From the NCBI RefSeq assembly GCF_000687475.1, contig NC_057317.1, forward strand, positions 5,890,501 to 5,954,500: a DNA stretch of 64,000 nucleotides, in the 5' to 3' direction. The notes under the pieces are model-generated. The model was not told where the DNA came from. It did no database searches and worked only from the letters and a program-made list of their open reading frames with translations. Source of the stretch: Ustilaginoidea virens. Taxonomy: Eukaryota > Ascomycota > Sordariomycetes > Hypocreales > Clavicipitaceae. This document shows positions 1 through 64,000 of this stretch, in pieces (position 1 is the stretch's first letter; each line of letters starts with the position of its first letter). The position numbers and the translations under genes were made by a program.

Positions 1-544
1 TTTGCGCTGTTCGCGAGGAAACCGTGGATCAACCTTCCGGAAATTAGATTTATGTGAGTTTTTCGACGAGGGCGCCAAAAAGTTAATTCCGGGAACGGAA
101 TGGCGCATAATGGACGATTTGTCTGCCACGTGACACCATACCCATCTCTGTGCCATGTGCAAACGGACAGAATAAATCTGGACTTGAGTAGCTTGCGGGG
201 TTGATGCTGTGATTTAGCAAGGGCAAAACGGAAAGACCCGAGTACGTGCATGTACTATGAGCTCATGAATAGAAAGAATGATTCCGACGATATCCTGTCT
301 CGGCAGAGTACGCGACGTGCTCCGCATTGCGTACAAGTGAATGAATTTTGCTGCTGGTACCAACCATCCATCTTCCATCCACATGGACGCCATCTGCTAG
401 GCAAAACAGAAGCACACCCAGAAGAGGCCACTTCGCCCATGGGCCACTTGACGTGCCAGTCGGTCGCTTTCAACGTCTTGTTGTTGTTGCCAAAGCCACG
501 TGGTTGCAGGTCAACAAACACCCATCACCAGGTGACCTGCCGCA
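1..544. other. intergenic, 3' flank of DPH2
   Basis: No convincing gene is seen. The open frames here are short or start on non-ATG codons and partly run antisense into DPH2. It should hold the 3' UTR and terminator region of the reverse-strand DPH2 gene. No repeat or structural RNA was recognised. Confidence 0.5.
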
Positions 545-2200
545 TCAATGCCTCGTCGACCCCTCTCCGACATGATACCCCCGTGCGACTCCGCTCCGTC
601 CCTCCTCTATCAGCGTGCTCGCCTCCTGGTCAAAGTCGCTCCCCAAGCCCTGCCACGTCCTGCTCGAGCGGAGGTACTCGGCGCCGGGGCTGGCCACCCC
701 GTTGATGCTGGCCAACTCGCCCGCCGCTCTCCTAGCCACTGCGCCCGACTGCTGGTCCCCACGCCCCCCCGCAGACGAGTGTCGCTTGTCGCCGTCGCCG
801 CCGCCGCCGTCGTCGTTGCTACCGGCGCTCCGGACGGCGAGGTGCATCGGACGACTGCGGCCCACGAGCCTGCCTGTCCGGAGGTCGAACTGCGGAGGCA
901 GGGACTCGTCCCCCTGCACGTCTTGCGGCGGCTCGCCGTCCGTCGCCGCCGCCGCCGAATCTGAGTCTGAGTCACGGTTCGGCCCCGCCTCTGCGAGCGC
1001 ATCGTCCTTGAGCTTCTCGATGCCGGCCCACCACTCACCGCCCCACGTCCTCTCCTGCTCGCTCATCAGCGCAACTTCCATCTCAAAGGGCGTGACCACC
1101 GGCCTCCAGTACCCGGCGTCGTCTTCAACTAGGCCGCTTTCCCAGCATCCGACGACGACCCAGCCTTCGATTTCGGCAAAGTTTGCCAGCTTGGCGGGGT
1201 TGAGCTTGCCCACGACGACGGTGTAGCTCTTCTTGCCGGCCTGGGCTATCTTTTTGCGCAGCAAGTCTATCGAGCGGGTGTAGTTGGAGACGGATAGCGT
1301 GTTGACCAGGATGCCCACCACGCCGGCGGACGCGAGAGACAGGACACGCGCGAAGCGCCGCCGGAGCAGGCCGGACGCTCGGAGCGTGGGGTTGTCGATG
1401 GCCGGCGAGGTATCCGAGGGGGAGAAGACGTGGAGGGAGGCAAACCGGGTCCGCAGGGCGAGGAGCAGGGCGGTGGGAGGGTCGGAGATGTGGAAGAGCG
1501 AATACGACTTGACGGCGTCGTTTTCGTCGGCGTCGTGGTCGTGGTCGTGGTCGGCCACGTCGGGTCCGACAAGGGCGCGGTTCGGGATTGTGGCTTCGGG
1601 GTTTCTCTGCACTCGTGTCGCGAGCACGTTCGCGTATCCTGCGGCTCTCAGGTCGGCGACAACGTCGTCCACGTGGTCTTGGTACGTCAGGTCGGCCATC
1701 ACGACCACCTTGGCGCTCTTGTCGACGAACTCGCTGCAAAACTTGCCGACGAGCACCTCGCGGTTCAGCTGGCGCGAGGTGTAGACGTACACGACCGGCA
1801 GTCGGCTCGTCGGGCTCAGGCACGCCCGTCCGTAGTGAACCACCACGTCTGCGTCCGCGTGCTCGGCGGCAATCTCGTCGACGCAGCACGCGCTGTAGCT
1901 CGTGTCGGCCAATATGTGGAGCCGCCTCGGCCGCCCGCCCGCCCCGGGGACGGCGCCGAGCTCAGCCTGCAGCGCCTGCACCACCCGCGGCGCGTCGACG
2001 AGCATGTCGTCTGGGAACTGGAGGGCTATCCTGCTCCATCCCGCCTGGGCAATCTCTCGCGCGGTGCGGTGTATCTCGTACGTGAAGTGCAGCTCGTCGT
2101 CGGTGAGGGTCGACCTTGGTATCGAGTCTGCGGCGGGGGGTTGCAGGAACTGGTCGTCTGGAGTGGAGAGGACGGGCGGCGCAGCGAGCTCCGAGGCCAT
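545..2200 (-). CDS. DPH2: 2-(3-amino-3-carboxypropyl)histidine synthase subunit 2 (diphthamide biosynthesis)
   Basis: Uninterrupted 551-residue frame. Dph2 pairs with Dph1 in the cytosol to transfer the 3-amino-3-carboxypropyl group of SAM to a histidine of elongation factor 2, the first step of diphthamide synthesis, using Fe-S cluster radical chemistry. Family signs: an N-terminal stretch ending in RIALQFPDDML (about residues 57-67), the segment DTSYSACCVDE with Cys105/Cys106, a further Cys127 in GRACLSPT, and the late block VVVGCWESGL followed by a conserved TPFEMEVAL. The C-terminal 100 residues are acidic and low-complexity, then end in QGLGSDFDQEAS. I chose the ATG at 2200; the frame is open 26 codons further upstream but that stretch looks like leader. 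No intron is needed. The gene is divergent from the NEP1-like gene across 1.7 kb. Identification is firm; the exact start is slightly uncertain. Confidence 0.9.
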   Translation of the reverse strand: MASELAAPPVLSTPDDQFLQPPAADSIPRSTLTDDELHFTYEIHRTAREIAQAGWSRIALQFPDDMLVDAPRVVQALQAELGAVPGAGGRPRRLHILADTSYSACCVDEIAAEHADADVVVHYGRACLSPTSRLPVVYVYTSRQLNREVLVGKFCSEFVDKSAKVVVMADLTYQDHVDDVVADLRAAGYANVLATRVQRNPEATIPNRALVGPDVADHDHDHDADENDAVKSYSLFHISDPPTALLLALRTRFASLHVFSPSDTSPAIDNPTLRASGLLRRRFARVLSLASAGVVGILVNTLSVSNYTRSIDLLRKKIAQAGKKSYTVVVGKLNPAKLANFAEIEGWVVVGCWESGLVEDDAGYWRPVVTPFEMEVALMSEQERTWGGEWWAGIEKLKDDALAEAGPNRDSDSDSAAAATDGEPPQDVQGDESLPPQFDLRTGRLVGRSRPMHLAVRSAGSNDDGGGGDGDKRHSSAGGRGDQQSGAVARRAAGELASINGVASPGAEYLRSSRTWQGLGSDFDQEASTLIEEGRSGVARGYHVGEGSTRH

Positions 2201-3859
2201 GGTTGGGTCCTGGGGGTTGCGGTCGGGGAAAGGGGGGGCATGCAGGCCACGACCACGGCCAAGACCACGATGCCTCAAGGCGCGAGTTCGAGCCTACGCT
2301 GTAGTTGGTGGGATGATGATGATGGATTGGTTCAATATGTGGTAGAGCTGAATTTTTGGCTTGGGCTGGCGCTTTGGCGGGGCTGCCAGGTGAATATGCG
2401 GGGTGCCGGGCCTGCTACATGTACATACGTACTGTCTGGTACCACCGCTACAACCGCCCCGCTGCGGAGCCCCTACCAAGCCCCTCCAAAGCCCCTCGTG
2501 CAGCCTCCAGCTGGTAACCGTCTGGTGCCAGCCGTCAAATTCAAGCTTCCAAACGTTCTGCCGCCGCGTCGCACCAGACATCCAACACGTCTGGATTGCA
2601 ATAGCTACCCGCTGACGGGCTTTTCGTCGCGGAAAACACCTAAAACACCTCTTTACGAGCGACGCAATCTCGCCCTCGCACAGATGGAGCGCCATCGTCT
2701 CTTTGTGCCCGGCCCAAGGTTGTCTGGTTTGAAAAACGTCCAGTGACGTACATGGGGCGCCTGCCGCGCCACAGAGTAATGGCGCCTTCCAAGACAACTG
2801 AGACTCGAGAGGCAGGCACCACCCCGCCATGACCTGCCTATCCAGGGCGGCCCGCACCAGCAGAGTTCCTTCAACAAACTCCAATGTTCCTTGCGCTCCA
2901 TGTCGGGTTGTTTGGAGTGGCAGCTGCTGTGGAGTCTGGGCTGGAGTGCGTCAACTAGTACGGAGACAGAGCGGATTCAGCTGGTCGCCTGATTGGCTCT
3001 CGTTCCCCCCCCCCAGGTCGTTGCCAGTCGGGAAATGTTGGCTGCAAATCATCTTCAAACTTCCAACCCTTTTCCACCTTCTTCCTGCAAGCTGAGGCTG
3101 ACTGACTGCAGTGTGCAAATCCATGGGGGACAGATTCGGCGGAGCATCCGTAAATGCTGGCGTCTCCTCTCCGCCGTCCGTGCCGTCACGGCTCATCGCC
3201 GTCACGCAGTCGGTCGATCGTCGCCCTTTTTGCCACCCCCTTTCCACGACTCTGCAGACTAACACTGGTCTTTGCTCCTGCAGGACATACCGAGCTGATT
3301 GCTGACCAGTGACAGGTCATGACAGGCGAATCAGATGGCACTTTTGCGCTGCAGTGGCCGTACGAACCTGCAGACCAGCCTGTACCCATGGATGATGGAA
3401 ACATGGCAAAACTGGCAACATGTGTGCCCGGCTTTTTGCTCGCCTGGCTTCAACCGCAGGTGTGTGCGTCTCAACACATGGTGGTACTGAAGAATGCTCA
3501 TATGCCTCATGACCGGTCTCATTCATGGCCGACACCTTGGTCTTGTGGACTTGGCCCCTCCTGGACGCCAGCGCTTCCCTTCCATCACGAGAGCTCAAGT
3601 GCACATGCCCTTGTCGAGTTGACGGCAACACCTGCTGGTTGCGGCCAAGGGTCGGACAAGCAGAACCATTTGGGATTTTCTTTTTTTTTTCATTTCCAAG
3701 AGTTGAGCTTTGCCGCCGTTCTAGTTAAATCCCTTGCCCCTGTCAGTCGTTGTCGCAGCTTTGCGCATGGTCCTTCACCTTTGACCCAATCTGCGTCCCG
3801 TATATATCGATATATCGTATCGTCAAAGATTGTGCCTGCGCCAGCCTCGGCATTGCTTC
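2201..3859. other. divergent intergenic region between DPH2 and the NEP1-like gene
   Basis: About 1.66 kb without a supported gene. It should contain both promoters. A C-run near 3005 and a T-run near 3680 are present. The long forward frame over 1430-2746 is an antisense shadow of DPH2 that spills into this region. Nothing else was recognised. Confidence 0.5.
3801..3816 (+). promoter_or_regulatory. TATA-like element upstream of the NEP1-like gene
   Basis: An alternating TATATATCGATATATC stretch lies about 45 bases before the chosen ATG at 3860. Its position suits a core promoter with a short leader. This is inferred from position and composition only. Confidence 0.35.
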
Positions 3860-4768
3860 ATGCATCGCGCACTCCTCATTGCCATTGCTGGCATTAATGC
3901 CTTGTCAACCAAGAGCCAGGGAGCCTCGTTGGAGACTCTGGACAATGTAACCTTTACCATAAAGGGCCACCCGGACCTGATTGTCCCTCCCGAGTCTCTG
4001 GATGCCGTGTCCCAGGGCCTCTGTGACGACAAGGGCTTCGATGCGAACCCCCCGCCGCCTCTACCCCAGAGAGCAACAGCAAACGACCTCAAGTGGCAGC
4101 CCGCCCTGGACTTTGACACGGACAGCTGCTACAACGTGCCTGCCATCGGGCCCGACGGCCACATCGACCAGGGCCGCTCCCGCCACGAGACAAACACAGA
4201 GGGCTGCAGAGACGAGTACGACCTGGACCACGGCAACGTCTACTCCCGCCAGCGGTGCAACAACGGCTGGTGCGCCTACCTGTACGACTACTTCTTCGAG
4301 AAGGACATTGGCGACCGCATCTGCATCGGCCACCAATACGACTGGGAGCACCTGCAGGTGTGGACGCGCAACGGCGAGCCGCAGTTTGGGTGCGCGTCCG
4401 CCCACGGCAAGTACAAGGCCAGGCTGTGGAAGGACTTGCCCAAGGAGGGCACGCACATGAAGGCCGTGTACAACAAGGACGGGCTCATCGGCACGCACTA
4501 CTTTCGCTTCTCCAAGGGGGCGGGGGACGAGCCGCCCGAGAACCACAAGCACGTGTGGTGGAGGTCTTCGCTCGTGTCCTGGAACGGGTTCCCGACCCTG
4601 CATCTGAGAAGCAAGCTCATGGCGTATGACTTTGGGGCTGCGGACATTGCGCTGTCGGATGCTGCGTTTCCAAAGAACTTGGAGCAGTGCGCCGGTCAGA
4701 TTAAGCACAAGTTTGCCGACTTCAAGTTTGACTATACCCGTGACGAGGGGTCGCCTGGGAGTCCGTGA
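3860..4768 (+). CDS. secreted necrosis- and ethylene-inducing-like protein (NEP1-like, NPP1 family)
   Basis: A 302-residue intronless protein. The start MHRALLIAIAGINA looks like a secretion signal; the open frame continues upstream only on a TTG codon, so 3860 is the first usable ATG. The body has NPP1-family features: DSCYNVPAIGPDGHID, a cysteine-rich centre (QRCNNGWCAYLYDYFFEKD) and the family heptapeptide at about residues 157-163, here GHQYDWE instead of the common GHRHDWE, so the third and fourth positions differ while G, first H, D, W and E stay. Known family members act outside the cell; some are cytolytic on plant membranes and others have no such activity. The extra cysteines argue against the simplest two-Cys subtype. 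Activity cannot be judged from sequence. The gene is complete, with no breaks seen. Confidence 0.85.
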   Translation: MHRALLIAIAGINALSTKSQGASLETLDNVTFTIKGHPDLIVPPESLDAVSQGLCDDKGFDANPPPPLPQRATANDLKWQPALDFDTDSCYNVPAIGPDGHIDQGRSRHETNTEGCRDEYDLDHGNVYSRQRCNNGWCAYLYDYFFEKDIGDRICIGHQYDWEHLQVWTRNGEPQFGCASAHGKYKARLWKDLPKEGTHMKAVYNKDGLIGTHYFRFSKGAGDEPPENHKHVWWRSSLVSWNGFPTLHLRSKLMAYDFGAADIALSDAAFPKNLEQCAGQIKHKFADFKFDYTRDEGSPGSP

Positions 4769-4998
4769 TGCATGCCTGTCACTTTTCGCGCTGCATGCCG
4801 CCGGTGTGTGGACAGGTGGTTGCGCTGTACATACGATCCTCCTACGATCCTCCTGTTGGTACAATGTCCATATAAGCATGACGCGTCCCCCTTTTCCCTA
4901 CCGTCTCTCCATCCGATGCCGCATTGTGAGGGGGAGCATCAGTTTTCCTTGGCCCTAGTGGATGTCCAGCCCTGAAACACTTGAAAGTGAGAGCCTTG

Positions 4999-5023
4999 TT
5001 TATTTATTTATTTATTTATTTTT
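4999..5023. repeat. (TTTA)n microsatellite in 3' flank
   Basis: About six tandem TTTA units 230 bases after the stop of the NEP1-like gene, on its sense strand. Similar tracts follow two other genes in the window (9813 and, on the opposite strand, 21146). Confidence 0.9.
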
Positions 5024-5860
5024 GGATTCCAAGCCAAGCACATCTGCTTTGGATTTTAAGGTGAGGCTGAGCGGTACGTTTGTGATATAGAGAAGTGTCG
5101 GAACTTGTGCAAGGGTGGATAACAGAAGGCCAAAGAGAGAGGTTGAATCTCTGCTGAGATTAGCCATGATACCTATCCGGCATCCAGTGATCCGTCAGAG
5201 CCAGTGATTCGATAAAGAGAGCGGGTCAGCATAAAAAAGGCAAACGGCCCTCGCAATGGACCATTTACAATGCGGATGGGCGTCCTGCCATTTCTAGCCA
5301 ATCCATATCGGTAACATCCATGTCCAGATTTCCCGGGCCAAGTGAGAGATGATAGTGCAGACCATCCGTATGGCCTAGGCGATCCAGGCTGGCTTAGCTC
5401 GACCGCGTACGAACCTTTACTCGTGGCCAGACATGGAGTGAGTGCCCTTGCGAGATATCCGAGCATCGACCGCTGCATCCATAGCTCGACCAGCTGGGCC
5501 ACATTGCCCGGCGCCACCAGTCACGCCCAGAAGGGGCTGTCATCGTCCGTCGCTCTTGGTGTTGTCCTGGCTCGCGGCGTGTATGCCGACAGAATCCCTC
5601 GAGGTATGGCCAGTTGCAGATGCGTTTCGCTGGTGACAGGGGAAGCGGAGCTTTGCCTGGAAAGGCGATGTTTACCTGGCAGCAGGCGAGGGCAAGCGGA
5701 GAGAAGCGCAGCGCAGCTTCCCAGCGCTATGCGTCTTTTTGCTGGACTCGAACTCAAAATGCGACGCCACACGCCACACGCCACACACCACATCGAGCGC
5801 GGCTATATCGGGTACCTGATGTTGTCGGAAGTACGGATGTTGGAGGGAAATTGGCTTGTC

Positions 5861-6035
5861 TGTAATGTGGATATCGGTCATGTCCGAGGTCGGATGTGCC
5901 GAGTTCCCCCTGGATCAGTAAGCCCTTAGGGGTACCCCCTATCCCACTATAAATAGCTGGGAACACAAGTCTCTTAGAGAGGACTTGGTTCCTTCAATCA
6001 AGCATTTTATCGCATTTTCCCTGTGCATTCTGACA
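5861..6035. mobile_element. solo-LTR-like relic with a TATA box
   Basis: A 175-base segment starting TGTAATG and ending TCTGACA (TG...CA). It contains a strong core-promoter-like ACTATAAATAG at 5946-5956, followed by pyrimidine-rich, leader-like sequence, yet no coding frame follows. TG...CA ends plus an internal TATA box in gene-free DNA suit a solo LTR. No target duplication could be confirmed and no second copy is in the window, so an orphan promoter remains possible. Confidence 0.35.
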
Positions 6036-7427
6036 ACGGAATACTCCGTAGACTGGGACGCTTTAATGGGCCTGCTTAAAGTGGGGGCTTTTTGGTCCCT
6101 CTCTGTACCCACCCAATCAGCTTAAAATTTTGAAAACTCACTACGGAGTGCGGAGCAGTTTGTTGGTAATTAGCGTAAACCGGCGATGACTCTGAGACTG
6201 GCGTAGAATAGTCAACTCAATATCAGCCATCGGCGGATTAAAATGCAAGGTATCGCGATATCACATTGTCCAAACATGTTGTTAAAGACCCCGTGTACGC
6301 ATGGACGAAAGGCGGTGAGATTCTGCTATGCTTGACAATGCTGAAAGTGGGCCCCGCACCCCCGCTCGAGGGCCTCTACTTCACTCTGCGCCGGGCTGAC
6401 GAGAAAATCGAGCTCCATCCGTCCCCGATGGTAATGCAGCAGCGATTGACCACATCATCGACAGCCGCTTCGACAGCCGCATCCAGCATCGACAGCCCCT
6501 GCTGCACTGCACACACGTACTCTGGAAACCCCCGACCGGTCCCGTCGACGAGCAACGTCGGGGCGCGTCGTCCCACTTTCTAATCATGCGCATGCAAAAG
6601 TTGCACTGCGTGGTTGCAGATGATGGGTAACGTAGCCACGGACCAGCAAACATGCCGACGTGATTAGTACGAGTACGGAGTACGGGTCCTGGAAATGGAG
6701 CACGTTGCGGCTCCCCGGGCTGGAACCACATGGCTGTCTTCGGCTGGATAATGGAATCTGCTGGCATTGGCGCCAGCTGCACACGAGGCCGATACTTCTT
6801 TTGTGGCAAACTACATGGATCATAGGTCACGGCACGACGTGGGACTCGCCTCCAGGCCAGATGGCAGAGACCTCGGCTAGATTCCGCCTCGGTGGAGCAA
6901 AACCGATGGCACGGGATAGGAGGACTCGGAACGCAAGACAGACGAGTTGCCAGGCTAGGAAACTACGTATATGCAGGACTACGACCGTCCTCAACTCGCC
7001 AACTTCAAGAGCCCGAGACTGTTATAAAACTGGAGACTGACGGTGGGGTTTTGGTCTGACGCAGCTTGTAAGTGGTTGGCTCATATTCCCGGTGCATCTT
7101 CAGGGAGTTTCTCCCGCCTTTCATGACGATGGCTGCACTCGCACCCAGCATGTTTGCCAATTCCCTTTTCATTTGCGGCTGGCCTGGCACAGGCTGCCAC
7201 CGCAGACACGACTGGCTTGCAAGCGCCAGATATACGCCTGCGTTGCACTTGTATGGTCGACCTGTCCATTGACGAGACTCCTCGTCGGGAAGCCAGCCCA
7301 ACAACGAAAAAGTTAAATGAATGAACCCCCCCCCCTAAGCCTTTGCCTGCTGAGCTTGGTTTGGCCTTCAATTTACATTAGCTGAAGCCTCCGGCTGGGT
7401 TCAATTTAGCGTTGGCGTTTATCCCAG

Positions 7428-8729
7428 ATGGCTAAAACCATGGCCGTCGAGCCAGGCAGCCACTTCCTAGCCGGCAAATCCATCTGCGTCATAGGCGGCG
7501 GCATCGCGGGCCTCGCCTTCGCCGTCGGATTCCACAAACACTGGCATCACGCATGCAAACCACCAAAGGTCACCGTGTACGACCGCGACAGCCCCGACCC
7601 CGCGCGCTGGAGACAGGCGGAAAGCTACACCGTCTCCATATCCGGGTACAGCGACGCAGGCGGCCTGCTGGCCCTCCAGCAGCTCTGTCTCGTCGACCAA
7701 GTCCTGGCCCACGCCGTCACTGGCCTCCAGGGCTCGGGGTGCTTCAAGATCTGGGGCCCCGGCTGGCGCGAGTATCTCTCTGTCCGTCGGAGGCCCCTCG
7801 GCGGATTGCCCACCGCGAGCATCCGCATCGCGAGAAAGGACCTGCGGACCGTGCTGGCCAGAAGTGTCGAATCGTGCGAAAACAGCAGCGTCGTTTGGCA
7901 CAGCTACTGCTCCGGCGTGGAGAAGCTGGCCAGCGGTCGCATGAGGGTTCATTTCCAGTGTCGAGGCTCATCCTCCCAAGTAGACTGCGACCTGGTGATT
8001 GCCGCGGACGGAGCAAGCAGCGAGGTACGAGCCGCGCTCCGGCCGGCCGACCGGCTCGAGTACGTCGGTGCCGTCCTGAGAGGCGGGCTTGCGCGATTCC
8101 CCGACGGGGTCCCCGAGCCAGTCTGCCAGAACTGGGGCTTCATCACCTCCAGCGGCGTCTCGTGCTTCCTGTCGCCCGTGGACCGCAACACCGTCCTCTG
8201 GGCAGTCGGCCACAACCAAGACCAGCCCGCCAGAGAGCTATCTCGGTCGAGCACACGGCAGGAGCAGCAGGCCGTTATCGAGGAAGGCGCCCGGCTCGGA
8301 TCGCCCTTCCGCGAACCGTTCCCCACCATGGTCAGGCTGACCGATGCCCAAACGGCCATGTGCATCAACGGGCGGGACAAGGCGCCCTTTTGCCACGACG
8401 ACGTGGCCGAGGTGCCCGTGGTTTACATTGGGGACAGCAACCACCCCATGAGCCCGTTTGCGGGGTTCGGGGCGAACCTGGCCTTGTCGGACGCGCGCGA
8501 TCTCGCGCAGCAGCTGTCGGGGGCTCACGGCTCGATCGAGGAGGCGGTGCGGGCGTATGACGGTGTGAGCGAGCCGAGAGCGAGGAGGGTGTGGCTGGGG
8601 TCGCGGAGGAGTCTGAACAGGGGGCATGACACGGGGTGGAGGCATTGGTCGTTTTTGGTCTTGCTTGTTGTTGGAAGCTGGATGGCTTGGCTGGTTGCGA
8701 AGCTGAGGAAGATGGCACGGCTTGGGTGA
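7428..8729 (+). CDS. FAD-dependent monooxygenase, salicylate-hydroxylase-like, membrane-anchored
   Basis: A 433-residue intronless protein of the class A flavoprotein monooxygenase family, which uses NAD(P)H and oxygen to hydroxylate small, often aromatic, substrates. The N-terminal Rossmann motif is VIGGGIAGLA (residues 21-30). The second FAD motif is CDLVIAADGASSEVR (about 187-201). The ribityl-binding motif is GDSNHPMSPFAGFGAN (about 335-350). A hydrophobic C-terminal helix (WSFLVLLVVGSWMAWLV, about 405-421) probably anchors it to a membrane, a feature seen in some fungal members. ATG at 7428 is the first in frame; a second at codon 5 is possible. No polyketide, peptide-synthetase or terpene gene lies nearby, so a secondary-metabolite role is not supported. 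The substrate cannot be predicted. Confidence 0.85.
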   Translation: MAKTMAVEPGSHFLAGKSICVIGGGIAGLAFAVGFHKHWHHACKPPKVTVYDRDSPDPARWRQAESYTVSISGYSDAGGLLALQQLCLVDQVLAHAVTGLQGSGCFKIWGPGWREYLSVRRRPLGGLPTASIRIARKDLRTVLARSVESCENSSVVWHSYCSGVEKLASGRMRVHFQCRGSSSQVDCDLVIAADGASSEVRAALRPADRLEYVGAVLRGGLARFPDGVPEPVCQNWGFITSSGVSCFLSPVDRNTVLWAVGHNQDQPARELSRSSTRQEQQAVIEEGARLGSPFREPFPTMVRLTDAQTAMCINGRDKAPFCHDDVAEVPVVYIGDSNHPMSPFAGFGANLALSDARDLAQQLSGAHGSIEEAVRAYDGVSEPRARRVWLGSRRSLNRGHDTGWRHWSFLVLLVVGSWMAWLVAKLRKMARLG

Positions 8730-9252
8730 CACCCGAATGGGGGGGGGGGCTCGCCTCGTCGCGAGTGCGACTCACCGAGTTGCCCTAGAGTCCGTCCCGT
8801 GTCGGGCATTAAAACACAAATCTGACCCGCGGACCTACGGTGGCAAGCAATCCAAACAATCGGCTTGGCTCCCGTTTGCATGTGGGGATAATGCAAGCTT
8901 TTATGAGGATTTCTGCGGCTGAAAAGCCACCCGCGGCGAAGCTGAACGCCAACCCCAAGGCGGTTTTGATGCTTGGGCACCAATCAAGAATGCAAGTTTG
9001 ATGATCCAGGCCCAAAAAGACCGGGGTCCCCCTGGATCTTCGTACGCCATGCTCCAGGCTTCGTGAATTCCATAATGACAGTGGGGCTGCAGACAAGCTC
9101 AGGGCAAGGCTGATTTGTGCCACCTTTCCGACCGTCTCATAAGACGGCTCGAGAGAAGGAAATGCCCAAGTCTGCAAAAACCACTTCATCTCTTCACCTC
9201 TCGTTGCCTTCCCACCAGGAACATTCCCCAGGTTCTGCTGCAAACTTCCAGA
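8730..9252. other. intergenic between monooxygenase and small membrane protein genes
   Basis: 523 bases with a G-run at about 8742-8749 just after the monooxygenase stop. It should hold one 3' UTR and the promoter of the following gene. No gene was recognised; the reverse frames here start on non-ATG codons or are shadows. Confidence 0.5.
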
Positions 9253-9711
9253 ATGTCCTACCAAATGCACCCGCAGGGCCAGGTGCCCTACGCGCAACCA
9301 CATGCCCCCGTTGTCCACGAGTCAGTTAAAAAGTCCATGTCCAGGTGGTGGCCCGTCTCCTTCTTCCTCCTCGCCCTCGTCTTCTTCATCGCGGGCGGCG
9401 GCCTTTGCGGCGGCTGGGCAGCCAGCTACGACAGCTACTACGACTCGTACGGCAACGGAGGCCTCTTGCTTGGCGCCGTCGTCTGTTTCGCCATCGGCGG
9501 TGTTTGCAAGTTCGTTGCCTGGATCCTGCTCATCGTGTGGTGTGTGCGCGGACGCTCGCGGACGACTATTACCTACGTGAATGCTGGTCCGCCGCAGCAG
9601 CCGCCGTCGGGCGGATACTATCCTGCTTCTCAGCCGCAGGCGTACAACGGCGGCGTACAGGGCAAGGAGGCACATGCTCCTCCTTCGCACCAGGAGACAG
9701 GGCTGGCTTAG
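9253..9711 (+). CDS. small two-span membrane protein of unknown function
   Basis: 152 residues, intronless, from the ATG at 9253 (upstream codons are open but contain no ATG in frame). The N-terminus is Gln/Pro/His-rich. Two hydrophobic spans follow: residues 32-57 (WWPVSFFLLALVFFIAGGG...) and 70-98 (GGLLLGAVVCFAIGG...). The loop between them is Tyr/Asp/Ser-rich (YDSYYDSYGNGG). The tail (about 100-152) is Pro/Gln/Gly-rich and probably cytosolic. The layout resembles short proline-tailed membrane proteins of filamentous ascomycetes, but I recognise no named family. Coding status is supported by start context, composition and the clear two-span pattern. Function is unknown. Confidence 0.7.
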   Translation: MSYQMHPQGQVPYAQPHAPVVHESVKKSMSRWWPVSFFLLALVFFIAGGGLCGGWAASYDSYYDSYGNGGLLLGAVVCFAIGGVCKFVAWILLIVWCVRGRSRTTITYVNAGPPQQPPSGGYYPASQPQAYNGGVQGKEAHAPPSHQETGLA

Positions 9712-10539
9712 CGGGAGGCGGGGTGGGGAAGTGTGGTTGTAGTTGCAATGGTTTGGATGCACGGGGGCGTATTGTCAGCATTGTGGTATCCAGGCGGTAT
9801 AAGTGTAGATGGGTTTATTTATTTATTTATTTATTTGTTCATTGAAACGAAGCGATTGTGCGATGATGGGTAGAGGTTTGGAGACGAATCGATTTACGAG
9901 GGCGGCTGGAGTAACAGTCGGTGCCCGGGGGTGGCGCGTGCTAGAACAGCTTCGCGGCAATAGCTGGTTGTTGAGGCAGCCAAGTATTGCTTCAGCTGGG
10001 TAATTTCGAAGTTGAAATATTGCATTCTCTTTCGCGGTACAGCTCGTTCAACATTTGGTGTCGCATTATGGGCGAGGAAGAAGATAGCTCAGCTGCACTG
10101 CGGTGGGGGGGAAATGAAAAGAGTTTGACAGCCAGCGTTGGCGCTTGCGTTGGGAAGGAACTGCTCAACGCGACTGCCAATTAAACCGGGTGGGGCGTGG
10201 GGCGTGGGACGTAGGGACGACGCGCTCGGCGACACGCGAGACGCGGGCCCAGAGTCGGGCCTGTCGGACCTTTTGTCGTATTCCCACCATGAAATCTCCC
10301 ATCCAACTTCTTCTTGTTTCTCATCCTTATGTAATTGCTTCCGCAAAATTCGTCTCTATTTCTTTCAACTTCATCAATTTCATCAATTTCTTTCATGTTT
10401 CATATCGCTATTTTGTAATTTCCATATTGTCAGACTCATTTCCAGAAAATTGTCTGGTGGGTGCTCTCGCCAGCTGCGCAGCCCCGTCGCACGTCTACCT
10501 CAACAGACCGATTCATCCAGCCCGTGGGCTCGCATCATC
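9712..10539. other. intergenic, MSH6 promoter region
   Basis: 828 bases with a (TTTA)n tract at 9813-9836 in the 3' flank of the preceding gene and a T/C-rich stretch (about 10,310-10,450) before the MSH6 start, typical of a fungal 5' leader. No gene recognised. Confidence 0.5.
9813..9836. repeat. (TTTA)n microsatellite in 3' flank
   Basis: About six TTTA units 102 bases after the stop of the small membrane protein gene, on its sense strand. Confidence 0.9.
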
Positions 10540-13500
10540 ATGGCAGGCGACAGAGCACATCCGAGCACGGCCCGTACCCCTGCCAGACCGGCAGCCAAGC
10601 CAGCTGGCTCGGCCACTGCGTCGGCCAAGCAGCGATCCATCATGTCCTTCTTCCAGAAGTCCTCGCCTGCCGGTCCCGCGTCTTCGCCGACCACGCGTGA
10701 TAAGGTCACTCCTGATTCTCAACCTTCATGTTTGAAAGAGACCACCAAAGCCAACTCTCTTCCCAAGTCCAAGCCGTCCGTGAAGCTATCCACACCTGTT
10801 CCGAGCAGTGACGCCATCGAGCCAGCGAGTTCACAGGAAAACGACGACCCTGCAACCGCCATGAGAACCAGAAGAGGCACCTTGCTTTCCCCCACAGCCG
10901 CGTCCTCCAGTAATAAACTGGTCAAGAAAGCCGCTCCAAAGGCTGTCGCTGGTAGCAGCCCATGCCGAAAGGTAAGGCCCCCCCCCGAGAGCTCTCGGTA
11001 ACAGCTTTGGCCAGGCTCATTGCGACAGTGGTTCCTTTGGTTCCCTTTTTTGCTGATTGTCTGCCCTCTTATAGGCGAAGAAGGTTGTTTCGTATGCCGA
11101 ATCGTCCGAAGAAGACGAGCCGTTCAACTATGGTGGCAGGGCTGAGACTCGACGCAATCGTGGCCGCACCGTTGTGAAAGATGAGGACGAATACGACGAG
11201 GATGGCGCCGCGTCTCAAGTTGAAGACGATGGTATGCTGTATATTCCTCTACCATGCATGATTTCTTGCTGTGCTAATTGCAATTCCAGACGACATGGCC
11301 GACTTTATTGCGTCTGAAGACTCGGAGGACGACCGCCGCCAATCCAAGAAGCGAAAGCGTTCCGCAAAACCACAGACCGCCCGAAAGCGCTCCAACGTTT
11401 CCCCTCCGCTTCCTTCCAAGGCCGAAACGCCTATCCCCGACTTGGACGACGATGATATGAACAAAGCTCCTACCACATCAACCACTTCCCAGTGGAGCTA
11501 TGACCCCGAAGCGACCAACAAGCGACCTGTTGTCAAACCCACGGAGCGAACCGCGCCCAGGGACCCCAAATACAAGGAAAAGGCGCACACAAAGGAACCC
11601 GAGGACCGCTATCCCTGGTTGGCTAATATTCGCGACAAGGAGAAAAGGCTTCCCAACGATCCAGAGTATGACCCAAGAACCATCTACATCCCGCCAATGG
11701 CCTGGAGCAAATTCTCCCCGTTTGAGAAGCAGTACTGGGAAATCAAGCAGAACTTGTGGGATACCATCGTCTTCTTCAAGAAGGGCAAGTTCTATGAACT
11801 CTATGAGAACGACGCAACCATTGGCCACCAGCAATTCGATTTCAAAATGACGGACAGAGTCAACATGCGAATGGTGGGAGTTCCCGAAAGCTCACTCGAT
11901 CACTGGGTCAACCAGTTCATTGCGAAACAATACAAGGTGGCAAGAGTAGACCAGATGGAGACCAACCTTGGAAAGGAGATGCGCGAGCGACAAGACAAGA
12001 GCGGGAAGAAGGCGGATAAAGTCATATCTCGCGAGCTTTCTTGCGTGCTCACCGCAGGCACGCTTGTTGACGGTGGTATGCTGCAGGACGACATGGCTGC
12101 CTACTGTGTTGCCATCAAGGAGTCAGTTGCCGACGGCATACCGTCATTTGGCATCGCCTTTGCAGACACTGCCACGGGCCGCTTCCAGCTGTCAGGGTTT
12201 GTCGACGATGTCGACCTTACCAAGTTTGAAACCTTTGTCGCGCAGGTTGGTCCTCGCGAGCTGCTTCTGGAAAAGTCTTGCCTCTCCACCAAGGCGTTGC
12301 GAATCCTCAAGAACAACACCAGCCCCACAACCATCTGGACCTACCTGAAGCCCGGCAGCGAATTCTGGGACGCGGATACCTCTCGGCGCGAGCTCAAATG
12401 CGGCAACTATTTCGCATCCGAACATAATGAAGATGGCATTTGGCCAGAGGTGCTGCAGCAATGCAAAGACGATGACCTGGTCATGTCTGCCTTTGGCGCC
12501 TTGGTATCCTACCTCAAGTTCCTGCAGTTGGAAGGACCGCTACTCTCGCAGGGCAACTTTGACACGTACAATCCCATTCAGAAGAATGGCACTCTCGTCT
12601 TGGACGGACAAACATTGACAAACTTGGAGTTATTTGCCAACTCTTCCGACGGCTCGACAGACGGCACCTTGTTCACCTTGCTCAACAGGTGCATCACACC
12701 ATTTGGAAAGCGATTGTTTCGTCAGTGGGTGGCTCATCCCCTGTGCGACATTGAGCGGATCAACGAACGATTGGACGCAGTTGAGATGCTAAACAGTGAC
12801 CCGACGGTTCGGGAGCAATTCGCATCTCAGCTTATGAAGATGCCGGACTTGGAGCGATTGATTTCTCGCATCCATGCCGGGGCATGCAAGCCCGAAGACT
12901 TTGTCCGAGTGCTGGAGGGCTTCGAGCAGATAGAGTACACCATGAGTCTCCTCTCGGCCTTTAGGGGCGGAAATGGCATAGTCGACCGGCTAATCTCATC
13001 CATGCCTGACCTGGAAGAACCGCTGAGCTTCTGGAAAACGGCATTTGACCGCCAAAGGGCTCGCCAAGAGAAAATACTGATCCCCGGACGCGGCATCGAG
13101 CCGGACTTTGACGAGAGCTTGGCTCGTATGGATGAGGTGAAGAATCAACTAGACGACTTGCTAAGCGCCAAGAAGACGGAGCTCAAGTGCCGCAGCCTCA
13201 AGTATACCGATGTCGGCAAAGAAGTATACCAGATGGAAGCGCCTAAAAGCGTCAAGGTCCCCTCAAGCTGGCGCCAAATGTCGTCCACCAAGGACGTGAA
13301 GCGATGGTACTTTGGCCAGCTCACCCAGCTTGTCAGAGAGCTCCAAGAGGCCGAAGAGCTGCACTCGCAGCTAGTGAGAGAGATTGCATCACGGCTATTC
13401 AGGAAGTTCGACGTCGAGTACAACACTTGGTTGCGCGCAATCAAGATCATCGCCCAACTCGACTGCCTCGTCAGTCTGGCCAAGGCGTCTAGCTCCTTGG

Positions 13501-14461
13501 GAGAGCCGGCATGCAGGCCGCAGTTTTTTGACCACGAGCGCAGTTTTGTCGACTTTGACGAATTGCGCCACCCGTGTATGATTAATACGGTCGACGACTT
13601 TATACCGAACGGCATCAAGCTCGGTGGAGACCGGGCCAAGATCAATTTGTTGACGGGCGCCAATGCGGCGGGGAAGTCAACCGTCCTTAGAATGGTATGT
13701 TTTTTTTTTCCCACAGGCCAACGTTTCTCTGGATGACCATGAAGCTGACCGTGGTTTTATTTTCTTTTCCTCTTTTCTTTTACAAGTCTTGCGTGGCTGT
13801 CATCATGGCACAAATCGGATGCTATGTCCCAGCGGTTTCTGCTCGTCTCACGCCAGTGGATCGCATCATGTCACGACTGGGTGCCAACGACAACATTTTC
13901 GCGGCACAATCCACCTTTTTCGTAGAGCTCTCGGAAACCAAGAAGATCCTGGCAGAGGCCACACCGCGGTCCATGGTGATTCTCGATGAGCTGGGTAGAG
14001 GAACAAGCTCGTACGACGGGGTTGCCGTCGCGCAGGCGGTGCTGCATCACGTCGCAACCCACATTGGCTGCCTAGGCTTCTTCGCCACTCACTACCACTC
14101 GCTTGCGACCGAGTTTGAGAATCACCCCGAGATTGAAGAGAAGAGGATGCAAATCCACGTGGACGAGGAGGAGCGCAAAGTGACGTTTTTGTACAAGCTG
14201 GAAGACGGGGTTGCCGAGGGCAGCTTCGGCATGCACTGCGCAGCCATGTGCGGCATTCCCGACCGCGTGATCGAGCGAGCAGAGGTTGCTGCGCGCGAAT
14301 GGGAGCACACGAGTCGGCTGAAGGAAAGCTTGGAAAAGGCAAAAACCGGGTGTTACATTCCACTTGGGGTTCTCAGCGACGTCGGCAGCTTGCTAGGGGG
14401 CAAGGGAGACATTGGGAGCAAGGGTGTGGAAGTGCTTCTTAAGGCTATCGAATGCTTGTGA
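10540..14461 (+). CDS. MSH6: DNA mismatch repair ATPase MutS homologue 6
   Basis: Four exons: 10540-10971, 11075-11231, 11290-13694 and 13787-14461, giving 1222 residues, the usual size for fungal MSH6. With MSH2 it forms MutS-alpha, the nuclear sensor of base mismatches and small loops. A PCNA-binding box QRSIMSFF is at residues 31-38, as expected for MSH6. A charged disordered region follows. The mismatch-wedging Phe-x-Glu motif is GKFYEL (F364, E366). The ATPase has Walker A GANAAGKST (about 986-994) and Walker B VILDELGRGTSS (about 1062-1073). All introns are GT-AG and keep frame: intron 1 is phase 0, intron 2 splits GAC, intron 3 (92 bases) falls just after Walker A, before SCVAVIMAQIG. 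The start is the first ATG giving the PIP box. Nothing suggests damage. It converges with the transaldolase gene 264 bases away. Confidence 0.95.
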
Positions 14462-14725
14462 CGGCCCTGTCCCAGTTGGCTTTGACGGGGATCGGGCCTT
14501 TGGGGTTTTTTTGGTTTTTTTTTTGGTCCAGCTTATCGGGTTGGCGTGCCTTTGTGGCGTGAGGTTCTCGATCTCGGTTGAGACGTGCTTCGCGAAAAGT
14601 GTAACTGAATGGAAAATGTATGTCGGGCTGTACGAATTATACCTTTTTGTTTGCGAAACGTACATACATGACAGGATACCTGCTGTATATTGATTGATTG
14701 TCTACATGTAGGCATTGCTCAGCCG

Positions 14726-16216
14726 TCACTGCCCGTGCAGACTCCCCACGCCGGCAACCAAGGCCTCCATCTTTTCCTGAAAGTCGCAAAAGTAATTGAT
14801 GGCCTGAACAAGCTTGGCCTCGCTCGCCCCGAAAGCGCTCCTGGCAAAGGCGAGCCGCCAGGCACTCTCGTCGTCGAGGATGGCGTCGTACTCGGCGTCC
14901 AGGCTGACGGGCTGGGCGAGGTAGGTGCCGAGGCTGCCGGTCCAGGACGCCGCGTCGGTGGCGGCGAGCTGGCGGAGGAGCGGGGGCGCGACGGTGATGT
15001 GGTGGACGCCGGCGAGCTGCATGACTTGGTCGGTGGAGGTGAGGGAGGCGGCGAGGACTTGGGTCCGGAGGGCGTGGGCGGCGTAGTAGTGCTGGGAGAG
15101 GCGGGTGAAGGGGAAGGAGGGACTGGGGTCGACGTATCTGGATGGCGAGGCGGGTGTGAGAAGGGTGGGGGGGAAAGGGAAGAAGAGGAAAGCGAGGGAT
15201 TGGGGTTGGTGTATCTGGATGGTTGAGATGAAAGAAGGGGGGAGAGGGGGGAAGACGAGAGGAGAAGGAAGATTAAACAGTAAGGGAGAATAGGATGGAA
15301 CAGAACGGCAGCACAAGCTCACCCGTCTTCGAAATGCACCTTGAGCTCGTTGACGTAGGGCGCAATATAGGTGCACCCGACGTGGCCGGCCAAGGCCGCC
15401 TGCTCCATGCAAAACATGGTCGTGGCCAGCGTGGCGATGCCCTCCTTCTGCAGGACCCGGCAGGCCTGCAGGCCCTCCCAGGTGGCAGGGATCTTGACGC
15501 AGACGCGGCCGGGGCCGACGTCGGACAAGGCCTGGAAGAGGGCCACGATGCCTGCGCGCAGGTGCCGTCAGCGGAACAAAGCCGTCATCGGAGGGGGCCC
15601 GTGGCTCACGTACGTCTTGCGTTGGCCAGCGTGCCCTGGGTGGAGTAGGCCAGCCGGGGGTTCGTCTGGACGTGCACGTAGCCGGAGAGGTGGGGCACGA
15701 CGAGCAGCTGCAGCTTGACCATCTGGGGGGGATTGGCAGGTGAGACGGAGAACCCGGTTGGAGGGGAGGGGAGGGGGTGGGGGTTTTGCAGACGCACGAG
15801 GATGTCGACGATGAACTCGCCGGGAGAGGCGGGCGGTTGGAGGTGGCGGAGGCGGGATGCGTCGGCGGCGGCTTGCTGGACGAGGGTGCGGTGGAGCGGT
15901 TTGCAGAGCTCAAAGTAGGCGATGGCCCGTGGGGAGGGGGTGGGTCAGCGGGCGGTCCGGAGCGGGAGCAGGCGGGGCGGGAGCGGGGTGCCGGAGGCGG
16001 TCAGGTACCTGGTTGGACGTGCAGTCGGCAAAGGGGCCGAGGGTCTGGGCCACTGCGAGGCAGCTGGCACGTTAGAGGCGATTGACTGGTAGGATACTCC
16101 GTGCATCATACGTGCAACAGAGCGGGGATGTGGGTGTGGGGCGGCGTACCCTCTGCGTCGAGGGTGTCGCAGTCGACCTGGGTGGTTTGGCGGAGGAGGT
16201 CGAGCAGCGACGGCAT
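14726..16216 (-). CDS. transaldolase-family enzyme, short fungal type, with an irregular intron
   Basis: Six exons on the reverse strand: 16216-16150, 16052-16009, 15926-15798, 15722-15614, 15551-15323 and 15137-14726, giving 329 residues. Transaldolases move a dihydroxyacetone unit between sugar phosphates in the pentose phosphate pathway. Seen here: MPSLLDLLRQTTQVDCDTLD start, the DCTSNQ motif (Asp32, Asn36), NPRLAYSTQGTLANA, the catalytic-lysine block RVCVKIPATWEG (Lys136 by analogy) and CTYIAPYVNEL. It belongs to the shorter group sometimes found near metabolic clusters, not the classic TAL1 group. Four introns are GT-AG. The second (16008-15927) has a GTACCTGA donor but no AG on the sense strand before exon 3; the first AG (15910-15909) would remove six conserved residues in frame. 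Either a non-canonical acceptor, a six-residue loss, or a lesion or assembly error explains it. It is divergent from COX10. Confidence 0.8.
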
Positions 16217-16610
16217 GGCGATAGGTAATTCTGCGATGGTGATGACGCTGTGGCGATGGAAGACGCTGGTGGCGATGGAGGATGCTGATGGCGATGGACG
16301 ACGCTGATGGCAATGGAAAACGCGGTGGATGGGACCCCGACGGCACCGTCTGCTTTATAGCCCAGCCGGGCCGCCAAAATGCTGGTCGCACCTGTCGGCG
16401 CCGGACAGGTTCACCCTGCGCCGGTTGCCGCCGCCCCACTTCCCCGCCCCCGTCACATGACTCGCCACGTGGCTGCCTTTCTTCAAGCTCCGCAAAAGTC
16501 CAACAAAGCGAAACGAAACAGCAACCTCTTCACCACCACCCGCCCTCCTGCGCTTCCACCCCCGCGACGAGCAAATCCGCCATGCCCACGTGCCCCAGGA
16601 GACGCCGATA
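16217..16610. promoter_or_regulatory. shared divergent promoter, transaldolase and COX10
   Basis: 394 bases separate the two start codons. The side near the transaldolase carries an imperfect GATGG-type repeat (about 16,225-16,320), with a CT-rich part near COX10. No specific factor site is claimed. Confidence 0.4.
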
Positions 16611-18185
16611 ATGCGCTCGATCCCACCTCTGCCCGGCGGCGCACCACGAGTCCGCGCCCTCCTGGGGAGCAACACCAGCCTGCCGTGGCCCTGGCGGTCC
16701 GCCCGCAGCCCTCGGGCGGCTGCTCTGCGCCCCCTCGCCCTCGCCGCTGCCGCCGACTCTGCCGGCACCAGAAACGCCGCCTTTTTCCTGTCGAACCGCT
16801 CCTTTGACCGCTCCAGCTGCCTCGACTCCGTCGTCGCCAGACGCGCACCCGCCGCAGCCGTACGTGGCCGTGTCCGCGCACAAACCACCACCACCAACAG
16901 CGATACCATCACCAACACGACCACCAACACCACCTCCGCCGGCCCCTTCACAGCCAACGTTCCGCACGCATCGCCGCAGCTCCCTCCGCACCGCAGGCGG
17001 CAGGCGCGGAAGCAAGCCGTCGGCCCGGATCAGTCACCAGACGGCGCTCTCCCGGCCAATGCGTCGTCCATCCTGACCAGCGTGGCGGCGGCCCAGCCGG
17101 CCCGCTCGCTGCGCCGTACCATGGCCGCGTTCCTCTCCCTCTCGAAACCGCGGCTGACCGTGCTCATCGTGCTGACGGCCATGGCGCCCTACGCCCTGTA
17201 CCCCGTGCCCGAGATGCTCACGCCCTCCATGACGGAGACGCCGAGCCTGAGCCCCCTGACGCTGCTCTTCCTCACCACCGGCACGGCCCTGTGCTCCGCG
17301 AGCGCCAACGCCCTCAACATGCTCTACGAGCCGGGCACCGATGCCAAGATGTCGAGGACGAGGAACAGGCCCCTCGTGCGCGGGCTGGTGTCGCCGCGGC
17401 TGGCGGCGCTCTTCGCCCTCGCCGCGGGGGCCGCCGGCGTCGGCGCCCTCTACTTCGGCGTCAACTCCACCGTGTCGTGGCTGGGGTTGTCCAACATTGT
17501 CCTGTACGCGGGCGTGTACACGCCGCTCAAGGCGGTGACGGCGCTCAACACGTGGGTCGGGGCCGTGGTCGGCGGCATCCCCCCGCTGATGGGGTGGGCC
17601 GCCGCCGCCGGCGAGGCCGCCACCCGCGACGGCTCGTGGCGCGAGCTGCTGTTCGCCGGCGACGGCTCGTCCGCCGGCGGCTGGCTGCTCGCCGCGCTGC
17701 TGTTCGCCTGGCAGTTCCCGCACTTCATGGCCCTCAGCTGGACCATCCGCGACGAGTACCGCGCCGCCGGGCTGCGCATGCTGGCCTGGACCAACCCCGC
17801 GCGCAACGGCCGCGTGGCCCTGCGGTACAGCCTGGCCTTCCTGCCGCTGTGCCTGGGCCTCTGCGCCGCCGGCGTGACCGAGTGGTCCTTTGCCGCGACC
17901 AGCCTGCCCGTGAACCTGTGGCTGGCCGCGCAGGCCGCGCGGTTCTGGCGCCTCGGCGGCCACGGCGGCAGCGCGCGCGGCCTCTTCTGGGCCAGCGTCT
18001 GGCACCTGCCGAGCGTCATGATCCTGGCGCTGCTGCAGAAGAAGGGCATGTGGAGCCGGGCGTGGCGCAGCGTGTGCGGCGGCGGCGACAGCGGCGACGG
18101 TGAGGCGGGCGTGTGGGAGGACGACGAGCTGGACGAGATGGCGGGCATGACGGCGGCCAGGGTGGAGAGCCTCGGGGGGAGATGA
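16611..18185 (+). CDS. COX10: mitochondrial protohaem IX farnesyltransferase (haem O synthase)
   Basis: A 524-residue intronless member of the UbiA prenyltransferase family. It adds a farnesyl group to haem b in the inner mitochondrial membrane, making haem O, the precursor of haem A for cytochrome c oxidase. The first 170 residues are rich in Arg, Ser, Ala and Thr, as expected for a mitochondrial presequence and linker. The catalytic region begins SLSKPRLTVLIVLTAMAPY. The first Asp-rich prenyl-diphosphate motif is ANALNMLYEPGTDAKMSRT (about 231-249), followed by RNRPL. Later conserved blocks are YTPLKAVTALNTWVG, GGIPPLMGW and WQFPHFMALSW. About nine membrane spans can be seen. The frame is open back to 16590 only on GTG, so I chose the ATG at 16611. 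The C-terminus after the last span is Gly/Asp/Glu-rich. Confidence 0.93.
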   Translation: MRSIPPLPGGAPRVRALLGSNTSLPWPWRSARSPRAAALRPLALAAAADSAGTRNAAFFLSNRSFDRSSCLDSVVARRAPAAAVRGRVRAQTTTTNSDTITNTTTNTTSAGPFTANVPHASPQLPPHRRRQARKQAVGPDQSPDGALPANASSILTSVAAAQPARSLRRTMAAFLSLSKPRLTVLIVLTAMAPYALYPVPEMLTPSMTETPSLSPLTLLFLTTGTALCSASANALNMLYEPGTDAKMSRTRNRPLVRGLVSPRLAALFALAAGAAGVGALYFGVNSTVSWLGLSNIVLYAGVYTPLKAVTALNTWVGAVVGGIPPLMGWAAAAGEAATRDGSWRELLFAGDGSSAGGWLLAALLFAWQFPHFMALSWTIRDEYRAAGLRMLAWTNPARNGRVALRYSLAFLPLCLGLCAAGVTEWSFAATSLPVNLWLAAQAARFWRLGGHGGSARGLFWASVWHLPSVMILALLQKKGMWSRAWRSVCGGGDSGDGEAGVWEDDELDEMAGMTAARVESLGGR

Positions 18186-19371
18186 GGGGTGCCGTGAACG
18201 TGCGTTTTGCGGGTGTTGGAGAGGCCTGTACGCTAGGGATGCAGCATTGCGTGAGAAGCAAGTTGATTTGCGCTCGACATTGACGCTCGGTGTTGTCTGC
18301 GTTGATGGCGGCGTGTCTGGTTCTGCTGCTGATGCTGCTGCTGCTGCTGCTCCAGCTCCGGTCGACGGATGTTTTGCCCGGGAGTGACCACTCGAGGCCA
18401 TGGATCCGCAGTCGTCCATGTGGAATGTTTCCGAGCTCTGCACACGTCCGAGGGGATTCTGGCATGTCGCTACCTCTGTACGTGTGGAACGGGCTACTCT
18501 GCTCCCTAGACACGACTGAGTTCCTTGTTCCCAGTGTACATGGGTGGGCGTCAAGGATGCATGCGTCCATCGGTCGCCGATGCTACAAACGGTGGATCTG
18601 TGCGTTGTTCCGCCCGTGGATTAGACGGGGCCTGTGCCTGAGGATTTTCCCTCGCCCTTTTCCTACTTCTTCCGAAAATCCGTACAGGTGCCATGTGCCA
18701 CTTGACCACTTGGCGGTGATGAAGAACGAAAGCTCTGCAGAGACATGAAGCGCGGTAGCGGGCTACTTACTGAACGCGCAGCAGGAGCTGAACCAAGTCT
18801 GCCTTGCACCATTTGTCCATAGCAGTACAGCATACACAGGAAGCTTTCTCTCCCTTTTTAACCATCATCACCACACGCAATATCAGGACTTTGCTCGCGC
18901 GACGCCCTCGGAAGCGACTCTGATGCCCTATGTTTTCCCTTCACTTTGAATAAAGCGTAAAAGTTACACAGTTGAAGCTGCATCCAAGCTTTGGCTCGTA
19001 TGCACCGTCGGCAGCAAACAAGGTCGCTCGACATGGAAATCAATGCCCGAGGCATAACTTTCTTTTCGGGCTTAGCCTGGCTCCAGCTGCTGCGTGTCAG
19101 CCGGTGGGCCCTAAAAACGGGCCGCCGGGGCCACCATGACTAACTAGATGGGGCCTGCCTAAGCCCTATTACTACAGTACATACTTTTACCGCATGTTCC
19201 TCCACTGTCCCGCGTTCCTGTCCTTAGCGCCTCGCCCCTCCTCGGAGGAGACGTCACCTCAACCCCCGTATACTTTAAGCCAAGAACCAAGGAAGCAAAA
19301 AAAAGAAACAATCAAGCAAAGAAAAAAAAAAAAAAAGGCCGGCATCCCTCGCAGCCATCCTATCCTTCCTC
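18186..19371. other. intergenic after COX10
   Basis: About 1.2 kb without a supported gene. A CTG-rich microsatellite lies at 18,320-18,357 and an A-run at 19,320-19,337. A 152-residue forward frame at 18290 is mostly low-complexity leucine from the CTG repeat and shows no domain. Confidence 0.5.
18320..18357. repeat. CTG trinucleotide repeat
   Basis: Imperfect (CTG)n, about ten units, in noncoding DNA downstream of COX10. Confidence 0.85.
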
Positions 19372-19623
19372 TCAGAAGCCGAGAAAGCCGCACGCCGCCA
19401 GCCCGCAGTATCCCCTGCACCGCCGCGTCGCCCGCCACTGCGCGAGGCCCGGCTCGGCCGCCAGCACCTCGGCCACGCAGCACGTGCAGCACTTGAAGGT
19501 GTCGCGCCAGCCGTCGGTACACTCGACCACGATGTTGCGCCGGTCCGCGGTCTTGTCGTCGCCGGGGCGCTGGACGCTCCTGGCCGCGGCGAGGAGCGGG
19601 AGCACGACCCACGTCGGGCGCAT
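19372..19623 (-). CDS. candidate small secreted cysteine-rich protein
   Basis: An 83-residue frame starting with ATG at 19623. The N-terminus MRPTWVVLPLLAAARS looks like a secretion signal. The mature part holds eight cysteines in the order C..CC.CC..C..C..C (ECTDGW, FKCCTCC, RRCRGYCGLAACGF). An even number of cysteines in a short secreted chain is typical of fungal effector-like or antimicrobial-like proteins, but I recognise no family and claim no function. The ATG follows a 26-base A-tract on its own strand and an A/T-rich tract lies beyond the stop, so the frame sits between two homopolymer blocks. Against it: it is short, single-exon, and GC-rich sequence can give such frames by chance. 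Transcript evidence would decide. Confidence 0.4.
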   Translation of the reverse strand: MRPTWVVLPLLAAARSVQRPGDDKTADRRNIVVECTDGWRDTFKCCTCCVAEVLAAEPGLAQWRATRRCRGYCGLAACGFLGF

Positions 19624-19624
19624 C

Positions 19625-19650
19625 TTTTTTTTTTTTTTTTTTTTTTTTTT
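19625..19650. repeat. T26 homopolymer
   Basis: An uninterrupted run of 26 T on the plus strand directly upstream of the 8-Cys frame, that is, a poly-A leader on the reverse strand. It may also be a poly-A relic of a retroposed sequence. Confidence 0.9.
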
Positions 19651-20622
19651 GTTGGGTTGGTCGTTTCGTCCGGCGCGGTTTCGACGAGGGTGGTGTGATT
19701 GTGAGCGTGGCTATGGGGGATATAGAGGACGGACGGGTTGTAGAGAATCCGGCTGCTTGGTTGCTGATGGCCAGCTCGGGGGGAGGGAGGGCAGGGCCAG
19801 GCGTCAAATACCGCGGCGGGGATGAGCTGCCGGCCGGGGATGAGGTGGAAATGGCCAGGCGGCAGGTTGCAAGGGCTGTCGGTAGTTGAAGCCCGCGCGC
19901 TAGCCTGGTCGGCGAGTCGCGACTGCTTACTATCCTGTGGGTGGGTGGGCACTACGTGCGCTGGAATCTGGACTGTCTGCAGAGTCTGCGCTGCTGCAAG
20001 TTGCAAGATGACGTGAAACTAGGCACGAGCGCGTAGACTACCTCGCAGGGCTGCTGGATAGTGGCCCAGGCGGTGCTCGCCCGGGTCTGTTCTGCCCCTT
20101 TGGCCAACGAGACAGTTCGGCAGCAGGCGTGTGTCGGGTGAACCCTTTGCTTTATAAATTCATTACACACTGAACTTTATAAAGTTAAAAAATAGCCGTC
20201 ATCTTCTTAGCGCGGCTGGACACAAGCCCTGCCAGGAAGAGAATGCGCCTGGATTAGATCTAATCCTGCTATTCATGGTGAAAACTACCATCTGAATACT
20301 ACATTCCATTGAGAAGAAGTTTTCTACGAATGCCTATAGCCACCAGTAGGCGGCATTCTACTACGTATGCTGATAGATTTGCGAGTTGATAACAGGGCTA
20401 GCGACGGCACAGACTGCGATCGCCACGAATTTTCACTAGTCAGTTGTTTCTGTATCGCTCCTGACCACGGACATGGGCCCAAGAGCAGCGCCTTATATTG
20501 CGACCTGGCAGCATGGTTCTAGAAGTCGCCCAATGGCCAATCAGGCCCCGTCTATGAATAGGATCTGTCGCCCCTGGGCGCTGGCGCTAGGGACCCCGGA
20601 AACCGGAGACCCACCGGGATAG

Positions 20623-20645
20623 GGAGCTAGTCCCCAAAGGGGCTA
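20623..20645. repeat. short palindrome CTAGTCCCC...GGGGCTAG
   Basis: Two arms, CTAGTCCCC and GGGGCTAG, separated by AAA, can form a hairpin. It lies about 30 bases before the dispersed repeat copy and could be part of the same element. Confidence 0.5.
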
Positions 20646-20676
20646 GACCGCGCCCTGGTAGCCCGGCAGGGCCTCC

Positions 20677-20800
20677 TCAGATCCACAGCACACAATGCCT
20701 CAAAAACGCGCGTTTGGCTGTTCCATTCAACGGATATCCTTACCCCAAACGAAGCCATGTTATTTTCTGGCGATATCCTTCAACATCCAAGGAGGGCCCA
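20677..20800. repeat. dispersed repeat, copy A
   Basis: Starts TCAGATCCACAGCACACAA and shares this start, AAAAACGCGC, TTGGCT, ATCCTTA, CAAACG and GCGATATCCTTCAACA in the same order with copy B at 33,268-33,385. Similarity ends on both sides soon after, though the preceding 20 bases are weakly alike. Class unknown. Confidence 0.65.
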
Positions 20801-21145
20801 GGTCCAAGCACATACAGTCAGTCAGGCGCGCAGAATCCGCCGTCTTGGGTTGATTGCGAGGCAAGAAAAAGAAAAAATGCAATGTCCATACGCTCCGGGA
20901 CCGGCCAGCTCACAGTCCCCGCCTCATCCTCGACATGTCTGCCATTCGAAATGCCAAATGGGGGGATGAACCCCCAGACTTCCATCTACTATACATTCAA
21001 ACTGAAGCCTGCTCTTGTGAACGAGAAGTGCCCCAGGTGACCAGCACAGGACAAACTGGTCCGTCCGTGTCCAAACAGCCTCCAGTCAACGTCAACTTCA
21101 TCAACAACTTGTCAAGGAACGAAATGGTACAAATACGCCCGGTGC

Positions 21146-21175
21146 TCTAAAAATAAATAAATAGAATAAATAAAA
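21146..21175. repeat. (TAAA)n tract in 3' flank of the Myb gene
   Basis: On the reverse (sense) strand this reads as TTTA repeats about 290 bases after the stop codon at 21461. Confidence 0.8.
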
Positions 21176-21460
21176 AGAAAAAAGGACATAGGAAACTCGG
21201 CAGTCATGTTCCATTACCGTGTATCGTTGTCCGCAAAGTGGTCCGGCCCGGGCACGTCATTAATAATCCCCCAGAACGCCAGACATGATCCTCCTTGGCC
21301 AGAGGCAAAGATCCAAAAAGGGACGCGACACAGGCCAAGCAGCGACTATTGGATAAAGAGAGAGGAAAGAAATAAACACAGACAAGGGATCCGGAACGAG
21401 GGAGAAGAGTGACCTGGCGCACTGGCAGTCGTGTGGCCGGTTGTGGCGCAACTGGTCACG

Positions 21461-22024
21461 TCATGCTCTTCCACCGCTAGGTCGAACGATCAAGGGGTCC
21501 ACGCCCGATTCTCCGCTTGGTAACCTGTGCATATCGATGTTGTAGGGGCTGCTGCCCCGCGAAACGTATCGGTGTCGCAAGCTCGCCGATGACCTTACGC
21601 TTGACGAGTACCAGTGATGGCTGCCGCCGTATGCGCCAAGAGCGTAGGATGCTGGGTGGACGCCGGTGCCGGAAGAAGGCGGGTGCGCACGGGCTGCTGC
21701 CGCGCCGCCGCGCGCCGCCTGCAAGTAGTAGTCGACGCCAGTGGTGGCCGAACTCGACGACAAGGAAAGCGCTGCGCCGGCCGAGGAGCCCGTCTCAGGA
21801 CTGCTGTAGGATGCGTCTAGTTCATCAACAGGAGTCAGGCCGATGCCGGAAATGCCGCTATCGTCGTCATACCCTGTGATGTGAGAGCCTGTCTCGAGGC
21901 GATCTCGGCGCGAAGCTGCGCGAGCGGCGCTTTGTAGATTCTTTAAGCCGTTGGACATGCACTATGCAGCAGAAGTGGGCGAGATGTTAGTATCCAGGCA
22001 GCCTAGTTGGTATCAAAGAGAAAG

Positions 22025-22056
<32 letters not shown>

Positions 22057-22643
22057 GGGGGGGGGGAGAAATGAGAAGAGAAGCGAAAACAGGGCTGGCA
22101 GATGCCTCGTACCTTTGCCTCGACGACATTCCACCTCTCGCCGGTACGGGCGGCAAGCCCACTCCAAATCTCCTTTCGCATCGCCATGTATTCCCTGGCC
22201 AGCTGTTGCAGCTTCCTGATGTCCCAGTCGTCTGCCCCCTTGCGTTCCATCAGGCGCTCGTGGCGCTTGCGACAGGCATTCGCGCTTTTGGAAGGAAAGT
22301 GGGCGTCCTTGATCTGGCCCCAGTTGAGGCCTTGCATCCGCGCGGTGACGAGTTGGTTGTCGTCTTGGACGGTCCAGGCGCCAGAGGATGGGCGGTGCTG
22401 GGACGGCGGCAGGACGGCCGACGCCTCGGCGGCGTAGCCCGCGTATGAAGCTTGCTGCGCCGCCGGGGCCTGCAATGGCGCCGAGTCGGGCCCGGGGGGG
22501 ATGGCGTAATAGCTGGCGGGCACCTGGACGCGCTGCGCTTGCTGCTGGGCGTACAGAGGGGAGGCAGCCATGGCACTCGACAGTTGGTGGGTATAGTGGT
22601 GCTGATGGTGACCTCCACTTGTGCCGCGGTAATCTTTAGGCAT
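21461..22643 (-). CDS. Myb/SANT-like DNA-binding domain protein
   Basis: Two exons, 22643-22113 and 21961-21461, giving 343 residues; the 151-base GT-AG intron is phase 0 and joins WNVVEAK to CMSNGLKNLQSAARAA. The N-terminus is His/Gln/Ala/Pro-rich. A single Myb-like repeat spans about residues 89-133 (AWTVQDDNQLVTARMQGLNW, then a helix with SANACRKRHERLM), with the Trp spacing of SANT domains. The C-terminal half has DDDSGISGIGLTPVDEL and a Ser/Gly/Ala-rich tail, a layout found in a fungus-specific group of Myb-like proteins. It is probably a nuclear DNA-binding regulator; targets are unknown. The ATG at 22643 is first in frame after a T-rich leader. The intron carries a long compound microsatellite, which could vary between strains. 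Confidence 0.85.
22025..22066. repeat. compound (AT)n(AG)n(G)n microsatellite inside the Myb-gene intron
   Basis: About eight AT, then eight AG units, then a run of G. It lies wholly within the intron. Confidence 0.9.
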
Positions 22644-23658
22644 TATGTCTACTTTTTTAAGAGGAGGAAGAAGAAGCGCCTATGGCCGGCTGAACAATCA
22701 AAAGCAATGGGTATGCTGCGGAAGATGCGACCGGCAAAAGATCCTGCTTGGTGGAGACTTATCAATTAATGCAGCTCGACAGGGGCAAAAGAGATGTGGA
22801 GCGGCGCCATGCGCTTTCCAGCAGCGCAAGTCAGATCTCCGGACAAAAGAGGGCGAGAGAGGAGAGTAAAGGAAAAGGCGCCGGAAAAGGCGCAACGAAG
22901 GAATTCTTCCTGTAGTCGGAATAGGAGCCTTCACCCAGCGGCAGTGAATAGAGTCAGGTTGCTGTCGAGGAGGTGGGCTCTGCGAGACCGGCCGCGTGGA
23001 GAGCAAGAGTGAGTCTAATTGGGGAAAATAATGATAATAACAATAATAATAAAAAATAAAACCCAAAAGGAACAAGAACAGATCCAAACTGAAAAAACAA
23101 TTAGTCCCCGATCAAGTTAGGACGGGTGGCTCGGAGGAGAAGTCAATGAGCTTCGGTCTGGCCTCGAACAAAGGGAGACATGAAGCAGCTTTAAGATCTT
23201 GAGACGAGGTCAAGCTCGACCGGCCTGTCTGAGAAAAGATCAAGACCAATGCCGTGTTTGGCAGCTTTAGAGATGAAACCAGGTCAACGGGACGAAAAAC
23301 AAGGTGAAACTATGTCGCCATGTCCGAAACAGCGGCTTGTCAGGAAATGGCTCAAGGATATTGGCCCAGAGGAGAATCTGGGGGCGGATCGGCGGTTAAG
23401 GGCCAAAGATGCGGCGGCTATAAGGCTTCGGACCTGGGGCCGGTGGTATGTAACCCTGACTTGGGCAAAAAGGGAGAAGACCGGGGACAAACATAGCGGA
23501 AATGGAGGGCAAGGCAGGTAACACGAGCGGCGAGTTGCCAAGACGCCGTCCGAGAGGGAGCAGCTTTCGAGGCAAAGCTCTCGAGGCAGACGAAAGCGCA
23601 GGTTACCATGGCCGAGGACTCTGGAAAGAGGACCGAAAAACAGCCCGGAACAGTTATA

Positions 23659-23691
23659 AAAAAAAAAAAAAAGAAAAAAAAAAAAAAAAAA
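23659..23691. repeat. A-rich homopolymer tract
   Basis: Two A-runs of about 15 and 18 bases separated by a G, in intergenic DNA. Confidence 0.9.
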
Positions 23692-25952
23692 CCCGGCATA
23701 ATGGCCAAGCCTCTCGTCGCAGCTGCTGTAGGGCGACGAAGCCAGCTGTGGGCTCTGGAGTGAGCAGCCGATCGGAGATGGTGCTTCGATGCCACGGCAA
23801 ATTTGACGGCGACGAGCGCGGAATGCCAAAAGTAGCATTCCGGGACCTCATTATACATCCTCAATACTATCGAGTCTCGAAGCATGATAAAATTGGAAAC
23901 GCTCGGCGGCTGGAAATTGGAGGAGACGGATTAAGAAGACGGCACGCGGAGGTGAGTCAAGCGCATGGCGCACGGCGCATGGCACATATCGCAAATAGAC
24001 GATCCGCACCCGGCAAAAGGATTGGTGGCAAGGGCGGCAAGTGGGGTCGTGTAAACGCGGGAGCTTGTCGATAAGTCGTCTTGGTCGGTGGTTGCTGCAA
24101 GCCTACTCTGTAGATAAAGGCGATGATCATCGAATTTCTCCATGTTGGTCCTGAGTCTGGAGCCCCGACATTTTGAGAATTGTGGAGTCTAAGCTCGTGC
24201 CATGATCGGTGGATCCAGTGCTGGCTGCGTGTGGGCTGCAAGGAGATTGGCCGCCCGCAGGCGCGCGTCTACCAGGCCAGCCAAACAGGGAGCAAGACAC
24301 CAGCTGCAGAGCCCACCACTGCCCCAGCCCTCAATGCCCTTCGCTGTGGCCACAACTTGCGCAGAACAACTTGGCGAGAAGGACAGCTGCCATCAATGAC
24401 TTGTGTCGGGCTGCATACAAGACGACGCAGACGACGCAGATGGCTGGGCTAAAATTAGGCTGCGGGGTGCTGTGCTCCCCAGGCTGTTCCCGCTTGCGTG
24501 GCGGAGACGACGATTGCAACCCTCATCATCATCGACCCCTTTTGGATAAGCATCATCGATCCCTTGGATAGCCGCGCTAAGGGACATCTAGAATAGGGTT
24601 CGGCATCAGTCCGTCCGTCGCACATCGCCCCCTGGGGCCCCTGGGGGTTTTGGACGCCTGCTGCAGGGAATGGAATGCTGCCAAGTTTGGTGGAGGCAAA
24701 CTCGATTCGATCGCGCGGCAAACGGTCTGGCAGACGCGCACGCGAGCGCAGCATGTGCAGCATGGCAATTTCGGTGTAAAGGTAGGACATTTCGGCTCCA
24801 GATATAAAACCGCCCGTCTCTCGAGGTGTTGGCAGAAGGCCGACTTGGCCGTTCCCAAAGCTGCTGGCGGCAAACACGCAGAAAAAAGCAGAGCCGTCGC
24901 TCGACGCTGCGAACCCGTGGCTCATGTTTCGCACCAGCCATCACCGCCAACGCCACGACTGGCCCTGGACCTTGACCTTGACCTACAGTGCGAAACGAAA
25001 CTTTTGCCTCGTGTTTCCAGGCGAATGGTTTCTACCTGCTGGTTAAGGAGGTAGCGTAGCTGACTAATGACGGGGCAGAGACTGCTTGGCGAAGAAAAAA
25101 AAAAGGGCAAGTCTGATTTCAACCGATGCATCGTGCATGGCTGCTCTGCAAAAGATCACGAATCGACGGGTTTTTGACCGTCACGTCGGCATCGAACATG
25201 GTTGGGCTGCAGCGGTTAACCTTGGCGAGTTGTTTGGAGAAAAAGTTCCAAGGAAGTCGACATCCCGAGCTTGTTAACAAGTTGCTGTAAAATCTCGGGC
25301 AGCTCTGTGTCAGCATGAGCCAGGACTTGACCAATGGTGGATGAACCTGGACGCCGCGTCTTCTTGGCAGGTCTTGGCGCAACATGACATCGACGTTGCC
25401 AAGTACCGAGTACTCTGGAGCCTGTACGGAGTACGCATCCTACATGTACACGGCTTTGAATTTGACCCAGGCCTACCGCAGCGAGCTCAATGCACAAGGT
25501 ACCTCTTGTCGATTCCTGACCGCAGGTTAATGGTACCCCGCAGGAGTCGACGCTCCCTCCTGCCTTGCCCCATTTTCAGACACGCAGCAACAATTTTTTT
25601 TTTTTTTTCGGCACAACAGCGTAACCTGTACGTCCGTACGGAGCACTATTTGCCAATCTCGAGTACAACGTACCGCAGCGCATGAGAAATAACTGGCGCA
25701 ACGATAAAACGAAAAAGGCAGCAAAACTTGATCGTGACCATCTTGGATCTGGCAGGGAGGTGGAGGAAGCACTCCGTACGGAGTAGTTCCTGCCTATTCT
25801 GACCCCCTCCACCCCATTTTTCTTTTTTACTCACCCGCTGCCAGCTGCCAGCTGCCAGCTGGTGCTGGTGCCCCCTTGGCCCCCATCGCTAGCTCCATTG
25901 GCGGATCCTCTCCGCGGAAAAGAATAAACCAGCCCCAGCGACGCATTTCCCC

Positions 25953-25958
25953 CACGTG
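25953..25958. promoter_or_regulatory. CACGTG E-box, distal
   Basis: Perfect CACGTG about 1.46 kb before the phosphate transporter ATG. CACGTG is the core site of the Pho4/NUC-1 bHLH regulators of phosphate genes. At this distance a role is uncertain. Confidence 0.25.
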
Positions 25959-26773
25959 CAACCATCGCTGGAGCAGGACGAGACGACAGAAAAGTTCAAA
26001 CATGACAAGGAAGCCCTTCACGCTTACGTACCTACGGAGCACCCCGTCCTCTACTGTCCTCTATTCTGCACTACTTTATTGCAACACTTTACTGAGAATG
26101 CGCTAGGGCAGGCTCGAGTCGAAGGCTAATACAGCCCGAAACCCACCTCCAGCAGCTCCGTACTCCGTACCTAGCAGGTGTTTTCATCAACGTTCTGAAC
26201 ACATTGGTCCGTCTCGCCATGCTGGGTGCGCTAATTCATCCACCTCATCAATTTCATCATCGACCAGACAGGCGCTCGCGATTAAGCAATGGTCAAACAC
26301 GAAGCCTGTAAGCGGCGGCACGGCATGTCACCTTGGGGCATGGTGCACCGGATGGCTGAACCTTGTTTGCGCCGAGATGGAGCTCCGAAACCCAAACCAG
26401 GTTTCAATAAATATTGAATCGATGGGACCGAAATAGGAGTGTGTTTCCTCCCGCAAAGGCTCAGGCAACCCGCGGAGTCCTGGCGAATCCTGGCTGCAAC
26501 CGGACGGAGCATCCAATCCAGGACAAGTTCAATCAATGGCCCATGAGCTGGCCCAGAGCTGGCCCGTGGACCTCTGTCGAACGGCAGCCGTTGTCATGTG
26601 CAGCCCGACCCCGCCGCTCGGTCTGTTGCGCAAGCTAGATCAGACAATCAATGCAGGCTATCGAGTGCTTATACTCCGTGCTCCGCATGGTCCACGCGGA
26701 CCCTGCTTTGTCGAAGGCTTTACTCCGTATGCTGCGTGGTTTCCAAGCTTCGAAGAAGGGGTTCGCGCTCGCC

Positions 26774-26779
26774 CACGTG
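26774..26779. promoter_or_regulatory. CACGTG E-box upstream of the phosphate transporter
   Basis: Perfect CACGTG (context GCCCACGTGTGAG) about 640 bases before the ATG. It is a plausible binding site for a Pho4/NUC-1-type factor, matching the expected phosphate-starvation control of this transporter family. Not tested. Confidence 0.4.
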
Positions 26780-26816
26780 TGAGGTTTGCTGATTGTGATA
26801 GGCAAGCCAACCCAAG

Positions 26817-26866
26817 GCTTGGCTGGTGGCTGGTGGCTGGCGGCTGGTGGCTGGTGGCTGGTGGCC
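26817..26866. repeat. GGCTGGT tandem repeat
   Basis: About seven 7-base units (one GGCTGGC variant) in the upstream region of the phosphate transporter. Confidence 0.85.
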
Positions 26867-27421
26867 AGACCCGCCATCTGCCCCAGCGCCTTCTTCCTCT
26901 TCACCATTGATATTGATTGACGATTGACGATTGACTGATTGACACGCAGACTACACACACCCCCCGCCCCGCCGCGGTTAAGCTTACAGCCAGATGGATT
27001 CGATAGGTTAACCTTGACAAGGGAATCCAGCCGCCAAATGGCCATCGAATCAATGCCGGCATCTGAAGCATGTACCACTCGAAACATCACCCAAAAGGAG
27101 TGGTCTCGGTCGTTCCTGTGGGGTTTGGCCAGCTCCAGTTCCGTGTTGGAGGAGGAGTGCAGCCAAAGCTGGCGAGGGGGGGGGGGGGAGGAGGGGGAGG
27201 AAATAAAAAAAGGAAAAAGGGAAAAATCGCAGTCAGGCCATCCCAATCCCTGCGGCGGCATTGTCTTGACCAAAGTCGATGATGCACTGCAGGGGCATAA
27301 AAGGCCACCAGTTCCCAGTCACTACCACAGCAGGGTGCTAAGAGCTCCGGCGGCAAACGGTTCAACCAGAGGAACCGGGACCCTTGCATCCTCCTCGACA
27401 GGCTGCTCGCACGTTGCTACC

Positions 27422-29472
27422 ATGGCCTACCTTCACCAATACGACTACATCTTCGCCATTGGCACCTTCTTCGCCCTTCTTGATGCGTTCAACAATGGAG
27501 CCAGTAAGTCGGCAGCCAGAGCCATGGCATCCTCTGTCTGTCAACCAGCCAGTCCGCTGACCAGGCCAACCCCTAGATGATGTCGCCAACGCTTGGGCGA
27601 CCAGCGTCTCGTCGAGATCAATCTCCTACCGACAGGCCATGGTGTTCGGCACCGTCTTCGAGATGCTCGGCGCCATCACTGTTGGTGCCCGCACGGCCGA
27701 CACCATCAAAAACGGCATCATTCCCAACTCGGCCTTCAAGGACAATGCCGGCGTCCAAATGCTAGCCTTCACCTGCGCTCTCGCTGCCGCTTCCTCGTGG
27801 GTCATGTGGTGCACTCGTCACTCTGCCCACGTCTCGTCGACGTACTCGCTCATCTCCGCCGTCGCTGGCGTCGGCGTCGCCACCGTTGGCGCCTCGGGAG
27901 TCCAGTGGGGTTGGAACAATGGGAAGGGTCTCGGTGCCATCTTTGCCGGTCTGGGCATGGCTCCCGTCATCTCCGGCGGCTTTGCTGCCGCCATCTTCCT
28001 GTTGATCAAGTTTGTGGTCCACATTCGCAAGAATCCCGTCCCCTGGGCCGTCTACACTTCCCCCTTCTTCTTCCTCATTGCCGGCACCGTCTGCACCCTT
28101 TCCATCGTCTACAAGGGCTCGCCCAACCTGGGTCTCAGCAAGAAGCCTGGCTGGTACATTGCCGCCGTCACCCTGGGAACCGGAGGCGGCATTGCCATCC
28201 TGGCAGCCATCTTCTTCGTTCCCTTTGTCCACGCCAAGGTCATCAAGAAGGACCCCACGATCAAGTGGTGGATGGTGTTTTACGGTCCCGCCCTGTTCAA
28301 AAGGCCGGCCCCGGAGCACGCCGAGCGTGCCAATGTCCCCAACTACGCCGTGGTTCAGCACAACGCGGAAGACGACGCCGACGGCGACGACTCAGCATCC
28401 GATTCTCCCAAGCTGGCTGCCAAGGACGAATCCGGCAAGGAGCATGGCATTCTGGCCACCAAGGCTCACAGAGCAGAGAAGAGCCTTGCCAACCTCGAGG
28501 GGTCGCAAAAGTCGTACAAGGAGCTTGTTGCCGAGGGCGAGGCTCGATTCCACGCCAGGCTCCTCAAGAAGCGGGGTCCTCTCGGTTGGGCCATGCGAAC
28601 GCTACGCGACAACCCCATGGGCGCTGGCCAGATATACGAGTTCCACAACATGAAGATGCTCGCCAAGCGGATCCCGGCCCTGATTGTCTGCGGCGCCCTG
28701 TACGGTCTCCATTACGACATCCACGCCGCCCAGACGGGCATCGAGGGCACCCCCGAGGGGGAGCGCATGAAGCGCGTGTACGCCGCCGCCAAGAAGTACC
28801 CCAACGAGGTTGAGCACACCTACTCGTTTGTCCAGATCTTGACCGCCTGCACCGCGTCGTTCGCCCACGGCGCCAACGACATTGGCAACTCGGTGGGTCC
28901 CTGGGCCGTCATCTACGGAGCCTGGAGCACGGGCAATGCCGCCAAGGCCAAGGCTCCTGTCGATGTCTGGCAGCTGGCCGTCTTGTCCGCCACCATTTCC
29001 CTCGGGCTCATCACCTATGGGTACAACATAATGAAGGGTAAGCGAGCAGCAGCAGCGGCGGCGGCGGCGGCGGCGGTATCAAACTTTTTCACTTCACTTT
29101 CCTCCCATGTTTTTGGCCTTTTTTTTGGGCCTTTTTTTTTCTTTCCCTTTCCCTCTTAACCATGTATAAATGCTAACGCATCATGCAGTCATGGGCAACA
29201 AGATTACCTACCACTCCCCCAGCCGCGGCAGCTCCATGGAAATGGGGGCGGCCATCACGGTCCTCGTCTTTTCGCAGTACTCTCTCCCCGTCTCCACCTC
29301 CATGTGCATTACCGGTGCCACAGTTGGCGTGGGCCTCTGCAACGGCACTCTCAAGGCCGTCAACTTCCAGCGGGTCGGGCTGCTCGTCTTATCCTGGTTC
29401 ATGACTATACCGATAGCGGGCACTCTCGGAGGGGTCCTGATGGGACTGTTCCTCAACGCCCCCAAGTTTTGA
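27422..29472 (+). CDS. sodium/phosphate symporter, PHO-4/Pho89 family (PiT)
   Basis: Three exons: 27422-27503, 27577-29037 and 29189-29472, giving 608 residues. Members are plasma-membrane high-affinity phosphate carriers, usually Na+-coupled and induced by phosphate limitation. Both family signature repeats are seen: DAFNNGANDVANAWATSV near residue 22, spanning intron 1, and FAHGANDIGNSVGPWAV near residue 450. About ten to twelve hydrophobic spans are split by a large hydrophilic cytosolic loop (about 255-400, with acidic EDDADGDDSASDSP). The C-terminal exon repeats the fold (FSQYSLPVSTSMCITGA). Both introns are GT-AG; intron 1 splits Asn in GANDVAN and intron 2 splits Val in KVMGNK. Intron 2 carries a GCA/GCG repeat. 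The upstream CACGTG suits NUC-1/Pho4 control. The Neurospora relative is called pho-4; I leave the symbol blank because orthology was not tested. Confidence 0.93.
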
Positions 29473-30034
29473 GCAGGGCTTGTATAACGGTGGAGTAGTC
29501 AATGTATCGAGTTTGTTTTATAAGTTGCATGCGATATATCTAAAAGCAAAGCATTTAAATGCGGCCGCATGGAAGACGCAGCGGTTGAAATAGACATGAG
29601 TTATGAGGGCATGGAATTGTAGTTGATTTGGAAAAGTGGCTGGCTTGATCCATGTGCATCCATGAAATTGAACGTCGTCACCGTCAATCTCGCATCCGTG
29701 GCATGCGGGTCTAGGCTCGTATATCATTTGGAGGCCTGCCACTCATCAATCTCCGCCTCTTTCATTTGCTCTTGACCGTTGTATAAGTCATATTACATTC
29801 AAGCAAATGATGCAAAACAGCGTCAGGTTAAACTTGCTCTAGATCAAACTTCAACCACGGACTTTTTTCCCAATCCTTTTTCCCTATGTACAATTTGAAC
29901 TGGTTGGTGTATGTACATCTCAGTCGTCCTGTATGACATCAACTCCCTATTGACAACCGCCTTTATCAACGCCATTTCGAAAACCAACCCCCGTATCAAC
30001 CCCGCGTGACTGGACTGTCGACTTCCGCCCGTGG
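29473..30034. other. convergent intergenic region
   Basis: 562 bases between the 3' ends of the phosphate transporter and the secreted 10-Cys gene. It should hold both 3' UTRs. No gene or repeat recognised. Confidence 0.5.
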
Positions 30035-30787
30035 TCAGGTCTCCAACATGGGCCGAATTGGCTTGTTTGAACATCTGACCAGGTTTTCTTCGAATCCAAG
30101 GTCGCCAAACTGAGCGAATCCGAAAGACTTGAAACCGCCCAGGCAAGGAGTCTGCTTCAATTGTTGACCGTACAAGTTGTCCCACACGGCAGGGTAAGGG
30201 CTCACGTAGCCTGGAGGATTCTGATATATAGCAAAGGGCGACTTTTGTCGGTAAAACTGCTCCATCCTGCATCTGAGCCGCGGGAGGTTCCTGGCGTAGA
30301 TGTTGGTGCTGATAGTCCAGCATTTGTTCCTGATGTTAACGGGCAAATACAGGAAGTCGGTGTGGGCGCACACGGCCTCCTTAAAGGCGACGAGGCCGGG
30401 ATGAGACCTGGTTATGTCCTTGTCGTTGTAGTACGTGCACCCGAGCCCCTCTGTGGGAAAGGGAAGCCCGTCAAAGATGTACTTGCAGGCGGCTTCGACG
30501 TGATGCCGCTCGTTGGGGACGTAACCGTCCTTGTTGAGCCAACTGCGCTGGCACTCGGGGTTGAGAACGTCTGCACACACTCTCGCGAGGGTGTGTACTT
30601 TCCAGCTGAGGGTTTCGCAGGTGATGGTCCCCCCATCTTTACCTGGGTACATACCATCGACGCCAGAATCATTGTCATTATCGGGGGCTCTAGATTCCAA
30701 ACCGCCTGGGGATACGTCCTCTTCAACGTGGTCTGTGGGTGCCGCGGCCGCGGCTGCGACGAGCCAAAGCAGAGATGAGGCGCGCAT
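30035..30787 (-). CDS. secreted protein with ten cysteines, unknown function
   Basis: 250 residues, intronless. MRASSLLWLVAAAAAAP is a clear secretion signal, followed by an acidic low-complexity segment (DNDNDSGVDGMYPGKDGG) up to about residue 55. The folded part (about 57-245) has ten cysteines (ITCETL, RVCADV, PECQRS, AACKYI, LGCTYY, AVCAHT, NKCWTI, LRCRME, TPCLGG, VRCSNK), enough for five disulphides, and is rich in Tyr, Asn and Phe. I recognise no named domain. No GPI signal or membrane span is seen. The ATG at 30787 starts the signal peptide, supporting it. Coding status is well supported by the signal and even cysteine number. An effector, wall or extracellular enzyme-like role is possible but only inferred from secretion. 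Confidence 0.7.
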   Translation of the reverse strand: MRASSLLWLVAAAAAAPTDHVEEDVSPGGLESRAPDNDNDSGVDGMYPGKDGGTITCETLSWKVHTLARVCADVLNPECQRSWLNKDGYVPNERHHVEAACKYIFDGLPFPTEGLGCTYYNDKDITRSHPGLVAFKEAVCAHTDFLYLPVNIRNKCWTISTNIYARNLPRLRCRMEQFYRQKSPFAIYQNPPGYVSPYPAVWDNLYGQQLKQTPCLGGFKSFGFAQFGDLGFEENLVRCSNKPIRPMLET

Positions 30788-32876
30788 GGCTGGGGGAGAA
30801 AAAGGGCTGGAGGATCTTGTGCTGCAGCCGGCTGGGAGACTCTTTTGCTTGCTTTGAGAGGATGAGTGCAGGGGGGGATGCGGGATGATGGGGGGAGGTC
30901 AAGTCTTGTATTTGTATTTCGTGGTGATGCAGCGTGCGATGGGGTTGCTGACCTGGCTTCGGGTTGATGGTTGGACGAGGGTCAAGGTAGCTTACGGCTC
31001 GTGGGCGGGCGGATGCCTCTGCGCGTCGCACAGTAATAAGTGAAGCTGGTATACTTGAAGGCTGATGAAGATATTCCGGAGGCGACAGGGTTCTTTCTGG
31101 ACGTTTGCCAGGCGGAGCACAGCATGACTCGTGGGCTTGGTGACGGGACCAGGTAGAGCTGAGGTAGAGCTGACGAAGACTGCGACTTGGCGAGGTGATG
31201 CTGCGAGGGACGGAAGATGGGACCAGCCCGACTTTACTAATGCCGCATTTTGATTTTCTGCAATGGGTCGTATTGTGCGTCTTGGTGTGCAGTCTTACTA
31301 CTCTTTCGCTCCACAAGATGCTGCTGCGTCAAGATCTTTTTTTTTTTGTCTACGGAGGACGCGGGCTACGGCTTTTACGCAGACCAACAGCAAGGGCGGC
31401 CGTGTCGTGAAGCTTGCCGTACTGGATCACGGGCTTGACCATTGGGCCGCGCATATGCTTTGCCGGGAGGGGAGGGCGGGAAGGAGGGAACGGCATTGAA
31501 AGGGCGGGCATCGGAGGCTGGACCCCGGAGTTTGGCGCCTGCATAATATTGAGATGCCTATAGACCAGGAGCCCTCTCGATACTGGGTGGGAAATAGCCG
31601 GCGACGGCTTGGCGCCAGGCGCAGCACGGCCTTTCATGCGTACGCTGGCGTCGGCCGTGCACGCGATTTCCGGGCACCCGGGATTGCTGTCCGGCAGCTC
31701 GTCGATGTGCTGATACCGAATGCGCTATTTTCGGCAGCAAATCTGACTGTGCTGCCGACCTGGAAACGTTGGCTGCGCTCACGGGATGTGTAGTACAGCC
31801 CTATGGGCGTCTGGCTGGCAAGCATCCCGCGTGGCGCTCGCGGCTGAGGCAGCGTCTGCCGGCAAGTCGGCTCGTAAGCCTTAGTAATACCACGGGGTTT
31901 TGCGCGTAGGCGGGCCACTGGCGAGGCTTGCACTGGACGGCTGCTTGGCTGTGGCTCCCTGATGGCTGGCTGGGTGCGATTCTGGAGGCGAATGGGGGAT
32001 GTCTTGGTTTGGCGAGGCCGAGCGCGCGACGTGTCTAGGCATGCCGAGGGCTTTTGGAGGCAGGGCAGGCAAGCAGACAAAGACTTCCGTCAGCCGGGTT
32101 GTCAGCCGGGCTGCGAAGCTCGGCTTGCCTCTGCCGCACGGAGAGTGCGACGCCGCGCCAAACCGCGGCTGCCGGGCCCCGGCTGCCGCGAGCTTTGACG
32201 ATTCGCTGCCTGGGGGAACCATGCCCGCGAGATATTCCTGCGAGGCAAATTTCTGCCGCGCCAGCCGGCCGAGAGCAACCGAGTGGAGACGGGGCCTGGC
32301 AGCTCGCCCGGGGTTAGTTGCCGGGGTTAGTAAAGGGGTTCGGCAGCACGCGCGATTACTCAGAGACGCGGGCGCCAACCTAGCCTTACGTGCAGTCTGC
32401 TGCTAGAAATAGGCTTGCCTGACGGTCGGCGCACAATGGCGTTTTTTTTTTTGACCCCTTGGCGGAATGGAGGCCCAACTGACAGGAACCCAACCCGTGG
32501 ACTTGGTGCCCCATGTCGCGGTTGATGTCTTGGTCGGGCGATGAGGCTGCGATGGCTGTTGTGGCGGCTGTTGGATTCGGCGACGTCAGGGATCGCGGCG
32601 GTGCAGGATGCATCCGCCACGTGTTTCGCAAGTCGGTCGTGCTACGAGCTCTTTTTGTTAGTGCAAGAAGATGTTGACGACGCCAATGCCAAAGGCACGC
32701 TTGGAAGGCGGTTGTAGCTCGGGGGCGCAGGGAAGCTAGCTACTGTATCTGCCAACAATAGTGACAGTGGCCTTGGCGGCTAAAGTATCAAGAAGCAGCA
32801 CCAGAGGGTCAAACATTTATTAAGGACAGAAAAGCCACCAGCAGCCAGACTCTATTCCTAGGTAAGGCCCAGAGGC

Positions 32877-33100
32877 GTTTTGGCGCACAGAATTGGCGCA
32901 TACATACTGGCACCTTACCAGAATTAGTAAGGATCTGCAACATAATTTCATGGAAGCGTCCCAGAACACCATAAACCCTGTTCACAATGTATCGCGCTAG
33001 CAGGGGCCGCTTACTTGCCCTGTAAAAGGAATAGTTGCCAATAAAATGCGCCAATTTGGCGCACAACAACAGTACGCCTGTGCGCCAAATCATTTGGCGT
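32877..33100. repeat. cluster of TTTGGCGC / GCGCCAA inverted motifs
   Basis: At least six copies of (T)TTGGCGC or its complement in about 220 bases, including the near-palindrome TGCGCCAATTTGGCGCA near 33,047. It may be the remains of a small inverted-repeat element. Confidence 0.5.
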
Positions 33101-33267
33101 AATGGCTAAAATGGGCGTCTAGGCTGGCGTAAAGGATATCGACAGTACAAGTTTATATCCCCACTTACTTCATAAGTCCTTTGTATCGAGGTCTGTATGC
33201 CAACGCCTCGATTGGATCTGGGCCTAAGAAGGGGGGGGGGGCGGAGGGTTCAGCCCGTCGTGCATGC

Positions 33268-33385
33268 TCAGATCCACAGCGCACAAATGGCCGAAAAACG
33301 CGCTGTTGGCTAATTCCAACAATGGCATCCTTATCCTTACGGCAAACGCGAGCCTGTCGACAGCGGCGATATCCTTCAACAGCGG
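33268..33385. repeat. dispersed repeat, copy B
   Basis: Starts TCAGATCCACAGCGCACAAA and matches copy A at 20,677-20,800 in order and spacing with scattered differences; same orientation. Confidence 0.65.
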
Positions 33386-35114
33386 CCGGCTGGCGGCGGT
33401 GGTGGCCAATGACGGTCTAGGCTGGGCATCATCACGCCTTGACGAAGGCTTGGAAAGGCGGCAGCATTGGGGGACTGCAGACAGCCTCTGTTGGCGCATT
33501 TCTTCTGCCGACGGCCGCCAAGTCGGGTATATGTTGGTCGCCATTGACTCATACGGCTAGCGCCTGCGCCCATTGCACCCGCGCAAGCGCCAAGAACCTA
33601 CTACCTACAAAGTATAAGTCTACGGATCGTGGCTTTTCTCGTTTTTTATTTCTATTTTTACCTTTATGTTTCTTAGACTTTTAAACTTTTAAGACCCCTA
33701 TGACCCAAAGGCGTTTTCCCGTCAAAACGTGTCGAATTCAGCGTCTTGTGTGAAGCTGCAATATGAACCATGCAGCGGGCCGCCAAGCAAGCGGCTCGGC
33801 CGGCGAAAACAGCGCGCAGTAAAGGCCACAATGCCGTTCGCAACGAGGGCCCCTTTATCACCCTCGAGGGGCATCCGGACCTCGACCTTCTTCTTTATGG
33901 AAGCCGTCAACGGCAATCGTTGAGTTGCGCGCTGCGCTGGTTGCGCAAAAATAGACGGATGTGCCGCGCCCCGGTGCGACCCACCTGCAGCATGATGAGA
34001 CGAGAGTTCTTGCCAATGGCGGATATTGTCGGCAACAAAGGATTAGGCTCGGTGGAGCAAATTTCGGGTGATCGTGGTCTGCTGCACCCGAAACAGGGCG
34101 TCTGCAACGCCGGCTGCCGGGTTTGAGAAACCTCCCGGGACAAGACGTGGAAAAAAGTCTGCTGCCGCGGAGTTGGTGGCTTCATACTTTGTACGTGTGC
34201 CAATATCGGTTCCATGCTGATATTCGGGACGCAACTGGGGCCAGACCGAGTAGCTGGGACATGGGAGGGAGCAGAAAGGATCGACGTGCTAGCAGCGCAG
34301 AACAACAGGCGAGATCTTTCGGCGATAACCGAAGCCAGTCCTACCCACGTGGTTGAGCGCCGCTGCGTGCCTTGGCGGTCAATGCTGCCATTGCTGCTGT
34401 CACTACGTCAGGTTAAGCCCTGCAGACCCGCCAGGAGCTACAGTGGCGGCCAGAAGCGTTCCAGCCCTGGGAAACGGGCCACGTTGTGAAGCAGGGAAGA
34501 GAGCGCGGGGGGGGGGGGGGCAGAGTCGTGACGTGGGTTGTCAGGCCATATTGACCCCCCCTCGGGGTTCACTAGCGAGGAGAACGGCGACTCCAACTGT
34601 GGGGGCCCGTCCGTGGGTGCCCAAACCCAAACCTTCGGCTGCTGACTTCCGGGAGACCGGGGGGTGGTGCATCGGCCAGAAGCCCCGACTTCCGGGACCC
34701 GACGCTCTGGTTCAGCAGGATGGGGGCCCCACAGACGGTGTTGGCTCGTCCCCATCGCCCCACAAGAGACCCACCCCCCTGTGCGCCTCGAAGGAAACTC
34801 TAGACTCCGATAGGTTACCGGCCTGCTGGGACGTTTCGAGAGCGACCACCACAGCCTCGGCCTCGGCCCTGGTCCAGCACGTTGGTACTGGTTGATACTT
34901 GGCAGCAGCCGAACTTGGCTCGATCCGGAGCGCCACCAACCTCCGGCTCACCTCTTAAATGAGCTCCCATTCCCACGGAGCCGGGTCGGGCTGGCTGTGC
35001 CTCCTCTCACCAGCGTCCTTCTTCAGCCAGACTTTGTCACCATTGTCTTCGTCATTGCCATCACCATTAAGCCTGGGTTTCCCGCCCCGGTTCCAAGCAT
35101 CCCCGTCGCTCGCC

Positions 35115-36727
35115 ATGTCGTTCCGAAGAGCCCGATTCCCTCACCGTCATGTCGACCTGGACGATCTGTCCCACATAACCGACCCCAAGGAGAAGAAGCG
35201 CATCCAGAACCGCAATGCCCAGAGATCATATCGTATGGCTACCTCCCCCATGAGGCCCTTTGTCTCGCGTCTCGTGAACTTCTCTAACCTCCTTTTCTTT
35301 GTTGGTGGGTGAACAGGCCGACGCATGAAGGAGCGCCTCGCTGAGCTGGACCGCCTTAAGGCAATGAGCAGGGAGAGCTCGTGCGAGAGCTTACCCCTGG
35401 AACGTGGCCACAGCCGGCAGTACCACACGTACACGCCCTGCGCGAGCAGCCCCGACAGCGGCACGCCGCGCGCGCCCTTTGAGCCGCTGAGGTCGTTTTC
35501 TGCCGACGCCGCCGATCCTGCCATGGTGCAGCCGCGGGCCATCTTCCACCGGGGGAGCAGCGAGATTGCGGCTGACGGTTTGGTACACCCCCTGGGCCAG
35601 CTGCCTGTTGCTGCGTACGATCAGTGGTCGCCGCGCACGCCGCCGGCAATGAAGCCTGAGCATGGGCTTTACAGCCCCGGCAGTCAGCGGGACGACTCAA
35701 CCTGTGAGATTTCCCACCCTTCCTTCCTCCCTTTTTTCTTCTTCTTCTTCTTCCTCATTGAATTTTTCTTGCAAGGCTTAGAAACCTTCTATTGCCTTTG
35801 CTAACCTGCGCCCCCGCCCCCGGCAGACTTTAGCACGCCCTCGGCTTTCTCCATGGGAAGCTCTTACAACTCCTCCCCATTGTACCCAGAGACCCTCAAC
35901 GTGTACGACGTGCAGTTCAACGGCTCGCACCCCAGTCGCGGATCAGTGGACGACAAGCTCCTCCCCAAGCCTGCTCCGTCGTTTGTGCAGATGCCTCAGC
36001 CAGCCACACCGAGCGCGTTGTCGTGCGCGCCTTCACCGCCGTCATGCCACCCGCAGCAGTCTTTCAGCAACAACTTTGGCCGCATCATGCACGAGGTCCA
36101 GGCGGCCGGCTTCAGCACCTTTGACGACTTTGTCTCTGCGTACTACACCACGTCGTTCGCCGAGTCGTCGCCCCTCGCAGCGCAGCAGCACTCCAGTCGC
36201 AGCAGGGGGCTGCCCAGCCTGCTCGGCGAGGTGTTTGCCGCGACGCACCAGTGGACGGAGTGGGAAAAGCAGGGCACGTACGAGCAGTGCCTGCGGATAT
36301 CCGAGAGTCTCCTCAAGACCGAGGTCTCCAAGCCGCACAGCGCGGTGAGGGGTGCCCTGGACCACCTGGTTGAGCAGCTGGACAACAGCGCGGCCGATCC
36401 TGCTGCCGTGCCCAAGGCGTTTTCCGAGTTGGCCAGGGTGCTGCAAGACGAGGTACGTCTGCGAGACACTGATTCATGACTTCTCCCCCCCTCTTTCTCT
36501 CGCTCTGTACGTGGATATTTCTATGGCCGGTGCTAACTTCCCCCCCCCAGCAACCGAATGTGTGGGCGCTGCTGAGGATGCTTGCGGGCGGCGGCCAGGT
36601 TGCCTACCAGGGCAAACATGTGGGCACCATAATGACGGTGATGATGATGCTTAATTCGGTGGGATACATGGGAAAGAGTACCTTTGTAGATGTGTTTGCA
36701 CGTTTAATGGCGCTAGATTCAGAATAG
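35115..36727 (+). CDS. bZIP-like transcription factor
   Basis: Four exons: 35115-35232, 35317-35703, 35827-36452 and 36551-36727, giving 435 residues; all introns are GT-AG (84, 123 and 98 bases) and keep frame. The basic region is KEKKRIQNRNAQRSYRRRMK (residues 25-44), with the N-x-x-A-Q-R-x-Y-R core of fungal bZIPs, split by intron 1 after Tyr39. The following zipper is very short (LAELDRL) before the helix is lost in Ser-rich sequence. The middle is Pro/Ser-rich. The C-terminal region (about 235-385) has IMHEVQAAGFSTFDDFVSAY and SRGLPSLLGEV, typical of a group of fungal bZIP-like proteins, then WALLRMLAGGGQVAY. Probably a nuclear regulator; targets unknown. An upstream in-frame ATG exists at 34959, but that segment looks like pyrimidine-rich leader. 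Confidence 0.8.
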
Positions 36728-39700
36728 TTTGAACCATGAGATCCACTATACTGGCTGCGAAAGCAGACGAGCCTCGCTCCCTGGTGCCTTCTCCCCATTG
36801 TCTTTGCGGTTTTCGCAAACCAGGAGAGCAGCGCGGCAAATGAGCTCTGGTTGCGGCGCCAGGCGGGCACACGTGTCCATATAGGCACGTCGGCCGCACG
36901 AGGTTCTGGAACTGCGCGCAGTCTTGCCCGGACAACTAATTCTGGTCTAGCCAGGAGCGCCCATTGGCCGATCCTCTCTACGTGGGCAGCTGTGTTGCCG
37001 GTAGCTGCGTTGCCGGAGCCCCAGTGAAACAAGTCAACCAATCTGCCGAGGACATAGCCGGGCTTGCAAACAAAATGCGCTGATGCTGATGGCTCCATCT
37101 GTTGGTGTGGAGCTGCACAAGGAGTACGTGGCAGGTTTTTGGGCCACCCCCAGATCAACCTGGCGTCTGGATCAGGTTCCAGAACCACCGTGTCCGGCTA
37201 GCCTGTTACGGAGGCTGGAGATGTCCGTCCGTTTGTCCCTGGCCCCATGTCGCCGTTTCATTCCCCCGGAATGGAACCAATCAACAAGTGGTACGTCCTA
37301 TGGAACGAGCGCTGTAGATGAAATGCATCTAGGCTCTGCATAAATGTGCACAACTTCCCCTACCCAATGCGTAGTCAATGCACGCCCCCTTATCCCTCGA
37401 TACCAACCTCAAGAGACGCCACGGCTTGGTTATAAAGCGGAGCGTCTACTTTCCGAGCATCTCTAGCCTCTTATTAATCCGCAAGCATGTACATCTGCAG
37501 CGTGGGTCTTCCTTCATTGGCCGCGGACCTGCCGAGTGCCTCAGGCTAACGGATATCGGCTTGTGTGCAGCCACGGCTGCCGGAAGACACTTGTGCGATG
37601 CCATTCAGTTTCCGATCCGAGGCAGCTTTGTTCTTGACTCGCGATCGGCTGAGCGCAAGCTGTGGCGTTCAGCTCGTCTGATGTTGCCGGTTGACATCTC
37701 CCGAAGGCTATTCCGTCAGCAGTTGCAGAGGCCTGCTGAGCTTGAACACTTGCTTGGCAAGGTTTTGTGAGGAAACGGAATTTATGCCGGTCAATAGGAG
37801 AAATATAGTCCCAGGGAATGGAAACATGTTCAAAGGAGAAACATGGCTCGGTGTCGGAATCGCAGAATAATATGCTGGTAACTATAGGCGTGGATTTGGA
37901 TTCCTGGCAGTCTCTCAAGGCAGGAGTCACAGAACCAGATCCGATTGTGAAAAGTCGCCAAGAGACTAATGAAGCCTTGTTTCTAGCGTTTCCGAGTTTT
38001 CTTCAGTCATTTGATCCGCCCATGCAGTACACGGCAGGACGTCAATACCTGACCCGCGCCGCCCTGTTCGCTATTGCCGAAAACCATCGCCCGTGATCGG
38101 CAGCGCCAATAAAATGCAGAGAGCATATTGTTCGCTGCTGAAACCGCCTGGTGCAGCGTAGCTGACGCGGCATGCACATGGCTTGTGCCCGCCGCCGACA
38201 GCGAGAGCAAAACGTTTGCCTTTTTTAAAAAGGAATCGTGCAGGCATAACTTCGCAGGAGTGACGCTCTAGATATGCAGTCTTACTCGGGTGTTTGCTCT
38301 GAACGATATCAGGCAAGTCATCCAGTCGCATTTTACTCCTTCTTTTTGGATATCCAAGAGTGTGCACGGCATTGGCGAGAATGGCAGATGTAGAGCACCC
38401 CTGCGACTACCGAGCAGCATTGCTACTCTGTGTGCCTGCTTTTGCGTTTTCTTTTCCTCCTCAATTCGCCACTGGTCACGGTTGAGAATATCGAACTGGA
38501 GAGGGAATGGAAATTCCAGCCCATTTTGGTCATTACGCGATTGCCCTGTTCGGGAGCCGCAGCCAAGAGACGGAAACGATGATGCCTGAAACACCGGCAT
38601 TGCGCTCAAAACTTCTGAGAGAAGAACCTCGCGAACCTCCTCATGGGAGAAGGAGTTCGCCTAGAATTAGCATAGCAGCATCTGGGAATGCTGGTCTGAA
38701 CGATGCTCCTTTGCGTTCAAGTATGACAAGGTTCTCCTGGACAGTGGGTGATGCAGAGGGAAAGTGAGAATGCTTTGGCTGGGCAGACTATGGTTTAGGT
38801 TTATGCTGTGAAAAGGATCAAATGTGTGCAGCGTGTAGGAATATGAGTTGTTGTGGAAAGAATTTATTGGAAAGCAGCATCAGCGGCATCGGCAGCAATC
38901 ATATATAGCGAGTATCATAGCGCATGAGCAGCATACATAGCCGTCTATATCAAGGGGTAGTGCCTGATGCAAGCTCCCCGTGCGATGCTGATCATCATGT
39001 GAATACGGGGTCCGGCGCGTGCAGGAAAACTATAGTTGGCGCAATACTCCGAGGAAAATAAGGCTGTCCCGAGTTATGTCAAGTTTTAGGCCATATCGGA
39101 ATGACTAATACGGCTGGGGCTTTGCTACTTGGCTTATCCCTCTTGTCCTCCCAAAGGACTTCCGTAATGGCAGATGGGGAAACGGCAATCGACTGACTAA
39201 TTCGCGCCCCACGACTTGGGAGATTCGCTTTTTTGACGCGGGAGGCTCCAAGGGGTTCTAAGCGGTTCCGCAGTCCGAGTGCGTTTTTCTCCTTGTCGAG
39301 CCCACGCCGGTTCCTTGCCGTGGACCATTATTTCAGTCACATGACAAGGCCGCAATGCGAAGGGACTTAAAAAACTAATTGTTTGAAGGGGCAGAGGTTG
39401 TTGAGTGTGCAAGGCCCGGGCAGGTGGTGGTGGCTGTAAACAAACTTGTCCAGGCCAGGCGTAAAGTCCATCCACTGCATCACCGCATGCAGAGCCTATT
39501 ATGGGGTACCTTGTGCGCCATGTGTTGGAAGACAGCGAGTGGATTGGAATACTCTGTCTTGTCTAATAGGCTTGGTGAATGGTCACCACCCCGTGCTTGT
39601 TTGTTTCCATCCAGCCGTCTCGTAGGACACGCCAACTTCCGTACGCCCCCATCTTGTAGAATCCAAGACCAGGGTCGCGGCTTCGTACTGTTTTAAAAGT

Positions 39701-42700
39701 GATGTTTATAGTGTATGTAAACAAGCGTCTGGCATCGTTGGACCCCCAGGTGGATATGTTGCCGGGCCATTGAAGCATGAGATCCCAGCCCAACAAGATG
39801 CTTGAATTCGCTGGTTATTCAGCAGTATGGATCTCGATACTGACGAGGTAAAAGTCTAAAAGATGTGCGCCCTGGCAGGCTCGCTGGAAAAGAGTACCCT
39901 ACAGCAAACATGAAGCCAGCATGCAGACGTTGCTTGTGTTGTTGTAAGGACGCGATTTTCCTCCTAAGGGATGCCTTCCGCTTTTTGTGCTCTTGCACAA
40001 TATCTGCAATCTCTTTTGTCAAGCACCATCGACCCCCTGAGATAGCTAATCCAACTGATAAACCGTAATCATGCCGAGGCCCCAATACATATGGAAGGCC
40101 TATTGCGCCATCTCATCGAATTCCTCAGCTACCTTTGCACGGACGGGGACCAAGTACGGCAAGAGCCCGTGCAAGATCTTCAAATCGTACAAGAGCATCA
40201 CCTTTTTCTTTAGAGCGCTTACCATTCTTAGTAACAACTTATATCATTTCCCGCAATCATTATATGAGACACCTGCGCTCACGGATACGGGCTAGTGCAG
40301 AAGCAGAATCGCGTGCGTAGTTCCGCTAGAGCTGCAAACGAAAACAGACAAAGATGCTGTAAGTTGAAGCAGTTGGCTTTCCTGTCAGCAGCGAGTTTCT
40401 GGCCCATCATCGCGATTCGGAAGCAACTTGTTGCCCGCGCTTTCATGGGAAGCGTTCATCTAGAGTGCATCTGGGAAGCTTGCCGAGTGCTGTTCCTTGC
40501 GAGGCATGCAATTTGCAAACCAGGCTGCACCGACGTGGCACCCGTTGTTCCCGGAATCTGTATCAAAGCGTAATCCGCGCGCGCATTCGCAGCGTGAAAC
40601 TGCTGGGAAACCCCAGCGCCACCACTCCGCGTTGCCGAAGCCTGGAATGCTGCTACGAGCGATGCATGGAATAGATATTGATAGACGCACCGAGACGGGA
40701 CATTGACTAGTCGACGCTTGAAACGCGCCAGGAATGTCGCGTGCCACTAACCTAACAGACCCGACCCGGCAGCCGCGGACAAAGCAACCTGCTTTTCACG
40801 AGTAGCGGCTCTTAGCTTCGTTCCAGCCACTCACCAGAATGCGGTCATGGTCACGGCTTGCGCTGGACCTGGACGCCTGCGCAGGGGCGTGCACTGATAG
40901 TTATTGTTGGGAGTCTGGAGGCACAACTAGATCGGACGCAGCATGCAATCTGGGTGGCCTTGATGATTTTGCGCAGGAGGAAAGGGGATTTAGTAGCACA
41001 GAAGATGTTTTAGATTTTTTGACTCGAGCTTTCTGCCGATGCTTGTTTTCAATTTCGTCATTGCCCATTACTCGATTCCATGTCGATGTTTTTTTTTTTA
41101 CGTCTAAGCGATTTACCAGTCGACGCTCGTTTTGGATGCCTCAACAACTTAGGCAGTGTGAGCGAAAACATCGCAAACTTGATAACGGACATCAAGGCGG
41201 ACGAACTTCCCAGCGGTTCTAACTGGCGACGTTCTACTATTCTCCTACCCTAAACAGGACGCGAGATCCAACGGAACCAATGACAAGTTTCGGCAGAGTG
41301 GAATCCTGGCCTTGAGGCTTTTCTTCATGCGGCCTGTTGCTGATGGCTGCTGCTGGTGCAAGGGGGTTTAGCCCTGGCCATGTGCATTGCTGTGACGATG
41401 GATGCCGTCCAGAGCCACGTTGATACCAAGTCGACCTCGACGACCAAAACGCCCGAACGCAAAGACTAGGAAAGCGAATAGTGAGACGGATCGGCTACTC
41501 TGGTGGCTTCTGGGACCCAGGTGGGCAGGTGGCGGAAATTCCGGTTCAGCCCGCGACCTAGCTGCCTCCAGCTAACCAACTACGACGCAGTCTCAACGCG
41601 CAAAATCGAAAATTTACCCCTGAACTGCAGCCTCATCAACTCGAAACCAATCGACCTCTACTTCCAAGCGTAAAGACGACCTGAGCTTTCTCCTGCGCCC
41701 TCGATGAAAAGTCAATTCCGCACCAGTCACCACGTAGTGCGCTGCTCGTGACGGACCGCCCTCTTCATCGCCTTTGGCCACACCCGGCGCATCTCTTCAC
41801 GCCAGGGCAAACAGCACGGCCGAACGTATGCAAGAGGCGACTTACTGGATTAGGCTGTGCTGAAACCCGCCAACGCTGTTTTGCTGGGCTCGGAAACCCC
41901 GAACAGATCCGATCCAGGCGGCATGACCGCCTTATACTCGAGCGAGCACTACGACAAAAACATGAAATGGGTGAGGGACTCCATGGGAAAGAGATAGATT
42001 GCCCCTCCCAGCAAAACATGGCTTGAAAGCTCTCCCTTGGACGAATCCGAGGCTCATCACGCGAGCCGTGCTTCCCGGGCTCAGGACGGGTGCGTTGCCT
42101 TATCTTTGAGCTAGTGGCTATGCTGGCCGGCGCAGACGGACCAGCGACGTGCCTAACAGCCCTTCTGGACTCTAATCTATCAAAAATCCCTCGGTTGTGG
42201 TGTATTACACGCCCGCATTCTTTCCCTTGACCTGTTGTTCACACTCCAACCCCCCTCTGTAACGAATATAAGTGCATATTGAGTACCTCTTGGATTCAAA
42301 AAAGGGACAAAAAGGAACTGTGACTGGCAGCGGTGTTTTTCTTTGTCATATCTAACTGTTTGAGCACGAAAAATTGTCCCAACTTGTCCAACAAGTGGTC
42401 AGCTTAATAGAGCTGTCCTTAAACGCTGATCAGGTCCGTTTGACAAGATACAGGGACCGTCACTCAGCTCCCTACGCCCCCGTCAGACTACTTACTCCTT
42501 GCTTTTCAGCATCTATGGTGGAGGTGGTCTTCTCCTTGGACGACTATTTTATTCCACATTCCTCTGCAGCCGTCGGACAAATAGACTCCCACGCAAAGTT
42601 GGCTGCGCAAAGAAGCATTCCCTGCCATTGGCTTGTTCGAATGCCCTTGCAGTATTGCCTCGACATTTTCCACCGCATCCTTGGACGCCACCTATTTCCC

Positions 42701-42703
42701 CTC
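36728..42703. other. gene-poor region
   Basis: About 6 kb in which I find no supported gene. GC content looks intermediate between the genic side and the AT-rich end. Frames of 60-130 codons on both strands (for example 37378-37770, 38507-38767, 40839-41222) lack domains, and most start on weak or non-ATG codons. No tandem repeat or transposon protein was recognised. Confidence 0.4.
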
Positions 42704-43980
42704 TTATGGTCTCGAAGCAATGACGCAGGTCTCGGCCCCAATATCGTCATCAAACCACCCCATTCCAATCATATCAGCGGGAAGAAAGCCTCCCTTGGAG
42801 CTAGCACATACTTGGCAATCCAATAACTTCACCTCGGTTTGAGTAGCCTCCTGTAGCTGGCTAAAGTATCTGCAAGGAGGCTGGTTCTCTAAATTCCAAC
42901 ACTCGTCCACTCGCAGCGCACCATCGAGCTCGATTCCTGACCGAACGGGCTGGCCCCCCCAGATCCCCAGCCACTCCCATTTATGATGGCCCTTCATTTC
43001 TGCTTGAGGCTCTGCCGCCATCAGCGTGATTTTCTGGCTCCAAAAATTAGCCCCTGGCGCTGCTGCCGATGGTCCCGGCGGATCAGTGACATACCAGCCA
43101 CGTTATTTACTGCGGCTGTCACCTGCTTCGCGTTTTCCTCCTCAGGCTCCTTAAATTTCTACAAAATTCTTTCCCGGCGGGCCCAGATCTTGTCTTGATC
43201 CATTAAAATTGTGCCGATTCACCAGCTCGAGCCCTTGACTATCCCCATTGACCTTGCATTCTTTCTTGAATCGGCGTGTTATCAGACTGGGCAAATTTTT
43301 CCATCCGGTTTGTACTTTAAATGGCTTTGCAAGACCTCAACTGAAATAGTTTGCAGTCCAGAGCTTCTCAGCGAGACTTCCTCAAGAAGCAAGGACAAAG
43401 CAAGGGCTGTCCTCGGCCCTCCACGTTACGGACGAGAACCCTCGAAGATGATGTCATTCCTGGAAGAAAGAGCAGCGGTCTGAGTCGCAACTTCTTGTAC
43501 TTGACTTGGAAAGGATAAAGACAGGCATGGAGATACTTTTTGTTGCCAGTATTCTCTTTCGGGTCTGGGGTGCAAAGCATAAAGGTTGGCTCCCTTGGCC
43601 AAGCAGAGGATGATTTTTTTTGGAGAAGTGGCCCAGGGCTGGACCAGAGATACTGAGATATGACTAATGGTATTTCTAGTCATGAATATGGTCCGGGATG
43701 GTGGCTCCAAGTTGAGATCGACTCAGCTTCTGATGACGAAAAGGGGCTTCACAGCTACGGATTGGAAGAGCCGAACGTGGTTTCCTTGACTCTAAAGCCA
43801 CCATCGTATGGATGCCTTGGTACCCGTGGTACTTCACAAAGCAGGGGCCATTCCTCGTCGGGGCCATTCTACAATGGGGCATTGCCTCGTTTTTTTCTTG
43901 AGTCGTCTTGGCGACAGACCGGGTCTAACGGCATCCCCATTCGTTATTCAGTCTAATCCGAGACAGGCGGTTGTCGACCA
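42704..43980 (-). pseudogene. decayed coding tract of unknown family
   Basis: Reading the reverse strand gives a long protein-like sequence broken by a few stops and frame changes. One frame runs from about 43,710 down to 43,100 with pieces such as LCLAKGANLYALHPRPERE, TALALSLLLEEVSLRSSGLQ, HADSRKNARSMGIVKGSSW and LMDQDKIWARRERIL. Single TGA/TAG codons sit where Trp or Gln would fit, and one place has two adjacent stops. A second frame continues from about 43,110 to 42,704 with KWEWLGIWGGQPVRSGIELD and CRYFSQLQEATQTE. A third covers 43,676-43,980. GTAAAT and GGCAG sites near 43,100 and 43,013 could instead mark an intron. Composition is clearly coding-like, but I do not recognise the family. 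It is probably a pseudogene, possibly RIP-hit. Confidence 0.45.
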
Positions 43981-46900
43981 CCATCACACATGTTTACACA
44001 CAGAAATAGCTGTTGCGTCATCATTTGTATGGGGTGTTTACTCCTGTTTTTTTCTGATCCGAAGAACTGCAAACTGCCAAGTCGTTCTAGAAAAAAATTG
44101 GGTTTCCTATTTGTCACCGCCATTCTCAAGCTGGGAGGTATCCAAAAGCGTCAAAACCTTGAGAGTTTGACCATGGCCCCAGGGGAAAAAACTAGCTTAA
44201 AACAGTTTGGCAGCGGTGGGTTGGAATCTCGTAAGGCTCACACATTCATGTGCACACCTAGCAGACAGGGATAGTTGGGTATTCAGCCTCGGACCATTGT
44301 GGGCTGATAGTCCCAGGGCTAATCAATACAGCAATACGAGAACAGTAAAGAAGGCCACTTGGGAGTTTTGTGAGTAGCACGAAATCAGGGGCCGAGGACC
44401 TCGACAGTCGGAAAACAGGACAGACTCCAAAGCACGCTGCGTTTGGGATAAAATTCTGCTATATCTACACCCCCTTCTGTCATATTTCGAGAATCCAAGT
44501 CATCCACAGGCATCAACCCCTTACGTGGTTTATCCCTTGTTCGTGAAAAGGGGCGTTACGTTAACGGCACCGGCTACGATTGGCTACTCCCATTTTTCCT
44601 GCTTTTGCTCCAGAACAGTCTGGTTCGGTTCAAAAGTTACACAATGACTTGGAACTCATATAGATGGCAGTCACCTCCCCTACCTTTCGTCGTATGGAGG
44701 ATGCCACATTTCAATGGTCACTCGTAAGCCGCCAAACTCTCGAATACGTGGCCTACAAATTTACATTACTGCTAATCAGGCAAAAAAATGATGAAATGAG
44801 CAGCAGCCACACGGGTAAGGTCGTTAGTGTTGGTACAACTTGAGAAATCTTTCCTCGCTCCGACTAAACCCCAAGTGGAAATGCAAATTCTGATGCTGCA
44901 ACAGAAACAAAAACTACGCCGGAAAAAAATCACACCAGAACTTGCTGTAGCCGCTACAAAAAAGTGTGCAAAAGCAGCGACCAGGGGCTGTGTGGCCTGG
45001 CCCGTGTCTCTGGCGAGGTGCCCCGATGACTGAGCAATCAAGTTAGTAGTCATGAATCGCTTGAGAACGGACCAAAATCGAGGAACCTTACCCGACGAAA
45101 AGCTAGGTAACACAAGGTAACGAACGCTGCTGACCGCTGAAATACAAGGCAGTTTTTGCGGTCGTCAGCATGGGAATATGATCGTGGAGTACCGACGCTT
45201 AATGACTGGGCCAGTAGTTCTCGCTGCGTGGACGCCTTTGAACTCAGTATGTAATTCTGATGAAGTAACCGAAATCACAAGCAGAAACAGGGCCAGACAG
45301 AATCGCATGGTGGATAAGAAGAGTAGGCGCTACCAATGGGCCCGTGGTCGGAAGTGATGGATCTCTCCACAGCTCGGTTCTCTGTCGGATTTGAGGCCAG
45401 ATAGCTTCAATGACTATTAGAAACGCTTGAAAGATGAATGTAAGACAGTTCTCATATTTATAACAGAATTTCTGATTCAAAGAGGAAGTGCTGTACTGAC
45501 AGCCTCTCAGTGGCATCAACTACGCTGGAACCATGAATTGGGTTTCCGACACCGAAAAACTAGGATTATAGTCATTGAATTTGGATTCCAGAGACAAATT
45601 AAACTAGTCTTCGTAGCATTCGTAAGATGAAAAAAAAAGGATTATATAATTGAGCGGGCAACGTAGGTAGGGAGTGACGCAGCGGCTTCAACACAGCGGA
45701 GTCTACTAAGCTACTGGTACAAGACTGCGTGGTTTCCTACCAGGTAGCTTTCGTAAAAGTGACTTTTTTCATTGGATTCCGGCACGTAATTGCCAAGTTT
45801 GCAGGAAACCGGCAGGGCTAAGATCTTCATCCGCTTTGAGCGTAGTCCGCCAAACTTTGAGCCCCGAAATCTGGACTTGGAATGTTCTCTGCAGGAAGAA
45901 GCAGTCCTTGCAGCTCCATTGTGGAATCTAGATTGTCTATACTCCCTTGAAAGTATTACTTTGTCTTTTTGAGAATGTAATACATAGCGCACAAGGGGAC
46001 TCAACCATCCCCTGGCTGTTGGGCCACATGGCCACCCGCGAGGTAGCTCGTTGCCACCTATCCATTCGCTCTTCTGAAATAAGCCATGCGTATCAAGAGT
46101 CAGGGAATGAAGCTCATCCACGGCGAAAATCTGCCATCCTTGCCAGCGTGGAGACGGCAGCTGGTCGCAAGTCCCACTGACGTGGCATCACCCTTGGCAT
46201 GGTCATGGAATTCTGGGCTTGTCTGAGAGCAGGGAGAAGCTGACAGTTCTTATCAAGAAGATTCTTGTGATTCTTGTGGAAATTAATAGGACTCGGTTTT
46301 GGAACTCGTTCGCATACAGTACATGCTTGTACCCAGCCGCCACCTTGGCTCGTCCTACGACGAGCAGTGCTGTCATTTCCACCTACAACACCAGGGAATG
46401 CAAACTCCGCTCCTAGGCACCTGCAGGAATATCTTACGGTGGTTAATTTCGAGTTGGTGTTCTATTTTTGAGCTAGGCCTGACCGGATGATATGTTCTGG
46501 AACTCATCTAAACGAGGCGACGTATCAAATGACACTCCTAGTTTGGACAGTAGGCCTGAACGAGTTGACCACCTATTGAACAGGCCTCATGCGGTACAAG
46601 AAGAGTACCTTCCGATGTAGTACCACTTCCGAATTTAGCAAAAGATTTGATAGCCCATTCTCCAAGGGGCAAGTACTCGCAGTACCGCGAGGGCATGTAA
46701 CAGGCGAGGAACAGTTGCTGGGATAGGAATATCTCAGACAAGGAACCTCGTCAGTGAAAAACTCCCTGTTCCATAGGCTAGCCCAGGCATGCAATAGTCA
46801 ATCGTGACAAAGACAGACTAGCGAGTAATATGCCATAGGAGGTATTGTATTCGTACGCCAAGTTGCCAAACGCCATCTGTTTGCGGAATGGCAAAAGCGT

Positions 46901-47050
46901 GGATTTGTGAGCCACGACTACCAAAAGCCCTCTATAAAGAGTTGAGATTCGCACAAATCTTTGTAGGGCATAACAACTATTAAGACATCTTGCTTTCTAA
47001 GGCGTAGCCTTTCATATCATAGGCCGATTTCCACAAGCCAACAACCGATC
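43981..47050. other. gene-poor region upstream of the adhesin
   Basis: About 3 kb with no supported gene; short frames (for example 44772-45113, 45711-46121, 45790-45972) show no domain. It includes the likely promoter of the adhesin gene directly before 47,051. Confidence 0.4.
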
Positions 47051-50000
47051 ATGGGCTGGGCAACCAGGCGCTTGCTTGTCCTTTTGAAAGTCCAAGCTCT
47101 ATGGGCTGGAGGGACGAGAGGTGATGATGTATGCTCAGGAGATGTCATTGTCAATCTCCTGCCGCTGCAGGTGTTTTGCGGGGGAACCACCTATGGAGTA
47201 ATGGGCGCCCAGTATGTATTCCCATTGCAGTTCCCAAGGGAAACGTGACTGACCAGGTGATCCGACAGCACCAGCACGAGATGCCAGACCGGAGCCTACG
47301 TGACCGTCACTCAACCGCTGCCTGGCACCGCCACGGCAGGAACCACGATAACAATCCCCCCAAGTGGAACCGTTCTGGGTTCAGTGATTATCCAGACACC
47401 GACAACAACATCGCCCAGCCAGGGGTGCGACCTCCCGAACACCCTCCCGGGCTTCCAGCTCTATGGATGTGCGATTTCCGCAGCCGGCTTCCCCGGGTTC
47501 GTTAAGATCAGCACAGACAAGGCAATGGACCTTGGCAAATGCGCTGCCATGTGCACGACTCGTTTTATAGGAGTCTACAATAGGCAAGTCGTGAATATAG
47601 TGCGAACACAATAAGAGGACTTATACTAATAGTTAAGAAGCGACTGTTATTGCGGAGATATACTAGACATCACTTTAATAGTCAACTCAAAGAGCATCTG
47701 CAATATGCCATGTCCGGGAAATAATAAACAGTGCTGCGGAGGACAAAACATTCAGAGGAGGTCAAACTTGAAGCGGCAAGCAACAGATTTGACCACCATC
47801 GGATTATCTATGTATCAGCGCCAGTCAGATGAAACAGGTAATAATAGTGCCTATGTTACTATAACTCGACCAATCAGTGGATCGGTTACAGCACCAACAA
47901 CCATTACCATTCCTCCCAGCGGCACGAACCCCGGAAGCATCGTTATTGTTACGCCACAAGCTACAGGCATGGTTACATTTACACAAGCATTTAGCGGCTC
48001 ATTTACAGTACATACAACTATAACTATTCAGCCGAGCGGCACAAATCCAGGCAGCGTTGTCATCATTACGCCACCAGCTACCGGGCCATATATAACAGTG
48101 ACACAGCCTCTTACCGGTACTAATAGCGTTGCCACAACTATGACTATTCCACCGAGCGGAACTAACCCAGGCAGTGTAATTATCATTACGCCACCAGCTA
48201 CCGGGCCATATATAACAGTGACACAGCCTCTTACCGGCAGTAATAGCGTTGCTACAACTGTAACTATTCCCCCTAGCGGAACTAACCCAGGCAGCGTAAT
48301 TATCGTTACGCCGCTAGCAACAGTGTCTTTCGTGACAATTATACAGCCTCTTACCGGTACTTCTAGCGTTGCTACAACTATAACTATTCTCCCTAGCGGA
48401 ACTAACCCAGGCAGCGTAATTGTTCTTACGCCTTTAGCCACCGGGCCATATATAACAGTGACACAGCCTCTTACAGGTACTAATAGCGTTGCTACAACTA
48501 TTACTATTCCCCCTAGCGGAACTAACCCAGGCAGCGTAATTATCGTTACGCCGCTAGCAACAGGGTCTTTCGTGACAATAACACAGCCTCTTACCGGTAC
48601 TTATAGCGTTGCTACAACTATAACTATTCTCCCTAGCGGCACCAACCCAGGCAGCATTATCGTCATTACGCCACCAGCAACCGGGCCCTATGTGATAATT
48701 ACACAAGCTTTCTCCGGTACTAATAGCCTGCCTACTACGATGACCATCCCACCAAGTGGCACTAATCCAGGCAGCGTTGTCATCATTACGCCACCAGCTA
48801 CCGGGCCATATATAACAGTGACACAGCCTCTTACCGGTACTAATAGCGTTGCTACAACTATAACTATTCCCCCTAGCGGAACTAACCCAGGCAGCGTAAT
48901 TATCGTTACGCCGCTAGCAACAGGGTCTTTCGTGACAATTATACAGCCTCTTACCGGTACTTCTAGCGTTGCTACAACTATAACTATTCTCCCTAGCGGA
49001 ACTAACCCAGGCAGCGTAATTGTTCTTACGCCTTTAGCCACCGGGCCATATATAACAGTGACACAGCCTCTTACAGGTACTAATAGCGTTGCTACAACTA
49101 TTACTATTCCCCCTAGCGGAACTAACCCAGGTAGCGTAATTATCGTTACGCCGCTAGCAACAGGGTCTTACGTGACAATAACACAGCCTCTTACCGGTAC
49201 TTATAGCGTTACTACAACTATAACTATTCTCCCTAGCGGAACTAACCCAGGCAGCGTAATTGTTCTTACGCCTCTAGCTACCGGGCCATATATAACAGTG
49301 ACACAGCCTCTTACCGGCAGTAATAGCGTTGCTACAACTATTACTATTTCCCCTAGCGGAACTAACCCAGGTAGCGTAATTGTTGTTACGCCACTAGCAA
49401 CGGGGTCCTACGTGACAGTTATACAGCCTCTTACCGGTACTAATAGCGTTGCTACAACTATAACTGTTCCCCCTAGCGGCACCAACCCAGGCAGCATTAT
49501 CGTCATTACGCCACCAGCAACCGGGCCCTATGTGATAATTACACAAGCTTTCTCCGGTACTAATAGCCTGCCTACTACGATGACCATCCCACCAAGTGGC
49601 ACTAATCCAGGCAGCATTATCATCGTTACGCCACCAGCTACTGGGATATATATAACGGTGACACAGCCTCTCACTGGTACTAATAGCGTGCCTACTACGG
49701 TCACTATCCTACCAAGTGGCACCAATCCAGGCAGCGTCATTGTAATCACGCCACTAGCAACGGGGTCCTATGTGACAGTTATACAGCCTTTCAGTGGTAC
49801 AAATAGCATTCCTGCGACAGTCACTATCCCTCCTAGCGGCACCAACCAAGGCAGCGTGGTTATCGTTACCCCCCCGGCCACGGCTGCGTCATACGTGACA
49901 GCTACTCAGCTATTTAGCGGCTCCATCACAGTCCCTACGACTATAACAATTCCACCAAGTGGGACAAATCCAGGAAGCGTTATTATTATTACACCGCCAG

Positions 50001-53000
50001 TAACAGGACCCTATATCACAATAACACAGGCATTTAGCGGCTCTATAACTGTACCTACAACCGTTACGATTCCTCCCAGCGGAATATATCCAGGTAGCGT
50101 AATTATCATAACGCCTCCAGCTTCAACAGGACTGTACGTTACGGTTACCAAGGCGTTCAGTGGCCTAGTTACAGTTCCTACGACAATGACAATCCCTCCC
50201 AGCGGCACGAACCCAGGCAGCGTCGTTATCCTTACGCCGCCGGCAACTGGTCCGTACTATGTTACTATAACGCAGCCGATTTCCGGCACAAACAGCGTTC
50301 CTACCACAGTCACTATACCACCTAGTGGGACCAACCCAGGCAGCGTGGTTATCATTACACCGCCGGCTACGGTTGCGGCATACTTGACGATTACCCAGGC
50401 ATTTAGCGGCTCTCTCACAGTTCCTACAACAATGACTATCCCTCCTATCGGTACAAACCCTGGAAGCATCGTCATCATTACGCCGCCGGTTACAGGGCCC
50501 TATGTGACATTGACACAACCATTTAGTGGTTCAGTTATAGTGCCTACAACTATGACGATCCTTCCTTCCGGTACAAACCCAGGCAGTGTTATCATTATTA
50601 CACCACCAGCGGTTACAGGATTATATGTGACTATAACACAACCTTTTAGCGGCTCTATTACGATGCCTACTACCGTTACTATTCCCCCTAGCGGCACCAA
50701 CCCAGGCAGCGTGGTCATTTTAACGCCACCAATTTCAGCAGGAGGACAATATGTGACAGTTACCCAGCCCTTCAGTGGCTCAGTAACAGCGCCAACAACC
50801 ATAACTATCCCTCCCAGTGGAACTAATCCAGGAAGCGTGGTCGTTATAACGCCGCCGGCTACAAGTGCATCATACGTGACAATTACTCAGCCATTCAGCG
50901 GCTCAGTAACAGTGCCTACGACGATGACAATCCCTCCTAGTGGAACTCATCCAGGCAGCATGGTTATCATCACGCCACCTGTAACTGGGCCCTACATAAT
51001 TATTACACAGCCTATTTCCGGCACCAACAGCATTCCTACTACAGTAACTATTCCCCCTAGCGGCACTAATCCCGGCAGCGTTATTGTTATTACGCCGCCG
51101 TCAACCGGGCTCTATGTGACATTTATACAAGCTTTCTCTGGTACAAATAGCGTTCCTACTATAGTCACTATTCCCCCTAGTGGGACTAACCCAGGCAGTG
51201 TTATTATTATTACGCCGCCGTCAACCGGGCCCTATATTACCATGACACAGCCTTTCTCTGGTACTAATAGCGTTCCTACTACGGTCACTATTCCACCTAG
51301 TGGGACTAACCCCGGCAGTGTTATTATTATTACGCCGCTGGTAACTGGGCCCTATATTACAATCACACAGCCTCTATCTGGCACTAATAGCGTTGCTACT
51401 ACTATAACTATTCCTCCGACCGGCACTTATCCAGGCAGTGTGCTAGTCATTACGCCCCCGGTAACTGGGCCCTATATTACAATTACACAGCCTCTATCTG
51501 GTACAAACAGCGTTCCCACTACGGTCAGTATACCACCTAGTGGCACTAACCCAGGCAGCGTGGTTATTATTACGCCGCTAGTAACTGGGCCCTATATTAC
51601 AATTATACAGCCAGTTTCCGGCACAAATAGTGTTCCTACCAGAGTCACTTTACAACCCACCGGTACCAACCCAGGGAGCGTTATTATCATCACACCACTA
51701 GTTACAGGCTCGTATGTGACTATAACCCAGGCATTTAGTGGCTCTATTACAGTACCTACTACTATAACTATCTCCCCTAGCGGTACAAACCCTGGCAGTG
51801 TGGTTGTCGCTACGCCGCCGGGTATAGGGTCTTACGTGACTTTAACTCAGCCATTTAGTGGTTCTATCACAGTACCTACAACGGTGACAGTTCCTCCCAC
51901 TGGTACAAACCCAGGAAGTGTTATAATTATAACGCCAATAAGTTCATTAGGGGGCTACGTAACAGTTACCCAGGCATTTAGTGGCTCTATTACAATACCT
52001 ACGACAATAACGTTGCCTCCGAGCGGCACAAATCCAGGTAGTATTATAATTATTACACCAACTAGTTCGACTGGAGCTCCTTATATAATAGTGACCCAAC
52101 CATTCAGCGGCTCTTTTACAATGCCTACAACAGTTACAATTCCTCCTAGTGGCACAAATCCAGGTACCGTTATAATTATTACACCAACTGGTTCGACCGG
52201 AGCTCCTTATGTAACAGTGACCCAACTATTCAGTGGCTCTCAAACAGTACCTACAACAGTTACAGTTCCTCCTAGTGGCACGAATCCAGGCAGCATTATA
52301 ATAGTAACACCGACAGGTTTGACTGGCCCGATAACAAGCGCACCGTATGTGACCCTAACTGTAGGTGTTTACGGCATTTCAGTAACTACCACTATTACTA
52401 TACCGCCCTATGGAGCTTCTCCTGGAACTATTATGATCCAGACTCCAGTAGCACAACCAACAGGACCATATATTACAATTACTCAAGGTGTTCTTGGTCT
52501 GTCATCCACAACGACCATTACAATTCCGCCTACTGGATCCTTACCAGGAACGGTAATCGTAGAAACTCCGGCGACAATCACACCAACGGCGACAGGTCCA
52601 TATATTACAGTAACTCAAGCTGTTATTGGGCTTAATTCAACTGCTACAATTACAATTCCTCCTACTGGCACTATTCCTGGCACAATTATTATTGAAACGC
52701 CACCTGCAGCAATTACTGGACCATATGTGACAATCACACAGGCTGTTATTGGTTTAATTCAGACAATTACGATTACTATACCCCCTACAGGAACATTACC
52801 AGGTACAATTCTTATAGAGACTCCACCAGCATCATACGTTACTTTTATGGAGCAGCTTAGTGGAAATAATACTGTGCCTGCGACTACTACAATTGTGGCT
52901 GCAAGTGGTACTTTCCCTGGCACTATACTTATTCAGACACCATACTCGACTCCTGGATATGTAACTGTAACAGTAGGTTATGCTCAGAATATTACCACAG

Positions 53001-53689
53001 CTATAGGACCTATGACAAGGACTATTACTCCATTAGGATCTATATCTGGAACTGTTCTTATAACCACACCATCTTGCACGCCTGGCGTAACATGGGGCTA
53101 TTATGGCCTGGCTGAGGGTGCATATAATGTACGCGCAGCTGGTGTAGTTCCTGATAATCCAAATAATGGAAACTATCTAAACTGGTTTGATCCTGCTATT
53201 GTACTATCAGGACAAATTGCCTCAGTATCTGGTGTAACTAATGTTATTGGACTCTCCCTCCTTGGCATGAATAATTACCCAGTAGTAGTTTATACTCGAA
53301 TAGTTCCCCGTATGTATTCGTCGGTCGTTCAACATGTTGGATACTTCCACCCTGCAGTTACAGGCCGCTATATATTCTCTGGGATTGGGAATGAAGGAAT
53401 AATAATTTGGCTCGGGAGTAATGCAGTATCAAGTTGGACTGGCGCTAATCCTTTTTTACGACCAGATGGAAATTCGTATACAGCTACTTATGATGCTATT
53501 GCAGGTACTTACATTCCCTTTAGACTTTTATTTGTTAACGCTCAATCGTCCCTTGTATTATATTTTAACTTGACGGATCCTAATGGGAATATTATTTCAT
53601 CGTTTTGGGGTAATTCAATTACTCCTATCTCTGGTGACCAGTTTGTAACAGGCTGTACTGGTCTAGCGCCTATCTCTGTTAATAGATAG
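47051..53689 (+). CDS. giant WSC-repeat-GLEYA cell-surface adhesin
   Basis: Three exons: 47051-47211, 47269-47583 and 47641-53689, giving 2174 residues. Both introns are 57 bases. The first is GT-AG (GTATGT, branch CTGAC). The second is GC-AG with the strong donor AG|GCAAGT and a TACTAAT branch. MGWATRRLLVLLKVQALWAG resembles a secretion signal. One repeat unit (about 64-98) precedes a WSC domain (about 115-217: GFQLYGC, MDLGKCAAMC, SDCYCG, CPGNNKQCCGG, LSMY) with a small insert. About 43 tandem 40-residue Thr/Ser/Pro-rich units follow (229-1970), then a GLEYA domain (about 1971-2174: CTPGVTWGYYG, YFHPAVTGRYIFSG, IIWLGSNAVSSWTGAN). WSC and GLEYA are carbohydrate-binding types; such proteins act at the fungal wall in adhesion. 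No GPI signal is seen. Codon use is AT-richer than in the genes to the left. The first exon is the least certain part. Confidence 0.85.
47852..53073 (+). repeat. coding minisatellite, 120-base unit, about 43 copies
   Basis: The unit encodes about 40 residues with the pattern YVTVTQPLTGTNSVATTITI then PPSGTNPGSVIIVTP plus a short linker. Units between 48,061 and 49,860 are nearly identical and keep exact 120-base spacing; later units drift and gain or lose codons. Blocks recur at 600 bases (48,301 and 48,901) and 840 bases (48,661 and 49,501), showing segmental duplications. Confidence 0.95.
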
Positions 53690-53773
53690 GGATATGAAAT
53701 ATAAATACTATTAATTACGAAATTAAAAGTCAATTAAAGATAGGCATGCTTTAAGAGAATTATAAATTACAGT

Positions 53774-54146
53774 TGGAATCACATTAAGGAATACCCAGTA
53801 TACGTAAGGTCGCGCGCGTGGTATCAGGTACCGTGTGGTCACTGATTAAAGGTATGGTTCCTCTTTGATTATGACTGTGACCATCTATCTAGGAAAGGAA
53901 GGAAAAGGGGGAATTACACGATGTGGACTTTTGTGCGTATGCCGCAGTGACGTGCGGTGGTGCGGCTCTGCGGGCCGCCCATGCACCCAATCAGAGCGCA
54001 GGGAAATGCGGGGCCACCAAGTGTACAGCGGCACGCATGTCACGTGCACAGCGACGTGCAACGGCACATCTGTCGCAATGCCCAATTGAGGGGGCAATTG
54101 CGACGGCGATTCCAATACTGGGCAGTCTCTCTCTTTATTAAGCAAA
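53774..54146 (-). mobile_element. LTR copy 1, probably a solo LTR of the copia family
   Basis: Aligns with 60,036-60,393 over the whole length: TGG....ACATTAAGG..TACCCAG at one end, the shared core GGTCGCGCGCGTGGTAT, then AATTACACGAT, GTCGCAAT and GCGATTCC near the other end. It starts 85 bases after the adhesin stop. Both copies have the same orientation. Since copy 2 lies at the 3' end of a reverse-strand copia pol, I take copy 1 as a solo LTR read on the reverse strand. Confidence 0.6.
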
Positions 54147-54208
54147 GCTATGCCGAAGGTGCAGCGTGCGCTACGTAAGTGCGTAAAGCGTGCCTTCCAG
54201 CTTTGCTT
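54140..54208. repeat. inverted repeat AAGCAAAGCT / AGCTTTGCTT
   Basis: Perfect 10-base arms about 50 bases apart at the edge of LTR copy 1. They could form a hairpin or mark a small insertion. Confidence 0.5.
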
Positions 54209-54603
54209 CTTTAATGAGAGGCCAGGGGTGCTAAGCTACCACAATCACTAGCTATATGTCATTCAAGCCAGCCATCTGATTAGTCTAGAGGGCACTAAAA
54301 CGCCCTTATTGGCTGAAAAAACAGACCCGGTATGTATCTTTGTGGATCTGGTACGTACTCTAAAGAGGCGTAAATAAGGCTATTGCTATAGTATTTAGTA
54401 TTGCAAGAGGTCGGGTTTATGCTTGATTATAACGAAGTGGCAGAAAAGAGACGTAGAAAGCTAGGTCTAATAGAAAGATATATAGACGAATCCTTATAGA
54501 GCCTATCTTATCCTATTGGTGTAAAATAACGAGGAATTACTCTAATTTATAGCGCAATTACACCCGCTTCTAATTCTCTTATGCGTGATCCTAGCCATCG
54601 CTA

Positions 54604-54720
54604 TAACCTTATTAATATAAGCCTTGTCAATATAAGCAGCCTCATTAACATAAGCCTTATCAATATAAGCTGCCTCGTTAATATAAGCAGCCTCATTAAC
54701 ACAAACAGCCTTATCATTAA
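54604..54720. repeat. minisatellite of 15-18 base units
   Basis: Six or so units of the type ATAAGCAGCCTCATTAAC with variants in AT-rich DNA. Confidence 0.75.
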
Positions 54721-56059
54721 GTAATTATCAGTATTATCGTTGTATAATAGCTATATTAGCAGTAAATCTAGAACCGCCTCCACCCCCCCCTCACCACTAT
54801 TAGCACAGCCTAATGTTCCTAATCTTTTTAAGCCTCATAAGCAATATAGCTATTATAAGAGAGATAAGCCCTTATCTGAGTTTAAAGGGGCGAGAAATCT
54901 AAATAAGCTTATCTAGAATTATCTGGACTACCGGTAGCGAATCTCTTCGGTATATTTTTTTTGCTACTTTTTAGAGAATAATTCTAATACTTCTCTTCTT
55001 TTTATAAATAAGCCGGTTATCGATAAGCCGGTTATCGAATATTATAGAGCGAATTAAGAGTATATTATATAGGCAGAAGCGTGATATTATTAAGCTAGCA
55101 TCTCTAAAGCATCAAAAAGTCATATATAGTATTCCTATTATGTCTCAACTAGATACACTATAAGATCCTATATTGCTATTTCGACTAATTCTTCTATTAT
55201 AAGCTCTAGGCACATCCTTTATATATATTAGTTAATTTATTAATAGGGCTAGACGATTAATATTATAATTCTTCTATAAAGGCATTTGCCCTAACGATAC
55301 TCCTACTTAGGTATAGGCATATCGGCAGTAGGTATTTACTCTTACCATTAGTAGATATATTATATAAACTCTAATATATATATATATATAGGATATTATT
55401 TGGCGTGAATATTAGGTTTAATGCCGAGCTGGCGAGTAGCCCTTAGCTACTCTTCTATTATCTGCCCTTCTGCAACTAAATTAATATAATTAGCCTTTAT
55501 CTTAGCCTCTATTTTAGCCTCTATCTCGGCCTCTATCTCGAGATAGTAATAGTAATAATAATAATATTAGTTTCTTTATTTGTAGCATATATAGAATTGC
55601 TTATGCTACTATATATCGACATCCCGATAGCCTATACATTTATTATACTAGCACTATTAGTAGTATAAACGATTAAGATAAATAATAAGTCTGCTTAAAT
55701 TATCACAATATTTAGCCTAGGTCTTAATATTTTACAGCAAATAGTGACAAGGTTCCTTATTGCTGCAATTATAGGTATAAGCATTCTACTGCTAATTCTA
55801 CGCCAAAATTATCGTTTTTTAGCAGTAGTACTGTTGCAAAATGGTGATTCAGAACACTGTTGGAAATGTACTGGATACCGACAGTGGCGTACAAGGCGTT
55901 GCAGAATAAAACAAAGAGCTGGTTAAAGATTTAAAGCGCATAAAAGGTTGACCAGAGCAAAGATGTTAGGGAAATCTGATTCTAATTGTTGGTGACTATT
56001 CTAGCTAGAAAGAGGGAATTTTAGGCATATTTCTACTATCTTGAAAAAGTGGTTGAAAA

Positions 56060-56525
56060 TAATGAAAAACCGCAAAAATAGCGAAAAACCCGACGAAAAG
56101 TCGGTCTGCCCAACCGTGCCCAGTCTGTGCCCAATATCCTACCCAGTGCCTACCCAATGCCTACCCAACCAAGCCCAGTGGCTTGTAGCGGTGTGCCGGA
56201 TGCCCTATAACAGCCTGCCGTACGGGCCGGAAGCCCTATATCGGTCTGCCGTAAATGACCGGTGTAGCGGGTGACTGTATGTAGAAGGCCGAAAGTGCTG
56301 GTTTGCCCATTTGGTAATCCCGTAGAAATGCGCCGCCTGTTGTGGGCCCTGTGGCCCGCTGTGACCGGCCGCTGTGGCCGGCTGTGGGGCGCTGTGCCGG
56401 TGCCGTGACCGGCGCTGTGGCCCACTGTAATCGGCGTTGTGGGGCGCTGTGCCCCACCATAGCGCCTGGTATAGCCACCGCGATATCTCAACGTAGAGAC
56501 GTCGTACGGTAGCGAGACCAGTACC
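56060..56525. repeat. GC-rich island with short tandem units
   Basis: Inside AT-rich DNA, about 450 bases are much richer in GC. The left part repeats CCTACCCAATG-type units (56,130-56,175). The right part repeats GCTGTGGCC/GCTGTGGGGC-type units (56,335-56,460). No protein is supported. It escaped the mutation that changed its flanks or was inserted later. Confidence 0.65.
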
Positions 56526-56699
56526 AAAATACAGCTAAAAAGGCGCTGATTTCAACAAGTACTAATAATCTATTTATATTCTCGTCTTAATAGGGTTAAA
56601 GTTCACAGCAAATAGTAGCTACCTTAGTAGTATAACCTAGGGAGTTTATTAGAAACCCTATATTTATAGGTAATTTATCTTTAATAGCAATTAACGAAT

Positions 56700-59600
56700 C
56701 TGATATTCTTCTCCTTACCAACTAGAATGCAAAGATTAATAATTGCGAGATAGAGTATTGCGTTTAATGCAAAATAAAGTGGTTTAGCCTCGACCTATAC
56801 AATTATATCTAATAGATGCTACTGATATGATACGAATAAGGGCCTAAATAAACCCCCTTTCTTTTTATAAGAAAATAACCTTAACTTTAGTACTATTTTA
56901 GACTTTCTTCTACTTTTATTATAAATCGAAGAAATATTAATTATACGAATTTATATATATATCTAGGTATTCTAATATTATAGCCAATAATATTAGTATC
57001 GCAGTTATATTATTAACTTCCTTTAGGATATTAGGATAATTTATTTATAACTCCCTTTGCTTCTAAAGGACCTAAATATAATTATTCTTCGATTTTAGAA
57101 TGCTAATAATTAACCTTATATAACTCGTCAGTTTAAAAACCAGTTTTATATACGAAAGTAGCATATTGAGATTTAGTTAGAGTTTCTACGGCGCTACTAT
57201 CCTAGATATCGTGATATTATAATTAACTATACTTATATTAATAAACTTCCTAAGGATAGCGATATTATAGCGCAATTAGCTATTTAGGATATCGAAGATA
57301 TTAACTTTAAGCAGCCTATAGATGAGGAAGAGGCTTATGCAACTAAAGATAACGTACATACATATAATTAGGCAGCTGTTCTAATATTTATTGCAGTTTA
57401 GTTCGATCTTAAATGTCTCTATAATTAGCTCTAAGGGTAAAAGCTAGTAGAATAAGTCCCTATGCAGCCTTATATTAAGATGCCTAATATTCGCTTAATA
57501 CTACTTAATAAATTTAATAGATTATAAGCTCTTTTAATACTTACTTTCCTTATGCTATATCCCCATAGTAAGGCAGATTTTATTGCACCTTAGGCTCGCT
57601 CTATTGAATATAACGAGTATCTTAAGTATGCTATAAAGTGGTACAATGGACGTTTTATATAGCACCTATGTTTTCGATATATAGTATTTAATATACTAAT
57701 ATAATAATAAGTTAATACTTGTAGCTTATTCTTTATAAAGAAATCTAGTTATTAGGAACCTATTGATATTAGCGTTATACGAGAAGCTTTTAATAAAGAT
57801 ATACCTAAGTCTTATATACTATTAAACTTTATTATGCGATTCTCTAGGAGTTTATAGGGAACTTATGCTTTCTAGGGTGGTAAATAATATTAATTAGAGG
57901 CTCAAGTATATACTTTTGGATATTTAGCACTTTTCTTAACCTTATCTACTGCGGATTTATATTAGGCAAGTCTTTATAAACACTTCCCGCTATATTAGGA
58001 TTAGCTAGAGGTAGACTCTTATTGTAAGCTTAATATCTTAAGCGCAAACTTATGCAATAATCTTTATATTACTATTTATCACTTCTACTATTGATTTACT
58101 ATATTCTTAAAGGAAGTACTAATTAAGAAGTTTTACTTTAATAATAGTTAGTTTCGATATAAGTGGCAGGCCTATAGAAGCATATATATTTATAGTGTCT
58201 TTTAAATAGAGGATAATCCATTACTTAATTTATCTAATGTCGAGAGAATCTAAGCCTTTATAGACTTTTAGGGTTAGTTTATAATAGCCTTTAATCCTAA
58301 GCATTATCGAGTCGGTCATTAAGGCGATAGAGATCTATTAATATCCTTTTATACTAAGGGTCTAACTTATAAGGTTCTCTCTAATATTATTAATTATATT
58401 TAATACTACCAATGCAACTTAACTTATTACTTGCGAAAATGCTATAATGCTAGTCCTAATGCCTAGCCTAAATGCCGCTTTTATTTCCTGTATTAGTATT
58501 ATCCTAGCTCTTAAATTTATCGATTATTTAATACTAATTATTATACCTTTAATGGTGCGCGTAATAACTCGCATTTAAATAACTATAATAATATATTAGC
58601 TATTAGCTGGCTTGCTAATTATGATATATCACTATACACCTCAATATACGTAATTATTTAGTATATTGCGAAGTATTACAGTAAGGCGGAAACCTAGAGT
58701 TAAAGTTATTAAGCTATCGCCCGAGAATTGCTTCCTTTAGTTAATCAATTGTAAGGACTTTAAGGATTTATAACATATTTTATAAATAAGCTTATAGCTA
58801 AAAGAGATTAGCTAATAATAGAAGTATATTATTTACTGCTTAATTTACCTTTATAAGTTAGTACTTAAACTATACGTAATATTGACTATCGCCCTTTTGA
58901 TAAATAGTTTTATAGTATAAAGATCGATAGCGATAAGGTTCAAGCGATAAAAAACCTATATTAGAAGTATCTATATCGCGGTACTAAATAGGAGAATCTA
59001 ATATACTTTAAGTTCTTAACTAAAGTCAATTTTACTCTTTTAACCTAGCAATATTTTAATAATACGCCTAATTAGGTGCTAGCCTACTTCCTTCGGTATA
59101 AGGCTATTCCTAATTATATAAACTATAAAAACTTTTATCGCATAAAGCTGCTCTTCTACTATAAATATCGATATCTAGATAAGCTAAAGGAGGTTAAAGG
59201 TATTAAATTTAATATATATGCTAATATATATAGTTACTATTGTGCTATGTATAATGGTCTTCACCCTAATAATTACTATTAAGACCTTTCTAAGGTGGAG
59301 CTAGATAAGTTTAAGGATAGCCCTTATAATAATTATAGTATTATAAATACTAAGTGTTACGGGCTCGGGCTATGCCCGCGCCACAATGTGGCTAGGACTC
59401 GGGCTGCGCCCGCGACTAGCCTAAGGAGTATCGGCACGGGGTTACGAGGGCTCGCTAAGGACTCGGCCCGTGCTACGTACGGGCATAAATAGACTACTCA
59501 GAGGCCCCTATTCGGGTCCTCTTCCTTTCCCCCTTAGTCTATTTAATATATTCATTCGACGCCTATTCGCAGTAGCCCTAGGGCCAGTTCTTTACACTAA

Positions 59601-60035
59601 GTGGGAAAAGCTTGCTATATAGCTTCCCTAGTATAGTCCTAAAACTGAAGATATTAAGCTATTAGGAAACTATAATATTAACCTATAAGCGTCTTAGGTT
59701 GCTTATATTGGAAGGTATCTAGATATTATATTAACTAGCCGCGAGTTTTAGCGTATTATAAAGCGAGACTATATCGATATCTCAAAATATAATTTATCTA
59801 GTAATATTTATAATCAATTAAATATAAAATAGCGCTTAGTATTCGATCTTTTTATTAATTATCTTATAGATACCTTAGACGAAATAATACTAACTTCTAC
59901 TTAACTATTAGTGTAGGTTGATAGATAAGGAGGGACTAGAAAGTCATTTATAATTTATACCTTATATTAATAACTAGAATAACTAAAGCTAGAGTATATT
60001 ATTTGAGTAGTATTAATCAGCATAGCTATAAATAT
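56700..60035 (+). mobile_element. RIP-degraded Helitron (Rep/helicase protein relic)
   Basis: Reading forward and taking TAG/TAA as mutated Gln codons gives a Helitron-type protein in order. A Cys-containing N-terminus is near 56,735-56,850. YPHSKADFIAP, SIEYNEYLKYAIKWYNGRF and FRYIVFN lie near 57,550-57,690. At 58,440-58,800 come CRFYFLYQYYPSS, NGARNNSHLNNYN, ISWLANYDISLYTS, YIAKYYSKAET and NKLIAKRD. The start of the PIF1-like helicase (KQRLVFDLFINYLIDT, then a damaged Walker A) is near 59,830-59,960. The remaining helicase is missing because the sequence changes to the LTR at 60,036. No intact Rep motif was confirmed. Stops are dense, so the element is dead. Confidence 0.75.
59357..59520. 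other. GC-rich hairpin-bearing insert in the Helitron relic
   Basis: A short GC-rich block interrupts the AT-rich Helitron frame. It contains two hairpins of the same form, CGGGC-TAT-GCCCG (59,366-59,378) and CGGGC-TGC-GCCCG (59,400-59,412). Protein similarity resumes on its far side (near 59,610), so it looks inserted. Confidence 0.55.
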
Positions 60036-60393
60036 TGGTGTTACATTAAGGGGTACCCAGTTGTATGTAGGGTCGCGCGCGTGGTATTATATACCGTGAG
60101 GTCACCAAGCAAAGGATTTGATTACTCTACTAATGACTGACTATCTAAAAGGAAAGAAAGGAAGTAAAAGAGGGTAATTACACGATATGGCCTTTTTATG
60201 TATGCCGTGGTTACATGCATCGGCGCAGTCGGGCCGGGCTGCCCGTATGCCCTACCGGGCTCAGGGGTAAAGGGGCAAAAGTGGCCATATCGTATGCAGC
60301 AGTATACGCGGCATATCCGTCGCAATATGCCTAATTGGGCACCTTGCGATAGCGATTCCGACACTGGCAGCTTCTCTTTTTATAGAAGCAAAC
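60036..60393 (-). mobile_element. LTR copy 2, likely 3' LTR of the reverse-strand copia element
   Basis: Begins TGGTGTTACATTAAGGGG (TGTTA at 60,039; read on the reverse strand the LTR would end TAACA) and matches LTR copy 1 throughout. It lies just beyond the RNase H end of the copia relic, where a 3' LTR is expected, and truncates the Helitron. Confidence 0.6.
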
Positions 60394-60639
60394 ATCAGAA
60401 TCGCCAGGATGTAAGGCGCATATATAGAAAAGAAAGTGCGGCGCAGTCTTGGCAGGTTATACCGCCGATAACGCTATCGCGCCGCGCGGCCGGTTTATGC
60501 AGGATTATATCGTATAATAGCCGGTATATTAAATATCGTAGCCAAAAGAAAAGGGGCAAAAAGGGGCAGTAATAAACGAGCCAAAATAGATATAATAGCA
60601 ATAGATAAGCAAAAATAAATATAGTATTAAATATAAGGA

Positions 60640-63600
60640 AGATCTATATATATGCCACTTATAATATCACTAATACCTCCTAAATGCAGTCAGATATTGA
60701 CCGGTCTCTTTACCCATCCTTTAATACGTATAACAGCCTTATTATAGTTAACGAAGGTCTTAAAGGCTTTATTTAGCGTTCCTTTAGTTATTATATCGGC
60801 GAGATTATTGTTCCTATTAATCTAGCGGATCTTATATATCTCCTAGCGCTCGTATAACTATCGTAAGGCTATAATATCTATTATAAGCCTTTTCTCTTTC
60901 GTAATGCCTAGCTTAATAAGGCATTCATATAATAAAAACGAGTTTATACATATAACGGTAGGGATCTTTAGCAATCTTAGCCTATTAGTAATCATATTGA
61001 GGGTTATACCTATCGCGTATGCAATATCGACCCCTTATACTATACTATATAGCTCTGAAGCGAGTGTGCTGCGTATTATACGCTTATTCTTTATAGAGCT
61101 ATAAGTAATAATATTACCGGTCAGCTAAAAAGCATTATTCGCAGTATCTACCTTATTCCCTAGCATAATTACGTAACCAATCTGGGAGCTTAAATCTTTA
61201 TTATTGGCAAAGAATCCGTTAATAAATATAAAGATCTTAGCTGTGTTAAGAGCTAAATTGATATACCGTAGGCCACGATCCTAGTTATCTAGCTGCTATT
61301 AAAGGCGCTTATTTAATCTCGCGATATTATCTGGGTTAGGTTGCTAGTATTATGCCGCGATAGATAGGTCAAAAGACGCCTTAGGCTGGCAGACTGTAGC
61401 CATATAAGCACCGTAAGCGTATTACTCGATATAGTTATACTATACTATAGGTGTATTCTTATTGATGGTGGTAATCTTTTTGCTTTAGCCTTTTTGGCAT
61501 AACATTATTATGCCGTCTGTATTGTCAATTATAAGTATACATCCGTTGAATATTAAAAGTATAGTTAATAATAGCTTTATCTTAGGCTTTACGTTAAAGC
61601 CTGCTTTAGTAAGCTCTAATTCTTCCTATTAGAAGAAGGTATTATTACTTAAGCTAAAGGTATTATTAGTCTATATACCTACAATACCGAAGTATATATT
61701 AGTATCGCCAGTATAGTTAGGAGTGTTAGTACGGTCAGTATCGTTATTACTAGCGGATATCAGCAAATAGGGGTCATAGGTTGATATAGTTATGCCCAAT
61801 TTCTCGCGATAGTGCCGGAAGTATATTGCCCACTAGTAGGTGCCTGCCTTAGCTATTCCATACAGTAGCTTAACCACTTCTATAATAGTATTATTAGGGT
61901 ATTAGTGAGCTATCTGCTTAGGTAGCTTAGTAATAATCGACCGATTAAGGGTAGTTAATAACTATATATAAGCCTATATAATATCCTATATCTAAAGAAA
62001 TAGGCCGTAAGAGCGTTGCAATAAAGGGGCTATTAATATAAGTAACTATTAACTAGCCCGTTAGATTATAGGGGATTAAGTTAATATCAAATGCTTTTCA
62101 TTATTACTATACCCTTGAATAATAAGCCCAGATTTCTCGTATAGCGTATCTATGCCTTTGCCCTTAATTTCTCGTACTATATATAAGTTAAATAGGCATT
62201 AGGCTCTATATTAGCTGATATTAAAGGTAATAAATTAGAATATATTATAGGCTTATAATACCTTAATCTCTATTTAGTTAGATTACTCGAAGGTGTCTCT
62301 AGGGGTTATAATCTTCCCTTCCCAGTGTAATTAACTAGTAAGCTATAGGTCGGCTTACTCTTTTGCGGTTAGGAAAGAGGTATCAATAATGGTATTAGAA
62401 GCGATAATATTAATAAGAGCCTCTTTTTAGTCCTTATTAATTATAATATTAGATACCACCTATGCCGGTAATAGTGATACTAGCTGTAACGCCGGTATCC
62501 TAGCTAGGTTAGGGGTTAGCGATAATAATATTGCAACTGTAGGTATTATTACGGCTGGAGGTATGGCTACAGCCGGTATCCTGACTTCTAGCCTGCCGGG
62601 GCGGGCCGGGCCTTCGGGATAGATGATATCTTCAGGATTATTTATATTAAGATTAGTATTACGGTCGGGGTCGTAATTATATAGCTTAACGACTATTAAT
62701 TAGAACTTAACGGGGCTATAAGGCATTTATACGATATAGGTCTTACTATTAAGGCTGATTAGCCGGTATAGGCCGTACTATCTACTCTTTTCTCTCTATA
62801 CCTATACATCGGATTATAAGGGTAATCGGTAGATAGGCTATATATTTAGGCCGTTCTATTAGGCAAAGGCATCGCGAACCTATCGCTTAGTAAGGCATTT
62901 CCTAGCTTTATTAGTAGCCTTTCGTAATATTAAGGCATATTATAATACTAATAAGCTAGGGGGTAAGTCATCTATAAGTCGGGGATATACTCTAAAGACT
63001 AATAATATAGGTATTAGGCCGTTAGGCCCAGCAGAATTATTAATGGCTTTAATAGCTAGCTGTAATTTCTATTCCCTTATTAATAGGTCGCCTATTTCTT
63101 TATTAACAATAGTATAGGCTTTATGTAACGGGGCGTAGTATCTCTCGACTTTACTAATACTATAGTAGGCTTTAACGGGTATTTTATCTATATTGATAGA
63201 TAGAAGCCGGGCATTATAGCGGAATTCAGCAGAAGCAAAATTTAGTCCGGCATTATAGACTATCCAATCTAGTAGGCTAAGATATATATCAATCTAGCAT
63301 TCCTTAAGGGCATTCCAAACGTCTTAGGCCTTCTATCTTTATAGATTAAGGAATCTAGCTGCCTAAAAGCTTATTACAGCATCCACAATATATAATACCG
63401 GCCGATTATCAATATAAAGGATATCGACGATAATTTCGTAGTTAAATTAGCTAGTATCATCATCCTTAAGGGTGAATTTAAATCGGCTAAGTGCCTTTGC
63501 GTTTATCTGGCATTAATAGTATATATAGATGATACTCTCGATAATATTACAGTTAATATCATTATAGCTAGCCTATTAAAGCAATTTGGTAAGCCTATTA

Positions 63601-64000
63601 ATAAAGGGATGCCTAAATCGGCAATAAAGCTAACAGATTTCCTATAATAAGAGGTAGAAGGCAGTAGTATCTGTGGCATTAAGAGTCTACTATGGATATC
63701 CCTATTTCCTAATAATTAAAACCTTAATATCCCCTTTAATAAGCAAGTTATTAATATTATCTAGCTTTACGCCTATCCTATCTATATCTATATTAAAATA
63801 GAAAAAAGGGATACCGCTATTAAGAACGTAGAAGGGGATATTACCAAATATCATCGGAATATTTAATATGCTAGATAATATAGCAGAGCCTACTCCGAAA
63901 TTAATAGTATACTGCTTATCTATTAACTTAATCGTTAAAGATTTTATTAATCTCATTAGGGCTTTTGCTTGCCCTATACCTACTGTAGATAGGCTAGAGG
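60640..64000 (-). mobile_element. RIP-degraded Ty1/copia retrotransposon pol, 5' part outside the window
   Basis: Reverse-strand reading gives the copia pol order from right to left. The aspartic-protease-like end at 63,702-63,956 is still open for 84 codons (YTINFGVGSAILSSI, FYFNIDIDRIGVKLDNINN). An integrase-like region lies at about 62,900-63,650. The reverse transcriptase covers about 61,600-62,100 (LLYGIAKAGTYQWAIYFRHY, STYDPYLLIS, GIVGIQTNNT). RNase H lies at about 60,690-61,250 (GYVIMLGNK, TYSSIKNKRIIRSTLASELY, DAITKGTLNKA). Stops replace Trp/Gln codons repeatedly, so it is inactive. gag and the 5' LTR would lie beyond base 64,000. Confidence 0.8.

Follow-up and report, generated by a model that had tools for sequence, protein, structure and literature searches.

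How can a long secreted adhesin that carries no GPI signal be held at the fungal cell wall, and how might it be let go? This question is raised by a gene at 47051..53689 of the window, a stretch of 64,000 nucleotides from Ustilaginoidea virens (contig NC_057317.1, positions 5,890,501 to 5,954,500; all features below lie on its forward strand unless stated otherwise), which encodes a WSC domain, a long array of tandem repeats and a C-terminal head with a GLEYA domain. The reading that we favour, at a probability of roughly 50%, is that of a secreted modular adhesin without GPI linkage, in which the WSC domain would act as wall anchor and would be nicked by Kex2, and in which the stalk, held or released, would carry a swappable head.

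The gene was modelled with three exons (47051-47211, 47269-47583 and 47638-53689), from a start ATG at 47051 to a stop codon at 53687-53689. Its spliced translation comprises 2175 aa with no internal stop; the single gene proposed in a preliminary description of this DNA was thus retained, with a corrected length (2174 residues had been given). Intron 1 (47212..47268; 57 nt, GT-AG) has counterparts in the models of the paralogs described below, intron 2 (47584..47637; 54 nt, GC-AG) lies inside the WSC domain, and both introns are present in 15/18 modelled paralog loci. The GC donor of intron 2 contrasts with the GT donor of all 16 paralog models that include this intron, whose placement was made by a script that slightly favours GT. 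At one locus, L017 (C4:2695000-2702600), intron 2 is absent and the WSC domain forms one open frame, unlike in the other models. Exon 3 alone is open over 1994 codons, counted from its first ATG. Compared to the paralog L020, mismatches by codon position amounted to 73/49/196, and the predominance of third positions (196/318) indicates that the frame is constrained as protein; compared to L029, 283/454 mismatches fell on third positions. A hydrophobic stretch at the N-terminus (aa 1-24; 47051..47122) represents a putative signal peptide, judged by hydropathy only (maximum 11-residue mean of 1.9 within the first 35 aa). For the last 30 aa the same maximum was 1.44, with a polar end (...PISVNR), which by this heuristic is too little hydrophobicity for a GPI-like signal, as the preliminary description had also noted.

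The domain order proposed earlier, with WSC near the N-terminus and GLEYA at the C-terminus, was confirmed by Pfam. The WSC domain (PF01822, E 7.3e-12, aa 134-194) extends over 47440..47821 when its presumed last strand, placed by alignment to eight ordinary WSC domains, is included, and the head occupies 53072..53686 (PF10528 match at 53324-53578, E 3.3e-17, 63 bits vs a cut-off of 26.2). The stalk between them (47837..53071) consists of 43 tandem repeats of 39-45 aa, on which hand split and HMM agree and which match the approximately 43 units of about forty residues reported before; a further unit in front of the WSC domain brings the total to 44. Ser and Thr make up 32% of the stalk, charged residues number 8 in 1741, and Cys is lacking. 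Flocculin (PF00624, PF13928) or ALS (PF05792) repeats were not listed for exon 3 in Pfam at E up to 1, where weak matches were possibly filtered. Matches to FBPase and Bactofilin in the stalk lay below the cut-offs and were discarded as composition artefacts. An aliphatic run of at least four residues occurs in 36/44 units of the window gene; an amyloid-like stalk as a rule of the family was rejected, because such runs occur in 0/43 units of L032. Across the family, the nearest relative of a repeat unit belongs to the same gene for 443/666 units, compared to only 17/44 in the window gene, where 10/44 units are nearest to units of L020. Unit numbers range from 25 to 47 in the 17 paralogs counted (L018 left out), with 44 in the window gene and 13 in L035, a relative introduced below. 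Dinucleotide ratios are shifted in the repeat array, and no claim of repeat-induced mutation is made, as repeated codons can give a like shift. AlphaFold models of a three-repeat segment, for which the repeats of the gene itself served as the alignment, and of the head alone were unusable, with pLDDT values of 37 and 29, respectively.

The arrangement had been described as an oddity of this one gene, a view that the rest of the genome contradicts. When the own genome (37.16 Mb) was searched with a 73-aa query from the paralog L019, covering the WSC half with the insert and strand discussed below, the WSC module was found at 19 places at E 5e-9 or better, including the window gene, and the next matches were ordinary WSC domains at E 2e-4 or worse. 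The 18 other loci were named L017-L034, and L035 was added as a relative without the module. A GLEYA C-terminus is present in 11/19 module genes (the window gene and 10 paralogs), with two GLEYA matches each in L027 and L033, and a DUF5648 C-terminus in 4/19 (L019, L021, L026 and L029). L022 and L023 end, by eye and with no Pfam match, in DUF5648-like repeats. L025 shows no head in its open frame. All 8 DUF5648 matches in the genome fall within the adhesin family. Module copies form clusters on contigs C1, C2, C4 and C6, and one end of C6 has five copies inside 160 kb. A search with residues 1-232 returned no relative from a protein collection in which fungal proteins are presumed to be few or absent. 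Four individual loci depart from the general layout. L018 (C4:2703000-2711000) carries the WSC module with insert and RRQ, followed by a Ser/Pro-rich C-terminus (DPYPSSQASS units) and no 40-aa repeat stalk; L019 (C2:6591400-6600400) has a DUF5648 head and a frame broken within the early repeats; L022 (C6:148300-157300) shows PAN hits in the head region ahead of the DUF5648-like repeats mentioned above; and L035 (C2:5881500-5891000), just upstream of the window, combines GLEYA with its short array.

The module differs from ordinary WSC domains by its ending. A CCGG motif (aa 191-194; 47732..47743) is invariant in the 19 family rows, compared to CGG, CGA or CGS at this position in the other WSC domains of the genome, and is separated from the last WSC strand by a family-specific insert, which measures 20 aa in the window gene (47744..47803) and 14-25 aa in 19/19 copies. 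In ordinary WSC domains the gap between CGG and strand, measured by eye, is 3 aa in 18/20 and about 9 in one, with one unresolved, and in the alignment with the eight ordinary domains the insert falls exactly between CCGG and the last strand. This presumed beta5 strand (LSMYQR, aa 215-220; 47804..47821) aligns with LSVY/LSLW of ordinary WSC domains. The insert of the window gene contains KRQ (aa 204-206; 47771..47779), a Kex2-type dibasic site. Within the insert, no columns other than Arg and Gln are invariant (19/19), and the two are preceded by Lys or Arg in 18/19 copies, the exception being L026, whose GRQ is not dibasic; since the paralogs are related, [KR]RQ in 18/19 does not amount to 18 independent observations. 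The comparison set comprised 32/39 WSC hits (12 from the family and 20 others; the 7 dropped had matches ending before CGG), and no dibasic pair was found between CGG and strand in the 19 of these 20 others in which the gap was resolved. From the presumed cut to the strand there are 7-9 residues in the 18 dibasic copies, and 7/19 copies, including the window gene, have an additional dibasic pair (KRS or RRS) further upstream in the insert. All cysteines of the module precede KRQ in the window gene, which together with the Cys-free stalk suggests that no disulfide joins the two sides near the cut. The genome has a single place with a kexin-type P domain. L036 (C5:32000-41999), close to the beginning of C5, contains a frame with two WSC matches, of which the one that reaches CGG shows ordinary spacing and no insert.

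A structural frame for these observations is provided by yeast Wsc1, in which the strand after CGG is beta5 and the sheet order is b1-b5-b3-b4-b2 (PMC9024836), making beta5 an inner strand. The family strand probably corresponds to this beta5, and the location of KRQ within an insert suggests that it is exposed. From these sequence features we infer that kexin (Kex2) most likely cuts between KR and Q during secretion, ahead of the last WSC strand, which would leave the WSC body and the stalk as two chains held together by beta5 alone, as the inner strand packed in the WSC sheet. The N-terminal WSC domain would most likely grip beta-glucan of the fungus's own wall, the almost uncharged, Ser/Thr-rich stalk of 43 units would push the lectin-like GLEYA head beyond the wall, and the head would bind its target. 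Stalk and head would stay in place in the resting state and come off under force or on unfolding, and swapping heads between paralogs would alter the target but not the anchor. SiWsc3 has been called a beta-glucan-binding lectin, and the Wsc1 study saw no evident pocket for a glycan in single WSC domains (PMC9024836), so one WSC domain may bind glucan weakly. In its strictest form, this scheme describes a naturally split WSC anchor, with an adhesin of ~2000 residues tethered by one non-covalent strand and with a tether that is releasable family-wide and carries swapped heads, and we put this form forward tentatively, at less than an even chance. The preliminary description was right to consider non-covalent wall attachment as a possibility, but it had missed the conserved dibasic site, and its single chain, correct for the gene, may be two chains in the mature protein.

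The conserved dibasic site would also fit if the WSC module were a removable prodomain, which Kex2 would cut off and which would leave after helping in folding or transport. The mature protein would then comprise only stalk and head, kept at the wall through the stalk if at all. The long, aliphatic and Ser/Thr-rich stalk could indeed bind or aggregate by itself, and cutting by Kex2 near the N-terminus accompanies the shedding of Flo11 (PMC8617999). However, the predicted cut is inside the domain, ahead of its last strand, and not between domains; the strand pattern [LFIM][ST][LVM][YF] has been kept on the stalk side of the site, a feature of no use to a prodomain that is thrown away; and strong aliphatic runs are absent from some paralog stalks, such as that of L032. 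We consider a removable prodomain rather unlikely. Slightly less probable still is that no cut occurs and that the insert is a surface loop, with another use for the conserved RQ and one chain on an intact WSC anchor. This would agree with L026, in which the second basic residue is missing, yet an insert that is otherwise variable in sequence and length keeps a basic residue before RQ in all other copies, and secreted fungal proteins can be Kex2 substrates, T. reesei xylanases being named among the proven ones (PMC2515848).

Under the favoured reading of a nicked WSC anchor, the head is the part that would determine the target. Its best PDB match was Cea1 (E 1.4e-4), Epa1 is also a sequence relative, and the CBL2-type Asn is retained (FVNA). 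The Ca-binding DcisD position reads Asn-Glu in the window gene, compared to Asp-Asp in 9/14 aligned GLEYA heads of the genome; classical Ca-dependent lectin binding may therefore be lost, and the ligand of the head or its need for Ca may differ. The relation between heads and anchors was evaluated on an N-terminal tree of 17 modules (L018 and L019 left out), with the GLEYA heads split into two types by our own division and L022 and L023 labelled as DUF5648. The head labels need 9 changes on this tree, compared to a mean of 9.0 after shuffling, and a number as low was reached in 130/200 shuffles; the tree is weakly resolved, with 10/14 inner branches open. The branch that unites the window gene with L020, L022 and L023 (87/85) contains three head kinds, and one starred branch (96/93, nine rows) contains all of them. 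At the DNA level, L020, which ends in the other GLEYA type, and L029, which ends in DUF5648, share 78% and 70% identity, respectively, with the window gene over ~1.5 kb in the distal part of its stalk (from 51407 to about 52930), and the head block of the window gene has no DNA match to either of the two. Taken at the sequence level, an exchange of heads between paralogs that keep the anchor module and stalk is well supported.

The lone repeat unit before the WSC domain (aa 61-98; 47288..47401, by hand split and HMM) had been taken as a sign that the domain was inserted into the repeat array or that the array jumped over it. A unit at the same place was found by HMM in 5/17 modelled N-termini, including the window gene, and appears degenerate or absent by eye in the remaining ones. 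In addition, the DNA of the lone unit matches the array of L035 (77.0 bits) better than any part of its own array (35.6 bits at best), and its GC content is 0.58 vs 0.47 in the array. Both proposals were rejected in the form given, as the unit before WSC is shared with some paralogs and the lone unit lies nearer to the L035 array than to its own. Exon 1 is nearest to the GC-rich paralogs L034 and L025 and the WSC part nearest to L022 and L023, on short stretches in both cases, and within 47051-47850 the GC content drops from 0.55-0.58 in exons 1-2 to 0.42 where exon 3 begins. It is possible that recombination occurred near intron 2 and, as far as such short stretches can indicate, that the 5' end is a mosaic derived from a GC-rich paralog.

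Downstream, the proposed transposon border was recovered: an AT-rich repeat block begins ~80 bp past the stop codon (about 53772), and further repeats follow. The first interspersed repeat (53772..54146, no strand assigned) has many copies, mostly at 69-83% identity among the matches listed. Further on, among the matches listed for an element at 56000-56558, at least 29 other copies share 95-99% identity and another shares 91%, which suggests that the element was recently active or homogenised; one copy is located at the very start of contig C4. The GC donor in intron 2 and the location at a repeat border make expression of the gene uncertain. It is nevertheless highly improbable that the window copy has been silenced or is decaying while its paralogs perform the function. 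The nearby AT-rich block, the GC donor, the changed Ca site of the GLEYA domain and the broken frame of the relative L019 speak for such a loss, and the intact 1994-codon frame of exon 3 and the prevalence of third-position changes relative to both L020 and L029 speak against it.

GLEYA adhesins without GPI linkage are already known, and a review describes such proteins without GPI signals and notes that a C-terminal binding domain suggests an alternative wall attachment (PMC6308950). No paper in the literature searched, which included few subscription papers, joins WSC to GLEYA together with a conserved nick site, and this absence is weak evidence. The text available of papers naming both GLEYA and WSC treats them as separate entries or families or has WSC only in a reference title, and "WSC domain" and "Kex2" did not co-occur in the literature searched. 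The family places a domain type reported to bind beta-glucan opposite a lectin head, with an almost invariant protease site inside, so that the question of how non-GPI adhesins are kept at the wall and released could be put to a simple test of cutting and holding. If true, the proposed mechanism would be another way, beside GPI linkage, to fix and release fungal adhesins, and head swapping against a constant anchor and stalk would be a clear-cut example of how adhesins diversify in a filamentous fungus.

In Schizosaccharomyces pombe, adhesins of the GLEYA type (the Pfl flocculins) were reportedly described by Linder and Gustafsson in 2008. Similar to the window gene, they have repeats, a C-terminal GLEYA domain and no GPI signal, and they start with a signal peptide, for which the window gene has a putative counterpart, but the passages that deal with them describe no WSC domain or nick site (PMC13147542, PMC8621652, PMC6308950), and the repeats of the window gene match no flocculin model in Pfam. 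An expansion of GLEYA to nine genes has been reported for another filamentous ascomycete, the nematode parasite Drechmeria coniospora, in a paper whose main text, in contrast to our family, contains no occurrence of WSC (PMC4792172). The shedding of Flo11 involves Kex2, unlike the holding after the cut that is proposed here (PMC8617999). The Flo/Epa layout of GPI adhesins, with an N-terminal PA14/GLEYA domain and a C-terminal GPI anchor, differs from that of the window gene. The PA14/Flo5-type lectins (Cea1/KpFlo1 of Komagataella and Epa1 of Nakaseomyces) share the head family and the CBL2-type Asn, but Cea1 and Epa1 carry the head at the N-terminus and a GPI C-terminus, compared to a C-terminal head and no GPI-like tail here, and Cea1 uses Asp-Asp for Ca where the window head, with Asn-Glu, departs from DcisD. 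With yeast Wsc1 and SiWsc3 the anchor shares the Pfam WSC domain and the cysteine pattern, including a match to PDB chain 7pz2 (E 2.5e-5), which we take to be the Wsc1 entry. Ordinary WSC domains pass from CGG to the strand almost at once, whereas the window family has CCGG and the insert with the dibasic site. Ywp1 of Candida albicans, which to our knowledge is neither a WSC nor a GLEYA protein, differs by its wall-anchored core, and the likeness is one of mechanism only. It is cut by Kex2 near the N-terminus and its propeptide stays strongly bound (PMC6258133), similar to the cut and retention that we propose for the WSC anchor.
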